Source of the DNA: Leifsonia virtsii
Lineage (GTDB): Bacteria; Actinomycetota; Actinomycetes; Actinomycetales; Microbacteriaceae
Length of the DNA: 49,675 nt
Assembly (NCBI RefSeq): GCF_030433675.1
Contig: NZ_JAROCB010000008.1
Location: forward strand, 1 to 49,675
Direction: 5' to 3'
Both the position numbers and the translations under genes were made by a program. The number at the start of each line of letters is the position of its first letter. Position 1 is the first letter of the stretch. The notes under the pieces were generated by a model. The model saw only the letters and a list, made by a program, of their open reading frames with translations. It was not told the origin of the DNA and did no database searches. Shown one piece after another: positions 1-49,675 of the stretch.

Positions 1-156
1 GTCGTCGAGCTCACGGCCGCGGAAGCCGCCGCGCTGCGCGCGGGCGCGCTGATTCAGGACGCCGCCCCCGCGAGGCCGGCCGCGGAACGCGAGCTGATCC
101 GAACCGGCATTCATCCGCAATGCTGGACCGACAATTTCGGCCCCGGCTTCGACTGA
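1..156 (+). CDS. Small Cys/His protein, C-terminal part (gene crosses the join)
   Basis: This is the continuation of the gene starting at 49545. The frame is open from base 1 to TGA at 154-156, adding 51 residues and ending IHPQCWTDNFGPGFD. The middle is Ala-rich and probably helical. It has no start of its own here because the window begins inside the gene. The tandem GC-rich hairpins starting at 172 could end its transcript. The function is unknown. Confidence 0.75.
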   Translation, partial: VVELTAAEAAALRAGALIQDAAPARPAAERELIRTGIHPQCWTDNFGPGFD

Positions 157-171
157 ACACCGTCCAGAGCG

Positions 172-225
172 GTCGGCGCCGGACGGAGCCGGCGCCGACA
201 ACGGACGGCCGGACGGAGCCGGCCG
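172..225. repeat. Two tandem hairpins with identical ACGGAG loops
   Basis: The first hairpin has perfect 11-bp arms (172-182 and 189-199); the second has perfect 7-bp arms (206-212 and 219-225). Both loops read ACGGAG on +. A third small hairpin, GGCC-TTC-GGCC, follows at 233-243. They lie just after the stop of the join-crossing gene and just before the long structured element at 250-443. They could terminate transcription, although no T-run follows, or be part of the same folded region. Confidence 0.6.
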
Positions 226-249
226 ACTGTACGGCCTTCGGCCCCTGTC

Positions 250-443
250 TTTTGCCGGGAAGCCTGCGGCATTCTACGGTCGGCGGCCTCCGCGCAAGCT
301 CCCTGCGGGAGCCAGCTCCGCCGAGATTTTCCGCACGCGGTCGCAAGCTCCCTTATTTCGCGCGGAAATTCTCTCCCCCGCCGCCCTGCGGGTTGCACTC
401 CAACCGCTCTCCCTGAACGGCACTACGTGCCTTCCCGGCAAAA
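250..443 (-). other. Structured element R1 (covaries with R2 at 47733-47932)
   Basis: A 13-bp perfect outer stem pairs 250-262 with 431-443. Inside are hairpin 298-303/307-312, stem 323-334/362-373 with one T-T internal mismatch, hairpin 384-386/390-392 and hairpin 419-423/427-431. Two blocks are identical in R2: CCTGCGGCATTCTACGG (263-279) and CCGCCCTGCGGGTTGCACT (381-399). Stems between the blocks differ from R2 but still pair. Read on the minus strand, the triloops are C(GCA)G and C(GTA)G, the GNA class known to be very stable in single-stranded DNA. The element ends 32 bases before the start of the next gene. Its role is inferred, not shown. Confidence 0.75.
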
Positions 444-475
444 CAACATGAGGGAGAGGGAGAGGGAGAGAAGCG

Positions 476-757
476 ATGAGCACACTCATTACCAACACCA
501 GCGACGTCACTCGATTCGCGGCGGTGTTCTCCGCCGGAGACATGGCAGGCGACCTGGGGCCGACCCTGAGCTGCGGCGAGGTCGAGGCCCTGGCGGGGAT
601 GCTTCGAGCGATCGGGGAGCCAGCCAGCGCGGACATGTGGATCGAGGCGCACGCCGCGGGCGACGACGAAGGCGATGCCCACTACCGCTCCCCTGCGGCC
701 GAGTACGTGGTGCCCATCGACCCGATGGAAGCCCTGCAATGTGACAGCTGCCAGTGA
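476..757 (+). CDS. Unknown 93-aa protein ending in CDSCQ
   Basis: The ATG follows a long purine run of GGGAGA repeats that serves as a ribosome site. The protein is acidic and ends with YVVPIDPMEALQCDSCQ. That tail is nearly repeated in the 30-aa peptide encoded at 27099-27191 (YAVPVDPMDEMGCDSCQ), so Y-x-VP-x-DPM...CDSCQ is a shared module. The terminal C-x2-C could bind metal or be modified. There is no signal peptide or membrane segment. The gene lies directly downstream of structured element R1, and the peptide gene lies downstream of the related element at 27298. The family is not recognised. Confidence 0.75.
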   Translation: MSTLITNTSDVTRFAAVFSAGDMAGDLGPTLSCGEVEALAGMLRAIGEPASADMWIEAHAAGDDEGDAHYRSPAAEYVVPIDPMEALQCDSCQ

Positions 758-758
758 C

Positions 759-789
759 TTGACCCCCAACGCCGGTAATAGTACTATTA
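759..789 (+). promoter_or_regulatory. Palindrome copy 1 inside a sigma70-like promoter
   Basis: TAATAGTACTATTA (776-789) is a perfect 14-bp palindrome. A TTGACC -35 at 759-764 and a TACTAT -10 at 782-787, the latter inside the palindrome, are exactly 17 bases apart. A protein bound to the palindrome would block this promoter. No gene starts directly after it; a transcript would lead to the gene at 913, passing palindrome copy 2. Confidence 0.65.
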
Positions 790-871
790 GAGGTGAACGA
801 AGGGCCATAAGTAGCCCAGTCGACATCCACCGGCACGAACCAGCAGGAACATAAAACAGCCCCAACGACCC

Positions 872-885
872 TAACAGTACTATTA
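872..885 (+). promoter_or_regulatory. Palindrome copy 2
   Basis: TAACAGTACTATTA has a single unmatched pair relative to a perfect palindrome. It lies 27 bases before the ATG at 913. The internal TACTAT could be a -10, but no good -35 is visible at 16-18 bases upstream. The rest of the 758-912 gap shows no coding sequence. Confidence 0.6.
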
Positions 886-912
886 CCGTTAGATCACTCC
901 ATAGGAGAAGCC

Positions 913-1149
913 ATGTCCAAGATCATCGTCACTCGACTCGCAGACCTGCGGATCGGGGACCGCATCCTCAGCCACGGCGGCCGCATCTACCGCACGCCGC
1001 TGCGCGTCACCGACGAGCTGGGGCCGATCGAGTTCGGCTCGCCCGTGCGCGGCGTCCGCGTCGAGAACCCCAACCCGGTCAGCGGCATCGAGTGGGTGCT
1101 GTACCCGCCCCAGATGGACGGCCGAGAGATGGAGGTCGAGCGCTACTAG
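913..1149 (+). CDS. Unknown 78-aa protein
   Basis: The start is ATG after AGGAGA. The sequence reads as a small, mostly beta domain, with IIVTRLADLRIGDRI near the N-terminus followed by short charged strands (VRGVRVENP, IEWVLYP). There is no signal peptide, Cys motif or membrane segment. It is preceded by two palindrome copies and followed by a third before ssb, so it is likely one of the co-regulated establishment genes. I do not recognise the family. Confidence 0.65.
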   Translation: MSKIIVTRLADLRIGDRILSHGGRIYRTPLRVTDELGPIEFGSPVRGVRVENPNPVSGIEWVLYPPQMDGREMEVERY

Positions 1150-1171
1150 GTCATTGCAACTCTATAAACCC

Positions 1172-1185
1172 CAACAGTACTGTTA
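1172..1185 (+). promoter_or_regulatory. Palindrome copy 3, upstream of ssb
   Basis: The core AACAGTACTGTT (1173-1184) is perfectly palindromic. TACTGT at 1178-1183 could be a -10 with TTGCAA at 1154-1159 as -35, 18 bases apart. It lies 29 bases before the ssb start. Confidence 0.6.
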
Positions 1186-1214
1186 GAGGCACCATCATTC
1201 TGGGAGGAATCGAA

Positions 1215-1601
1215 ATGAGCTACATCACTCGCACTGGAAACCTGGCCGAGACGCCCACGCTCCGGGAGGGGGAGCACGGCCCGTACACCTACGCCCGCGT
1301 CATCGTCAGCGACCGCATCCGTCAGTCGGATGGCTCCTACAGCGACGGTCCGGCCACGGCCTACGACGTCGCCGTGAGCGGCAACCAGGCGCAGAACCTC
1401 GTGGACGCGGCCGAGGCAGGCGGAAACATCCGCGTTACCTTCTCCGGCGGCTACCGCATCACCGAGTACAAGGGCGAGCAGGGAACCCGGCTTCAGCACG
1501 AGGTCCGCGCCGACGAAATCGGTGTGAGCCTGCGCGGACAGAGCGTCACCGTCCAGCGCGCGACGGCCGCCGCCGACACCAACGACGACACCCCGTTCTG
1601 A
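1215..1601 (+). CDS. ssb: Single-stranded DNA-binding protein
   Basis: This 128-aa protein has an OB-fold SSB domain over about residues 1-110 and a short linker ending in DTNDDTPF, the acidic tip that recruits partner proteins in bacterial SSBs. An earlier in-frame start exists, but ATG at 1215 follows GGGAGGA at good spacing and gives the expected N-terminus MSYITRTGNL. It is shorter than chromosomal SSBs because the linker is short. Plasmid SSBs coat incoming single strands and are typical of the leading region of conjugative plasmids. It has its own palindrome copy upstream and a strong terminator downstream. Confidence 0.92.
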   Translation: MSYITRTGNLAETPTLREGEHGPYTYARVIVSDRIRQSDGSYSDGPATAYDVAVSGNQAQNLVDAAEAGGNIRVTFSGGYRITEYKGEQGTRLQHEVRADEIGVSLRGQSVTVQRATAAADTNDDTPF

Positions 1602-1608
1602 GTCGAAG

Positions 1609-1645
1609 CAGGGCCGGGGAGCTGCCCGACAGCTCCCCGGCCCTG
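1609..1645 (+). terminator. Strong hairpin terminator after ssb
   Basis: Perfect 15-bp arms (1610-1624 and 1630-1644), extended by a C-G pair, close on the loop CCCGA. The hairpin starts 8 bases after the ssb stop. No long T-run follows, which is common for high-GC terminators. It separates ssb from the parAB operon. Confidence 0.8.
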
Positions 1646-1685
1646 TCACGCCACGCGCACACAACGCAGCAGCATGACGTGACGG

Positions 1686-1699
1686 TAACAGTACTATTA
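1686..1699 (+). promoter_or_regulatory. Palindrome copy 4, upstream of parA
   Basis: TAACAGTACTATTA is the same sequence as copy 2. It lies 21 bases before the GTG start of parA. Since it sits within the longest possible reading frame of parA, it also argues for the downstream start. Confidence 0.6.
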
Positions 1700-1720
1700 G
1701 ACCCATTGGAGGTAACCAAC

Positions 1721-2518
1721 GTGACCGCTCGAATCTTCGCCCTCTGCAACCAGAAGGGCGGCGTCGGCAAGTCCACGACCACGTTTCACCTGGCGCGCGC
1801 CGCGGTGCGTGCAGGCCGGCGCGTGCTCGCCGTCGACAACGACCCACAAGGCAACCTGACGACGATCGCCGCGGCCGAGGATGTAGGGGAGGACCAGGCC
1901 GGCCTTGCCGACGCGCTCAGCTCGCGCGCACCTGAGACCATCCGCGACGTCATCGTTCCCGGCGTCTGGCCCGGCCTCGACGTCGTGCCCACCAGTGGCG
2001 TCACGCTCGGCTACGTGCGCGACGAACTCGTGATCGCCGGAGCCGGCCGAGAAGGCCGCCTGCGCGAGGCCCTGGCCAGCGTCGTCGACGACTACGACCT
2101 GATCCTGATCGACTGCGCACCCAGCCTCGACCAGCTCACCATCAACGGCCTGACGGCCGCCGATGCCGTTGTGGTTGTCACCGAATCCAAGCTGTTCAGC
2201 GCCAACGGGCTCGGCCAGCTCCTCGACACGATCGAGAACGTCAGGGCCTACTACAACCCCGGACTGAGCGTCGCGGGCGTCATCGTCAACAAGCACGAGG
2301 AAAAGACCGTCAGCGGCCGCACATGGCTGGACGAGCTGGGACAAGCCATCACGGCCCGAGGGCTGCGGATGCTCTCACCCGTCGTCCCCAAGCGCGTCGT
2401 CATCTCCGACGCGGCCGAGGCCGCACGCGGCCTCGACGAGTGGGGCGGCTCCGAAGCGACAGAACTCGGAGCCATCTACGCCGACCACCTGACTGCGATC
2501 GAAGGAGCCGCATCATGA
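1721..2518 (+). CDS. parA: ParA-type partition ATPase
   Basis: This 265-aa protein carries the deviant Walker A KGGVGKST (about residues 12-19), the Walker A' region VDNDPQGNLTT, and Walker B LILIDCAPS. It drives segregation of plasmid copies together with the downstream centromere-binding protein. The GTG at 1721 is chosen because TTGGAGG precedes it and the longer frame would run through the palindrome. The stop overlaps the ATG of parB by four bases, so the two are translated together. A palindrome copy upstream suggests autoregulation, but the regulator is not identified. Confidence 0.92.
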   Translation: MTARIFALCNQKGGVGKSTTTFHLARAAVRAGRRVLAVDNDPQGNLTTIAAAEDVGEDQAGLADALSSRAPETIRDVIVPGVWPGLDVVPTSGVTLGYVRDELVIAGAGREGRLREALASVVDDYDLILIDCAPSLDQLTINGLTAADAVVVVTESKLFSANGLGQLLDTIENVRAYYNPGLSVAGVIVNKHEEKTVSGRTWLDELGQAITARGLRMLSPVVPKRVVISDAAEAARGLDEWGGSEATELGAIYADHLTAIEGAAS

Positions 2519-2940
2519 ACCGACCAGCACCACGCAAATCCAGCCTCGCCGGATCGAGCCCCATCACGCCGCCACCCGCGGCCGCGCCGACTGCCGTCGA
2601 CGCCACCCGGTGGACGCAAGAACAGCACGAGGACGCCGACCAGGTAGAGCAGACCCGCCAGCTCCAGGCTGCCGAGCGCGCCGCGACGAAGCCCGCGCCA
2701 CGCGAGCCGAAGTCACGGGCGAAGGTGTCGTTCTACCAAGACCCCGCCGACACCGACCGCGTGCGCGGCGCGATCCTCTACACGATGACCACTGAGGGCA
2801 GCCGCAACCTCTCGCAGTTCATCCACAAGGCCGTCATGGCCGAGGTCGAGCGCCTGGAAGCCAAGTACAACAACGGGCAGCCGTTCCCGCCCGTGGGAGC
2901 CCGTGAGCTGCCCCAGGGGGCCGCTGCGGCCAACCTGTAG
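2515..2940 (+). CDS. parB: ParB-like centromere-binding protein (ribbon-helix-helix)
   Basis: This 141-aa protein starts inside the parA stop (ATGA). The first 70 residues are Pro/Ala-rich and probably disordered. Residues about 72-125 (KVSFYQDPADTDRVRGA, then NLSQFIHKAVMAEVERLEAKYN) form a strand followed by two helices, as in ribbon-helix-helix DNA-binding proteins and small actinobacterial ParBs. Such proteins usually bind short repeated sites and often repress their own operon. The recurrent TAAYAGTACTRTTA palindromes are therefore candidate binding sites, but this is inference. Confidence 0.8.
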   Translation: MNRPAPRKSSLAGSSPITPPPAAAPTAVDATRWTQEQHEDADQVEQTRQLQAAERAATKPAPREPKSRAKVSFYQDPADTDRVRGAILYTMTTEGSRNLSQFIHKAVMAEVERLEAKYNNGQPFPPVGARELPQGAAAANL

Positions 2941-2975
2941 ACCGTCCTCGAGTATCGATCCGGAAGGACCACACG

Positions 2976-3734
2976 ATGACCACCACACTGCAGGCGGTCG
3001 AGCCTGCCGAGCCCAACCCGGTAGCCGACGCGATCGCCGCACTCACCGCGGCGGCGCGTCAGACGCGCGTGCGCGGCGCCGGCACCGAGCAGGCCACCGT
3101 CGAGCCCGTCGATTTCGGAGAAATCGCCACCTACGTCCTCACGGCCGTTGCCGCCAACCTGGGCGGCGTTGAGGAGCTGTTGGCCGGCCGGCCCGGATCA
3201 TGGGAAGCCGACTACGTGCGCCAGATCGTCCACAGCACCGCCGGCGACGACGACGCCGAGCTGCTGCGCTACCGCACCGAGCCGGTGCGGCTGCCGTTCG
3301 ACGCGGAGGATGTGTTCTACGACTTCGGTCTGGGCGACCTGTACGACGACGAACGCGACGCGGCCGCAGAAGCCACGTTCACCGAGGGGATGACCGAGGA
3401 GCGGGCCGCGGCCGCGCAGCAGCTCGTCGAGGACGTCGAAGCGCTGTTCGCGCGCGACCTGGCCGCGTACGCCGAGGCGTACCTCACGGCAGCCCGCCAA
3501 TACCTCACCGAACAAGGGATCACGTGCGGCGTCGAGCTGGTCACCACTCCGGTGGGTGAGATCCCAACCTGGGACGCACTCAGCGACCAGGTGCACGAGT
3601 ACGCCCGCGCGAATGCGCCGCTGCCGATGACGGGGGAGGCCCCCGACTACAGCGACGGCACGCCGGCCGACGCCCTGCGCCGTGCCGGCCTCACGTACAC
3701 CGGTCGCGCACGGACGAACGGCGGCACCGCATGA
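2976..3734 (+). CDS. Unknown acidic 252-aa protein
   Basis: The start is ATG after GGAAGGA. The protein is strongly acidic and Ala-rich. A central stretch reads FDAEDVFYDFGLGDLYDDERDAA, followed by a long predicted helix (about residues 125-170). There are no Cys clusters, signal peptide or nucleotide-binding motif. It follows parB by 35 bases and overlaps the next gene by four, so it probably belongs to the same transcript. The family is not recognised; a plasmid maintenance role is only suggested by position. Confidence 0.7.
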   Translation: MTTTLQAVEPAEPNPVADAIAALTAAARQTRVRGAGTEQATVEPVDFGEIATYVLTAVAANLGGVEELLAGRPGSWEADYVRQIVHSTAGDDDAELLRYRTEPVRLPFDAEDVFYDFGLGDLYDDERDAAAEATFTEGMTEERAAAAQQLVEDVEALFARDLAAYAEAYLTAARQYLTEQGITCGVELVTTPVGEIPTWDALSDQVHEYARANAPLPMTGEAPDYSDGTPADALRRAGLTYTGRARTNGGTA

Positions 3735-4255
3735 CGAACTCCCGACTGGCAGAGGCCGCCCTTTCCAAGTACCGCTCTGAGCTGGCCGAGATTGAGGCCA
3801 AGCGCGCACAGGAAGCGGCCGAGCAAGAAGAACTCCGCTCCGAATGGTTGGCGCAGGAGACGAGCAAGCTCGCCCCGACGTACACCCGGCTCTTCCTGGC
3901 CAAGATGGGCTTGCCGGCGGACTCCGGATTCGCGGCCGATCTGCTCTGGTACATGCCTCCCACCGCGACTTCCGCGGGCACGTTCGAACGGCGCGGCGAC
4001 GGCACAGTGGTCATGACAGGAGGAATTTCTGGTGAAGACGTCCTCCACGCCGACATCGATGCCATCACGATCCGCGCCGCGGTCAACAACCGTTCAGAGG
4101 ATGAGAACCCTCTCGAAGTCACGCTCGTCGACGACTCCGGCCTTGGCAACCCGGAGGCCATCCCCTCCCTGTTCGCGCTCGGCCGGCTGATCACCGAAGC
4201 CCGGGAGCGGCTGGAACAACAGGCTACGGAGCGGTCGGCTGGCGACCGAGCCTGA
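3731..4255 (+). CDS. Unknown 174-aa protein with N-terminal coiled coil
   Basis: The ATG overlaps the previous stop (ATGA), so translation is coupled. Residues 1-45 are a charged heptad-like helix (LSKYRSELAEIEAKRAQEAAEQEELR). The remainder looks globular and mixed alpha/beta (GTFERRGDGTVVMTG, ITIRAAVNN). There is no membrane segment or known catalytic motif. It is the last gene of the par-linked run and converges on a minus-strand gene 10 bases away. The family is not recognised. Confidence 0.7.
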   Translation: MTNSRLAEAALSKYRSELAEIEAKRAQEAAEQEELRSEWLAQETSKLAPTYTRLFLAKMGLPADSGFAADLLWYMPPTATSAGTFERRGDGTVVMTGGISGEDVLHADIDAITIRAAVNNRSEDENPLEVTLVDDSGLGNPEAIPSLFALGRLITEARERLEQQATERSAGDRA

Positions 4256-4265
4256 CAAGGGACTC

Positions 4266-4592
4266 CTATCGCCGCGGGGGAATCGGCGGCCGGTCCCAAC
4301 CATCCTCGATCGCGCCCCGCCACACCCATGCCGTACGCACGATGCCGTTGACCGACGTCCAACGGACCTGAACGGCGCGATCCGTCCAGGCGATCGCCTC
4401 GCACTCTGGGCGGATCACCGTCTCCGGGAAACGCACCCACGCCCGCACCGGCCGCGGCTCCGCCGGCCGGTGAATCGGGTGGTGCTCGACGTCGAGCTCC
4501 GCATCGGTCAGACTCACCGGCTGGGCTCGGATCAGAATCTCCTCCACGCCGCGGCCGATCCCCATTTCGGGATATCGGCGGTTCGTGCTCAT
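4266..4592 (-). CDS. Unknown 108-aa protein, divergent from the SOS-box gene
   Basis: The ATG at 4592 gives MSTNRRYPEMGIGRG. The protein is rich in Arg and Trp in its second half (AIAWTDRAVQVRWTSVNGIVRTAWVW), a beta-strand pattern that could be a small nucleic-acid-binding or tudor-like barrel. This is a guess from composition. It diverges from the gene at 4637, and the LexA-like box lies between the two starts, so it may share SOS control. Confidence 0.6.
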   Translation of the reverse strand: MSTNRRYPEMGIGRGVEEILIRAQPVSLTDAELDVEHHPIHRPAEPRPVRAWVRFPETVIRPECEAIAWTDRAVQVRWTSVNGIVRTAWVWRGAIEDGWDRPPIPPRR

Positions 4593-4612
4593 GCCCCCAT
4601 TAGACCAGAGAT

Positions 4613-4628
4613 TCGAAAGTATGTTCGA
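4613..4628. promoter_or_regulatory. LexA-like SOS box
   Basis: TCGAAAGTATGTTCGA matches the actinobacterial and Gram-positive LexA operator TCGAAC-N4-GTTCGA at every fixed position but one. The palindrome extends outward as ATTCGAA...TTCGAAT (4611-4630). It sits between divergent starts at 4592 and 4637, 8 bases from the latter, where it would block transcription. Confidence 0.65.
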
Positions 4629-4636
4629 ATGGATTC

Positions 4637-4975
4637 GTGCGAACGATTCGGGTGGGGGAGAGCGACTGGCTGGTGCTCGACGACGCGATCCAACCGCGCT
4701 TCTTAATCCACCACGGGCCGGCCGTGAACAAGATCACCCGCGAAACGCTGATGATGTACCGCGTCGACCATTGGGTCCTGAAACGTGCTGACCGGTGGCC
4801 ATTGGGCTACTACGAAAGCCTCGCTGAGGCACAGGCCGCCGCCGAAGGCGAGCTAGGCACGCCGAAGTTCCTCGTCCCCATCACCGACCCGCACGGGCAG
4901 ATCGTGACCCCGGAGGAACAGCGCGAGCGATGGAAGGCTGGCCTCGACCCACGCAGCGGGACGCCGAGGCCGTGA
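4637..4975 (+). CDS. Unknown 112-aa protein, probably SOS-controlled
   Basis: The GTG start lies just after the LexA-like box. No clear ribosome site is present, so the message may be nearly leaderless. The sequence is beta-rich at the N-terminus (IRVGESDWLVLDDAIQPRFLI) and has a helical middle with YYESLAEAQAAAEGE. There is no signal peptide or metal motif. It converges with the next gene, whose stop is 3 bases away. The family is not recognised; the control site suggests a response to DNA damage or single-strand entry. Confidence 0.6.
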   Translation: MRTIRVGESDWLVLDDAIQPRFLIHHGPAVNKITRETLMMYRVDHWVLKRADRWPLGYYESLAEAQAAAEGELGTPKFLVPITDPHGQIVTPEEQRERWKAGLDPRSGTPRP

Positions 4976-4978
4976 AGC

Positions 4979-5251
4979 TCAGCCGGCCTGGCGACCGTCT
5001 GGATCGAAGGTCGTACCCCCGTCGTTGAGTAGCCGACTCACGTCCGCGTTGAGCGCCATTACCTGTTCCGGATCGTCCACGATCGCATCCACCATGAGTT
5101 CGAGATAGGCGTACGCCTCCGGCGGAGCCGTCGACGTCCCATTTCGCGCGAAGGCGCGCACCAGCTCGCGTATCTCGTTGAGCTGCCACTGCTGCCTGGC
5201 GATCAGCAACGCATCCCGAAGGTGAGGGTTCGCTTCTGGTTCATCGCTCAT
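4979..5251 (-). CDS. Unknown 90-aa acidic helical protein
   Basis: The start chosen is ATG at 5251 (MSDEPEANPHLRDALLIARQQ); a longer frame to 5344 would overlap the upstream gene and reads poorly. The protein is mostly helical and acidic (EIRELVRAFARNG, YLELMVDAIVDDPEQVMALNADVSRLL), like a small regulatory or adaptor domain. It has no Cys and no membrane segment. It is the last gene of a minus-strand run after the membrane protein and the HTH gene. Confidence 0.6.
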   Translation of the reverse strand: MSDEPEANPHLRDALLIARQQWQLNEIRELVRAFARNGTSTAPPEAYAYLELMVDAIVDDPEQVMALNADVSRLLNDGGTTFDPDGRQAG

Positions 5252-5306
5252 GCCATCGACACTCTCATACCCAGAGCTGACGAGCCCTCCCGCATTACCG
5301 GGCGGC

Positions 5307-5639
5307 CTACTTCCGGGACGCGACCGGTTCCATGCGGCCGACATGGTAGCCGGCCACCCAGGCGGGTGCGTCCTGGTCGCTCAGCTCTGCCGGAGCGACC
5401 ACCGGTGCACCCTGCCGGGCAGCTCGTCGCCCAGCGTGGAACGGTCGAAACGCATGCAGCCCTCCATCTGGGCGCCGACGCTCAGCGCGATCGCTCAGGA
5501 CCATCCACACAACGACACCGATGCCGGCGACGATCACCACGCCGACGATGAACAGCACGGCGTTGTCCACGATGTTGGCCGCCCACTGCGGCAGGGTGGG
5601 CATGGGCCACGGGTCCGGGACCGCTGTGTACCCCCGCAT
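5307..5639 (-). CDS. Small single-pass membrane protein
   Basis: This 110-aa protein has one clear membrane helix (about residues 24-48, NIVDNAVLFIVGVVIVAGIGVVVWMVL) followed by an Arg-rich cytoplasmic tail. The ATG at 5639 shares its A with the stop of the upstream HTH gene (TGATG), a reinitiation arrangement; a start 15 bases upstream is possible. The role is unknown. Coupling to the HTH gene suggests the pair acts together. Confidence 0.65.
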   Translation of the reverse strand: MRGYTAVPDPWPMPTLPQWAANIVDNAVLFIVGVVIVAGIGVVVWMVLSDRAERRRPDGGLHAFRPFHAGRRAARQGAPVVAPAELSDQDAPAWVAGYHVGRMEPVASRK

Positions 5640-6034
5640 CAGCGGTGACCCCACGCGGCGCGGATGCCGTCGCGCACATCGTCTGCGGCTCCCAGGGGCG
5701 CTAACGTCGCGTGCGACACCAAGGTGTCACCGTCCCGTTCAAAACGCTTGGCGATGCGTCCCACCTCGCTCTTGCTGAGCCCGGTGCTCGCGGCGACGTC
5801 GCGGACGCTGTGGCCGTCGACGAGGAGGGCGAACACCGCTTGCTCCTCCACCTGGTCGAGCACGTGGGATGCGATGGACGCCTGCCGGCGCGCGCGGTCG
5901 ATTGCGCCTTTACCGTGCTCGCCACGGCCTACTGCGAACGCGGACTGAAAAGGCCCGCGGGCGATCCGCTCCTCAGTGGTGAGCGAGTCATGCCATCTGA
6001 GCCAATCGAGGTATCCGCCGTCTTGCTGTCCCAT
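5639..6034 (-). CDS. Helix-turn-helix protein, probable autorepressor
   Basis: The 131-aa form starts at ATG 6034 (MGQQDGGYLDWLRWH); a longer form could start at 6064. The second half holds an HTH (AVFALLVDGHSVRDVAASTGLSKSEVGRIAKRFER), like the Hin-type or sigma-4-type recognition fold. There is no recombinase catalytic domain. One of two GTCCC-N6-GGGAC palindromes overlaps this start codon and the other lies 27 bases upstream, so binding there would shut the gene off. It heads a minus-strand run with the membrane protein and the 90-aa protein. Confidence 0.7.
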   Translation of the reverse strand: MGQQDGGYLDWLRWHDSLTTEERIARGPFQSAFAVGRGEHGKGAIDRARRQASIASHVLDQVEEQAVFALLVDGHSVRDVAASTGLSKSEVGRIAKRFERDGDTLVSHATLAPLGAADDVRDGIRAAWGHR

Positions 6035-6070
6035 GCTTGGGACACTACACCATCGTCCCGACATTGGGAC
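6028..6070. promoter_or_regulatory. Twin GTCCC-N6-GGGAC operators
   Basis: GTCCC-ATGCTT-GGGAC (6028-6043) and GTCCC-GACATT-GGGAC (6055-6070) are palindromes with identical arms and centres 27 bases apart, on or just upstream of the HTH gene start. A related GTCCC-N7-GGGAC occurs at 27934-27950 near the proposed oriT. Confidence 0.65.
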
Positions 6071-6139
6071 AGGGGGCAGGTTCAGAAACGATCGTTAGCG
6101 CAAGCGACCCGGCGGGCCATAGCGGTGCCCGACGACCAG

Positions 6140-6166
6140 GCTGGTGCCGCCCGAGATGGCACCAGC
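6140..6166 (+). terminator. Hairpin, possible terminator
   Basis: Perfect 9-bp arms (6140-6148 and 6158-6166) enclose a 9-base loop, followed by TTTGATGTT. It sits between the divergent HTH gene and the secreted-protein gene, so it could end read-through on + before the 6279 operon. The T-run is short. Confidence 0.45.
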
Positions 6167-6278
6167 TTTGATGTTCTCGGATGCTCGTGGAGCTCTCGCG
6201 CTTGGTACTTGCGTCCCCTAGACAGGGCGTTCTAGACTCCGGCTCAGCTTCACGTTCACTGAGGATTGGGGAGATATC

Positions 6279-6635
6279 GTGAAAAAGCGTTCAATCATTG
6301 GGGTTGCAGGTGCTGCAGCTCTTGTCGCTGCTTCTGTCATTGGATTCAGCGCACCGGCACAGGCATCCATCACTCAGTGCGGCAGTAACCGCGCGTGCGC
6401 CTGGACTGACTCCAGCTATGCCGGAGCCTTCGGATCGTGGACCAGCAGCCAGTCGTCGCTTGCGGGGTTCCACGACGTCATCTCCTCCGTCGCCAACAAC
6501 CGAACTGCCTATATCGGCTGGTTCAGCGACCCCGGTTACTCGGGTTCATTGTTCCAGCAGCCCGGAGGAGCCGCGGGCTTCTTCAATTGGCCTGACTGGC
6601 GTAACGACTCGTTCGACTCCCTCTACTTCTACTGA
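6279..6635 (+). CDS. Secreted peptidase-inhibitor I36-like protein
   Basis: GTG follows GGGGAGA. The 118-aa product has a Sec signal peptide: KKR, then a hydrophobic stretch to about residue 26, with cleavage after APAQA. The mature part has crystallin-like I36 features: CGSNRACAWTDSSYAG, then FHDVISSVANN, YIGWFSDPGYSG and a C-terminal DSLYF. Family members are secreted small beta proteins, some of which inhibit proteases. Here the gene heads an operon with a lipoprotein and an ABC export system, which also recalls small secreted antimicrobial clusters. DNA in this operon is visibly less GC-rich than its surroundings. The activity is not predictable from sequence. Confidence 0.7.
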   Translation: MKKRSIIGVAGAAALVAASVIGFSAPAQASITQCGSNRACAWTDSSYAGAFGSWTSSQSSLAGFHDVISSVANNRTAYIGWFSDPGYSGSLFQQPGGAAGFFNWPDWRNDSFDSLYFY

Positions 6636-7471
6636 TGGCGGGTGGGCGGCTGACAGCGACGACTTCAGCAGCAGCGCTCATCTTCGTCGTTGCATTGACC
6701 GGGTGTTCGTCCGGGCCGTCGCAAGCGCACGCCAACGTGCGCGCGCAGCTCAATCCGGCGACGGCACAGATTCTGTTGCCGCTTGAGTCATATGCGATGA
6801 GTTGGGGTGAGGTTCAGACGGTCAACCATGCGAACTCGATTGCGATCGAAAAGTGCATGGCCAACAAGGGGCTGACTTTCCCCCGCGCGTCTCAGGATTG
6901 GTCGGCGCTCGCGCCTCTACCGGATCGTCGGTATGGGTTATGGGCGCCGGCCGACGCTGAGGCCAATGGGTACGAGCTACCCGAGTCGAGTCAGTCGAAA
7001 GATGTTCAAGCCCAGGAGGATGCGCTCGGTCCCGATTGGTGGCAGGACTATCGGGCGTGCTTCAAATCAACCAAGCAGCTACCCGTGATGGGGGTAAACA
7101 CGTCGCCGGATCAGTCGGTGGTAGATCGCGGGATGAATGAATCGTTCGAGGCTCTTCTTGCCAGCGACGAGTTTAAGTCGGTCCGGGAGAAGTGGCTCAG
7201 CTGCATACAGGACGGGGGCCTGGCGGCCAACAAGGATGCCCGGGTTCTGGTGCCTCAATTCCCTTCCGCTGGAGAAGAGCAGCTCGAGGTCGCTGCAATC
7301 GACGTACGGTGCAAAGAATCACTCAATTCCGTCCAGACGCTGGCGGACTGGGAAGCGACCAAGCAGGCAGGGTACATCGATGATCACGAGGGCGAATTGA
7401 CGGCCTACCGCGACAAGGTCAAGAAGGTGGTCGCCCAAGCACAGAAATTGGTCACGACCGTTGGCGGGTGA
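6635..7471 (+). CDS. Lipoprotein of the secreted-protein/ABC operon
   Basis: The ATG shares a base with the previous stop (TGATG). The 278-aa product has a lipoprotein signal ending LTGC (Cys about residue 24), so it should be anchored on the outer face of the membrane. The mature part is soluble and largely helical with three further Cys residues (IEKCMANK, YRACFKS, WLSCIQDGG) and a C-terminal helix of Lys and Val. I do not recognise the family. Its position suggests an accessory or immunity role for the neighbouring secreted protein or transporter. Confidence 0.7.
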   Translation: MAGGRLTATTSAAALIFVVALTGCSSGPSQAHANVRAQLNPATAQILLPLESYAMSWGEVQTVNHANSIAIEKCMANKGLTFPRASQDWSALAPLPDRRYGLWAPADAEANGYELPESSQSKDVQAQEDALGPDWWQDYRACFKSTKQLPVMGVNTSPDQSVVDRGMNESFEALLASDEFKSVREKWLSCIQDGGLAANKDARVLVPQFPSAGEEQLEVAAIDVRCKESLNSVQTLADWEATKQAGYIDDHEGELTAYRDKVKKVVAQAQKLVTTVGG

Positions 7472-8558
7472 GCCGCGGCGGCTGCGTCGTTTGGATCATC
7501 CCTTCCGCGCACTCGCATTTGTCTTAATCACGGTCCTTATCGCGGGTGCGGCATTCCTTCTGGGTATATGGGTGCGTTCGCCGGACTCGGCTGTGCTTGA
7601 CGCTCGCGGGACGAATGTGCCCGTATACGCCCCGGTTGAATCCAGGACCGTGACCGCCGACATCCGCATCCAAGGCGAGGTCTCGGGGACACAGGAACAG
7701 CCGGTGACGGTTGGCCCACCGGCGGGCGCAGAGCGCATCGTTGTCACTTCTGTTTCGGCTAACCCCGGCCCACTTACCAACGGACAGCTTCTTGGTACTG
7801 TCTCGAACAGACCCGTGTTTCTGTACAGCGTGGATATACCGCTCTTCCGGAACCTGGTCGCTGGAGATACTGGCAGTGACGTCGCCAGCTTGCAAAAGGC
7901 GCTTGGAGTCCCGCAAACGGGGAAGGTCGATAGCGCCACCCTCAGTGCAGTGCGCTCCGCCTACTCAGCCGCAAATGTCGAGCCACCTGGTGGTCGATAC
8001 TCCACGACGATCACCACCGCAGAGTTCTACACCGTTCCAACCTCGCTCGGCGCCCTCTCCTTGGTCTCTGTCGCTCCGGCCGGCACTTCCGTGGACAACG
8101 ATCACCCCTTCGCTGTGCTGGGAATGGGATCCCCCTACGTCAGTGTGCGAGCCAGTGTCAGCGAGGCCGAACAAATCAAACTGAACGACAAGGTGACAAT
8201 CACCGGCTCTGGCGGGAAAAAGGGCACCGGCGCCGTGGCCAAGATCAGTGACTTCCAGTCGAGCCCCACCAGCGGCGGACGGCCACCCGGCCGCGACATC
8301 CAAATCAACCTTGATGCCGGCGGAAACCTGACGGCAGGCGACGCCGTCGCAGTCCTCTTCGGCACCGAGTCAAAACCCGACATGGCAGTGCCTACAATCG
8401 CCATCCGGTCGGACTCTGGCGGTGACTACGTGATCAAGCGCAGCAAATCGGATACTCCTGCGCGCACTCCAATCGTCGTGGTACGAAATGCGGACGGGTG
8501 GACGGCCATCAAAGCTGAGGGCCTCGCAGTCGGGGACGAGATATTGGTGTCCCAATGA
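7461..8558 (+). CDS. Membrane-fusion protein with peptidoglycan-binding domain
   Basis: The product has about 365 aa. The TTG start overlaps the lipoprotein end by 11 bases; a second TTG lies at 7491. One N-terminal membrane helix (about 17-38) is followed by a beta-rich extracytoplasmic part. A PG_binding_1-like stretch (GDTGSDVASLQKALGVPQTGKVDSATLSAV, about residues 132-162) lies inside the hairpin region. The C-terminal part resembles HlyD/MacA adaptors. Such proteins link MacB-type transporters to the wall in Gram-positives. It overlaps the transporter gene by four bases, so the two are made together. Confidence 0.8.
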   Translation: MAGEPRRLRRLDHPFRALAFVLITVLIAGAAFLLGIWVRSPDSAVLDARGTNVPVYAPVESRTVTADIRIQGEVSGTQEQPVTVGPPAGAERIVVTSVSANPGPLTNGQLLGTVSNRPVFLYSVDIPLFRNLVAGDTGSDVASLQKALGVPQTGKVDSATLSAVRSAYSAANVEPPGGRYSTTITTAEFYTVPTSLGALSLVSVAPAGTSVDNDHPFAVLGMGSPYVSVRASVSEAEQIKLNDKVTITGSGGKKGTGAVAKISDFQSSPTSGGRPPGRDIQINLDAGGNLTAGDAVAVLFGTESKPDMAVPTIAIRSDSGGDYVIKRSKSDTPARTPIVVVRNADGWTAIKAEGLAVGDEILVSQ

Positions 8559-10486
8559 CCGTTTCACCGCCACGGCTCACGCTCAACCATATCCAGCGCC
8601 GTTACGGAGAGTCGCAGCAGTGGTTCGCTGTCCGAGAGGCGTCCTTGGTCGTCGAACCGGGCGAATTCCTCGCGATCGTGGGGCGATCCGGATCGGGAAA
8701 GTCGACACTCCTCAACATCATCGGATTGCTCGACTCACGCTGGGAGGGGAGCTACCACCTCGGCGACATTGACGTTCGCGGTCTGAGCGCAACACAGATC
8801 GATCACCTGCGCAGCACAACCTACGGATTTATCTTCCAGTCCTCCTACGCCAACCCATACGAAAGCACCGAACGAAACGCGACGCTGGCCCTCGCAATTC
8901 AAGGAGCACCGCTCCGCGAGCAATCCGAAAAGGTCTCGCGAGCGTTAGAAGCCGTGGGCCTTGATCAAAAGGCCGCTGCACTGGCACGGTCACTCTCCGG
9001 TGGGGAACGTCAAAGACTTGCCATCGCGCGGGCCCTTACAACGAATCCTTCGATCATCGTCGCGGACGAGCCCACCGGAAACCTGGACAGCGAGACCGGC
9101 GATCAAGTGATGGAGGCCCTGCTCGAGCTCAATCGACAGGGAGCAACGGTCATCCTCGTCACCCATGATCCGAGGATTGCCGCCTACGCCGACCGAACGG
9201 TCCGGATGGCTGACGGTGTTCTAGAGATCACGGGGGCAGAAAATTCTGTTGGCTCGAAACTTGACGGACAGGAACGGCCGTCGCTGGCAGTGACTCCCTC
9301 AAAGGAGCGTCGTGGCACACGGTCACGACGGGCATCGGATCGCCTCACTCGGGCGATCAACAACGTGACGTCTCGACCGCTGCGTTCTGTCGCTCTGATT
9401 GCGGCCTTCGCTCTCGCATTCGCGGGACTCATCGGCGCGGCCGGCATCGGCGCGACTGCCTCGCAGCAGATCGCCGGACGGCTAACGGCCGCAGCTCGGG
9501 ACGAGGTTCGGGTGAACGTACCGGCGGGTACATCAGACGAGGAGGCCGCCGCCTGGCTAGACCGACTCGGGGAGCTCCCACATGTCCGAGAGGTCGGGCA
9601 GGTGGCACCCCTCGACGCCAACACCGCACGGACAAGCCGGTTCGCATTCACTTCGGCCAGCGGTAACTCGCCCTTTCAAGGGAGCACCGTGGCCGTTGAT
9701 AGTGGACTCTTCGGGGTGCTGGATATCGGAACGTCCCCCCAGAGCCTGAGCAGGCTCTTCTCATCGACCAAGGAACACGTGGCGCTCGTTGGTGCGGACG
9801 CGGGCGCACAGCTCGGCCTGTCCGACAGGGGCGGAATTGGAGCTGAGGTCTGGGTCAACGGCGAACCGTATACAGTCGTGGGCACTATCACTGCTGCGCC
9901 TCGGGAACCGAACCTCTTGACGAGTGTTGTCGTACCGTTACCGCCTTTTTCGGCCGGTTCTCGACAAATCGTGGTCCGAACTGATCCTGGCTTTGCCGGA
10001 CCCTTAGCCAGCGCGATACCGCTCGCTCTCTCCCCGGCATCCCCCGCAGATATCTCAGTCGAGACCGCTGCCGAGCTACGGAACTTGCGGGTAGGAGTGC
10101 AGACCGACCTCAACGGGTTACTCGCCTCGTTGGCGATCGCGCTTCTGGCCCTCGCCATACTTAGCGGCGCCTCAGCGATGTTCATCTCAGTTCAAGCACG
10201 CACGCAAGAACTTGCGCTAGCCCGGGCCGTGGGACTGGGACAACGCGGCGTAGCGGCAATCTTTCTCTGGGAAGGCGTCGTTATCGGCCTCGCTGGCGCA
10301 CTTGCCGGAATCGCAGGCGGATTAGCAATTTCCGTCGCAGTCGCCGCCGCGCGCGGATGGACCGCGATCGCGCCTTGGGAGACGATCGCGATCGCGCCGG
10401 TAGCCGGCGCCGTCTGTGGGGCTCTCGCGGCCTTCCTTCCCGCCGTACGCGCCGCGCGAATTGACCCCGCCGACGCCATTCGATAA
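8555..10486 (+). CDS. MacB-like ABC transporter, fused ATPase and FtsX permease
   Basis: This 643-aa fusion starts with an ABC domain: Walker A GRSGSGKST at 43-51, signature LSGGERQR near 150, Walker B with DEPTGN near 170. A membrane helix near 285 leads into an extracellular MacB core domain, then three helices (about 515-545, 568-592, 610-635) of the FtsX type, ending RAARIDPADAIR. MacB-class pumps drive adaptor proteins to expel peptides or act on envelope complexes rather than moving solutes through the membrane. The partner adaptor is the upstream gene. The likely cargo is the secreted I36-like protein or another peptide, by inference. Confidence 0.88.
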   Translation: MTVSPPRLTLNHIQRRYGESQQWFAVREASLVVEPGEFLAIVGRSGSGKSTLLNIIGLLDSRWEGSYHLGDIDVRGLSATQIDHLRSTTYGFIFQSSYANPYESTERNATLALAIQGAPLREQSEKVSRALEAVGLDQKAAALARSLSGGERQRLAIARALTTNPSIIVADEPTGNLDSETGDQVMEALLELNRQGATVILVTHDPRIAAYADRTVRMADGVLEITGAENSVGSKLDGQERPSLAVTPSKERRGTRSRRASDRLTRAINNVTSRPLRSVALIAAFALAFAGLIGAAGIGATASQQIAGRLTAAARDEVRVNVPAGTSDEEAAAWLDRLGELPHVREVGQVAPLDANTARTSRFAFTSASGNSPFQGSTVAVDSGLFGVLDIGTSPQSLSRLFSSTKEHVALVGADAGAQLGLSDRGGIGAEVWVNGEPYTVVGTITAAPREPNLLTSVVVPLPPFSAGSRQIVVRTDPGFAGPLASAIPLALSPASPADISVETAAELRNLRVGVQTDLNGLLASLAIALLALAILSGASAMFISVQARTQELALARAVGLGQRGVAAIFLWEGVVIGLAGALAGIAGGLAISVAVAAARGWTAIAPWETIAIAPVAGAVCGALAAFLPAVRAARIDPADAIR

Positions 10487-10534
10487 TCGCCCAGAGGCGT
10501 GCCACCTCGCCACCCACAGGACTACCCTCGACGC

Positions 10535-10972
10535 ATGAGCGCGAAAGTTCTCACATCCGAGCTGAGTGAAGCCCACACCGAGCGCGGATCACACGGTGCA
10601 CTGCTGTGGATGGTTGGGGCGGCTGCCGCGATCTCCGGAACGATCATTTTTCTGATTCAGGCCGATCGCGCAGGCATTGCAGAGGTCCGTGCTTCTCAAT
10701 TTGACCCGGCCGCTGCTTCAGCCGCTGCAGACGCGAGGCTGTGGATGTGCGGAGGGATCCTTCTGGCTGTAGTGGGAATCTGCCTCGTTGGCGGGTATCT
10801 CGCTTCTCGAATGCGGACGTCGTGGCGGCGTCACCAATGGGCCGCCCGCCAAACCGTGCGCCACATGCCGCCGCGATTTGCTCGACAGCTCCGCCAGCTG
10901 GCCGCTCTTCACGACGAAGGAGTTCTTACTGATGCGGAGTACGAGCAGGGCAAGCGAAAGCTCCTAGAGTAG
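10535..10972 (+). CDS. SHOCT-domain membrane protein
   Basis: This 145-aa protein starts at ATG 10535. It has two membrane helices (about 23-43 and 67-89), a basic loop and a C-terminal SHOCT-type motif (LRQLAALHDEGVLTDAEYEQGKRKLL), a short helical hairpin common at protein ends. It lies 48 bases after the transporter gene and may be part of the same operon. No function is known for this arrangement. Confidence 0.65.
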   Translation: MSAKVLTSELSEAHTERGSHGALLWMVGAAAAISGTIIFLIQADRAGIAEVRASQFDPAAASAAADARLWMCGGILLAVVGICLVGGYLASRMRTSWRRHQWAARQTVRHMPPRFARQLRQLAALHDEGVLTDAEYEQGKRKLLE

Positions 10973-11289
10973 GGCAGCCTTGGCGCAGAGCCTGAATCCG
11001 ACCGCGCTGACACCGAAAGCGATCGTTTCTGGGACGCTGAGGCGATCGCTCTCGTCTGTGACTTTGGTCGCTGTGTGGCGGTGTTCTGTTATCGCTGCGT
11101 GGCGGCATCGCTGGTACGTAAGCGGATCCTTCAGCGGGCGGGTACGACATCTCCGACCGTGCGGGGCAGATGCGGTCGAGGCGTGCGTGGATGGAGGGCC
11201 TGTTGGCGTGCATTCATGAGGCGTGCCATTTGCGTGGGCGTATCGCGCGGCTGAGCCAGGAGGGCGAAGCGTTGCGCATCACCTACTGA
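10973..11289 (+). pseudogene. Probable degraded coding fragment
   Basis: This 310-base gap has no intact gene but looks coding in pieces. One frame near 10984-11060 reads AEPESDRADTESDRFWDAEAIALVCDF before turning poor. A second frame from 11122 to the TGA at 11287-11289 reads DISDRAGQMRSRRAWMEGLL, then a helix ending GRIARLSQEGEALRITY. A frame change around 11100 would join them. I do not recognise the ancestor. It marks the border between the transporter operon and the metal cargo and may be a scar of insertion. Confidence 0.35.
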
Positions 11290-11945
11290 TCGTGGTCGCT
11301 CCCGTCCTCTAGCACCATTCCAACAGATGTCGCGCAGGCATCGCCTTTCCAAGCCTCCAGCCCTTCACGCAGTGCGAAAACCGCGATGACGAGGCCCGCG
11401 ATCGGGTCTGCCCACCACCAGCCGAAGGCGCTGTTCAGAACAAGCCCGATCAGCACCGCTGCTGACAGGTAGGTACAGATCAATGTCTGTTTGGAGTCGG
11501 CAACCGCTGTCGCAGAACCGATTTCCTTCCCAGCGCGACGCTCGGCGAGGGAAAGGAAGGGCATGATCACGACACTGACCGCGGTGAGGATGATCCCAAA
11601 CGGTGAGTGTTTTACATTGACAGCTCCGACCAGGGCCAGCAGCGAGCTCACGGTTACGTAGGCCGCGAGCGTGAAGAACGCGACCGCGATGACGCGCAGC
11701 GTGCCCTTCTCCCATCGCTCCGGATCTTTCCGAGTGAATTGCCAGGCGACCGCGACAGCGGAGAGCACCTCGATGGTTGAGTCCAAGCCGAAGCCGACGA
11801 GTGCGGCTGAGGATGCGGCGCTTCCGGCGGTGATCGCGACGACGGCCTCGATGAGGTTGTACCCGATTGTGATCGATACGATCCATCGGATTCGTCGACG
11901 CAGAACGCCGCGGCGGGCGTCTGTGAGTGCGGTCGCCGTCGTCAT
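11283..11945 (-). CDS. Cation efflux (CDF-like) transporter
   Basis: This 220-aa membrane protein starts at ATG 11945, overlapping the regulator stop by four bases. About six helices are visible; helix 2 carries GFGLDSTIEVLSAV and helix 5 VADSKQTLICTYLSAAVLIG, the places where CDF proteins hold their metal-binding Asp residues. It lacks the cytoplasmic C-terminal domain of longer CDF members. Together with the upstream ArsR regulator it forms a compact metal export unit. The Cys-rich sensor suggests Cd, Pb or Zn as signal; the substrate is inferred. Confidence 0.78.
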   Translation of the reverse strand: MTTATALTDARRGVLRRRIRWIVSITIGYNLIEAVVAITAGSAASSAALVGFGLDSTIEVLSAVAVAWQFTRKDPERWEKGTLRVIAVAFFTLAAYVTVSSLLALVGAVNVKHSPFGIILTAVSVVIMPFLSLAERRAGKEIGSATAVADSKQTLICTYLSAAVLIGLVLNSAFGWWWADPIAGLVIAVFALREGLEAWKGDACATSVGMVLEDGSDHDQ

Positions 11946-12286
11946 GTGCAGTTGCACTCCTCGCCCTCGCAGCACCCGGGTTCAACGTAGAGGACCACCC
12001 GAAGCAGCTCATCCAGTGCAGGGGCGATGTGCCCATCGGCAAGTCGGTACCAGGTGCGTCGGCCATCCGGGATGGCCTCGACCAGGCCGCAGCCGCGCAG
12101 ACAGGCCAGCTGATTCGACATCACCTGACGGCTCACGTCCAGGGCGTCCGCGAGGTCAGATGGATAGGCGGGTGCTTCCCGCAGGGCCAGCAGGATACCC
12201 ACTCGTGTGGGGTCGGACAGCGCGTGGCCGAAGCGGGCGAGAGCGGCGGTGTGTGTGATGGTCGCCGCCGGCATGACGATGCTCAT
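11942..12286 (-). CDS. ArsR-family metal sensor, CmtR-like
   Basis: The ATG at 12286 gives 114 aa (MSIVMPAATITHTAALARFGHALSDPTR). The winged HTH covers about residues 15-90 (SDLADALDVSRQVMSNQLACLRGCGLV, a typical recognition helix, then GRRTWYRL). The C-terminus is Cys-rich (PGCCEGEECNC), and Cys in the recognition-helix region (LACLRGC) matches the CmtR type that senses Cd and Pb through these ligands. It overlaps the CDF gene it should control. An imperfect palindrome at 12296-12329 upstream is its likely operator. Confidence 0.85.
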   Translation of the reverse strand: MSIVMPAATITHTAALARFGHALSDPTRVGILLALREAPAYPSDLADALDVSRQVMSNQLACLRGCGLVEAIPDGRRTWYRLADGHIAPALDELLRVVLYVEPGCCEGEECNCT

Positions 12287-12295
12287 TCCACCAAT

Positions 12296-12329
12296 GTACA
12301 GCGAATGCTGAATTAATGCATCGCTGTAC
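12296..12329. promoter_or_regulatory. Probable ArsR operator
   Basis: GTACAGCGAATGC (12296-12308) pairs with GCATCGCTGTAC (12318-12329), differing by one extra A. The site lies 10 bases upstream of the ArsR start, in the only gap between it and ccsB, matching the usual autorepression design. Confidence 0.6.
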
Positions 12330-12351
12330 TGTTGCCCTCCGGGGCTTGGAC

Positions 12352-13347
12352 TTACAGTCCCGAGTAGGTGTGCAGGCCCTTGAAGAAGACATTGACGATA
12401 CCGAAGTTGAACAGCACGGCGGCGAAGCCGATGATCGCGAGCCACGCGGAGCGAGAGCCACGCCAGCCGCGCGTGGCGCGGGCGTGGATGTAGCCGGCGT
12501 AGATCACCCAGATGATGAACGTCCAGACCTCCTTCGTGTCCCAACCCCAGTAGCGACCCCAGGCTGCGGAGGCCCAGATGGCTCCAGCGATGAGCGTGAA
12601 CGTCCAGGCGATGAAGCCGACGATGTTGATCCGATAGGCGAGGTTCTCTAGCGCGACCGAGTCTGGCAGGGTAGCCAGGAACCGGAATTGCTGCGGAAGA
12701 AACTCCTTGACCTGGCCTTCACGCCGGTACTGCAGCAGTTGGAGTCCGGATAGCGCGAATCCCAGGGCGAAGAACGCGGTCCCCAGGACGGCGACGATGA
12801 TGTGGATGACCAACCAGTAGGACTGGAGCGCCGGCTGCAGGGGAACGACAGGAACGTAGTACCGCAACAGTGCCACGCCTTGCAGCACAAGCACCAGGCC
12901 GACGATGAACGTGCCAAGGTACTTGATGTCCCACTTGAGGTTGGCGAGCAGGAAGACACCAACGATGACCAACGTGCCGGTCATCGAGAACTCCCACATG
13001 TTTGCCCAGGGAACTCGGGCCGCAGCGACGCCGCGCAGCACCGTCGCGATGAGATGGAAGGCGAAGCCCGCGATCGTCAGACCGAATGCCCATCGTGTGA
13101 CGCCGCGGGCGGCGCGGGACGGCGCTCCTTTCGATTTGGTCGACTGCTCGCTGGATTCCTCGCCGATGACAACGGTCGTCGGTGGCTGTGTTGCCGCGAT
13201 CCGTCGTGCGACCGCGCTGGGGACGGTCGTTGTCGCTTCGGCTCCGCGTCTGGCCAGGTCGATGGAGAAGACCACGAAAGCCGCCGTGTAGAAGCCCATC
13301 GCGACGTAGAGTGCCACCGTCGAGAGTGCGGAGAGGGTCCCGGTCAT
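12352..13347 (-). CDS. ccsB: Cytochrome c biogenesis protein CcsB (CcsA/ResC type)
   Basis: This 331-aa protein of about eight membrane helices carries the heme-handling motif WGRYWGWDTKEVWTF near residue 265 and conserved His residues (VIHIIVAVLG, YIHARATRGW). Such proteins carry heme to the cell surface and attach it to apocytochrome c together with ResB. No ResB partner is present in the window. The gene overlaps lspA by four bases. Next to a DsbA-like protein it may help repair or extend respiratory assembly under copper stress, by inference. Confidence 0.85.
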   Translation of the reverse strand: MTGTLSALSTVALYVAMGFYTAAFVVFSIDLARRGAEATTTVPSAVARRIAATQPPTTVVIGEESSEQSTKSKGAPSRAARGVTRWAFGLTIAGFAFHLIATVLRGVAAARVPWANMWEFSMTGTLVIVGVFLLANLKWDIKYLGTFIVGLVLVLQGVALLRYYVPVVPLQPALQSYWLVIHIIVAVLGTAFFALGFALSGLQLLQYRREGQVKEFLPQQFRFLATLPDSVALENLAYRINIVGFIAWTFTLIAGAIWASAAWGRYWGWDTKEVWTFIIWVIYAGYIHARATRGWRGSRSAWLAIIGFAAVLFNFGIVNVFFKGLHTYSGL

Positions 13348-13919
13348 GCGCCGGTCACCGTGTCGTGAACGGTCGCCGCCGCGACGCCCTGCGCGCGGCG
13401 GTTTTGGACAGTTGCGGCAACTACCGCGGCCGCGATGCCGCCCACAGTGAAGACGTCGGCGAGGTTAAAGATGGCGAACCAGCTGACGGAGAGGTAGTCG
13501 ACCACGGCACCGCTGAGGACGCCGTGCTCTCCTAGGAGCGCGCGGTCGACCATGTTGCCCCAGCCGCCACCGGCGGCGATCGCGAGCAGTATTGTCACCG
13601 TCGGGTTCTCCCGACGAATCACTCGTCGGATGATCCAGGCCGTGAGGACGGTCAGGACGATGAGGATTCCGGCCGCCAACAGGGGGCCGACTCGGGCGCC
13701 GAGCCCGAACGCCGCTCCAGCGTTCAGGACCAGATTGAGATCCAGGCTGGGGATCACCGTCGGCACGGGCTGGCCATACGGGAGTGAAAGGATGGCGATG
13801 CCCTTGACTGCCTGGTCTACAGCAATCGCGAGAAGGCCTGCGGACAGCGCACGCAACGCCACGCGTCGACGGTCGACGTCTCCAGTGGTCGCCGTCTCTA
13901 CGGCTTGTTCGGTCAACAT
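13344..13919 (-). CDS. lspA: Lipoprotein signal peptidase II
   Basis: This 191-aa membrane protein has the family motifs in order: VDQAVKG, NAGAAFGL, GGGWGNMVDR and VVDYLSVSWFAIFNLADVFTVGG. The two catalytic aspartates lie in GNMVDR/VVDY and NLAD. It cleaves signal peptides of lipidated precursors. The gene overlaps ccsB and the downstream-encoded lipoprotein gene on either side by 4 and 7 bases. A plasmid copy next to a lipoprotein gene suggests dedicated processing of cargo lipoproteins. Confidence 0.9.
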   Translation of the reverse strand: MLTEQAVETATTGDVDRRRVALRALSAGLLAIAVDQAVKGIAILSLPYGQPVPTVIPSLDLNLVLNAGAAFGLGARVGPLLAAGILIVLTVLTAWIIRRVIRRENPTVTILLAIAAGGGWGNMVDRALLGEHGVLSGAVVDYLSVSWFAIFNLADVFTVGGIAAAVVAATVQNRRAQGVAAATVHDTVTGA

Positions 13920-14338
13920 AGGGTGGTCAGCGCCTTCATCTGTTCGGAGAGCTTCTTGGTGAGCACGTCCGAGCTGGTGCCCGTCGACGACCCGGTGGAT
14001 TCCGCTTTCAAGACGGGGATGAGTTTGTCGATGGTGTCGACCACGTTCTGCACGGCAGTCTGCTGCTTCCCCGCGGGCAGTTGATCGGCGATCGGCGCCA
14101 GGATCGTCCGGGCGGCCTTCAGCTGGTCGAGGGCCGCCGCGGGGTCGAGCACCGCGGACTTCAAGGCGGCATCGATGTCGGATGCCACCTTGTCGGTGAT
14201 CGGGGTGACCAAGGGGCAGGCGGCGTTCTGCGCTTGCTTGGATACGGTGTCCCCGATCGAGCAGCCGGAGAGCAACAGGGGTGCCGCCAATGCGACCGCT
14301 GTAGCGGCGATGAGGACGGGCCGGTTAGTAGTGGACAT
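13913..14338 (-). CDS. Small lipoprotein
   Basis: This 141-aa protein has a lipoprotein signal ending LLSGC (Cys 26). The mature part is helical (DAALKSAVLDPAAALDQLKAARTIL, TAVQNVVDTIDKLIPVLKA) with a second Cys (AACPLV) and a C-terminal Cys as the last residue. It is a plausible substrate of the adjacent LspA. I do not recognise the family. A metal or redox role is suggested only by its position between lspA and the thioredoxin-like gene. Confidence 0.7.
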   Translation of the reverse strand: MSTTNRPVLIAATAVALAAPLLLSGCSIGDTVSKQAQNAACPLVTPITDKVASDIDAALKSAVLDPAAALDQLKAARTILAPIADQLPAGKQQTAVQNVVDTIDKLIPVLKAESTGSSTGTSSDVLTKKLSEQMKALTTLC

Positions 14339-14351
14339 GATTCTTCTCGAT

Positions 14352-14603
14352 TCAGCGGGTTGGTCGATGACGCTTGATGATCCGAATGAGGGTGTCGATG
14401 TCGTCGCTGAGTGCCTCGAGCTCCACGTCAGAGTCTGCGGGCCTGCGGCGGAGGAGGACCTGGAGCTGGACGGAGGCCGCGGTCGCTGCTTCGATCAGCT
14501 CCCGGTACACGGCTGCCGGGATGGTCTCGTGTGCTTCTGGTGTCCTCCACAGCCGTTGCATCTGGCGGCGGATCCGGCGGTCGCCCAACATCATCGCCGC
14601 CAC
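14352..14603 (-). CDS. Unknown 83-aa helical protein
   Basis: The start is ATG at 14603, overlapping the thioredoxin gene end by 13 bases. The product is basic and helical (RRIRRQMQRLWRTPEAHE, AVYRELIEAATAASVQLQVLLRRR, ALSDDIDTLIRIIKRHRP) without membrane segments or Cys. Similar short ORFs often ride in such envelope operons, but I do not recognise a named family. Confidence 0.55.
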   Translation of the reverse strand: MAAMMLGDRRIRRQMQRLWRTPEAHETIPAAVYRELIEAATAASVQLQVLLRRRPADSDVELEALSDDIDTLIRIIKRHRPTR

Positions 14604-15286
14604 GCCTTCTCCAGCTCGGCGGCGAATTGCTCTGTGGAGGTCAGCGTGAGCTTCTCGCCGTTCAGGAAGAACGTTGGTGTACCCGCCACACCCAGCTGGA
14701 CACCGTCGGTTTGATCCTTCATCACCCGGATCCGGAGTGTCGGGTCGGCGATGTCTTTGTCGTACTGGCGCATGTCCAGGCCGAGCGACTCGGCCACAGA
14801 TCGCAGAACAGTCGACTGGTCATCCTGTCGTTCGGCCCACTGCGTCTGAGTTTGGAAGAGCTTCGAGTACATCTCGGTGAACTTGCCTTGACGGCCGGCT
14901 GCTTCGGCAGCCATCGCCGCGTTCATCGCGTTCTTGTGACTCGGGATGGGGAAGTAGCGAGCGATGAATGTGACACGGTCCTTGTACTGCTCACGCAGCT
15001 GCTCGACCACGGGGTAGGCGGCGCCGCAGGCTTCGCACTCGAAGTCGAGGAATTCCACCACCGTCACCTTGTCCGTCGGCGCCTTCTGCAGGATTCGGCT
15101 GTCGGCTCGCACTACGGCGGGCGCTGCGTCCTGTTTCGATGCCGATTGCGCCCGGCCGACGAGCACGATGACGATCACGACGATGAAGGCGAGCGCGATG
15201 ACGATGGTGTTGGCCCAGAATCGCGCGGAAAGCCGGCGGGTCGGCTGTGGCTTCCGGCGTGGCTGTTTCGGCATGGTGGTACTCAT
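14591..15286 (-). CDS. Membrane-anchored DsbA-like thioredoxin protein
   Basis: This 231-aa protein has a basic N-terminus, one membrane helix (about 27-44) and an outward thioredoxin domain. The active site is FECEACGAAYPVV (Cys-Glu-Ala-Cys), followed by a DsbA helical insert and the cis-Pro segment GVAGTPTFFLNG. It should make or reshuffle disulfides outside the membrane. It overlaps the M23 peptidase gene by four bases, so its clients may be the Cys-bearing peptidase and lipoprotein next to it. Confidence 0.88.
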   Translation of the reverse strand: MSTTMPKQPRRKPQPTRRLSARFWANTIVIALAFIVVIVIVLVGRAQSASKQDAAPAVVRADSRILQKAPTDKVTVVEFLDFECEACGAAYPVVEQLREQYKDRVTFIARYFPIPSHKNAMNAAMAAEAAGRQGKFTEMYSKLFQTQTQWAERQDDQSTVLRSVAESLGLDMRQYDKDIADPTLRIRVMKDQTDGVQLGVAGTPTFFLNGEKLTLTSTEQFAAELEKAWRR

Positions 15287-16125
15287 CTCGCTCGTGCTCG
15301 GAGCCAGGAGTACGGGTCGATCGGTGTCTCGCCGTTCGCCCAGATCTCCAGGTGGAGGTGATTGCCGGTGCTGGCGCCCGTCGTGCCGACCCGTCCGATG
15401 ATCTGGCCAGCCGCGATGCGGTCGCCGGCCCGGACCTGCAACGACCCGAACTGCATGTGCGCGTAGAGGCTTGCGAATCGCTCACCATTGACCCGGTGGT
15501 CGATGATCACATTCACGCCGAACCCGACATCGGACTCTTCGGCGGAACGGACCACGCCGTCAGCGATCGCGGCGATCTTGGTGCCGCCGCCGGGGGTCAT
15601 GTCCAGGCCCTTGTGGTTGCTGGAGCACCCGGAGCAGGGCGCGGAGCGCGACCCATAGCCGTCGCTGATCGGGACATCGCCGGCGAACGGCCACTGGATC
15701 GGGCCAAGCGTGTTGCCCACGAGAGTGCCCGCGGGGTCCGTTCGCGCCGCAGCCTTGAGTTCGGCTTCTGAGGTCGCGCTGGGTGCGTCACGATTCACCG
15801 GAACGGCTGCGCCGCCGGTCTGCCCGATAGCCTGCGGCACACCCGCGACGATGGTGTCGGCCACCGTTTCGAGGGCGCCGTCAGGTTGTACAGCTTCGGC
15901 TGGAACCGAGGTCGCCACGCTCAAAGTCACGGCGAAGACGGCCCCCGCCAGAGGAAGTAGCAGGGAACGGCGGGCAGGCCGACCCTTGGAGCGCGGCCGG
16001 CTGCGGCGTCGCCGTCTTGGGACGCTCCGTTCAGCGGAGAGAGCCTCACGACGTGATCGAGGTTCAGCGGGGGCGGGGGTGAAGGTTGCGCGGCGAACCG
16101 GCCGCGCGCGGCGGGTGATGAGCAT
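15283..16125 (-). CDS. M23-family murein peptidase, membrane-anchored
   Basis: This 280-aa protein has a long Arg-rich cytoplasmic start, one membrane helix (about 55-75) and a C-terminal LytM/M23 domain. Zinc ligands are seen in HKGLDM (H...D) and HLHLEIW (HxH). PCSGCSSN before the active site provides two Cys for a disulfide. Such enzymes cut peptide bridges in peptidoglycan. It is the first gene of the minus-strand envelope group that runs to ccsB. Confidence 0.88.
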   Translation of the reverse strand: MLITRRARPVRRATFTPAPAEPRSRREALSAERSVPRRRRRSRPRSKGRPARRSLLLPLAGAVFAVTLSVATSVPAEAVQPDGALETVADTIVAGVPQAIGQTGGAAVPVNRDAPSATSEAELKAAARTDPAGTLVGNTLGPIQWPFAGDVPISDGYGSRSAPCSGCSSNHKGLDMTPGGGTKIAAIADGVVRSAEESDVGFGVNVIIDHRVNGERFASLYAHMQFGSLQVRAGDRIAAGQIIGRVGTTGASTGNHLHLEIWANGETPIDPYSWLRARAR

Positions 16126-16200
16126 TTAGGGTTTCCGGACTCGGCCCTATGCGGGCACGGACAAGAACGACGAGGGCACCGTGGGTGCGCGAAAGTGTCG

Positions 16201-16614
16201 TCAGGTCCGGCTTATGGCCAGAGATTCCAGAGAAGGCGCGAGTGGTCGCTCGAGCTGCAATGACGCGCCCAGGCGTCGCACGACGCGCAGAAGAGTCAGG
16301 CGGACGTCTCGTCGCAGCAAACCCACGAACAGGGCTAGAGCTAAGGCGGCCGCAGCAAGTCCGAGGACGCACCCCAGGACCAGCACCTGGTCGTGTGGGA
16401 CGCCGTTCTCTGATGAAGCGAGCGCGGCGGCGGCGGCTTTTGCTGCTGCCGGAGCGGCGTTGCCCTCAATGGCGGATGCCGCGGGCCCGGCGGTTTCGTT
16501 GACCGGGTGTGCCGTTTCGAACATGTGCGCCAGCAGCAGAGCGAACACGACGGTGAGCGCTGCGACGGCGAGGACGACCCAGCGTCGGATTCCTCTTGCA
16601 CTCAGCGCGTTCAC
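16201..16614 (-). CDS. Two-helix membrane protein
   Basis: This 137-aa protein has membrane helices at about 11-31 and 77-100, separated by an Ala-rich outer loop containing HMFETAHPVNET, and a basic C-terminal tail. The pattern is like small DUF6153-type proteins found beside copper genes, but I am not certain of this. It lies 75 bases upstream of the M23 gene, in the same direction. Confidence 0.6.
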   Translation of the reverse strand: MNALSARGIRRWVVLAVAALTVVFALLLAHMFETAHPVNETAGPAASAIEGNAAPAAAKAAAAALASSENGVPHDQVLVLGCVLGLAAAALALALFVGLLRRDVRLTLLRVVRRLGASLQLERPLAPSLESLAISRT

Positions 16615-16771
16615 CTCACCTCCACGGTCACAGTTCGATAACAGCCAGCTTTTGGTGGGAAGCGTAGCAAACGGCTCCTGACTGCCGCATCCGAGTCGCG
16701 TCCGCGATCAGCCGACTCTCAGACGAGGCCCCTACGCTCCGGCAACCATACCGACCAGAAGGGTAAGAACC

Positions 16772-17083
16772 ATGAAATGTCCCGTTGACGGCGAGACACT
16801 CCTGCTCTCCGATCGCTCCGGAATCGAGATCGACTACTGTCCCGCCTGCCGAGGCGTTTGGCTGGATCGGGGCGAGCTCGACAAGATCATCGAACGCTCA
16901 CTGACCCAGAGCCCATCGACTGGATACGCCGCCCCGGCTGACCCGCAAGGATGGTCGGACCCGAATCGATCCGGACATCACAACAAGAGCGGCCACGGAA
17001 ACGCCGGCCACGGTAACTCCGGCCACAACGGCTACGGCAACAAGCGCCGCGGTGGCTGGCTGGGGGATCTCTTCGGCGACTAG
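16772..17083 (+). CDS. TFIIB-type zinc-finger protein with His-rich tail
   Basis: This 103-aa protein starts MKCPVDGETLLL and has YCPACRGVWLDRGELDKI, giving a four-Cys zinc finger of the zf-TFIIB family. The tail is rich in His, Gly and Asn (GHHNKSGHGNAGHGNSGHNG), which could chelate Zn or Ni. It converges on the ArsR gene with a four-base overlap. The family has no firm function; here a metal buffering or sensing role fits the setting. Confidence 0.8.
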   Translation: MKCPVDGETLLLSDRSGIEIDYCPACRGVWLDRGELDKIIERSLTQSPSTGYAAPADPQGWSDPNRSGHHNKSGHGNAGHGNSGHNGYGNKRRGGWLGDLFGD

Positions 17084-17394
17084 TCGCCGCCCGGCTGGGC
17101 GTGGCCGAGGTGCAGCAGTGCCTGGTCGAAGAACTCGACGACGTGGTCATCGAACAGCCGGTAGGTGATGGAGCGTCCGTCGCGGTCGCCGATGACGAGC
17201 TTTGCCTGGCGGAGGATGCGCAGGTGGTTCGATAGCGTCGCCTGTCCGATCTCCAGCTCCTCCGCCAAGACGGTCACGCTCGATGGACTCTGCCGAAGTC
17301 TGGCGAGCACGCGCAAGCGCGTCGGCGATGCCAGGCCATGGAAGACCTCCGCCAGCTCGCCGGCGCTCTCGATGTTCAACGTCAATTCGTCCAC
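17080..17394 (-). CDS. ArsR-family zinc/cobalt sensor, CzrA/SmtB-like
   Basis: This 104-aa winged-HTH protein has the recognition segment VLAEELEIGQATLSNHLRILRQAKLV and wing DGRSITYRL. The last helix, DDHVVEFFDQALLHLGH, has Asp, His, His, His spacing like the alpha-5 metal site of CzrA/SmtB. It diverges from the CzcD-like exporter at 17516, with an operator-like palindrome between. It should release DNA when zinc or cobalt is high. Confidence 0.87.
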   Translation of the reverse strand: MDELTLNIESAGELAEVFHGLASPTRLRVLARLRQSPSSVTVLAEELEIGQATLSNHLRILRQAKLVIGDRDGRSITYRLFDDHVVEFFDQALLHLGHAQPGGD

Positions 17395-17464
17395 GACTCG
17401 CTCCTCGATTCTTCATCGTACCGAGAACGGTTCTGATTACGGTTCTCAACTACATTAACTAATT

Positions 17465-17480
17465 TACATATTCGCATGTA
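17465..17480. promoter_or_regulatory. Probable operator between arsR and czcD
   Basis: TACAT-ATTCGC-ATGTA is an AT-rich palindrome in an otherwise GC-rich region, typical of ArsR/SmtB sites. It lies 36 bases before the exporter start and 71 bases from the regulator start. Nearby GAGAAC...GTTCTC (about 17411-17447) may add a second site. Confidence 0.55.
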
Positions 17481-17515
17481 TTGACGTAAAGTGGGTGATG
17501 GCGAAAGGAGGTCGC

Positions 17516-18451
17516 ATGGATGGCCACGACCATGGCAGCACGATGGAACTCTTCGGCGAGGCCGCCAAACGCCATCGCGTTCGCCTCTCGATCGCGTTCG
17601 GCATCACTTTCGTCATCCTGATTGCCGAGGTCGTCGGCACGGTCCTCACCGGCTCCCTGGCGTTGCTCGTCGACGCCGGCCACATGCTTACCGATACTGC
17701 CGGGCTGGCGATGGCGTTGGTGGCGTCGTACCTGAGCACCAAACCGGCTACGAACAAGCGCACTTGGGGCTACCGGCGGGCTGAGGTGCTCGCCGCGACC
17801 GCGCAGGCCGCCGTCCTCCTCGGGGTCGGCGTGTTCGTCTTGATCGAGGGCATTCGGCGGCTGTTCGAGCCGCCGGAGATTCCCTCCACCGAGCTGCTGG
17901 TCTTCGGCATCATCGGCTTGGTCGGCAACATCGCCTCGCTGACCGTGCTGGCCTCCAGCCGAAGCGAGAACTTCAACCTCCGCGCCGCCTTCCTCGAGGT
18001 GATGAACGACGCGCTCGGTTCGGTTGCGGTCATCGTCGCTGCGATCCTGATCGGACTGACCGGATGGGGTGCCGCTGACGCGCTGGCCGGAATGTTCATC
18101 GGAGTACTGATCCTCCCGCGTGCGTTCAAGTTGCTGCGGGAGACGACCAGCGTGCTGCTGGAATCCACACCGCCCGGCCTCGACCTCGACTCCGTGCGCA
18201 ATCACGTCCTGGAGCTGCCGGAGGTAGTCGACATCCACGACCTGCACGCCACGCAGATCGCCACCGGGCTGCCGGTCCTCACCGCACACGTCATCGTGGA
18301 ACCCGATACCTTCGAGAACGGGCGTCTGCCCGAGCTCCTGGACAAGCTGCAGGACTGCGTTGCAAGTCACTTCGAGGTCAGTATCGAACACTCCACCTTC
18401 CAGTTCGAGCCCCCGCAGCACAGCCGCCACGAGCATTCCGCACACGAGTAA
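17516..18451 (+). CDS. czcD: CzcD-like CDF metal exporter
   Basis: The ATG at 17516 sits after AAAGGAGG. The 311-aa protein has a His-containing N-terminus (MDGHDHG), six membrane helices and a cytoplasmic C-terminal domain. Helix 2 has DAGHMLTD, the HxxxD metal pair; helix 5 has EVMNDALGSV, where the first ligand is Asn rather than the usual His. The tail is His-rich (HSRHEHSAHE). It exports Zn or Co in exchange for protons. The divergent ArsR gene is its likely regulator; copC follows 14 bases later. Confidence 0.9.
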   Translation: MDGHDHGSTMELFGEAAKRHRVRLSIAFGITFVILIAEVVGTVLTGSLALLVDAGHMLTDTAGLAMALVASYLSTKPATNKRTWGYRRAEVLAATAQAAVLLGVGVFVLIEGIRRLFEPPEIPSTELLVFGIIGLVGNIASLTVLASSRSENFNLRAAFLEVMNDALGSVAVIVAAILIGLTGWGAADALAGMFIGVLILPRAFKLLRETTSVLLESTPPGLDLDSVRNHVLELPEVVDIHDLHATQIATGLPVLTAHVIVEPDTFENGRLPELLDKLQDCVASHFEVSIEHSTFQFEPPQHSRHEHSAHE

Positions 18452-18465
18452 CACAGGGACCATTG

Positions 18466-19101
18466 ATGACTGCCCCCAGCGCCGCCGCCGAGCCCAGCCG
18501 TTTCCTGTGGAGGGTCCTTGCCCTCCTGGGAGTCGTCGCGCTCGCTCTGGTCGCCAACTGCCTGACCGCGCCCCCTGCCGAAGCACACGATGCTCTCACT
18601 GAATCCAATCCGGCCCAAGGCCAAACCGTCACCGAAAAGCTGGACCAGATCGTGCTGACCTTCAACGAGGCACCGCTGAGCGGCCTCCAGGGCGGCATCG
18701 TCATCCAGGCCGTCGGTCCGGGCGGCCACGAGGTCACCACCGGCGAACTCCGCATCCAGGACCGGACCCTGTCCCGTGCCGTTCTGATGACCGATCAAGG
18801 CGATTACACAGTGTCCTGGCGCACGGTCTCCGCCGACGGGCATCCGATCGACGGCAGCTACACCTTCAGCTACGCCGGGCCCATCCCGGCCGCTGCCACC
18901 GCGACCGTGACGCCGACGTCATCGGCAACGCCGACCCCCTCCGTTGTCGCCTCACCAACCAGCCCCCCGACGGCCGCGAACTCGTCCTCCGGGACGCCGA
19001 TCGCGCTGGTGGTCGTGATCATCATCGTCGTGCTGATCCTCGCCGGCGGCGGACTCTGGCTCGCCACCGAACTCAACCGGCGACGCGCCAGCAAGGAATA
19101 G
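18466..19101 (+). CDS. copC: CopC copper-binding protein, membrane-anchored
   Basis: This 211-aa protein has a signal peptide cut near APPAEA, exposing HDALTESNPAQGQTV with the N-terminal His used for Cu(II) by CopC proteins. The domain continues to SADGHPIDGSYTFSY (second His ligand). A Ser/Thr/Pro linker and one C-terminal membrane helix with a basic end anchor it outside. It gives copper to CopD-type proteins. It follows czcD on the same strand and converges on ctaG. Confidence 0.9.
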   Translation: MTAPSAAAEPSRFLWRVLALLGVVALALVANCLTAPPAEAHDALTESNPAQGQTVTEKLDQIVLTFNEAPLSGLQGGIVIQAVGPGGHEVTTGELRIQDRTLSRAVLMTDQGDYTVSWRTVSADGHPIDGSYTFSYAGPIPAAATATVTPTSSATPTPSVVASPTSPPTAANSSSGTPIALVVVIIIVVLILAGGGLWLATELNRRRASKE

Positions 19102-19106
19102 CTTGC

Positions 19107-20045
19107 TCAGCGGCGATTCAGCCGCAACAGCCAAGCGTTGTACGCATCGAGCTCCGCGTCGCCTTCCACATCTTTCCGGCGGTCGGCGGCCTCCGCTCGG
19201 CGGGTGTCGTCGGACGCCCACGCGAACAACAGGATCAGCACGATAATCAGCGACGGCAGCTCACCATAGGACCACGCCAACGCGCCAGCGATGCGCTGAT
19301 CAGCAACAGCGTCAACGCTCCACGCCGCCGGCGGCCGGGCGAAGAAGCCCACCAGCGGTACGGTCGCCATCATCGCGATCACCCCGAAGAACGCATGAAG
19401 GGGCATCTCGATGAACATGTCCAACAGGCGACCGAGATGCGATTGGCGATGTGGCAATGGGTCAGGAGAGATCAGCGGCAGAGTGAAGAGGACGCCCGCG
19501 GCCAAGAACACCACCTCGAGTGAGAGGTGCCCGGCCACGGATCCCAGCAATGTCGACGCGATGCCGCTGAAATAGAGCCCGTAGAACACCATCAGGAACA
19601 GCGGGACCATGAACCCCGGATGCAACAGCAGACGGGCAAGCCGGGACCTCAGACCGGTGAGAGCCAATCGCCGAACGAGGCGCCAACGCCCCCTCGCCGG
19701 CGCCGCCTTCAGTAGGAGCGTGCCCGGCGCCCCCAAAATCAGCAGCGGCGGGATCGTCATCATCAGGGTGAGCTGCTGAAACATGAACACCGAAAACATC
19801 CGATAGCCGTAGCCCTCCAGCCCCGTACCGGTCAATGCGACGAGAACTCCGCAGCCGGTCACGAAGAGAGTGGTGCGCCACCACGGCCATGCAATACGCC
19901 GGCACGCTAGCAACCAAACGCCCCACCCATAGGCGAGGGCGAGAAGGACGCCTACCACTGGGAGAAGCGGCACCGGTTGCGGAGCCCAGGTTAGGAAGGC
20001 CTCCAAGCCCGGTGGCTCCTCCGGCAAGTACACAGGCCCATCCAT
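19107..20045 (-). CDS. ctaG: CtaG-type cytochrome oxidase assembly protein
   Basis: This 312-aa protein of seven or so membrane helices starts at ATG 20045, one base after the copD stop. It has the CtaG (Caa3 type) look: HPGFMVPLFLMVFYGLYFSG and the segment PLHAFFGVIAMMATVPLVGFFARP, with conserved Met and His in membrane helices. The family helps copper insertion into cytochrome c oxidase. Here it is encoded with copD and is likely translated together with it. Confidence 0.82.
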   Translation of the reverse strand: MDGPVYLPEEPPGLEAFLTWAPQPVPLLPVVGVLLALAYGWGVWLLACRRIAWPWWRTTLFVTGCGVLVALTGTGLEGYGYRMFSVFMFQQLTLMMTIPPLLILGAPGTLLLKAAPARGRWRLVRRLALTGLRSRLARLLLHPGFMVPLFLMVFYGLYFSGIASTLLGSVAGHLSLEVVFLAAGVLFTLPLISPDPLPHRQSHLGRLLDMFIEMPLHAFFGVIAMMATVPLVGFFARPPAAWSVDAVADQRIAGALAWSYGELPSLIIVLILLFAWASDDTRRAEAADRRKDVEGDAELDAYNAWLLRLNRR

Positions 20046-20046
20046 C

Positions 20047-21957
20047 TCAGGCTCGCTCCGGTCTTGGAGACTCCGGCCGAGCCTCGACCACCCGCTGACC
20101 CAAAACCAGCAGCAGCACGAACACAGCAATGGCGGCGATCGCCCAGAGCAGCACGGCCGCGATGAGCTGATCGAGCGCGGGAGTCACGCCCAACGCGGGC
20201 AAGGTCACCCCGTACCACGCAGGGAGGATACCTCCGGGGACGAAAGCGACCACGACCGCGAGCAAGCCCACTGCCAGGACCACCGCCATGGCGATCCCCA
20301 CCGCCTGCGCCAACAGGCGCTGTCCTTCGCCGAGCGTGCGCAACAGTGACGCAGCGAACAGCGTCGTCACCCCGAACACCAGGACTGTCGTGAGGGTCCG
20401 GCCCACCGGGTCCTGCACCGCCCAACCCAGCCACGGCGATAGAAACACGGTGCCGAGCAGCACAACCAGAGCACAAGCCGACAGCCACGGCGTCCGGAGC
20501 GGCACTGCCATCGCTCGACTTCCTAGTACCCAGCTCGTCCATTCGCGCGTACCGAGGCTGCCGTCCCCCCGAAGTCTCACGACCGTCTGAAGCAAGCGAA
20601 TCGGCTGCGCTGCGACAACCAGAATTGCCGAAAGCACACCACCGAGCAGAAGCAGAGTCGTGTACGCCGCAAACGAGAACGTTGCATAAGCCCCGGGAAG
20701 CGAACAGAACGCGAACACGATGACCACGGCACACCCGATCGCGGCGACCATCCGCGATCGGGGCCAGCTGCCGCTTCGACGTGCCGCGATCGCGCCGTAG
20801 AGGTAGGACCCAAAGCCGAGGACTACAACGAGCACCGCTGCGGCGTCGAACACCCACGCGTCCATGAGCCGGGCGATGCCCGGTGCCAACGGTAACCGGT
20901 CACCAGTGAGCTGCTCAGCCTTCGTCGCCAACAGGATCTGACCACCCGGAGTCTCTGTCCGAGAGAGCGTTGCTCCTGTCCCCATCGCGACGCCCATAAC
21001 CACAAGCTCCCAGAGAGCGAGGGAGCCAAAGGCGAGCCGGCGCCGCAGCGCAGGCGCATCCATGGAACCGAACCGTCGAATCACGTAGGTTCGTTGCGCC
21101 CATCCGAACGCCACCAGAAGGAGGAGGGCGACCACCTTCACGGACAGGAGCCGACCGTAGTCCGTGGTCAGGAGCTGTGCTGGATCGCTCAGACGAACGA
21201 GTGCGCCTGCCAACCCGGAAATGGTCACCGCGCACAACCCCGCCAGTGCGATCGCTGAATAGCGACGCACCAACGCAACAAATGTGCGCCCATCAACGGT
21301 CGCGACATAGACCACCGCGGCCAGACCACCAACCCACACCGCCGCTCCCGCGACGTGCAGCCACAGCGCAACCGTCGCCGTGACGTGATTTCCAGCCCCG
21401 GCGGCGTGCCCCTGGAGCGCGAGTGGAACCAGCGCAGCGAAAGCCAAGATGGCAGCCGCGGCCACGCCTGCCTGCCCACGGGCCGCGAACGCCACAACAC
21501 TGATCGTCGCAGTCATCAGGATTGTGGCGAACCACCCTTGGCCGACCGCGATCTGTGTGAAGAACTGAGCAAGGCTAGGACCGAGCATGTTCGCCTCAAC
21601 CGGCCCCGTCAAGCTGATCGAGGTCATGACCGCAGCAATGCAGCTGGCGACCAGCCAGCAGGCGGAACACCAGGGCGCCGCGTCCAGGAGCCGGTTCCAC
21701 GACCGTAATCCGACCGGTACGCAGAAAGCTGCAACGACGAGCACACCGATCGTGGCCGCAGCCGCCAGATCGACGACCACTTTCACAGCCGGCAACCCAT
21801 ACGTCACCGCCGGCCCCGGATTGAAGATCGACCCATCCGGCTGGACGGTGAGCAATGCCAGCACCAGCGCAGCAGACAACGCTGTAATGGCGAGAGCGGC
21901 AAGCGCAGCGATCGCACCTCGCGTTGGGGCGGATCGCGTCGACGTTGCCCCGGTCAC
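20047..21957 (-). CDS. copD: CopD copper transport protein with extra C-terminal membrane half
   Basis: This 636-aa protein has about 14 membrane helices. The first half is CopD-like: GQGWFATIL, LALQGHAAGAGNHVTATVALWLHVAGAAVWVGGL with several His, and YGRLLSVKVVALLLLVAFG. The second half resembles a diverged CtaG-like unit but lacks a clear metal motif. CopD-CtaG fusions are common in Actinobacteria; here a separate CtaG follows too, so the fused half may have lost its function. It probably moves copper delivered by CopC. Confidence 0.82.
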   Translation of the reverse strand: MTGATSTRSAPTRGAIAALAALAITALSAALVLALLTVQPDGSIFNPGPAVTYGLPAVKVVVDLAAAATIGVLVVAAFCVPVGLRSWNRLLDAAPWCSACWLVASCIAAVMTSISLTGPVEANMLGPSLAQFFTQIAVGQGWFATILMTATISVVAFAARGQAGVAAAAILAFAALVPLALQGHAAGAGNHVTATVALWLHVAGAAVWVGGLAAVVYVATVDGRTFVALVRRYSAIALAGLCAVTISGLAGALVRLSDPAQLLTTDYGRLLSVKVVALLLLVAFGWAQRTYVIRRFGSMDAPALRRRLAFGSLALWELVVMGVAMGTGATLSRTETPGGQILLATKAEQLTGDRLPLAPGIARLMDAWVFDAAAVLVVVLGFGSYLYGAIAARRSGSWPRSRMVAAIGCAVVIVFAFCSLPGAYATFSFAAYTTLLLLGGVLSAILVVAAQPIRLLQTVVRLRGDGSLGTREWTSWVLGSRAMAVPLRTPWLSACALVVLLGTVFLSPWLGWAVQDPVGRTLTTVLVFGVTTLFAASLLRTLGEGQRLLAQAVGIAMAVVLAVGLLAVVVAFVPGGILPAWYGVTLPALGVTPALDQLIAAVLLWAIAAIAVFVLLLVLGQRVVEARPESPRPERA

Positions 21958-22154
21958 GACGGATCCTGCTCACCGGCCTGCGCGGAACCGGCTGCCGACA
22001 CGCGTTGCGCGCGCTGCCGCTTCTCCTCGCGCGCGTACGCTTCACGTTCACGCCGATCAGCGCGAAATATTGATCGCAGCACGAACCAGAAAACGAGTCC
22101 CACCAACACCGTTGGTGTCAGAGACCACAGAGCATTGGTCCAAAAGTCGTCCAT
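21954..22154 (-). CDS. Small membrane protein upstream of copD
   Basis: The ATG at 22154 gives 66 aa (MDDFWTNALWSLTPTVLVGLVFWFVLRSIFRADRRERE), one membrane helix then a charged helix. It overlaps copD by four bases. Such a small protein often precedes copD in Actinobacteria. A scaffold role is possible, but nothing in the sequence proves it. Confidence 0.65.
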   Translation of the reverse strand: MDDFWTNALWSLTPTVLVGLVFWFVLRSIFRADRREREAYAREEKRQRAQRVSAAGSAQAGEQDPS

Positions 22155-22231
22155 CTTCACCTTCACAAACCGTCGAACACACGGCTCGCCGAGCAGGGCG
22201 TGCGCGTGCAAAATCCCGGAACGGACGGTGA

Positions 22232-22591
22232 TCAGATTCGAAGTATGCCCAGCAGTCCCAACAGTGAAGGCGGCGCGGGCGACTCTCGTTGCGGAATGGC
22301 CACAGCAGCCGGCGTCGGCCGCTCGGTCCTGAATCGGACTTCGACCACGACCAACGAATCATGAATCGGGGTCGCAGCGCCCGCCGTGGCGCACAACGCC
22401 GCGCAGAATTCGGAATCGCTGTGATTGGAATCCGTGTCGCCGACACTCACTGGCTGTGACCAAGACGTGCCCACGGCTGCGTGTGCTGCATCGGAAGAGT
22501 GGCCGAAGCCGACGCCGGCGATCACCGCGGCGACAAGGACGAGTAGGAAGATGTGCACCACGCGCAGCGTTCTACTCACCTCTACCTCCAT
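22232..22591 (-). CDS. Unknown single-pass protein with exported Cys/His region
   Basis: This 119-aa protein has an N-terminal membrane helix or signal (VVHIFLLVLVAAVIAGVGFG) followed by HSSDAAHAAVG and DSEFCAALCATAG. It resembles other small copper-island membrane proteins in having His and Cys just outside the membrane. I do not recognise the family with certainty. It lies 77 bases upstream of the small membrane protein gene and may share its promoter. Confidence 0.55.
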   Translation of the reverse strand: MEVEVSRTLRVVHIFLLVLVAAVIAGVGFGHSSDAAHAAVGTSWSQPVSVGDTDSNHSDSEFCAALCATAGAATPIHDSLVVVEVRFRTERPTPAAVAIPQRESPAPPSLLGLLGILRI

Positions 22592-22712
22592 TTGCTCGGC
22601 TCAGCGTACCCAGTTCAACTGTGAGAGGCCCCTCTCAGAGCCCATCGGTCGCACTTCGTCGGCGCAGCGGCTCCTCTTGCCACCGCGGACCGGCAAACGG
22701 ATGATGTGAACC

Positions 22713-23261
22713 ATGACCGGTCGGGGCTCACTGAGCCCACCCTCGCACGCGCCGACCGACGACGCACGCCGTACGTTATTGGGGCACATCGGTACCCCCG
22801 CTGCGATCTACGGCACGATCGTCTATGCGAGCGTCGTCGCTGCGACTTCGATCGGTCTCAAGGAATCAAGCTCGGCATGGCAAGTGCTCATCTTCGCCGT
22901 CGTCAGCGTCGTCGTGTTCTGGGTCGCTCACGTCTATTCGACTGCGCTCGGTTCCCACGGGCATGCCGACCATCTCCGAGACCGGATAAGAGATTCGATC
23001 AGACAAGCGCTGAAGGAATCCAGCGGCATGTTGGAGGCAGCCGTCGTCCCATCCATTCCCCTGCTGCTCGCGGCCTTCGGTGTGATGACGACCGACACCG
23101 GCATATCGATCGCACTCTGGGTCGCCGTCGTCATGCTTGCTCTGCTGGGCTACCTCGTCCTCTGGCTTCGCGCTCGACCATGGTGGGCCTGCATAACCGC
23201 AGCGCTGATCAGCGCTCTACTCGGCATTCTGGTGATCCTGCTCAAGACGGCACTCTATTGA
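22713..23261 (+). CDS. Multi-pass membrane protein, unknown
   Basis: This 182-aa protein has about five membrane helices (IYGTIVYASVVAATSIG, VLIFAVVSVVVFWVAHVY, AAVVPSIPLLLAAFGV, IALWVAVVMLALLGYLV, ITAALISALLGILVILL). A loop has HGHADHLRDRIRDSIRQALKESS, His-rich and amphipathic. It is divergent from the gene at 22591. There is no transporter signature I can name. Confidence 0.65.
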   Translation: MTGRGSLSPPSHAPTDDARRTLLGHIGTPAAIYGTIVYASVVAATSIGLKESSSAWQVLIFAVVSVVVFWVAHVYSTALGSHGHADHLRDRIRDSIRQALKESSGMLEAAVVPSIPLLLAAFGVMTTDTGISIALWVAVVMLALLGYLVLWLRARPWWACITAALISALLGILVILLKTALY

Positions 23262-23335
23262 CCAGGAGCCGTGAGTGGTCCCGTCGTGGCCTTGCGTATC
23301 CGCCGGAAGTCCGCCTCTCAAGGCGCACGGTTTGA

Positions 23336-23985
23336 TCAGCGATCGGCGGCGATGGGGGTGACGACGAACTCGTCGAGGTTGCGCAGCTCGCCGCGGACGT
23401 GTTCGGTCGCGTGCTCTGCCACGTGCGTGGCGTCGCGGAGGTTTTCGGCGTTCGTCGTGATGACTGCCGAGCCGAGGAGCCGGTGGCCGACCCAGCGCAG
23501 CTTGACGCTCCGGATACCGGTCACGCCCTTCGTGTGCGTCAAGCTGCGCTCGACGCGGTCGATCAGACCCGGGTCGACAGCATCCATCAGGCGCGCCCCG
23601 ACGGACTTCGCGGTCCCCCCCAGCAGGATCAGGATCGAGATCGCAATGAGGAGGCCGATGATCGGGTCGGCGATCGGAAACCCGAGAAGGACGCCGATTG
23701 CGCCGAGCACAACCGACAGCGAGGTGATGCCATCCAGTCGCGCGTGCACACCGTCGGCGACGAGCGCCGCGGAGCCGATCTTCCGGCCAACGCGGTTCGG
23801 TAGATTGCGACAAGCTCGTTGCCGGCGAAGCCGACCAGACCGGCGGCGATCAGCCACCACGCGTTCTCCACCGGGCGCGGATGGACGAACCGGTCGATCG
23901 CCTCCCACCCGGCGACCACGGCCGACAGTGCGACGACGAAGATGATCAGCTGTCGCCAAACGACGCGGACGAGTTGCAATCGCGT
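23336..23985 (-). pseudogene. Broken CDF cation exporter gene
   Basis: Two frames together spell most of a CDF exporter. The upstream frame reads LSAVVAGWEAIDRFVHPRP...AAGLVGFAGNELVAIYRT. The downstream frame continues VGRKIGSAALVADGVHARLDGITSLSVVLGA and ends EFVVTPIAADR. A one-base deletion near 23800 breaks the frame, and the first two or three membrane helices are missing. The truncation near 23960-24050 lies next to the resolvase gene at 24141, so a mobile element may have removed the start. No functional product is expected. Confidence 0.75.
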
Positions 23986-24140
23986 GTCCGATAGGCGGTC
24001 GACCAGCGCACAGTCCTCGACTGCTGGGGCCTGCGTGTGTGAACCGCGTCATCACGCGGGAGTGCGGGCGAAGGTCAATGCCCGTTAGACCCGCCCGATG
24101 AAATGCCCGCTGATGGGACGCTAACTGCAACACTGTTCTC

Positions 24141-24710
24141 ATGCTGATCGGATACGGCCGCGTCTCCACCGCCGAACAAGACCTCACCGCGCAACGCGAC
24201 GCGCTCAGGGCGCTCGGCGTCGATGTCGAGAACATCCACGTCGACCACGGGCTGACCGGCACCAACCGAGAGCGGCCCGGGCTGCGCGCGGCACTGGCAG
24301 CGGTGCGCTCCGGTGACACCCTCGTGGTCACCAAACTCGACCGGCTCGCCCGCTCCCTACCGGACGCACGCGACATCGCAGCAGAACTCACCCGCAAAGG
24401 CGTCACGCTCAGCCTCGGCGGCAGCATCTACGACCCCACCGACCCGGTAGGCCGGCTCCTGTTCAACGTCCTCGGCATGGTCGCCGAATTCGAAGCCGAC
24501 CTCATCCGCATGCGAACCCGCGAAGGAATGGCCGTTGCCCGCGCCAACGGCAGACTGAAAGGTAAGAAGCCGAAACTCTCGTCAGCCCAGCGCAAGCACT
24601 TACTCGCCCTCCACGCCGCCGGCACTCACACCCAGAGCGAGCTCGCCGAACTGCTGCGCGTCTCCCGCGCGACGATCTACCGAGAACTCCAACGCGACCG
24701 CGCCAAATAG
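24141..24710 (+). CDS. Serine recombinase (resolvase/invertase), first copy
   Basis: This 189-aa protein has YGRVSTAEQDLTAQRDAL with the catalytic Ser at about residue 9, the conserved arginines (VTKLDRLARSLPD), a long helix (EFEADLIRMRTREGMAVARANGR) and a C-terminal HTH (QSELAELLRVSRATIYRELQ). It cuts and rejoins DNA at paired sites. It lies beside a truncated metal gene, so it probably belonged to a transposon or resolves plasmid dimers. Repeats just downstream (24721-24879) may be its sites. Confidence 0.88.
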   Translation: MLIGYGRVSTAEQDLTAQRDALRALGVDVENIHVDHGLTGTNRERPGLRAALAAVRSGDTLVVTKLDRLARSLPDARDIAAELTRKGVTLSLGGSIYDPTDPVGRLLFNVLGMVAEFEADLIRMRTREGMAVARANGRLKGKKPKLSSAQRKHLLALHAAGTHTQSELAELLRVSRATIYRELQRDRAK

Positions 24711-24720
24711 CGCTGCCAGA

Positions 24721-24879
24721 AAGCCGCCATTTAGCGCCGCGACTCACAACCAAGCCGCCACCAAGAACCGCCAGAAAACCGCCACACAGCGACCAAAGTC
24801 ACAGCCGAGAAATCCCGTCCCGAAACTCAGTCCCGAAACCAATTTGACCCGAAATGCCGCCTATAACGTTTTCGGGATA
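24721..24879. repeat. Cluster of short direct and inverted repeats
   Basis: In this gap between the resolvase and the antitoxin, AAGCCGCCA occurs at 24721 and 24752 and AACCGCCA at 24766 and 24777. GTCCCGAAAC occurs at 24817 and 24830, GACCCGAAAT at 24846, and the inverted TTTTCGGGAT near 24870-24879. Repeats this dense suggest a recombination site or operator. A TAGAAT at about 24893-24898 could be the -10 for the antitoxin operon. Confidence 0.45.
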
Positions 24880-24916
24880 AGTGATAGAATGGACGGAACA
24901 GGCGAGAGGAGCCAGC

Positions 24917-25111
24917 ATGGCCCGCAGCACCGCGACGATTCAACCGACTGTCGACGTTGATGGCGAGCTGTCGATGATTGAGAAGGCTCAGCAGCTTGCC
25001 GGTCACTTCCCGGATCACGAAGCGCTTGATCGCGCTCGTCGCATCCTCGACGGTCGTGTGACCGCTGCTGAGGCGTACGTCGAGCTGGACGCGAAGTACG
25101 CCCAAGGGTGA
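24917..25111 (+). CDS. VbhA-like antitoxin
   Basis: This 64-aa protein starts after GAGAGGAG. It matches the VbhA layout: a first helix (MIEKAQQLAGHFPD) and a C-terminal part ALDRARRILDGRVTAAEAYVELDAKY. In known Fic antitoxins the helix carries S/T-x3-E-G, whose Glu blocks ATP binding. Here the aligned stretch reads AQQLAG, with Ala where the Glu is expected. Either the alignment shifts or the antitoxin works differently. The stop overlaps the GTG of fic. Confidence 0.72.
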   Translation: MARSTATIQPTVDVDGELSMIEKAQQLAGHFPDHEALDRARRILDGRVTAAEAYVELDAKYAQG

Positions 25112-25887
25112 GTGAGGACGACAAGTACACCTACCCCGACAGCGGGGGAGTGCTCGTCAACTCGAAGGGGATACGCAACGCCGCCCGGCTCGATGCCGCG
25201 ATGAACGACTATGCCTCTGTCGCAATGGCGGAGCTGCGCACCGAGCCGACGCCGGATCGGTTGGACTACGACTACCTGCGCCGCATCCATACGCGGCTGT
25301 TCGAGCGCATCGTGCCTGGCATCGCCGGTAAGCTCCGCGACGTCGACGTGCAAGCGACCGGGGTCGGGATCGCGTACTGCCGTCCCGAGTACATCGAGCC
25401 CAACCTCACTCGCCTGTTCGACCAGCTCGACCGCGAGGACTACCTGACGGGGCTGGACGCCGACACGTTCGCTGCGCGGCTCGCAGACCGTTGGGGGGAC
25501 CTTTCGGCCATCCATCCCTACCGTGACGGGAACACGCGCAGCCAAAGCCTCTACGTCACCGTGCTCGCTGAGCGAGCCGGGCACCCGATCGACTGGCGGC
25601 GCGTCAACGTGGACGAGCTGCGCACCGCTCGGCTGCGCGCCGTCGTCGGCAACACCAAGCCGCTGGCCGATTATCTCGGTGCCAGGCTCATGAGCTCCGA
25701 AGCTCCACGGCAGAGCCCGTCCCTGTCGAGCACGGCGGGCGTCAGCTCGGCGCTACACGCGAGTTTTCCGCAACCCGCTACTGAAGCCACGCGGAGAACG
25801 CCGCCGGCAGGCGGCATCCAGGAGCGCGGGAGTGCCCCCCACACGTCCGGAGCTCGGTATGGCATGGATCGAGGGATGGGGCGATGA
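25108..25887 (+). CDS. fic: Fic-domain protein (toxin-like adenylyltransferase)
   Basis: The GTG at 25108 overlaps the antitoxin stop (GTGA). The 259-aa protein carries the Fic motif HPYRDGNTR (residues 136-144) with the catalytic His, the acidic residue for magnesium and the second Arg. The N-terminus (YTYPDSGGVLVNSKGIRNAARLD) is typical of VbhT/Fic-1 proteins, which AMPylate DNA gyrase and topoisomerase IV. The last 60 residues are disordered and Pro/Ser-rich, with no BID secretion domain. It overlaps the next resolvase gene by four bases, an unusual link. Confidence 0.87.
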   Translation: MSEDDKYTYPDSGGVLVNSKGIRNAARLDAAMNDYASVAMAELRTEPTPDRLDYDYLRRIHTRLFERIVPGIAGKLRDVDVQATGVGIAYCRPEYIEPNLTRLFDQLDREDYLTGLDADTFAARLADRWGDLSAIHPYRDGNTRSQSLYVTVLAERAGHPIDWRRVNVDELRTARLRAVVGNTKPLADYLGARLMSSEAPRQSPSLSSTAGVSSALHASFPQPATEATRRTPPAGGIQERGSAPHTSGARYGMDRGMGR

Positions 25888-26465
25888 GCAACGTTGTCGG
25901 ATACGCGCGGGTGTCGCGTCATGACCAGAACCCGGCAGCCCAGGAGGCCGAGCTGCGCGCGGCAGGCGCCGGGCGGGTGTTCGTCGACCACGGCGAGTCC
26001 AGCCGTGTGAAAGACCGCCCGCAGTGGCTCGCATGCCTGGACTACCTGCGCCCCGGCGACACACTGCTGGTGCGCCGGCTCGATCGCCTCGCGGGCAGCG
26101 AGAAGATGGCCATCGAGACGATCACGGACCTGCACGAGCGGGGCGTGAACATCAAGAGCCTCACCGAGCCGGACATCGACACGACAACCCCGATGGGCCG
26201 AGCCCTGTTCGGCATCGTTGCCGTGTTCGCGCAGCTCCGCGTCGACACGATCCGGGAGAACACCGTACGGGGCCTGGCTCACGCGCGCGCTGAGGGTCGC
26301 GTGGGAGGCCGACCCTCGGTGATGACAGCGGAACGGACCGCCGCGGCCGCGCGGATGCGTGAGCAGGGCGACAGCATCGCACAGATCGCGGCCGTGCTCG
26401 GCGTCGGCAAGTCATCCGTCGCGCGCGCGCTTGCGAAGCACGACCAGAGCCAGCCGTCGGCCTGA
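25884..26465 (+). CDS. Serine recombinase (resolvase/invertase), second copy
   Basis: This 193-aa protein has GYARVSRHDQNPAAQEAEL with the catalytic Ser, RRLDRLAGSEKMAIETI, the long E-helix and a C-terminal HTH (DSIAQIAAVLGVGKSSVARALAKH). It differs clearly from the copy at 24141, so it is not a recent duplicate. Translation is coupled to fic (ATGA). As part of an antitoxin-toxin operon it may resolve plasmid multimers and so support stable inheritance. Confidence 0.88.
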   Translation: MSNVVGYARVSRHDQNPAAQEAELRAAGAGRVFVDHGESSRVKDRPQWLACLDYLRPGDTLLVRRLDRLAGSEKMAIETITDLHERGVNIKSLTEPDIDTTTPMGRALFGIVAVFAQLRVDTIRENTVRGLAHARAEGRVGGRPSVMTAERTAAAARMREQGDSIAQIAAVLGVGKSSVARALAKHDQSQPSA

Positions 26466-26479
26466 AGGAGGTATGGACG

Positions 26480-26887
26480 ATGAGTGAACACCAGGCGAGC
26501 GCCCCATCACAGCTCATCATGGCGGGCGCGTTCATCAAGCGACCTGGCATGTTCCTGGGATTGCCGATCCGGTTCGACCGGGTAACAGCCTTCATCGCCG
26601 GATACACCCTCGCGATCGACCAGGTGCGCGGGGCTCTGTCGCCCAACGACGCCAACCGGTTCCGACCGCTCGGAATCGAGGGACAGTTCCAGGAGCAACT
26701 ACGCGAACAAGGACGGTTGCGGTGGAACCGATGGGATCTGACGATCGCGGCAGAAGCCACCGGCTGGACGGACGACGACCCGCCTCTGATCGAGGAGTTC
26801 ACGGAGGAACAGCACCGAGCTGCAATCGCGCATTTAGAGCCGCTTCTAGATCGCATGTTCAGCCTGCCCGAGCAATTCATCCCCTAG
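26480..26887 (+). CDS. Unknown 135-aa protein
   Basis: The start is ATG after AAGGAGG. The sequence reads as a compact helical domain (IKRPGMFLGLPIRFDRVTAFIAGYTLAIDQVRG, then FQEQLREQGRLRWNRWDLTIAAEA) with a C-terminal helix (EEQHRAAIAHLEPLLDRMF). It has no Cys, signal or catalytic motif I know. It sits 14 bases after the resolvase gene, probably in the same operon. Confidence 0.65.
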   Translation: MSEHQASAPSQLIMAGAFIKRPGMFLGLPIRFDRVTAFIAGYTLAIDQVRGALSPNDANRFRPLGIEGQFQEQLREQGRLRWNRWDLTIAAEATGWTDDDPPLIEEFTEEQHRAAIAHLEPLLDRMFSLPEQFIP

Positions 26888-26913
26888 CCCAAAATCCCCC
26901 AAATCGGAGCTGT

Positions 26914-27102
26914 TCACTGCTCGTCGTTCAGCCACTCTGCGACCTCTGAGCTGAGGTATCGGACGGTGCGGGGAGTGATGCGGATGTAGGCCGGCCCGAT
27001 GCCCTGATCCCGTAGGCGGCGCAGGTGCTCGACGTCGACGCCGAGCTGCGCGGCGAGGGCCTTGGGTGTGAGCATCGTGGGCCGCTTCTGGTCGTCGTTC
27101 AC
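26914..27102 (-). CDS. Excisionase-like helix-turn-helix protein
   Basis: The GTG at 27102 overlaps the stop of the 30-aa peptide gene (GTGA), so I prefer it to the later ATG at 27075. The 62-aa product has a MerR-like HTH (LTPKALAAQLGVDVEHLRRLRDQGIGPAYIRITPRTVRYLSSEVAEWL), the fold used by excisionases and small plasmid regulators. Translational coupling to the peptide suggests that the two act together. Confidence 0.75.
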   Translation of the reverse strand: MNDDQKRPTMLTPKALAAQLGVDVEHLRRLRDQGIGPAYIRITPRTVRYLSSEVAEWLNDEQ

Positions 27103-27191
27103 TGGCACGAGTCGCATCCCATCTCGTCCATCGGGTCGACGGGTACGGCGTACCCTCCGATGTTCTCGATCTGCTCGGTTTCCCTGTTCAT
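27099..27191 (-). CDS. 30-aa peptide ending in CDSCQ
   Basis: ATG at 27191 follows CCGGAAGGCC, a good ribosome site. The peptide ends YAVPVDPMDEMGCDSCQ, closely matching the tail of the 93-aa protein at 476-757. The conserved tail in an otherwise different and much shorter protein argues that this tiny gene is real. It is coupled to the HTH gene and lies about 107 bases downstream of the related structured element at 27298. A C-terminal C-x2-C could bind metal or be a modification site. The family is not known to me. Confidence 0.65.
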   Translation of the reverse strand: MNRETEQIENIGGYAVPVDPMDEMGCDSCQ

Positions 27192-27297
27192 CGTTCGGCC
27201 TTCCGGTTGTTGTGTGTCCGATTGAAAGTTGGCAGTTCGGCGCTTGCGACGAGCTGGCTGCTTTCAACGGAACACTGGCCGACTTGCACGCAGTGGA

Positions 27298-27395
27298 GAG
27301 GCGGTCAAGGGGAGCCCGTAGGGCTCTCCCGAAGGGACGCGTAGCGCCCTTGACGGCCTCGTAGCGGAGTGCAACCCCCGCAGCGCGGGGGCATG
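27298..27395 (+). other. Structured element E3: gap-free four-way junction plus GGAGTGCAACC hairpin
   Basis: A 14-bp stem with one mismatch (27298-27311 with 27347-27360) encloses three hairpins placed end to end: 27312-27326 (loop GTA), 27327-27337 (loop GAA) and 27338-27346 (loop GTA). No base is unpaired between the helices. All loops are C(GNA)G on +. Then GGAGTGCAACC (27366-27376) and a 7-bp hairpin (27375-27381 with 27385-27391) follow. The same GGAGTGCAACC and GNA loops occur on the minus strand of R1 and R2. The element lies upstream of the minus-strand CDSCQ peptide gene, the same relative geometry as R1 and R2. Confidence 0.75.
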
Positions 27396-27396
27396 C

Positions 27397-27435
27397 GAAA
27401 GGCCCCACGCCGCAGAGCGGAACGTGGGGCCTTTC
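27397..27435 (-). terminator. Hairpin terminator
   Basis: Perfect 13-bp arms (27397-27409 and 27423-27435) close on a loop that itself holds CCGC-AGA-GCGG. It starts 12 bases past the stop of the minus-strand gene at 27448-27819 and so probably ends its transcript. Confidence 0.75.
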
Positions 27436-27447
27436 GTGAGTGCGTGG

Positions 27448-27819
27448 TCAACCCTGCGAGGACGTCTCCTGCGCTGGTTCGGTGGCCGCCTCGGAGACGG
27501 GTCGGTTCGCTGGCTTGCGCGTTGCGCGTCGCCGGGTGCGAGCCTTCTTGTCGGGCTCGGAGAACCCGATCTTGCGAAGCTCCTCCGCGGTCCATCCGGC
27601 GCTCACTGCGGCGGAGTAGGCGCGCACGTCGTCGCGCTCTGCGTTGGCGATCCGCTCCGCGATCCTCGCTTGCAGCTCGCTCAGCTCGCGGTCGGTCTGC
27701 TCGCGCACATCGACGAGCGCCTGGCGCGCCTCCGCGACGCTGCGAACGGCGTTGAGCCGGTCGTCCTGTAGACGTCGCGCGCGCTCGATTGCTTCCTCTG
27801 GTGTCAGTTGCGTAGCCAT
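27448..27819 (-). CDS. Coiled-coil protein near oriT
   Basis: This 123-aa protein is a long charged helix (EEAIERARRLQDDRLNAVRSVAEARQALVDVREQTDRELSELQARIAERIANAE), then GWTAEELRKIGF and a basic tail (KKARTRRRATRKPANRP). The GWTxEELxxIGF segment resembles a small helical DNA-binding or adaptor piece. Lying beside the oriT-like region and opposite to mobC, it may be a mobilization accessory factor. That role is inferred. Confidence 0.65.
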   Translation of the reverse strand: MATQLTPEEAIERARRLQDDRLNAVRSVAEARQALVDVREQTDRELSELQARIAERIANAERDDVRAYSAAVSAGWTAEELRKIGFSEPDKKARTRRRATRKPANRPVSEAATEPAQETSSQG

Positions 27820-27933
27820 GCACTAATGGTACGGAGCTGAGCGCCTCTCGTCGACGCCCATCGACACACTGACAAGCAGCCGCGGCGAAGCCGCGACCAC
27901 TCCCGTCTGACGATGTTAGCAAATGCGATTGGA

Positions 27934-28049
27934 GTCCCGGACGGAGGGACGGAGCAAGCTATACGATCCGGTAACCGGATCGGGCTTGATCCTCGACACA
28001 AGGTCGAGGATGCGGCACACTGGACGTGTGGTCCCCGCGTTAGGCGGGG
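27934..28049. other. Candidate oriT with five inverted repeats
   Basis: Between the coiled-coil gene and mobC lie GTCCC-N7-GGGAC (27934-27950), a 9-bp arm palindrome with one central base (27964-27982), ATCCTCGAC-N5-GTCGAGGAT (27989-28011), CACAC-N5-GTGTG (28016-28030) and CCCCGC-N5-GCGGGG (28033-28049). Origins of transfer typically lie just upstream of mobC and relaxase genes and carry such repeats next to the nick site. I cannot name the nick site from sequence alone. Confidence 0.6.
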
Positions 28050-28080
28050 TCGCTGCGCTGGGCCGAGAAGAGGTGACGGC

Positions 28081-28500
28081 ATGGCCGTTTCTGACACCGC
28101 GGGGGAGCAGGAGCCGCGCCGCCAGGCACGCCGCCGTCGCGTCGAGGGCGGTCGCCGGCACCGTCATGTCGTCCGCGTCACTCCGGAGGAAGAGGGGCAG
28201 CTCCTCGCGCTCGCCTTGCAGTACAAGGTGAGCGTGCCCAAGCTGCTTGTGGATTCCGCTCTCGCTGGAGGAGCTGCGGCCGCCGCGTCGAATGCGTCGG
28301 TGCGGCATGAGGTCATTGCGCAAATGTTCTCCACGCACCGGCTGCTGGCCACGATTGCGAATAACGTGAACCAGATGGCGAAGGCGACGAACGCGACTGG
28401 CGACGTGCAGGCTGAGATGGTGGCGACGCTGCGGAAGGTCCGCGAGGTGGCCGATCGGATCGACGCATTCGTCGACGAGCTGAGCGGTGCAGCGTCGTGA
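28081..28500 (+). CDS. mobC: MobC-like relaxosome accessory protein
   Basis: The ATG at 28081 follows AGAGGTG and gives 139 aa. After an Arg-rich start (RRQARRRRVEGGRRHRHVVRVTPEEEGQLLALA, a ribbon-helix-helix-like strand and helix), the second half has the MobC pattern IANNVNQMAKATNATGDVQAEMVATLRKVREVADRIDAF. MobC proteins help melt oriT and position the relaxase. The stop overlaps the relaxase start. Confidence 0.85.
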   Translation: MAVSDTAGEQEPRRQARRRRVEGGRRHRHVVRVTPEEEGQLLALALQYKVSVPKLLVDSALAGGAAAAASNASVRHEVIAQMFSTHRLLATIANNVNQMAKATNATGDVQAEMVATLRKVREVADRIDAFVDELSGAAS

Positions 28501-30263
28501 TGCCGAACGTCGTCCGCGGCGATCGCATGTCGGGACTGATGACGTACCTCACCGGCCCGGGCCGGTCGAACGAGCACACCGAACCGCACCTGGTCGCGGG
28601 CGATCCGGCGCTGATGGCGTGGCACGACGACGCGGAGCTCGGACGCGACGCGGCGCTGTCGATCGCGCGTCACTTGGACAAGCCGCGGGCTGTGTTCGGT
28701 GTCGAGGTTCCGGGCGGTCACGTGTGGCACTGCTCGCTGTCGCTGCGCGCCGACGAAGGGCAGCTCGCGGACGAGCAGTGGGGCGCGATCGCCAACGACT
28801 TCATCACGGCGATGGAGTTCGACGACAACGAGGGGACGAAGGCGCCGTGCCGGTGGGTTGCCGTCCGTCACGGTGTGTCCTCGAACGGCAACGACCACAT
28901 CCACATCGCTGTGAACCTGGTTCGCGAGGACGGCACCAAGGCATCGATCCACAACGACTTCCACCGCGCCCAGGTCGCGGCCCGAGCGCTTGAAGTGAAG
29001 TACGGATTGGAGCAGCTGGAATCGGTGCGCGCAGAGCGCTCCACACGCGGGTACGACCCGGCCGAGCGGGAGGCTCAGGCACGGTCGCGAGCACGCGCGA
29101 AGTACGAACGCACCCGCCCGCAGTTGGGCGATGACGCCCTACGCTGGGAACATCTGACCGGCCCCGATCGGCAGGCTCGGATCAGCGCCGAGCTGCGCAC
29201 CGATCAGCCCCGCTACCTGCTGGCGTTGAAGGTCCGAGGGTGTGCTGGCGCTAGTCGGAGTGAAGCCGAGTTCGTGCGCCGGATGCGGCGTGAAGGGTTG
29301 CTCGTACGCCCTCGCTACGCTGACGGGCGTACTGACGTCGTGACCGGCTACTCGGTGGCCGAACGACCCACGGCCGGGGAACGTCCGATCTGGTACGGCG
29401 GCGGCCACCTTGGCCGCGACCTCACGCTGCCGCGGCTGCGCGACGGGTGGGAGGACACCCCGCAAGGCGCTACCGCGGCGGTGGCCGAATGGAACGCGGC
29501 CAAGCGTGGCCGGCGAGTTGTGGCACCTGGTCGCGAACGGCTGGAGCCGACGAACGATCAAGCACTGCGACACAGCGAGCGACTGGCGCGTACTGTCGAC
29601 GAGCTGGCGCGCGTTCCGCTTGACGATCGCGAGACGTGGGCCACGGTGGCACGGCAGACCGCTGGCGCTCTCGCTGCATGGTCGAACGCCGTGGAGGAGA
29701 CGCCAGGTGATATCGCTGCGGCCGCTGAGGCGTTGTCTCGATCGGCGCAGACGTATCGACGCACCCCGCCTCCGGCGAAGGCGGGAACGATCGCTATTTC
29801 CGGGGCTGCGCTGTTCCTGGCAAGCGCGGTACGCGGAGGGCAAGGCACTGTCGGTGAAGCGGCTCTTGTGCGAGAGATGCTGACACTCACCGTTGCCGTC
29901 ATGAAGGTGGCGGAGGCCGCACGTCAGGACCGCTACGCGCGTACCGCTCTAGCGGATGCGCGCGACCGATTGGAGCGTGTACACGCAGCGTTGCCGACTC
30001 CGCCAGCCCGTAGCGTCGGCCAGGCTGCCGTAGTCGAGGAGCAGGGCAGCGTGGCGACAGAGGCTCCCGCGCTCGACGCTGAGACTCGTGCCATGCTCGA
30101 CCGGCTGAACGCCGGCCGGAGCGGCACGCCAGGCTCGCCGTCCCGCGGGAGCTGCGACCCGATGACTCACCAGCTCGCCGGCCGGCACCACGTCCGGGAC
30201 GGGACGGGACAGAGCGATGAGTGCCACGGTCGTTTCTATCGACATCGAGCCAGGCGGAATTGA
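28500..30263 (+). CDS. Relaxase (MOBP-like mobilization nuclease)
   Basis: This protein of about 587 aa starts at ATG 28500 (TGATG with mobC); GTG at 28497 is also possible. The relaxase domain shows YLTGPGRSNEH (candidate catalytic Tyr16), HVWHCSLSL and the metal triad NDHIHIAVNL (HIH at 133-135, Asn139), as in MobA/VirD2-type enzymes. The remaining 400 residues are Arg- and Ala-rich helices without a helicase domain. It nicks oriT and leads the strand to the recipient. Its last 47 bases overlap the next gene in another frame. Confidence 0.88.
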   Translation: MPNVVRGDRMSGLMTYLTGPGRSNEHTEPHLVAGDPALMAWHDDAELGRDAALSIARHLDKPRAVFGVEVPGGHVWHCSLSLRADEGQLADEQWGAIANDFITAMEFDDNEGTKAPCRWVAVRHGVSSNGNDHIHIAVNLVREDGTKASIHNDFHRAQVAARALEVKYGLEQLESVRAERSTRGYDPAEREAQARSRARAKYERTRPQLGDDALRWEHLTGPDRQARISAELRTDQPRYLLALKVRGCAGASRSEAEFVRRMRREGLLVRPRYADGRTDVVTGYSVAERPTAGERPIWYGGGHLGRDLTLPRLRDGWEDTPQGATAAVAEWNAAKRGRRVVAPGRERLEPTNDQALRHSERLARTVDELARVPLDDRETWATVARQTAGALAAWSNAVEETPGDIAAAAEALSRSAQTYRRTPPPAKAGTIAISGAALFLASAVRGGQGTVGEAALVREMLTLTVAVMKVAEAARQDRYARTALADARDRLERVHAALPTPPARSVGQAAVVEEQGSVATEAPALDAETRAMLDRLNAGRSGTPGSPSRGSCDPMTHQLAGRHHVRDGTGQSDECHGRFYRHRARRN

Positions 30264-31032
30264 CCAGCCCGTAGGCTTCATCGGCCTGGCCGAGGTTGAC
30301 GCAGCCGGCGTCGGTGCAGTCCAGCTGCACCGCTTCATGCGACCAGACATTGGTTACTCGTGGGACGACTGGTGCGCCGCTCAGCGCGTCGAGGCGTGGA
30401 AGGTATGGATGGCCCGCAAGAGCGATCAGGTGGAGCCGCCGCTGCACGGCGCGTTCACTCCTGACGAGCTCGCGGAGCTCGTCGACATGAGCGAAAGCTT
30501 CATGCCGGAGCACACGAGGGCTCGACCGCCGTCGCTGCGCGAGGTCTGGTCGACGTTGGAGCCGCGGCTACGCGAGGGTTACACGGCCGCATACGGCGCG
30601 CGATTCGATCGCGCGCAACTACGCCGGCTCCTTGACCTTGCCGCTATCCAACAGCCAAATTTGCGTTGGTTGGATGGCATGGAAGCGATACGACACCTAA
30701 CCCCACAAGAGTGGGGAGTGCCGGGCACCGATACCGACCTGGAGCTGTCGATCGAGGCATTCACAGCCGGGGGAAACACGCTGGATGCGCAGGTGGTGCG
30801 GTACGGGCTCGTAGACCCCACCACGGCGTCCCGCCGGTGGTCGCTCCACGTCGGGCTCGGTGTCGGTAACAAGGCAACCTCCTTCGATGCCGCCGAGGAC
30901 GCGCGCCTAAACGCTGTGATCTTCTCTCGCGTGATCGCGGAGCACGGGTCGATCGAAGCAGCCATCAAGGCCTTGGGGCTGCATGTGAAGTCGCACAACA
31001 AAGTCACGTCGCAACGCGGCGGGCAGGAATAG
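30217..31032 (+). CDS. DnaQ-like (DEDD) exonuclease-fold protein
   Basis: The ATG at 30217 lies inside the relaxase end. The 271-aa protein has three motifs in DEDD exonuclease order: VSIDIEPGG (DxE, about residue 8-10), YGARFDRAQLRRLL in the middle and SFDAAEDARLNAVIFSRVI near 230. In motif III the usual His or Tyr appears as Phe-Asp, so activity is uncertain. Such a fold beside the relaxase might trim or proofread transferred DNA. This is inference from motifs and place. Confidence 0.6.
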   Translation: MSATVVSIDIEPGGIDQPVGFIGLAEVDAAGVGAVQLHRFMRPDIGYSWDDWCAAQRVEAWKVWMARKSDQVEPPLHGAFTPDELAELVDMSESFMPEHTRARPPSLREVWSTLEPRLREGYTAAYGARFDRAQLRRLLDLAAIQQPNLRWLDGMEAIRHLTPQEWGVPGTDTDLELSIEAFTAGGNTLDAQVVRYGLVDPTTASRRWSLHVGLGVGNKATSFDAAEDARLNAVIFSRVIAEHGSIEAAIKALGLHVKSHNKVTSQRGGQE

Positions 31033-31047
31033 GAAGGGGGGCCGATC

Positions 31048-31896
31048 ATGGCCGAGGAGAGCGACGGGATCGCGGAGGCGTTCGAGGGACAGCTCCGTGT
31101 GCTGGTGACCGCTGCGGGACAGGTGGGCGAGCGCATCGCCCGAGCACGGGAGGACGCGCTGCGGCGAGCCCAGGCCGCGAGCGAGCGTGAGGCGCGCGAG
31201 CTGCGGACACGGTTCGAGGCCGAGCAGCGCACGGCACGCACCGAGTACGCCGACGTCTACCGGTCGGACTGGTGGGAGCGATCGACGCCCGAGCAGATCG
31301 GCCGCACGTACCAGACCACCCGCGCGTGGGCGCAGGACGACCCGGAGGCCGCCCGCGCCGAGGAGAGGATGCGCGAGGAGCTGCGCACCCGCTACGGCGT
31401 CGACCCGGCCGACACGGGCGCCGACGCGGCCGCGGTCCGTACTGCCGTGGAGCGCGCCGAACAGGAGCGTGCGCAGGCCGACGCGGAACGACAGCGCTCT
31501 GCGGTCGAGAACGTCGAGGCACAGCAGCTCCTCACCCAGGCGGACCAGCAGGACCGCCTGGCGGAGCAGGAGCGCGCCGCGGCCGAGTACGAGCCCGACC
31601 CGGAGGAGCGTACTCGAGCTCAGGCCGACGCGGACGAGCGCACCGTGAGCGCCGGCGCTGCCCGAGAGGACAGCGCGGCCACCTACGACAGCTCCGAACG
31701 GCGCGCGTCCACCGCGGCGGAGTTGGAGAGCAAGGGCATCGATCAGGAGGTCATCGCGACCCGGATGCGCGCAGACGTCAGCCAGGCGAAGCCGGCCACC
31801 GCCGCTGTGGCCGCTGGCGGTCCGGCCAAGGCACCGAAGGCGCGCAAGGCGCGCGGCCGCGGGGTCCAGGTGCAGCGCAACGAACAGAGCCGCTGA
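31048..31896 (+). CDS. Long coiled-coil protein of the mobilization operon
   Basis: The start is ATG, 15 bases after the previous stop, following GGAAGGGGG. The 282-aa product is dominated by charged helices rich in Glu, Arg, Ala and Gln, with one more globular stretch (YADVYRSDWWERSTPEQIGRTYQTTRAW). The tail is basic (KAPKARKARGRG). It resembles conserved unknown proteins beside actinobacterial transfer genes. A strong terminator follows. Confidence 0.65.
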   Translation: MAEESDGIAEAFEGQLRVLVTAAGQVGERIARAREDALRRAQAASEREARELRTRFEAEQRTARTEYADVYRSDWWERSTPEQIGRTYQTTRAWAQDDPEAARAEERMREELRTRYGVDPADTGADAAAVRTAVERAEQERAQADAERQRSAVENVEAQQLLTQADQQDRLAEQERAAAEYEPDPEERTRAQADADERTVSAGAAREDSAATYDSSERRASTAAELESKGIDQEVIATRMRADVSQAKPATAAVAAGGPAKAPKARKARGRGVQVQRNEQSR

Positions 31897-31915
31897 ACCG
31901 GACACCGGACAGGGA

Positions 31916-31946
31916 GAAGGGCCGCGCTGAGGGAGCGCGGCCCTTC
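31916..31946. terminator. Bidirectional hairpin terminator
   Basis: Perfect 13-bp arms (31916-31928 and 31934-31946) with loop GAGGG. It lies between the + mobilization operon and the minus-strand transfer operon, which converge here, and can serve both. Confidence 0.82.
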
Positions 31947-32015
31947 TTCGTGCCCCGTCGCTGGGGGATCGACGGTGGGTCAATTATTGGGTGACCGGCC
32001 GAGGCGGCAACACCC

Positions 32016-32708
32016 CTAGTCGGCGGTCGCTTCGCGGACGTCGGGGAACAGCCCTTCCGGTGGTCGCTTGTAGGGCAGCGGGTCACCCTTGCTGCATTGG
32101 TTCTCCGCGGCCATCGCGTCGGCCGGCGCGAACGGCCCCTGCGGGTCCATCAGCACCGCCATGTGCGTGTCAGCGTGGTCACGCCACCACACACTCATAC
32201 CGGTCGAGGGATCGCGGCGCAGGAACTCCCAGGAGCGCCAGAGCGCTTCGAGACGGATCACCGCCTCGTCGTACTTCCACCATTCGGCCGCCCACACCCG
32301 GTTCTTGCCGTCGATCTTGCGCCGGTACACGCTGCGCAGATACTCACGCAAGAACTCGTCGACGCTGCCGTAGGTCAGGACCGACTCTGCCGCGTCCGGC
32401 ACATCCGCCGCGGTGCCCTCGTCGAGCCCGGAATTTTCGAGCTGTGCGGCGATCGCCGCGGCGGCCGCCGTCTCAGCCCGAGCACGAAGCGCGTCCAGCA
32501 CATCGTCGGTCAGGGCGTCCTTGACGGCATCGGCGGCGACGGCCGACACTTCCTTGCGCACCAACGACTTGACCGCGGCATCAACCAGCTCGTCGGCCAG
32601 GCCGCCCACGTCGATCCCGAACGCCCGGCCACCGGCCGGAGCTGCCGCAGTCGTCGACGAACTGCCGGCGTCCTGCGGCTCGTAGTCGTCCTCGCCCCAG
32701 TCGCTCAC
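32016..32708 (-). CDS. DUF4913-domain protein
   Basis: The GTG at 32708 overlaps the virD4 stop (GTGA). The 230-aa protein has an Ala-rich helical first half and the DUF4913 core in the second: EFLREYLRSVYRRKIDGKNRVWAAEWWKYDEAVIRLEALWRSWEFLR, then VWWRDHADTHMAVLMDPQGPF. The family accompanies TraG/VirD4 genes in actinobacterial conjugative elements but has no assigned activity. It is the last gene of the minus-strand transfer operon. Confidence 0.8.
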   Translation of the reverse strand: MSDWGEDDYEPQDAGSSSTTAAAPAGGRAFGIDVGGLADELVDAAVKSLVRKEVSAVAADAVKDALTDDVLDALRARAETAAAAAIAAQLENSGLDEGTAADVPDAAESVLTYGSVDEFLREYLRSVYRRKIDGKNRVWAAEWWKYDEAVIRLEALWRSWEFLRRDPSTGMSVWWRDHADTHMAVLMDPQGPFAPADAMAAENQCSKGDPLPYKRPPEGLFPDVREATAD

Positions 32709-34501
32709 GATCGCGCCTCACTCCCGATGGTCGCCTCAACGGCGGCGACCTCGTGCTGCGCCTCGCTGATCGTGTGCTGCGCCTGCGGGTCGTGCGCGGC
32801 GATCGACGCCCGCACATCGGCCGCGTGCGGGCCGGTCATCCACGGCTGAGTGCGGATCAGCGTCGGCCGAGAACCCGAGGAAAGCACCACGGCGCGCCCC
32901 TTGGGCAACGCGGCCAGGTCCGCGACGTCCAGGATGCGCTCACGGTGGAGCTGCTGCGACACCGTGCGCTGCCCGCGCCCGCTCGACGTCGACGAGGAGA
33001 GCCGGTCGTAGTCACCGATCACCCGCGAGAGGTCTTCGAGGAAGCCGGCCTCCGAGACGCCACCGCCGTATACCTTCACGTTGGAGGCCGACCACAGCTT
33101 GCGCATCCCGGACTCGCCCCACACTTCCACACCCTGCGACCAGCTCTGCAAGATCGTCATCAGGACGATGCCGCGCGAACCGTAGTGCGAATAGAGGTTC
33201 GGCAGGTCGCGCCAGCGGCAGACGTTCGCCGCCTCGTCCAGGACGCCCAGAAGCGGCGTGCTGAGGCGCCCGCCAGCCGACCGAGCGGCCAGCTCCTCCG
33301 CCGCTTCCACCACGGCGACCGTGAGCGCGGTCACCAGCGGGCCGGCGGTGCCCTGGCCCTCCTTGGAGAGGCTGTAGAGCGTGCCGCCCTCGCGCACGAA
33401 CGCCTCCGGGCTGAACTGCGGCCGCCGATCGCTTGCGTTCCCGCCCAACGGGGTCACCCAGCGGGCGACCTGACGGTTCGTCAGGCACGATGCCATCTGC
33501 TGGGCGGTGCCGTAGACGCCGCCGCGCTGCTTCTCCGGCGCGTCGATGACGCCGGCCACCTGGTCGGCGGTCAGCGGGAAGCCGTGCTGTCGAAGGATCT
33601 CCACCGCCGTGTCATCGGCGGGCCGGGTCAACCACGTGTACACGTCCGTGATCGGGCGGCCGTCCAGCGCTGCGGCGAGGAGAAGGCCGGCCAGGAGGTC
33701 TTTGCCGGCCGGATCGAAGTAGGAATCTGTCTTGGCGTCCGCGTCGCGGGAGCCGGAGGCGAAGTGCTGGGCCATCTTGGCGGCGCGTACCTCGTCGGTG
33801 ACGTAGCTCAGCGGGTTCCACCACCAGGTGGGCTCCTCCAAAGCGATGCCCTGCGGGTCGAACACCCACACCTGCCCGGCCTTCTCCCGCACGTCGCGGG
33901 TGGCGTCTACGACGTCGCGCTTGTTCGAGGTGACGAGCACCCCGCCGGGAGCGGCCAGGATCGCCGGCACGGCGCGGCTGGTCGTCTTACCGGTGCGCGG
34001 CCCCCAGATGTCAATGTGCATGTCCTCCCAGGAGCCGTAGAGCGGCTGCCCTGACGCGACAGTGCGCCCGATGGGAACACCGGGCGCGTCGGGCACGCCG
34101 AGGCGCTGAGCCTTCTCCAGAGCGCTCTTGCGGCTGAGGTCCGCGACGTCGCGGCCGCGGCCCAGGTACGCGGCCGATCGGTCGACGCGGGTCCGCCCCT
34201 TCCGGTAGCGGGCGATCGCCACAATGATCAGCACGGCGAGGACGAGCACGATCGCCGCGACCACGGCGATGATCCACGTGCCCGACGCCGGCCACGGCAC
34301 CTTGCCCATGAGGACCTCGAACGTCAGCGTGAAGGGGTCACTACTGAGAGTGATCCCCGTGTGGTCGAGCTGGTGGCCGAGCCGAACCGCGAGGTTCACC
34401 CCGACCACACCGACCATGACGATCACGATGCCGGCGGCGAGCAGAATCGACTCCGCCGACAGGCCGCCCGGGTCGCGGCGGCGGTTGTTCGGCGTGCTCA
34501 C
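32705..34501 (-). CDS. VirD4/TraG-type coupling protein
   Basis: The GTG at 34501 overlaps the upstream stop; a longer frame lacks homology-like sequence. The 598-aa ATPase has two N-terminal membrane helices (about 18-38 and 75-97), Walker A GPRTGKTT (167-174) and Walker B LLGVLDEAANV. It brings the relaxase-DNA complex to the secretion channel and pumps DNA. It lies in the canonical place after the VirB4 ATPase gene. Confidence 0.92.
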   Translation of the reverse strand: MSTPNNRRRDPGGLSAESILLAAGIVIVMVGVVGVNLAVRLGHQLDHTGITLSSDPFTLTFEVLMGKVPWPASGTWIIAVVAAIVLVLAVLIIVAIARYRKGRTRVDRSAAYLGRGRDVADLSRKSALEKAQRLGVPDAPGVPIGRTVASGQPLYGSWEDMHIDIWGPRTGKTTSRAVPAILAAPGGVLVTSNKRDVVDATRDVREKAGQVWVFDPQGIALEEPTWWWNPLSYVTDEVRAAKMAQHFASGSRDADAKTDSYFDPAGKDLLAGLLLAAALDGRPITDVYTWLTRPADDTAVEILRQHGFPLTADQVAGVIDAPEKQRGGVYGTAQQMASCLTNRQVARWVTPLGGNASDRRPQFSPEAFVREGGTLYSLSKEGQGTAGPLVTALTVAVVEAAEELAARSAGGRLSTPLLGVLDEAANVCRWRDLPNLYSHYGSRGIVLMTILQSWSQGVEVWGESGMRKLWSASNVKVYGGGVSEAGFLEDLSRVIGDYDRLSSSTSSGRGQRTVSQQLHRERILDVADLAALPKGRAVVLSSGSRPTLIRTQPWMTGPHAADVRASIAAHDPQAQHTISEAQHEVAAVEATIGSEARS

Positions 34502-36075
34502 GACACCGCCTCCTCCGGCTCGACGGCGTGCAGGCGCCGGCCGACACGGGATTGCGCGTGCCACCGCTTGTTCGTGTCGTTGGTCGAGCGCTCCGTCTCG
34601 GTCAGCTTGACCGTGATCGGGATGCCGGGGCGGCCACCCACCTTGATCAAGAACTTGCCGCGGCCGGGAGGCTCCGTTTCCTTGCCGGTCGTGGCGTCCC
34701 ACGACGGCGGCGCAGACCAGCCGGTGAGGAGACTCTGCTCCGCCAGCGAGAACGGCACGGCGGTGGTCAGCAGCGGCATCTCCGAGTGCGGAAGGCCGCC
34801 GACCACGACCATGCCGGCACGCTCGACGAACCCGCGCGCCTTCATCCGGTCCTCCTCCGTGGGGAGAGCGTCGAGGTCGCGCATCGTGTGGGTGATCATC
34901 GCCTGCCCGACACCGAACTGGCGGTTCAGACGGGTGAGCGAGTCGACCCGATCCACCATGCCGCTACCGGAGCGGAGCGCCTGCCACAGCTCGTCCATGA
35001 TCACGAAGTAGTGGCGCTGCGGCTCTAGGCCGGCCTCAGCTAGAGCGTTCGCCACGTTCACCGTGGCGAACCCGTTCGACCAGCAGGCAAGCAGGGTCGC
35101 GGCGCGCAGGTCGACGTCGGTCTCTTTTAGCCCGGAAATGTCGTAGACCACCGGACGGTCACGGCGCATCGGATTCGTGGTCGGCCGAGAGAACGTCTCC
35201 CCGAGGCGGCCGCCGCGGGCGAGGCTGATCAGCGATGCTTCCAGCCCGCGGGTCGTGCGCTGGTACTCGGCAAAGTCGCCACGGTCGACGGCGACCTCGC
35301 GCAGCTCGGCCGGGCCTTCCTGGACAATCGCTAGCAGGTCGGCGAGCACCGGCACCTGGTCGACGAAGCGACGATCCAGGATGCGGAGCGCCTGGTCGAC
35401 GATCGACTCCTCGACGTCGGACGGCGGCTGCTTGCGCAGGATCGTCAGCAGGGCAGAGACGATCGTGAGGCGTCGGCCGTGGGCATCCGCCTCAACCTCC
35501 TCCGCCTCCTTCTCATACCCGGCCTCACGCAGCCGCAGCGCGGCTTCTGTCGACTCGCCAGGGTCTAGAACGTTCAGGTGCCCGCGGCCGCGGCCCAGGC
35601 GGATCACCTGTCCGCCGAGGGCCTCGATCAGGTCAACATAGTCCGGCTTCAAGTCTCCGAGGATGAACGGGATGGAGCCGAAGCCGGCCAAGCCGGCGGC
35701 CATCCGTCGAACCGTCGTCGACTTCCCCAGGCCCGGCAAGCCGAGCACGAACACGCTCGGGTTGCTGATCAGCTTCGCGCGCTGGAACCACGAAATCGGG
35801 TCCGCGCAGACCGTCGCACCCGTGTAGAGGTGCCGCCCCAGCGGCACGCCCACGAGCGGTGCGCCCGTACCCACCGAGAACGGCCACAGCCCGCACACCT
35901 GAACGGTGGTGCCGCGGTACTCGACGGGTGCCTGCACGTATCCGGCAGTACCGCGGCCGCGACCGATCCAGCCGCGCCCACTGGGGCGCAGCGGGCGCGG
36001 CTCGGTCGTCGTCTGCGCCTTCTGAGCGGGGCTCTTGGTGCTCTTGCGCTTCTTGTTCGTCGCCATCGTCATCAC
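34498..36075 (-). CDS. VirB4-type ATPase, C-terminal half of a split VirB4
   Basis: The GTG at 36075 overlaps the previous stop. The 525-aa protein has Walker A GLPGLGKST (112-120), Walker B HYFVIMDELWQALR and a TraC/VirB4 pattern around RGFVERAGMVVVGGLP. It lacks the usual N-terminal VirB4 region, which is supplied by the SCO6880-like gene upstream. It powers pilus or channel assembly at the inner face of the membrane. Confidence 0.88.
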   Translation of the reverse strand: MMTMATNKKRKSTKSPAQKAQTTTEPRPLRPSGRGWIGRGRGTAGYVQAPVEYRGTTVQVCGLWPFSVGTGAPLVGVPLGRHLYTGATVCADPISWFQRAKLISNPSVFVLGLPGLGKSTTVRRMAAGLAGFGSIPFILGDLKPDYVDLIEALGGQVIRLGRGRGHLNVLDPGESTEAALRLREAGYEKEAEEVEADAHGRRLTIVSALLTILRKQPPSDVEESIVDQALRILDRRFVDQVPVLADLLAIVQEGPAELREVAVDRGDFAEYQRTTRGLEASLISLARGGRLGETFSRPTTNPMRRDRPVVYDISGLKETDVDLRAATLLACWSNGFATVNVANALAEAGLEPQRHYFVIMDELWQALRSGSGMVDRVDSLTRLNRQFGVGQAMITHTMRDLDALPTEEDRMKARGFVERAGMVVVGGLPHSEMPLLTTAVPFSLAEQSLLTGWSAPPSWDATTGKETEPPGRGKFLIKVGGRPGIPITVKLTETERSTNDTNKRWHAQSRVGRRLHAVEPEEAVS

Positions 36076-37580
36076 ACCCGCTCCCGGAGCGTGGAGGGAA
36101 CCTGAACGTGCTTGGTCGGGATCAGCCCCAACGGCAGCGCCATCGCGAAAGCCGAGTCCTGCGACCCGTACACACGGCGCACGCGCAGGCGCGCGCCGGC
36201 CGACAGGTTGTCGATCGCGGCGGCCGCCTCCGGCTCCCTGGCCGGGTCGAGCACCGTCGCGGTGACCAAGATGGCGAAGTTCACCAGTCCGGCGCCGGAT
36301 GCCTCCTCCTGCGCGGTCGCGGCCGCGGCGCGCACCGCGAGGGTGTCACGCGCCTGCGGCTTTCGCGTCGCGCTGGCACGGAACTGCGCGGCCGTCAGGT
36401 CGGACTCCACGAGTCCGGCCGCACGGGCCGGATCGATCGGCTTGTAGAGGATCGTCACCCGCTTGCGAGCGATATCCCGATGCGGGGCCAGCAGCCGGGC
36501 GAGAACACCCGACTGCACCGTTCCCCGCGGAGCCTGAGTCATCGCCCAGGTGACCGACGTCGCAGAATCGTGGCGGTAGTCCGACCACGACGCCTGATGC
36601 GCGGTCGGCCCGACGTCCGGCCACGACAGCTCGGGCGTCTCACCTTGGGCGTGCGCTTCGTCGATGAGCTGTGCGGCCGCCGGGTCGTAGGCGATCCGGA
36701 TCGTCTCGCACAACTCCTGCGCCGCGAGGGGGCGAGCGGCACCCGCCCCGGTGGCCTGCAAGTTGCCGGTCAGGCCAGGCAGGCGTGCCGCGAGCTCGCG
36801 CGCCATCTCGTCCGGCTTGCGAGGCTGTGCACCCTTCCGCGGGATCGCGTTGAAGGTCAGGGTCACGAACGCCTTCACCGTCGACGAGCCGGCGGGGTAG
36901 GTGTCGATGACTTCCCGCAGCATCGCCTGGGCGAACTCGGGAGCGTCCGGGTCGAGATTCAGCTCGACCTCGCGGCGCAGGCGGGTGCCGGACTCCGGGG
37001 CCGTCTCGATTACGACCGAAGCGCCCTCGATACCCGGCTCGTCGGCCAGGTGGGACAGCCAGTGACCCCAGTCGGCAACCCAGGTGTCGACCTGCAACGG
37101 ATCGACCAGCGACGCGCCGTCAGGCTCGGTCCCGATCACCACGGCGTAGGTCTTGCTGACGGGCGTGTAGACGAGCGCGAACGGACGCCCGTAGGAGTCC
37201 GTGTGCTCGCTGAGCCGCGTCGCTGCCGCAACGCCGGGAAGCTGGTAGGTGCCCCACTCGGTGCGGCCCAGAGGGCCGGACCGGTAGAGGTGCGTCCCGC
37301 GCGAACGGGCGGAGGCCCATCCGATCCGGTTGGAGGCGCGGGAGAGGACGCTGCGCCCATCGGCGTTCTTGAGCACCAGGAGGAGCAGCAGACCGCCCGC
37401 GATCGCCGCGGTGATCAGCGCTGCCAGGATGCCGGCAGACATGAGCGCGATCAGGATCGCGAACAGGGCCACGAACAGCAGGCCCGTACCCACCGTGCCC
37501 AGACCCAGCAGGCCCGGCGACGTCGGACGCCGCCAGTTGCCGTAGGTCCGAGGGCCTTCCTGAGTTGAATCAACGGCCAC
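36072..37580 (-). CDS. SCO6880-like protein (N-terminal half of split VirB4)
   Basis: The start is GTG at 37580, just inside the virB6 end; an open frame extends further upstream but antisense-like composition argues against it. The 502-aa protein has two close membrane helices near residues 25-70 (PrgI-like) and a soluble domain like the N-terminal VirB4 region, without a Walker A motif. Actinobacterial transfer systems commonly carry this piece as a separate gene just before the ATPase. Function is inferred from that pairing. Confidence 0.75.
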   Translation of the reverse strand: MAVDSTQEGPRTYGNWRRPTSPGLLGLGTVGTGLLFVALFAILIALMSAGILAALITAAIAGGLLLLLVLKNADGRSVLSRASNRIGWASARSRGTHLYRSGPLGRTEWGTYQLPGVAAATRLSEHTDSYGRPFALVYTPVSKTYAVVIGTEPDGASLVDPLQVDTWVADWGHWLSHLADEPGIEGASVVIETAPESGTRLRREVELNLDPDAPEFAQAMLREVIDTYPAGSSTVKAFVTLTFNAIPRKGAQPRKPDEMARELAARLPGLTGNLQATGAGAARPLAAQELCETIRIAYDPAAAQLIDEAHAQGETPELSWPDVGPTAHQASWSDYRHDSATSVTWAMTQAPRGTVQSGVLARLLAPHRDIARKRVTILYKPIDPARAAGLVESDLTAAQFRASATRKPQARDTLAVRAAAATAQEEASGAGLVNFAILVTATVLDPAREPEAAAAIDNLSAGARLRVRRVYGSQDSAFAMALPLGLIPTKHVQVPSTLRERV

Positions 37581-39204
37581 CACTGGGGCCTCCCTCCGTA
37601 GATTGTTCGCCAACGCTCTGAACGGCCTGTGCGGCCTTCTTCGCGCCGTCAGCGACCACGCCGGCCGCTGCCCCCACGCCCATTCCGATCGGCCCGGCAG
37701 CCGCACCCGCGGCCGCACCACCCGCCGCGCCACCCGCAGCAGCACCGCCTCCAGCGGCCGCGCCACCGGCCGCAGCTCCGCCACCGGCCGCAGCTCCACC
37801 ACCGGAGCCCGTGGCCGCACCAGTCGACTTCGCTGCACCCGTGGACGCACCACCGCCGCCGCCGGGCTGAGACGTAGGCGCACCGCCGCCGCCGCGGCTG
37901 CCCGAGGGCGATCCGGTCGAGCCGGTCGAACTCGTGCTCCCAGTGCCCCCATCGGAGCCGCTGCTACCGCTACCCGTCCCGAGACGTCCCAGCGCCGCAG
38001 CTCCGGTCGGAAGCGCGGCCATAGCGGCCACGCCCATCGCGCCACCCGCGCCACCAGCCATCGAGCCGACCAGCGGAGTGACGAACCTCATCAGTGCCGG
38101 CATCGCGAACAGCGCGATCACCATCAGCATGAGGCCCGTGAGCACGGCCAGCAGGCCCGTCCCGTCGTCCTTGAACACGTTCGTGCCGACGAGCTGGAAC
38201 GCGGCCGCGTACACCAATGCCGCCGCCGGCTTGTAGAGGATGAACGCCAGCAGCCAGCCGACGTTCTTGCGGAACCACGCCTTGCCGGTTTCGAGATTCG
38301 TGAACGACGCCGACAGCGGCAGGATGCCCGTCAGGATAACGAGCATGCCCCCGCGGGCGACCATGAGCACGATCTGAAACGCCGTCGCGAGGATCGCGAT
38401 CAGCCCCAAGATGATGATCAGCAGCGAGCCCAGGCCGCCCGCGGCCGGGTTCGTCGTCAGCGCCAGCAGGTTCAGCACGTTCGTGCCGAAGCACGTGGAC
38501 CCGGTCGCGGCCACATCGCAGTCCAGCGACTTGTTGATGATCCACACCGAGAACGAGTCGGACGCCGCGACGAGGAGGCCGACGACGGTCACGCCGGCAC
38601 CCGCGACGATGATCAGCGTCACGAGGCTTTTCAGCGTCTCCCGTCCCGGTTCGGCGCGCTGTTCCCACGCCATCCGGGCACCGCCGATGATCACCGACAG
38701 CACGGCCAGCGCGCCCATGTACCACCAGAGCCCCGCCTGCAGAAACGCGACCGCGCCTCCGGCGCCGCTTGGCCCCGAGGCGATGATCGTCGAGACGAGC
38801 GAACTCGCCCCGCTGATCAGGACCACCGCGCCCAAGATGATGCCGGCGCGGCCGACCGCCGCAATCCCCTGCCCCGATCGCAAGCGAGAAGCCACGATCA
38901 TCCCGAGGATGATCATGGCGATACCGCAGATGGCCAAGGACACCCACGTCACATAGCTGAGCACCGTCGTGATGCCCTCCGAATTCGGAGCCGACGACCC
39001 CGCGGCGATCGACGAGCTGCCACCCGATCCCGTCAGGTTCGGAGTGCCGATGTTCACCCACACCGTTCCCAGCGAGGCCACCGCCTTACCGAAAGCCTCC
39101 TGGACCGCCTTCGCCATGTTGTCGATCGCATTACCGACCGCGCTGTTCACCCAGTCCTGCACGACGCAGCCGGTGCCGAGGAATCCGCAGTCTTGTCCAG
39201 CCAT
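37570..39204 (-). CDS. VirB6/TrbL-like polytopic channel protein
   Basis: This 544-aa protein has an extracytoplasmic start with Cys residues (CGFLGTGCVVQ), about eight membrane helices from 85 to 400, and a long low-complexity tail of Gly, Ala, Ser and Thr (about 400-510), repeated GGAAAGG units. VirB6-class proteins form the membrane pore of type IV secretion systems. The tail repeats produce the long antisense open frames seen here, which are not genes. Confidence 0.82.
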   Translation of the reverse strand: MAGQDCGFLGTGCVVQDWVNSAVGNAIDNMAKAVQEAFGKAVASLGTVWVNIGTPNLTGSGGSSSIAAGSSAPNSEGITTVLSYVTWVSLAICGIAMIILGMIVASRLRSGQGIAAVGRAGIILGAVVLISGASSLVSTIIASGPSGAGGAVAFLQAGLWWYMGALAVLSVIIGGARMAWEQRAEPGRETLKSLVTLIIVAGAGVTVVGLLVAASDSFSVWIINKSLDCDVAATGSTCFGTNVLNLLALTTNPAAGGLGSLLIIILGLIAILATAFQIVLMVARGGMLVILTGILPLSASFTNLETGKAWFRKNVGWLLAFILYKPAAALVYAAAFQLVGTNVFKDDGTGLLAVLTGLMLMVIALFAMPALMRFVTPLVGSMAGGAGGAMGVAAMAALPTGAAALGRLGTGSGSSGSDGGTGSTSSTGSTGSPSGSRGGGGAPTSQPGGGGGASTGAAKSTGAATGSGGGAAAGGGAAAGGAAAGGGAAAGGAAGGAAAGAAAGPIGMGVGAAAGVVADGAKKAAQAVQSVGEQSTEGGPSGGR

Positions 39205-39207
39205 TGG

Positions 39208-39954
39208 TCATCCCACCGCCCAGGCCGTGTACCCGGCAAGATTCGGAAGCTGATCAACCTGCGCCGGGTTCTGCGCGGACGAGTCGAGCTTCCAGTCGCC
39301 GCCAGACCAAATGAGCTTCGCGACGAACGACCCAGTGACGATCTGGCCGGAAGTCGTGGCCTGGAAGGCGACGTCGACCTGCGCGTGCTCGCCGTCGTAC
39401 GACAGCACGCGGAATCCCGCGATCGACGCTCGAATGCCGGATGGGTTCGCTGCATTGAGCCCGGAGCTGAGCAGGCTGTCCCTGTTCTGGCCGGGGGCCA
39501 GTACGTACGGGAGCCACGTGCTTCGGAGCGACTGATCGAACGACATAATCGCGAAGTTTGCTGAGGCAAACAACGCTCCTTCGGGGGTGTGCTGGAAGCA
39601 GTATCGGTATCCGGACGCGGCCGTGGCACCGGGGCCGGCGGTCTGCGACGTCGGGTAGGCGAGCACATCTTGGTACTTCCATGACGTCTCGGGAGCCGCG
39701 CTGACGGTACCGGAAAGCTGGACCCCACGGAGGCCGCAAACGCTCGAGTCGCCCGACACGGGGCCGGGCGACGAGATGACGCTGGGAGACGTGCTCGTAC
39801 TGGACGTGGGAGCCGCGTTAGGGCTCCCCTTGCCCACGTTGACGGCCACGAGGATGATCCCGCACACGACGATCAGCGCGACGACGATTGCGGCGGCGAT
39901 GAAGCCCGGACGTGTGAACGGGCTCTGGCTCTCGTTCTGGTTCTCGTCGCTCAC
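39208..39954 (-). CDS. Bitopic transfer protein, VirB8/TcpC-like
   Basis: GTG at 39954 gives 248 aa: a short cytoplasmic start, one membrane helix (about 17-39), a Ser/Thr/Pro linker and an outer domain with two Cys (SSVCGLRG, YRYCFQH). The last part (VDVAFQATTSGQIVTGSFVAKLIWSGGDWKLDS) has the NTF2-like ending of VirB8/TcpC proteins. It should bridge channel parts outside the membrane. Homology is by layout, so the name is tentative. Confidence 0.68.
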   Translation of the reverse strand: MSDENQNESQSPFTRPGFIAAAIVVALIVVCGIILVAVNVGKGSPNAAPTSSTSTSPSVISSPGPVSGDSSVCGLRGVQLSGTVSAAPETSWKYQDVLAYPTSQTAGPGATAASGYRYCFQHTPEGALFASANFAIMSFDQSLRSTWLPYVLAPGQNRDSLLSSGLNAANPSGIRASIAGFRVLSYDGEHAQVDVAFQATTSGQIVTGSFVAKLIWSGGDWKLDSSAQNPAQVDQLPNLAGYTAWAVG

Positions 39955-39961
39955 GACTACC

Positions 39962-40270
39962 TCACCCTCCTGCGATGGTGCCGATCCACGCGGCACCCGC
40001 ACCGATCACGATCGCGCCGGCCATCGGCCAGAGAATCTTCGGGAGGGCGTCGTGGCCCTCGCCGCGGCGGAAGCTGACCGCGATCAGGATGCCGCCAACG
40101 ATGATCGAGCCGCCGACCACCGCGTACCCGATCCACTTCAACCACGCCATGATCGTGGTGATGCCGCCCGTGCCGGGCGGCTGCTGCGGGTTCGGGTTCG
40201 GAATGTCGACCGCCGGGACATGCGCCAGGAAGTCGTTCGCCGCGGTCAGGATGGTGTGCAGCGTGCTCAT
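39962..40270 (-). CDS. VirB2/TrbC-like pilin
   Basis: This 102-aa protein has two membrane helices in the C-terminal two thirds (MAWLKWIGYAVVGGSIIVGGILIAVSF and ILWPMAGAIVIGAGAAWIGTIAG) joined by a short charged loop RRGEGHDALPK. The size and helix-turn-helix layout are those of VirB2-class conjugation pilins. It overlaps the DUF6668 gene by four bases. Confidence 0.75.
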   Translation of the reverse strand: MSTLHTILTAANDFLAHVPAVDIPNPNPQQPPGTGGITTIMAWLKWIGYAVVGGSIIVGGILIAVSFRRGEGHDALPKILWPMAGAIVIGAGAAWIGTIAGG

Positions 40271-40899
40271 CGCTGTTCCTTTCGGTAGGTGGTGCCCGTT
40301 GCACCGGGTGTGACCAGCGCGCTCAGCTCATCGACGAGTCGATGAACCTCCCGCGGAGCATCCGCAAGAGCCGGCGGCTCCCCCAGACGCCACGATTCGA
40401 CCCACGGCACGTTCCACGTGCGCGGGACACCGCCGCCGACCACCTGGGCCAGGTCGCGCAGCGGGCGCGGCAGCCGGCCGGGGGCATCAGCGACGAGAAC
40501 GAGGCCGAGCAGTTCCACGTGCGGAACGAGGCCGGCCGCCCATTGCGTTGCGGCCGCCTGGGCGGCACGCAGCCCATAAGCGTGGGAGCGGGCGACGAGA
40601 ACGACACGCGCCGGCATCCCCGCTGGGGGACGCGGCCAACCGTGATCGGCAGCAAGCCAGTCAGGCACGAGCGCGGCCAAGCTCGACTCACCAGAACCAC
40701 CGTGCGCTCCGAGCCACCACAGGGGCGCTGTCTGCGGGCGATCGTACGTCGGCAGCTGGTCGACGCGATCCGGGGCCGGAACCCCACGCTGAGGCCCGAC
40801 CGGGCCTGTGGGCGGCGCAACAGACGGTGCGCTGGTCGTTGGAGATGCCGGCTCAGGGTCAGTGGGTCGGGATATCCATGGATTAATGCCGTCGCTCAC
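40267..40899 (-). CDS. DUF6668-like protein with degenerate P-loop
   Basis: GTG at 40899 gives 210 aa. After a Pro-rich start, LWWLGAHGGSGESSLAALVP (about 60-79) resembles a ParA/MinD nucleotide loop in which the Lys-Thr is replaced by Glu-Ser. VVLVARSHAYGLRAAQAAATQWAAGL and LLGLVLVADAPGRLP continue the fold. I associate this with DUF6668 of actinobacterial transfer operons. It starts the minus-strand transfer operon, divergent from the HTH gene at 41041. Confidence 0.72.
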   Translation of the reverse strand: MSDGINPWISRPTDPEPASPTTSAPSVAPPTGPVGPQRGVPAPDRVDQLPTYDRPQTAPLWWLGAHGGSGESSLAALVPDWLAADHGWPRPPAGMPARVVLVARSHAYGLRAAQAAATQWAAGLVPHVELLGLVLVADAPGRLPRPLRDLAQVVGGGVPRTWNVPWVESWRLGEPPALADAPREVHRLVDELSALVTPGATGTTYRKEQR

Positions 40900-40970
40900 C
40901 GTTCCCCCCTCGATAATTGTGTTCGACGTCGCTAACGCGACAAGAATACTCGATCGTTCTACTGGGAGCA

Positions 40971-41014
40971 ACAGCATGCTACAGGGATACACACGCATAA
41001 ACAGCGTGCAACAG
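40971..41014. promoter_or_regulatory. Two direct repeats between the divergent transfer operons
   Basis: ACAGCATGCTACAG (40971-40984) and ACAGCGTGCAACAG (41001-41014) differ at two positions and are 30 bases apart, about three helical turns. They lie in the only gap (40900-41040) between the two transfer operons. TTTACACT just before the ATG at 41041 could give a leaderless message. The HTH protein encoded next is the obvious candidate binder. Confidence 0.55.
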
Positions 41015-41040
41015 AGCCACTTTTCGTTTACACTGTCTGC

Positions 41041-41316
41041 ATGCGCTTGCGGCTTCCGGTGTTCCCCGTGACGTCAGGGCTTGATGCGCTGTTCAAGGGG
41101 CGCAAGGAGACACTGACCGTCCCAGAGGTTGCAGAGATGCTGGGCCTCACGAAGCCCGGCGTCTACAAGTGGCTCAAAGACGGAGTGATCCCCGGCTACA
41201 AGCTCGGAGCTACATGGTTCATCCTGCGGGATGAACTAAAGGAAGCTCTAGAGCAGGGGGCGAACTCACGGCGGACACAGCCGCCAGCGCGGGGTGAGGA
41301 GCACGAGGAGGGGTAA
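41041..41316 (+). CDS. Excisionase-like HTH regulator of the transfer genes
   Basis: This 91-aa protein has a MerR-type HTH (ETLTVPEVAEMLGLTKPGVYKWLKDGVIPGYKLGATWFILRDELKEALEQG). It lacks a recombinase or effector domain. As the first gene of the + operon, facing the minus operon across the direct repeats, it likely represses both. The stop overlaps the following lipoprotein start. Confidence 0.78.
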   Translation: MRLRLPVFPVTSGLDALFKGRKETLTVPEVAEMLGLTKPGVYKWLKDGVIPGYKLGATWFILRDELKEALEQGANSRRTQPPARGEEHEEG

Positions 41317-41870
41317 TGGGGGGAAAGCGCACGCTCGGTCTAGCCGGCGTCGTCTTGGTCACGGTTGCGCTGGCCGGATGCGCCGGTAACAGCGAACAGC
41401 GACCGACCGAGAGCCCTTCCCCCACACCCTCCGGTGTCTCCATCCCGGACCTGAACACGTTCACACCGGCTCCCCCCGGCACCCAGCTCGACGACGAGTC
41501 CGGCGGCGGAACCGTCAACCCGAACCCGGCACCCGCCTGGGACGCCACGCAGCGCAGTAGCGCCGTTGCCGCGGCCGAGAAGGCGCTCACGGCGTTCGCG
41601 CGCCCGGACCTCAGTTCCACTGAGTGGTGGGCGGCCCTGTCGCCGCTCCTGACGCCGCAGGCGCAGCAGGACTACCAGTCCGTCGACCCCGCCAACATCC
41701 CGGCGCACAAGCTCACCGGCAACGGGACCATCGTCGACGACAGCAGCACCTACGCCGTCTCGGTGGACGTTCCCACCGACGCCGGCACCTACACGATCAT
41801 CCTCACGCGACGCGACGGCGCGTCGCCCTGGCTCGCCAGCCGATTCACCCCTCCGGCAGGGACACACTGA
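41316..41870 (+). CDS. Transfer-region lipoprotein
   Basis: The 184-aa product has a lipoprotein signal ending LAGC (Cys about residue 22), a Pro/Ser/Thr linker and a C-terminal domain (TAFARPDLSSTEWWAALSPLLTPQAQQDY, then YAVSVDVPTDAGTYTIILTRRDGASPWLASRF) with an NTF2-like ending similar to the VirB8-like protein. It is probably an outer-face part of the secretion system. The exact family is not certain. Confidence 0.7.
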   Translation: MGGKRTLGLAGVVLVTVALAGCAGNSEQRPTESPSPTPSGVSIPDLNTFTPAPPGTQLDDESGGGTVNPNPAPAWDATQRSSAVAAAEKALTAFARPDLSSTEWWAALSPLLTPQAQQDYQSVDPANIPAHKLTGNGTIVDDSSTYAVSVDVPTDAGTYTIILTRRDGASPWLASRFTPPAGTH

Positions 41871-41872
41871 CG

Positions 41873-42931
41873 ATGGATCGCAAGTCTGGGGGGCTCGTAG
41901 CGATCATCACCGTGCCCGTGCTGATCCTCGCCACGGTGTTCGGGATGCTGCTACTCACGTCGTCGGCGTCCGCGAGCTGCAACCCCACCGGGAACAGTGC
42001 TGCCGCGGTCACCATCGACCCCAAGACGGTGCCCGCCACCACGATCAGCGGCTACGGGCACGACCAGCTCGTGAACGCCGCGTACGTGATCCAGGCCGGC
42101 AAGGATCTCAACCTCAGCTCCCGCGACCAGACCATCGGCGTCATGACGGCGATGGGCGAATCCGGTCTGCGTGTGCTCAACTACGGCGACGCTGTAGGGC
42201 CGGACAGCCGCGGCCTGTTCCAGCAGCGCGCGAACGGGGCATGGGGGTCGCTCAGCGACCGCATGGACCCCTACATCAGCGCAACGAACTTCTTCAAGAA
42301 GCTGGCCACGATCACCGACCGCGACTCCCTCGCGCCCACGATCGCCGCGCACAAGGTCCAGGTCAACGCGGACCCGTACTACTACGCCAAGTACTGGGAC
42401 GCCGCCGTGGCCGTCGTCGAAGGGCTCACCGGAGCCAAGCTCGGCCTGAGCACCGGCACCGGCAACCAGGTCTGCTCCGGGGTCGGCACCGGCACCGGTA
42501 CCGTCAGCGCTCAGGGCTGGGCGCTTCCGGCCGCCGGCCCCATCAGCGATCCCTTCGGGATGCGCGTGAACCCGATCAGCGGCGTGTACAAGCTCCACGC
42601 CGGCGTCGATATCGCCGGTGGCTGTGACTCCCCCATCTACGCCGCCCAGACCGGCACCGTCATCGCCACCGGCTTCGGCGTCGGCTACGGCTCCAACGGC
42701 ACGATCGTGATCGACCACGGCGGCGGCGTGCAGACGGTCTACCTGCACATGTACGCCTCCGGCATCCTCGTCCAGGACGGCCAGAAGGTCACCGCAGGGC
42801 AGCAGATCGCCCGTATCGGCTCCTCTGGTGACTCCACCGGCTGTCACCTCCACTTTCAAGTGATGATCAACGGCTCCCCCACCGATCCCGTGGCCTTCAT
42901 GAAGACCGTGGGAATCACCATCGGCGGATGA
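41873..42931 (+). CDS. VirB1-like transglycosylase fused to M23 peptidase
   Basis: The ATG at 41873, three bases after the lipoprotein stop, gives 352 aa. After one membrane helix (about 8-32), a lytic transglycosylase-like domain shows GVMTAMGESGLRVLNYGD and GPDSRGLFQQR with the expected catalytic Glu. The C-terminal M23 domain has HAGVDIAG and HLHFQV zinc motifs. It opens the cell wall for channel assembly by cutting both glycan and peptide bonds. Confidence 0.88.
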   Translation: MDRKSGGLVAIITVPVLILATVFGMLLLTSSASASCNPTGNSAAAVTIDPKTVPATTISGYGHDQLVNAAYVIQAGKDLNLSSRDQTIGVMTAMGESGLRVLNYGDAVGPDSRGLFQQRANGAWGSLSDRMDPYISATNFFKKLATITDRDSLAPTIAAHKVQVNADPYYYAKYWDAAVAVVEGLTGAKLGLSTGTGNQVCSGVGTGTGTVSAQGWALPAAGPISDPFGMRVNPISGVYKLHAGVDIAGGCDSPIYAAQTGTVIATGFGVGYGSNGTIVIDHGGGVQTVYLHMYASGILVQDGQKVTAGQQIARIGSSGDSTGCHLHFQVMINGSPTDPVAFMKTVGITIGG

Positions 42932-42951
42932 GCGGAAGGAGAAACACCCAC

Positions 42952-44283
42952 ATGAGCACGACAACGGAAGCAGCCGCCTGGCCCCGCGCCACCGCGACCC
43001 TCAACGAGGACGGCACCGCCCAGGTATCCATCGGTGGCACCGTCACGGAGGTTGCCGCAGGCGACGTCGACGAGGCGCGCGCTCAGGTCGTCGCGATCGT
43101 CGCGGCCCGCGCCGAACAGCTAGGCCGGCCGCTGCACGTCCTCACCCGTGACCCCGCCGGGGAATGGCCGCTGATCATCCACCCGGACCAGACCGTGACC
43201 GAGGACGACAGCCGCGAAGCACGACCGCAGGCCCCTGAGCCCGCTGCGGAACCTGCCCCCCAGCAGGCGGAGGCCGACGAGACCGGCGCGGCGTCGGCCG
43301 GCCCCGGCTCATGGGTCACCGCCACGGCCGCCGCGGCGCCGAGGGCAGACCTTCCGACACGTCGAGCCATGCGCCAGTCGTTCCTGGTGCGGGAACAGAT
43401 CGAGGAGCCGGCCACCACCGGGTGGCGCGGCCTGGCAACGCGCGCCGGCATCCGCATGAGCCCCAGCGAGGAGGAGCGCGCAGAGCGCGCCGACGTGCTC
43501 GCCGTCTCCCAGCACTGGCCCGGCCCGCGCACGATCGCGATCGTCAACGGCAAGGGCGGCGCTGGCAAGACCCCCAGCACGGTCCTCCTCTCAGGCGTGT
43601 TCGCCCGCTACGGCGGCGCAGGCGTGCTCGCCTGGGACAACAACCAGACCCGCGGCACGCTCGGCTGGCGGACCGAGCAGGGGCCGCACGAGTCGACGTT
43701 GCTCGAGTTGTTGCCCCAGGTCGATCGGCTCCTGAGCACCAGCGCCCAGTCCGCCGACCTCGCCCACTACGTGCACCACCAGACCCGCGACCGTTTCGAC
43801 GTTCTCCGGTCCAAGCCGATGGCGCTCGCCCAAGAGCAGCGCATCGAGCCCGAGGACGTCGACGCCATCCACGCCGTCGCCAGCAAGTACTACCGGCTGA
43901 TCTTCATCGACTCCGGCAACGACGAGTCCGATCCGATGTGGCGGCGGATGATCGATCACGCCGACCAGCTCGTGGTGGCCACCACCACCCGCGACGACCA
44001 CGCCGAGGCCGGCGCGCTTCTCCTGGAAGCGCTGGCCGACCGCGACGAGCGATCCGCTCGGCTGGCCGACAACGCCGTGGTGATCGTCACGCAGGCCGAC
44101 CCCAAGGCCACCCCGGCCGACATGCAGCGCGTCGCCGCCGGCTACCGCGACATCACTCGCGAAGCCGTCACGATCCCCTTCGACCAGGCAATGGTCGACG
44201 GCGTGCTGCACTACGGCGCTCTGCGACCCTCGACGCAACGGGCGTGGCTGGCCGCCGCGGCCGCCGTCGCCCGCGGGCTATGA
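42952..44283 (+). CDS. MinD/ParA-like ATPase of the transfer operon
   Basis: ATG at 42952 after GGAAGGAG gives 443 aa. The first 190 residues are a separate acidic region; then NGKGGAGKTP (199-208), a deviant Walker A with Pro after the Lys-Thr, AWDNNQTRGTLGWR and LIFIDSGNDESDPMWRR. The fold is ParA/MinD-like. It is distinct from the ParA at 1721 and probably positions the secretion machinery. It overlaps the FHA gene by four bases. Confidence 0.82.
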   Translation: MSTTTEAAAWPRATATLNEDGTAQVSIGGTVTEVAAGDVDEARAQVVAIVAARAEQLGRPLHVLTRDPAGEWPLIIHPDQTVTEDDSREARPQAPEPAAEPAPQQAEADETGAASAGPGSWVTATAAAAPRADLPTRRAMRQSFLVREQIEEPATTGWRGLATRAGIRMSPSEEERAERADVLAVSQHWPGPRTIAIVNGKGGAGKTPSTVLLSGVFARYGGAGVLAWDNNQTRGTLGWRTEQGPHESTLLELLPQVDRLLSTSAQSADLAHYVHHQTRDRFDVLRSKPMALAQEQRIEPEDVDAIHAVASKYYRLIFIDSGNDESDPMWRRMIDHADQLVVATTTRDDHAEAGALLLEALADRDERSARLADNAVVIVTQADPKATPADMQRVAAGYRDITREAVTIPFDQAMVDGVLHYGALRPSTQRAWLAAAAAVARGL

Positions 44284-45194
44284 GCGCCACACAGGCCCTC
44301 CGCGCATCAGAAGCCGTCGCGGACTGGCCCAAAGTCGTCGCCAGCATCCACGGCCCCAGCGACCAGCTCACAGATGCTCCACCGACGTACATCGGCAGCA
44401 TCACGATCAACGGCACTGAGCGGCCCTGCGAAGCCACCAGCGTCGAGGAGCTGCGAACCGGCATGATCGCCCGATGCGTAGCGATCGCCATCCGCTTGCA
44501 CCGGCCGGTGCGCCTCACCGTCAAGGACAGCAGCCAGACATGGACGCTCGGGGTTCGGCCCGAGGGCATCGTGCAGCTCCTCGATGCCGCCGGCACGATC
44601 CCGCCGGCAGACGGGCTCACCGTCCACGAGGGACGCTGCCGCATCTGCCGGCGACTCCAACCCGTCACCGAGGCCGTGTGCGTCCAGTGCAAGACGCCCG
44701 AGCCTCACCGCGTGGAAGCCGACCCCATCGACGTCAAGGCCGTCGTCCCCGACGCCGCGACCACCGTCGAGGAGCTGCCCTTCGTGCGCGCCGTGGTGGT
44801 CCCCGTCGAGGAGCTGGACCACACGGTCATGGCCAAGCCCACTCCCCCGGCCAACACGCGGCCGCGCCTGCGCCTGCGCTTCACCACCCAGGAGTCGGTC
44901 GACACCAGCGAGAGCGTCGTGCTCGGCCGCCATCCCATCGCCGTAGGCGATCGCAAGCCGATCGCCGTCGAGAGCCCCGAGCGGATGCTCTCACGCACCC
45001 ACGCCCTCATCGACGTCGACGACGAGGGCCGCATCGTCGTCACCGACTACCACAGCGGCAACGGCATCGAGACGCAGACCGACCCACCCCGCCGGTTCGA
45101 GCCAGGCGTGCCCTACACGATCGAACCCGGCACCAGCCTGCGCATGGGCGACGTCGTATGCACGATCGAGGTCACGCCATCGGAGGCGAAGTGA
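44280..45194 (+). CDS. FHA-domain protein with zinc ribbon
   Basis: This 304-aa protein has a first domain of unknown fold, a four-Cys motif (CRICRRL...CVQCKTP, about residues 118-140) and a C-terminal FHA domain (VVLGRHP, RMLSRTHALIDVD, VTDYHSGNGIE). FHA domains bind phosphothreonine, so the protein may link transfer to Ser/Thr kinase signalling of the host. It is coupled to the MinD-like gene before it and to the small RHH gene after it. Confidence 0.82.
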   Translation: MSATQALRASEAVADWPKVVASIHGPSDQLTDAPPTYIGSITINGTERPCEATSVEELRTGMIARCVAIAIRLHRPVRLTVKDSSQTWTLGVRPEGIVQLLDAAGTIPPADGLTVHEGRCRICRRLQPVTEAVCVQCKTPEPHRVEADPIDVKAVVPDAATTVEELPFVRAVVVPVEELDHTVMAKPTPPANTRPRLRLRFTTQESVDTSESVVLGRHPIAVGDRKPIAVESPERMLSRTHALIDVDDEGRIVVTDYHSGNGIETQTDPPRRFEPGVPYTIEPGTSLRMGDVVCTIEVTPSEAK

Positions 45195-45487
45195 TGCAAC
45201 ACGCCCGCGTGGCCTACCAGAATCAGTTTCTTAACGCCCCTAGGCTCACGAACATGACAGCGCAGCGATACCGTGGCGGCCGCCACAGCAAAGGCGACCG
45301 TCAGGCCCTCATCTCGCGTGTAGCTAACCCTCTCGGAGAGGCCGTCCGCGAAGAAGCGGAGGCCCGAGGAATGAGCGTCAACGATTACATCGCGTCCTTG
45401 CTCGCGCGCGAAGTCGGCATGCCCGAATACGCGCCCGCGCTCCCCCCACGTCACGAATACGAGGAGCTGCCCATCACAGCGGCTTAA
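45194..45487 (+). CDS. Small RHH-like DNA-binding protein
   Basis: ATG at 45194 overlaps the FHA stop (TGATG), giving 97 aa; an internal ATG at 45254 is also possible. The core (ISRVANPLGEAVREEAEARGMSVNDYIASLLAREVG) is a strand and two helices like Arc/MetJ repressors. It could bind the TAAYAGTACTRTTA palindromes or the operon's own control region. A hairpin terminator follows at once. Confidence 0.65.
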   Translation: MQHARVAYQNQFLNAPRLTNMTAQRYRGGRHSKGDRQALISRVANPLGEAVREEAEARGMSVNDYIASLLAREVGMPEYAPALPPRHEYEELPITAA

Positions 45488-45494
45488 CGAGCAA

Positions 45495-45520
45495 GCCCCC
45501 GCCTCTTGCGAGACGGGGGC
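45495..45520 (+). terminator. Hairpin terminator of the plus transfer operon
   Basis: Arms GCCCCCG (45495-45501) and CGGGGGC (45514-45520) with an inner TCT-TGCG-AGA pair lie 8 bases after the stop of the RHH gene. There is no T-run. Confidence 0.75.
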
Positions 45521-45543
45521 CGAAGCTAAGTGCCTGATCTGGA

Positions 45544-45595
45544 CTGTTTGGCGACGGAAACAGATCAAGCGATGTGAGGAACCGGTTTGGCGACC
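45544..45595. repeat. Short repeats upstream of the replication gene
   Basis: CTGTTT-N8-AAACAG (45544-45563) is an inverted repeat, and GTTTGGCGAC occurs twice directly (45546-45555 and 45586-45595), 40 bases apart. They lie 26 bases before the replication protein start and may be an operator or part of the origin. No longer iteron array is visible. Confidence 0.5.
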
Positions 45596-45620
45596 GGGGC
45601 CTGTTTGTGTCAACCACTAC

Positions 45621-47621
45621 GTGAAAGACGGTGCCATCATAACCCTCGCGACGGATTATGCATATTCCGGCGCTCCTGGCGCGTCGTGGATACTCACCGC
45701 GGCCATCAGCCCTCGGCCGAGCGTGCGCGTCGCTGTCGTCGACGCCTACGGCGACGTTCAGAACCGCTACCCCTCGCACCGCCGCGTCGACGGCAAGGAG
45801 CCCACGCGCCCGTGGGCGATGTACCTGGCCGACGCCAGCGGACGCTTCCGCTTCCTTGGCTTCGACCTCGACGCCAAGACGCCCGGTGCCGCGGCCGCGG
45901 CAGCTCGTGACGCTGACGTGATCGCCGGCCTCCTCACGGACGCCGGCATTCAGCACGTAGTCTGCGAGTCCGGCCCCTCACACGGCCGCCACGTCTGGGC
46001 CGCTCTCTCCGAGAGCGTCGACGCAGGCACGATCGCCACCCTCGCGCACTTCCTGCGCAACGTGTGCCCAACACTCGACATCGTTCCCCTGACGAACCCG
46101 CAGACCGGTTGCCTGCGCCCGCCAGGTGCCCCGCACCGCCACGGCGGCCGCTCGACGGTGCTGCGCGGCGACCTCGGGATGCTCACCACCCCCACGACCA
46201 CGGCCGCGCAGGTGCGTGGCCTGGTCGAGGCCCTGGCCAAGCTCAGTAACGGCGCTGAGCCCGCAGGGCGTATCGACCCCAAGCGCCCGATCCCCGTCGA
46301 CGAGCACGGCCGCCTGTACCTCCCCGGCCCGCGCCGCGAGCTCACCGCACGCAGCGCCGCCGCACTGCGCGAGGACGCTGCCTCTGGCGACGCCTCCGCA
46401 GTACTCTGGCGCATCCTCGTCGGCGCCGCGGCCGCCAGATGGCGTCACGCCGACGTCGCTGCGCTCGTCGACGACGCACCGGGCCTAGAGCACGTCCGGT
46501 CCTACCGCGATCGCCTACAGCGCCGCCCTCGCGGCCGCGGCGGAGCCGCACACGTCCTCCGCCGGCAATGGGACAAGGCCGTACGGTTCGTGGCCACCAC
46601 AGACCGGCAGGTCGGAGACGACCCCACCTTCGACGCCCGCGCCGACGCGATCGCCGCCCACGTCCGCCACGTCCAGGCGCGAGCGGACGCATCTGCCGGC
46701 CGCTGGGCCCACCGAGGAGGCCCAGCCGACCGCCGCGTGCTCGACGTCCTGTGCATGCTCGCCCTGAAAGCCCTCAGCGCCTCTCTAGAGGCCGATACCC
46801 GCCGCCTCGCCCTGTTTGCCGGGATCGGCCGGGAGACGGCCAGGACGGCGCTCCTACGGCTCGCCGCGGACGGGTGGGTCGCCCAGACCCGCGCTGCCGA
46901 TGGTCCACATGGTGCGCACTGGACCATCGACCCTCAATCGGTTATCCCCAGCTCTGCATCTACAAGTCGGTCACAAGCGGACCCGCGCCCCGCAGGGGCA
47001 GGGTCCGCAGAACGATCCACCCTCCTGGCTACCCTGACCCAGAGAACCCGGGACGCTGCCCACGACCTCTTCACGCTGGGACCGGGGCTCGGCTTCCACG
47101 CGGGGAACATGTACGCCCGCACCACAACGGATCCTCAACCCGTCGACGCGCTCGCTCGTTCCGCAGGATGCACCGTCAACCAGGTGCGGCCGGCCCTCGA
47201 TCGGCTCACCCGTGCCGGCGTCCTCGTCCTCACCCGCCACGGATGGCGACGGCGATCGGTGGATTACCGTCGAGCCGCCGCCGTGCAGCTCGACGTCGAC
47301 GGCCGACTGCAGGCGCGCGCAGCCCGCTACACGGTCGAGCGCGAGCTGTGGGCGTGGTGGCAGGCCGAGGAGACGTGGATGCGCGCCCCACGCCGCACCC
47401 ACCCGAGCCGCCGACCCGGACCCGGCCAGCTCGCACTCCTCCCCGACTTGGGAACAAACGCCTATGGCGCACACCCGCGGGACGCTAACGGTCGAGCCGA
47501 CTTCCGGATGGCACGTGCACTGCTGAGCGGCGCGGCTACGGCATCGACGGCGAGCAAAGGCCGCCGAGCGATCGCGCCCGATCCTGTCGACACGATGCTG
47601 GGAGACGAGCGGATCGCCTGA
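45621..47621 (+). CDS. Replication protein with primase-like (AEP) N-terminus
   Basis: The 666-aa protein starts at GTG 45621 without a clear ribosome site. The N-terminal part has motifs in the order of archaeo-eukaryotic primases: GFDLDAK (80-86), ESGPSHGRHVWAAL (116-129) and LRPPGAPHRHGG (165-176). Two helix-turn-helix regions follow (ARTALLRLAADGWV near 410 and VNQVRPALDRLTRAGVLVLTRHGW near 530). It probably starts plasmid replication by binding the origin and making primers. No separate helicase is encoded nearby. Confidence 0.75.
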   Translation: MKDGAIITLATDYAYSGAPGASWILTAAISPRPSVRVAVVDAYGDVQNRYPSHRRVDGKEPTRPWAMYLADASGRFRFLGFDLDAKTPGAAAAAARDADVIAGLLTDAGIQHVVCESGPSHGRHVWAALSESVDAGTIATLAHFLRNVCPTLDIVPLTNPQTGCLRPPGAPHRHGGRSTVLRGDLGMLTTPTTTAAQVRGLVEALAKLSNGAEPAGRIDPKRPIPVDEHGRLYLPGPRRELTARSAAALREDAASGDASAVLWRILVGAAAARWRHADVAALVDDAPGLEHVRSYRDRLQRRPRGRGGAAHVLRRQWDKAVRFVATTDRQVGDDPTFDARADAIAAHVRHVQARADASAGRWAHRGGPADRRVLDVLCMLALKALSASLEADTRRLALFAGIGRETARTALLRLAADGWVAQTRAADGPHGAHWTIDPQSVIPSSASTSRSQADPRPAGAGSAERSTLLATLTQRTRDAAHDLFTLGPGLGFHAGNMYARTTTDPQPVDALARSAGCTVNQVRPALDRLTRAGVLVLTRHGWRRRSVDYRRAAAVQLDVDGRLQARAARYTVERELWAWWQAEETWMRAPRRTHPSRRPGPGQLALLPDLGTNAYGAHPRDANGRADFRMARALLSGAATASTASKGRRAIAPDPVDTMLGDERIA

Positions 47622-47625
47622 GCGA

Positions 47626-47731
47626 GTCGGCCGCCGGCCGACACGAGGGCCGGCGCCCTCGCACTCCCCGCGACCCTGCGGGCCGTGAACGACGGCCGCA
47701 CGCGGCCGGCTGCTTCTCGCGCCTGCGGCGC
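47626..47731. repeat. Hairpin cluster after the replication gene
   Basis: Hairpins at 47626-47642 (7-bp arms), 47645-47660 (6-bp arms), 47681-47697 (6-bp arms) and 47719-47731 (5-bp arms with TGC loop, GCA on minus). The first can act as a terminator for the replication gene. They lead into element R2 as the tandem hairpins at 172-225 lead into R1. Confidence 0.55.
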
Positions 47732-47732
47732 T

Positions 47733-47932
47733 CGTTTTCTCGCCGTGAAGCCTGCGGCATTCTACGGGCCTCGTCGTCCGCGCAAGCGGCTGCGCCGCCG
47801 GCTCCTCCGAGACTTTTCGGCCGCGTCGCTGCGCTCCTCACATCGGCCGAAAACTCTCTCCCCCACCGCCCTGCGGGTTGCACTCCCTCCTCTGCCCTGA
47901 ATGGCACTTCGTGCCTTCACGGCAAGAAAACG
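47733..47932 (-). other. Structured element R2 (covaries with R1 at 250-443)
   Basis: An 18-bp outer stem (47733-47750 with 47915-47932) has one non-Watson-Crick pair that is C-A on + but G-T, a wobble, on minus. Inside are hairpin 47786-47790/47794-47798, stem 47814-47822/47845-47853 extended past one C-C mismatch, hairpin 47874-47882 region and hairpin 47903-47907/47911-47915. Identical blocks shared with R1 lie at 47751-47767 and 47866-47884. Each stem has a different sequence from R1 yet pairs fully. Loops on the minus strand are GNA. ArdC starts 55 bases after it. Confidence 0.75.
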
Positions 47933-47953
47933 TGGAGGGGGTCTGAGTGGCCC

Positions 47954-47967
47954 TAATAGTACTAATA
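47954..47967 (+). promoter_or_regulatory. Palindrome copy 5, upstream of ardC
   Basis: TAATAGTACTAATA differs from the perfect palindrome at one position. It lies 20 bases before the ardC start, after CCC, as in the other copies, and directly after element R2. Confidence 0.6.
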
Positions 47968-47987
47968 CCGTCACCGGAGGTAGCGAG

Positions 47988-48872
47988 ATGGCCCGCAAGA
48001 TCACCAGCACCAAGAGCGCCGAGGAGCGTCGTGCCGAGGCCGAGGAGCTGCAAGCGACGATCGCGACACAGGTCGAGGCGCTGCGCGAATCCGAGGCATG
48101 GGCGGCCTTCCTGAACTTCGCCCAGTCGTTCCACCGCTACAGCCTGGGAAACCTGCTGCTGATCTTCGCCCAGCGGCCCGAGGCGACCCACGTCGCCGGA
48201 TACAGGACCTGGCAGAAGCTCAACCGCCAAGTGCGCAAGGGCGAGCGCGGTATCCGCATCTTTGGCGGCCGCGAGATTCGCGAGACGGTCGAGAACGAAC
48301 GAACCGGCGAGGAAGAAGAACAGCGCCGCGTGCGGTTCTTCCCCGTCTCCGTGTTCGACATGGGACAGACCGACCTCATCGACGAGGAAGCCGGCGACCC
48401 GGCCGACATCGCGCGACCGCTCACCGGAGACGACGCCCGCGGCATCTTCGAGGCCACCGCCGACTACCTCACCGGCACCGGCTGGACCGTCGAGTGCGAG
48501 CCCATCGCGGGAGCTGCCAACGGCTACACCGACCCCGAGGCCCGACGCATCGTCATCGACGCGAACCTGTTTCCCGCCCAGGCAGCCAAGACGGCCCTGC
48601 ACGAGGCCGCGCACGCGATCCTGCACGCTGAGGAGGATCAGGCCGAGTACATCGAGCACCGCGGCGTGAAGGAAACCGAAGCCGAGAGCGTCGCCTACGT
48701 CGTCGCCGGCATTCTCGGACTGGACACCAGCGCCTACAGCGTCGGCTACGTCGCCGGGTGGAGCAACTGCGACTCCGACACCATCAAGGCCACCGCGGCC
48801 AACGTCCTGCGCGCCGCGCACACCCTCGCGGACGCGCTCACCGAGCCCGCGGCCGAGCTCGCCACCGCCTGA
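47988..48872 (+). CDS. ardC: ArdC-type antirestriction protein with metallopeptidase domain
   Basis: ATG at 47988 after CGGAGG gives 294 aa. The N-terminal ArdC region (SEAWAAFLNFAQSFHRYSLGNLLLIFAQRP, YRTWQKLNRQVRKGERGI) binds single-stranded DNA in known members. The second half is a zincin with LHEAAHAILH (HEAAH at 205-209) and a downstream ETEAESVAYVVA. ArdC proteins protect incoming plasmid DNA from restriction. The gene has R2 and a palindrome copy upstream, consistent with early expression on entry. Confidence 0.9.
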   Translation: MARKITSTKSAEERRAEAEELQATIATQVEALRESEAWAAFLNFAQSFHRYSLGNLLLIFAQRPEATHVAGYRTWQKLNRQVRKGERGIRIFGGREIRETVENERTGEEEEQRRVRFFPVSVFDMGQTDLIDEEAGDPADIARPLTGDDARGIFEATADYLTGTGWTVECEPIAGAANGYTDPEARRIVIDANLFPAQAAKTALHEAAHAILHAEEDQAEYIEHRGVKETEAESVAYVVAGILGLDTSAYSVGYVAGWSNCDSDTIKATAANVLRAAHTLADALTEPAAELATA

Positions 48873-48875
48873 CCC

Positions 48876-48889
48876 TAATAGTACTGTTG
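48876..48889 (+). promoter_or_regulatory. Palindrome copy 6
   Basis: TAATAGTACTGTTG lies 3 bases after the ardC stop and 12 bases before the next start, overlapping the ribosome site GGAGG. There is no -35 visible inside ardC at the right distance, so its effect might be on RNA or on a bound protein. Confidence 0.55.
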
Positions 48890-48901
48890 GAGGTAACTGC
48901 A

Positions 48902-49519
48902 ATGACCGGTGAGCCCACCCTGTTCGACCTGGCCGAATTCGAGCGCGAGGCGGTCGCCGCCACCCCCTGGGATGGCGCGCCCCTCAGCTACACGGCGGAC
49001 TACTACGAACCCGCCGCCCTGGTCGCCGCGTTCGAGCGCTATTGCGCCGAGCACGGGCACTTCGGCTGCATCCCCCGCAGCCACATGTGGCACCGCGCCT
49101 ACTACTTGGACGGCCCGACCGTCACCGAGGGTCACGAGCTGCACATGTTCACCGCGGACGCCTGGTGCCGTGAGGTTGACCACGACCACAGCGCCGCCCC
49201 GCTGCCCGGCGGCGGCCGGTATCAGGCCAACTGCCCGCGCTGCGCCTGGCACGTCATCACCGACAACGAGAGCGCCGCCGTCGAGGCGTGGCACGACCAC
49301 GCCCTCCCCGGATGGCGCGAGCTGCCGATCCTCCCCCGCAAGCTCGCCCGGTTCGAGAACAAGCAGCGGATCGCGGCCGTCGCCGCATGGGTCACCGCCA
49401 CCTATCCGGCCGCCTGGCAGCGGCCCGGCGTCCCGATCCTCACCGAGCGCGGCGAGCACGGACGCCGCCACGTCCCCGGCCGCTCTCCGCTCGGCGGCTA
49501 CGACCTCGCCGCCGACTAA
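48902..49519 (+). CDS. 205-aa protein with CPRC zinc motif (possibly DUF6349)
   Basis: ATG at 48902 follows GGAGGT. The protein starts TLFDLAEFEREAVAATPWDG, has aromatic and His-rich middle parts (GHFGCIPRSHMWHRAYY, HELHMFTADAWCREVDHDH) and a zinc ribbon-like YQANCPRCAWHVIT. The end is GRRHVPGRSPLGGYDLAAD. It resembles the DUF6349 family of actinobacterial mobile elements, though I am not sure. It sits between ardC and the join-crossing gene with a palindrome on each side. Confidence 0.68.
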   Translation: MTGEPTLFDLAEFEREAVAATPWDGAPLSYTADYYEPAALVAAFERYCAEHGHFGCIPRSHMWHRAYYLDGPTVTEGHELHMFTADAWCREVDHDHSAAPLPGGGRYQANCPRCAWHVITDNESAAVEAWHDHALPGWRELPILPRKLARFENKQRIAAVAAWVTATYPAAWQRPGVPILTERGEHGRRHVPGRSPLGGYDLAAD

Positions 49520-49522
49520 CCC

Positions 49523-49536
49523 CAACACCACTATTG
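49523..49536 (+). promoter_or_regulatory. Palindrome copy 7 (diverged)
   Basis: CAACACCACTATTG keeps the outer arms of the palindrome, but the centre GT is changed to CC. It lies 8 bases before the start of the join-crossing gene and overlaps its ribosome site. Confidence 0.45.
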
Positions 49537-49544
49537 GAGGACTC

Positions 49545-49675
49545 ATGACCACCGAGACGCACACCACACCCGCATGCATGTTTTGTCACCGGTCGAGCGT
49601 CGTCGAGCTCACGGCCGCGGAAGCCGCCGCGCTGCGCGCGGGCGCGCTGATTCAGGACGCCGCCCCCGCGAGGCC
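49545..49675 (+). CDS. Small Cys/His protein, N-terminal part (gene crosses the join)
   Basis: ATG follows GGAGG by four bases and lies 8 nt after a copy of the recurring palindrome. Joined to bases 1-156 it encodes 69 residues. Only the first 18 codons are unique to this end; the rest repeats the start of the window. The N-terminus has CMFCH (Cys11, Cys14, His15) and another Cys appears near residue 58, so a small metal site is possible but unproven. I do not recognise a family. It is the last gene of the run ardC, 205-aa protein, this gene, and is probably co-regulated with them. Confidence 0.75.
   Translation, partial: MTTETHTTPACMFCHRSSVVELTAAEAAALRAGALIQDAAPAR
49599..49675. repeat. 77-base terminal overlap with bases 1-77 (circular contig)
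   Basis: Bases 49599-49675 equal bases 1-77 without a mismatch, and the small gene starting at 49545 reads in frame across the join. An exact overlap of an odd assembly k-mer length is what a de Bruijn assembler leaves on a circular contig. The replicon length would then be 49598 bp. This is read as an assembly artefact rather than a biological repeat. Confidence 0.9.

Follow-up and report, generated by a model that had tools for sequence, protein, structure and literature searches.

Paired Folded Elements of a Leifsonia Plasmid as Probable Single-Stranded DNA Promoters of the Leading Region

A Structured Sequence Present Twice on One Plasmid

Why would a plasmid keep two copies of a structured sequence in which the letters of the paired arms differ and the pairing is retained? 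This question is raised by a contig of Leifsonia virtsii (NZ_JAROCB010000008.1), the whole stretch of which, 49,675 nt, was analyzed here and is referred to as the window. A sequence-only reading had described two such copies, R1 (250-443) and R2 (47733-47932). Both were found at these positions, and the compensated arms quoted for them exist and pair as claimed. The complete elements are slightly longer: R1 covers 244..449 (covariance-model match of 196.6 bits) and R2 covers 47732..47933 (178.1 bits), with the minus strand as the acting strand of both. Two identical blocks had also been proposed and do exist; however, they measure 21 nt each (259-279, equal to 47747-47767, and 381-401, equal to 47866-47886) rather than 17 and about 20 nt. 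Overall, the two copies share 77.7% identity over 224 nt (E 4e-38).

The window represents a single circle of 49,598 bp, with 77 nt repeated at both ends, and plasmid NZ_CP043643.1 of Leifsonia shinshuensis matches it at 100% identity over the first 12 kb. Since the plasmid is circular, only ~2.1 kb separate R2 from R1, measured between their starts, and they have the same orientation across the circle junction. Upstream of R2 is a large gene (45723-47618) which, based on its position and weak primase-like Pfam matches, perhaps functions in replication. Directly behind R2 is a plus-strand gene for an ArdC-like anti-restriction protein (47988..48872; Pfam ArdcN, E 1.5e-14), followed in the same unit by a plus-strand DUF6349 gene (48902..49519; Pfam PF19876). 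The first gene behind R1 (476..757, plus strand) encodes a protein of 93 aa without a Pfam family, and farther along the plus strand are genes for SSB (1215..1601; Pfam SSB, E 5.4e-13) and ParA (1679..2518, with the match from 1721). The ArdC gene behind R2, and the 93-aa gene and later SSB behind R1, give both elements the context of leading-region genes.

The Fold and Its Conservation

Folded as DNA, the minus strand of both copies (250-443 and 47733-47932) reaches -52.8 kcal/mol, with z-scores of -3.3 for R1 and -4.4 for R2. The plus strand also beats its own shuffles (-45.5 kcal/mol and z -2.7 for R1; -44.0 kcal/mol and z -3.4 for R2), yet it is less stable than the minus strand. It is unlikely that R1 and R2 fold by chance.

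To describe the fold across relatives, 24 copies of the same length class as R1 and R2 (class A) were aligned by sequence only, leaving out two divergent copies, L019_7662 and L038_1799. From this alignment (A1), unguided RNAalifold returned the outer stem, a GTGCAA/TTGCGC helix, a CCC-GNA-GGG hairpin and the inner stems P5 and P6. On the minus strand of R1, the outer stem P1 is formed by a 5' arm at 432..445 and a 3' arm at 248-261. The junction hairpin Hp1 is found at 418..431 in R1, with a GTA loop, and at 47902-47915 in R2, with a GAA loop. P5, which contains a 1x1 mismatch, spans 323..373 in R1 and 47809-47858 in R2, and the hairpin P6, which has a GCA loop, spans 298..312 and 47786-47798, respectively.

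The pairing is kept while the letters change. Double changes were found in 23/56 pairs of the RNAalifold structure of A1. With the junction hairpins included, 93.2% of the alignment cells pair, compared to 87.2% in shuffled alignments and 40-45% when the partners are slid. Moreover, 25 pairs change on both sides versus 10.5 when shuffled, and 0/500 shuffles reach 25.

Covariation was then assessed against a home-made, R-scape-like null in which substitutions were reshuffled on the branches of a FastTree tree, with ancestral letters given by Fitch states. In A1 four pairs were found at E<0.05, of which three are canonical (Hp1 twice and P6), the strongest being in Hp1. In a larger set of 104 copies, whose alignment was fitted to the model, ten pairs reached E<0.05 and nine of these belong to the structure: two in P1, two in Hp1, one in the spacer helix between the -35 and -10 motifs discussed below, three in P5, and one in P6, which holds the top pair. 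Two further pairs of the spacer helix stand at E=0.05. Each set also gave one pair outside the structure at E<0.05, namely columns 43/186 in A1, which are never paired, and 153/249 in the 104 copies, which adjoins a structure pair. Hp1 pairs in only 68-73% of the larger set because two hairpin lengths are mixed there. The sequence-only reading had argued for selection on the fold and had named an R-scape analysis as the check; the excess of double changes in A1, together with several helices covarying above a tree-aware background, bears this out.

A Family of Elements in the Order of Leifsonia

R1 and R2 are members of a family of folded elements of about 167-227 nt. Among 72,556 plasmid records, blastn at E<=1 detected relatives of R1 in 102 and relatives of R2 in 78, mostly from Microbacteriaceae by genus name, although some of the weak ones will be due to chance. 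Among the matches listed, 60/60 for R1 and 57/60 for R2 overlap no annotated feature, as judged from an incomplete gene table. When bacterial and archaeal genomes were scanned with a sequence pattern, 44 loci were obtained. A search of these with nhmmer, together with ten plasmid loci and the window, identified 68 full-length copies; 44 remain once redundancy is removed. The copies fall into three length classes: A, of ~205 nt; B, of ~226 nt, with an insert in the 3' arm; and C, of ~170 nt, without the inner stem P5.

The covariance model that the sequence-only reading had suggested was built from the 24 class-A copies. It recovered a widespread family on plasmids and in genomes, whose members preserve the fold through compensatory changes. 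The model matched 63/398 genomes of Microbacteriaceae, including that of L. virtsii, in 26/85 genera. In a sample of the order, 22/396 genomes matched; these belong to ten families, the Microbacteriaceae included, with only a partial match in one of them (f20). In a sample of the class, the model matched 6/394 genomes, all within the same order and again including L. virtsii, with the number of sampled genomes from outside the order not stated. Some of the matches lie on contigs of megabase size. From 138 model matches, 104 nonredundant copies were retained after dropping one opposite-strand match at L037 and copies >95% identical, so that L040 stands for R2 in this set. Rfam gave 0 matches at the gathering threshold in the window and 0 at E<=1 at the R1 and R2 loci. 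A scan of viral contigs with the conserved-block pattern gave one match, L058.

Plasmids often carry more than one element, each before a different gene; there are two in the window and three in L007. A variant group was also observed whose outer arms are wholly different (L005:12287-12482, L011:46998-47191, and L007:12830-13046). These arms read GTTCCTG/CAGGAAC in L005 and L011 and CTCCTGG/CCAGGAG in L007, in an unchanged layout with, by eye, a NATNAT-like -10.

The Acting Strand

Two further proposals of the sequence-only reading, that the minus strand is the acting one and that its loops are of the C(GNA)G type, held up across the family. The minus strand is the more stable one as DNA in 104/104 copies, compared to 103/165 random control windows from the same loci. 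Within the structure there are 343 G.T wobbles on the minus strand versus 102 A.C, which would be the plus-strand wobbles. Among 370 C-NNN-G hairpins, the loop is GNA in 262 on the minus strand, in 1 on the plus strand, and in 14 in shuffles, which here, as for the promoter patterns, were built from dinucleotide blocks and are not exactly dinucleotide-preserving. GNA loops have been described as producing exceptionally stable DNA mini-hairpins (PMC4686876), and the conserved loops therefore suit single-stranded DNA.

The same strand would also be favored if the element were transcribed as a whole into a minus-strand small RNA, as minus-strand RNA folds too (z -3.3) and covariation gives the same signal whether the strand acts as DNA or as RNA. 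The GNA triloops favor DNA, however, and a minus-strand promoter pattern was found in 0/104 copies within the 150 nt ahead of the element (shuffles 3.5). Of the structure, a transcript starting from the internal TTGCGC/TAGAAT motifs would include no more than the last hairpin and a single P1 arm. A small RNA is therefore a very improbable explanation.

A Promoter Pattern on One Arm of the Fold

Both R1 and R2 contain TTGCGC-N15-TAGAAT on the 3' arm of the minus strand, within the conserved blocks. In R1 the -35-like TTGCGC is at 292..297 and the -10-like TAGAAT at 271..276, and RNAalifold pairs the former with GTGCAA of the 5' arm, at 393..398. The equivalent motifs of R2 are found at 47780..47785, 47759..47764, and 47878..47883, respectively. 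In such an arrangement the 3' arm would be the non-template side and the 5' arm the template side.

The strict pattern TTGNNN-N15-17-TANNNT (equivalent to TTG-N18-20-TANNNT) was found on the 3' arm of 63/104 copies, compared to 0.3/104 for shuffled 3' arms. On the plus strand, a search covering the 5' arm plus the next 60 nt found it in 0/104. The strongest gene-ward promoter would thus depend on folding of the minus strand. The strict pattern is missing in 41/104 copies, and even TTG-N18-20-NANNNT is missing in 24/104; class B has TACGAG or TACGAC at the -10 position. Column by column, the -35 is conserved as T (101/103), T (97/104), and G (100/103), and the -10 as T (73/101), A (84/101), NNN, and T (86/91). 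Similar elements are described in the literature, namely TANNNT as the -10 of actinobacteria and TTGCGA as the -35 of mycobacteria (PMC12288462, PMC8780764). The -35 hexamer is paired, and where it drifts its partner drifts along (for example in L056_6061 and L032_2621). Although the model structure leaves the last T of the -10 unpaired, this letter is conserved, suggesting that a protein recognizes it.

The position just before genes could also be explained if the element were a structured leader (a riboswitch, attenuator, or protein-binding site) in the plus-strand mRNA of the ArdC and SSB units, transcribed from a duplex promoter at its far end. Plus-strand RNA does fold (z -3.2 for R1), and a plus-strand TTG-N20-TANNNT near the far end is present in R1 (252-280) and 11 other copies, R2 not among them, compared to 3.5 in whole-element shuffles. 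It is possible that R1 has a weak gene-ward duplex promoter there. All 12 matches fall in the stretch from P1 to Hp2 and may be a by-product of its conserved letters, and 92/104 copies lack the pattern. A plus-strand pattern within the 150 nt that precede the element was found in 2/104 copies (shuffles 0.9). Furthermore, the plus strand is the less stable one in every copy, the wobbles favor the minus strand, the genes that follow belong to unrelated families, and Rfam has no match. When an intrinsic terminator was sought, the outer stem was found to end in A runs on either strand, with no T run. Given this evidence, an RNA leader is improbable.

Genes behind the Elements

In the 101/104 copies for which an open reading frame was chosen (the remaining three had none in the flank), the first gene starts at a median of 21 nt beyond the element, a value that leans low because the start codon was chosen by a score favoring closeness within 260 nt as well as a ribosome-binding site. 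Annotated starts agree where present, with distances of 14-25 nt in L006, L008, and L009. Six doubtful reading frames were excluded before the Pfam tally. The 95 first proteins included 20 ArdcN, 16 glutaredoxin, 12 DUF3846, 4 ParB_N, 3 DUF3560, and 1 SSB; ArdC, glutaredoxin, ParB, and SSB account for 41 of them, leaving about 54 to which no role is assigned here. PADLOC recognized one family among the first proteins, with two weak matches. Genes this varied speak against a riboswitch specific to one gene and favor a general promoter for establishment genes. The glutaredoxin genes directly behind an element (16/95, for example L005:12510-12764) are unexpected for an early-expressed gene.

The gaps preceding the leading-region genes also contain a 14-nt palindrome near TAATAGTACTATTA. 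With up to 3 mismatches it occurs at six sites of the window (776, 872, 1172, 1686, 47954, and 48876). Similar palindromes are present in L003, L005, L007, L010, L011, and L012 and absent from L006, L008, L009, and L013. They are possibly operators or start-associated repeats.

Folded single strands and paired copies are also features of recombination and segregation sites, such as attC-like hairpins, resolvase sites, or parS, and the plasmid does carry a resolvase gene. The copies of this family are, however, tied to gene starts, and the conserved TTG-N-TANNNT would be left without explanation. This is the most doubtful of the readings considered.

A Candidate Origin of Transfer and the Probable Transferred Strand

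A gene for the relaxosome protein MobC is located at 28078..28497 on the plus strand (its start inferred from an annotated relative), followed by a MobA/VirD2-type relaxase at 28497..30218 (Pfam Relaxase, E 1.8e-13), which runs on the plus strand as do the genes behind R1 and R2. Upstream of mobC, at 27951..28064, is a block consisting of GGAGCAAGCTATA, inverted repeats, and GGTCGCTGCGCTGGGCC, which is kept in 7/7 aligned plasmids and is likely the oriT. Within it, GGAGCAAGCTA is invariant in 7/7 and lies 3' of an inverted repeat on the minus strand. This placement leans toward a nick on the minus strand, but it is no more than a hint, since GCTTG-like letters also follow the repeat on the plus strand. 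A VbhA-like antitoxin and a Fic gene adjoin the resolvase toward the oriT side (24917-25884), and this pairing recurs in several related plasmids.

In all nine fetched plasmids with an annotated relaxase or MobC, the elements are co-directional with it (9/9); one of these is MOBF, and another, L003, is closely related to the window. The tenth, L008, has neither gene annotated. The relaxase is described as typically entering the recipient last (PMC11541004), so from the shared direction we infer that the minus strand enters first and serves as the template. The oriT candidate is about 27 kb from R1, and the elements would thus not be the first DNA to enter.

A Proposed Mechanism

Building on the computed fold, its conservation, the strand preference, the promoter motif on one arm, and the gene context, we consider R1 and R2 to be single-stranded DNA promoters of the plasmid leading region, similar in kind to Frpo/ssi elements and not homologous to them, with a probability of just under 0.8. 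The minus strand would be the transferred strand, the polymerase would use the fold, and the genes would otherwise be weakly expressed. On conjugative transfer, the minus strand would arrive in the recipient as single-stranded DNA and fold. The arms would pair, placing the TTGCGC of the -35 in a helix with GTGCAA and offering the TANNNT of the -10 on the 3' arm beside a largely unpaired stretch. With the 3' arm serving as non-template and the 5' arm as template, the host RNA polymerase would leave the fold at the foot of the stem and read on into the plus-strand genes, among them those for ArdC, SSB, and ParA. Synthesis of the second strand would separate the arms and abolish this promoter, so expression would be early and transient.

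The elements may additionally help to prime synthesis of the complementary strand. In the case of Frpo/ssi, both promoter and priming-site functions have been reported (PMC7690428), and the same polymerase-binding fold would serve both. Priming could even be the main function, with the fold acting as a primer site for complementary-strand synthesis (ssi or sso) in transfer or rolling-circle replication and expression being secondary or absent. A pure origin would need neither the short distance to a start codon, nor several copies per plasmid, nor a promoter pattern pointing at a gene, and this alternative is therefore unlikely.

Comparison with Known Systems

The proposed single-stranded promoters have their closest counterparts in enterobacterial plasmids. 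Frpo1 and Frpo2 of the F plasmid are described as 92% identical and ~5 kb apart, as required for early expression of downstream genes, and as switched off once the second strand is made (PMC9849209). Like these, and like the ssi promoters of ColIb-P9, R1 and R2 are noncoding and occur as two copies a few kb apart before leading genes such as SSB. In Frpo/ssi, the -35 and -10 are reported to lie in a stem-loop of the transferred strand, the genes run toward oriT, and the transferred strand is the template (PMC9849209, PMC11541004). In the Leifsonia plasmid, the position of the promoter within the stem comes from prediction, and the transferred strand, the gene direction relative to oriT, and the template role are presumed. 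Unlike Frpo/ssi, the present elements occur in Actinomycetota, which are G+C-rich hosts. They also differ in their branched fold, which includes GNA loops as well as inner domains, and in their TTGCGC/TANNNT motifs at a spacing of 15-17.

The covariance model of the family gave no match in the leading region of F (best E 0.4); the family would therefore work like Frpo without being filed as a member of it. In that region a pair of sequences 89% identical over 559 nt, one copy of which lies upstream of ssb, is presumed to be Frpo1 and Frpo2. The strict promoter pattern was found in neither of these presumed copies. By eye, TTGGGN occurs 18 nt before TGCATT or TTCATT on the 3' arm of both, which is only suggestive. 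The transferred strand is the more stable one in both copies (-144.0 versus -136.7 and -152.5 versus -139.2); this says little and cannot act as a control, since the same is true for 7/8 unrelated repeats of F. Besides the presumed Frpo copies, F has a hairpin of the transferred strand upstream of an antirestriction gene (L142:6343-6755) with TTGCAT-N15-TAAGAT on its 3' arm, one of several relaxed matches in F.

The promoters of the phage N4 virion RNA polymerase are hairpins with small loops on single-stranded template DNA, used by a dedicated phage polymerase. Similarly, the elements described here would be hairpins read by a polymerase on a single-stranded template; unlike the tiny hairpins of N4, they consist of a 200-nt fold with elements of the sigma-A type.

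The elements also resemble the EGeRS of the Bacillus pLS20 family, sequences that regulate establishment genes on conjugative plasmids of Gram-positive bacteria. For these, a predicted fold without a promoter has been described, with the transferred strand as the non-template, and the authors judged a single-stranded DNA promoter to be highly unlikely (PMC8708921).

Implications for Plasmid Establishment in Actinomycetota

The single-stranded promoters that we found described belong to enterobacterial plasmids (PMC11541004, PMC7690428, PMC9849209). Among the titles and first abstract lines of open-licence papers, no earlier report of such promoters in Actinobacteria was found, and the available text of PMC11541004 contains no word beginning with "Actino". 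For the family as a whole, we think it likely that these elements constitute a large group of self-switching single-stranded DNA promoters, unrelated to Frpo, across the order of Leifsonia. They would be turned on by the entry of single-stranded DNA and off by synthesis of the second strand, on conjugative plasmids and possibly integrative elements. The genes that they would drive include those for anti-restriction proteins, SSB, ParB and, as a new addition, glutaredoxin.

If this is true, expression from the incoming strand exists in Actinomycetota too, apparently with a separate origin, and the system there uses the promoter elements of the phylum itself and a fold suited to DNA. The covariance model would help to locate leading regions, and unknown establishment genes within them, on plasmids for which the transferred strand is unknown.
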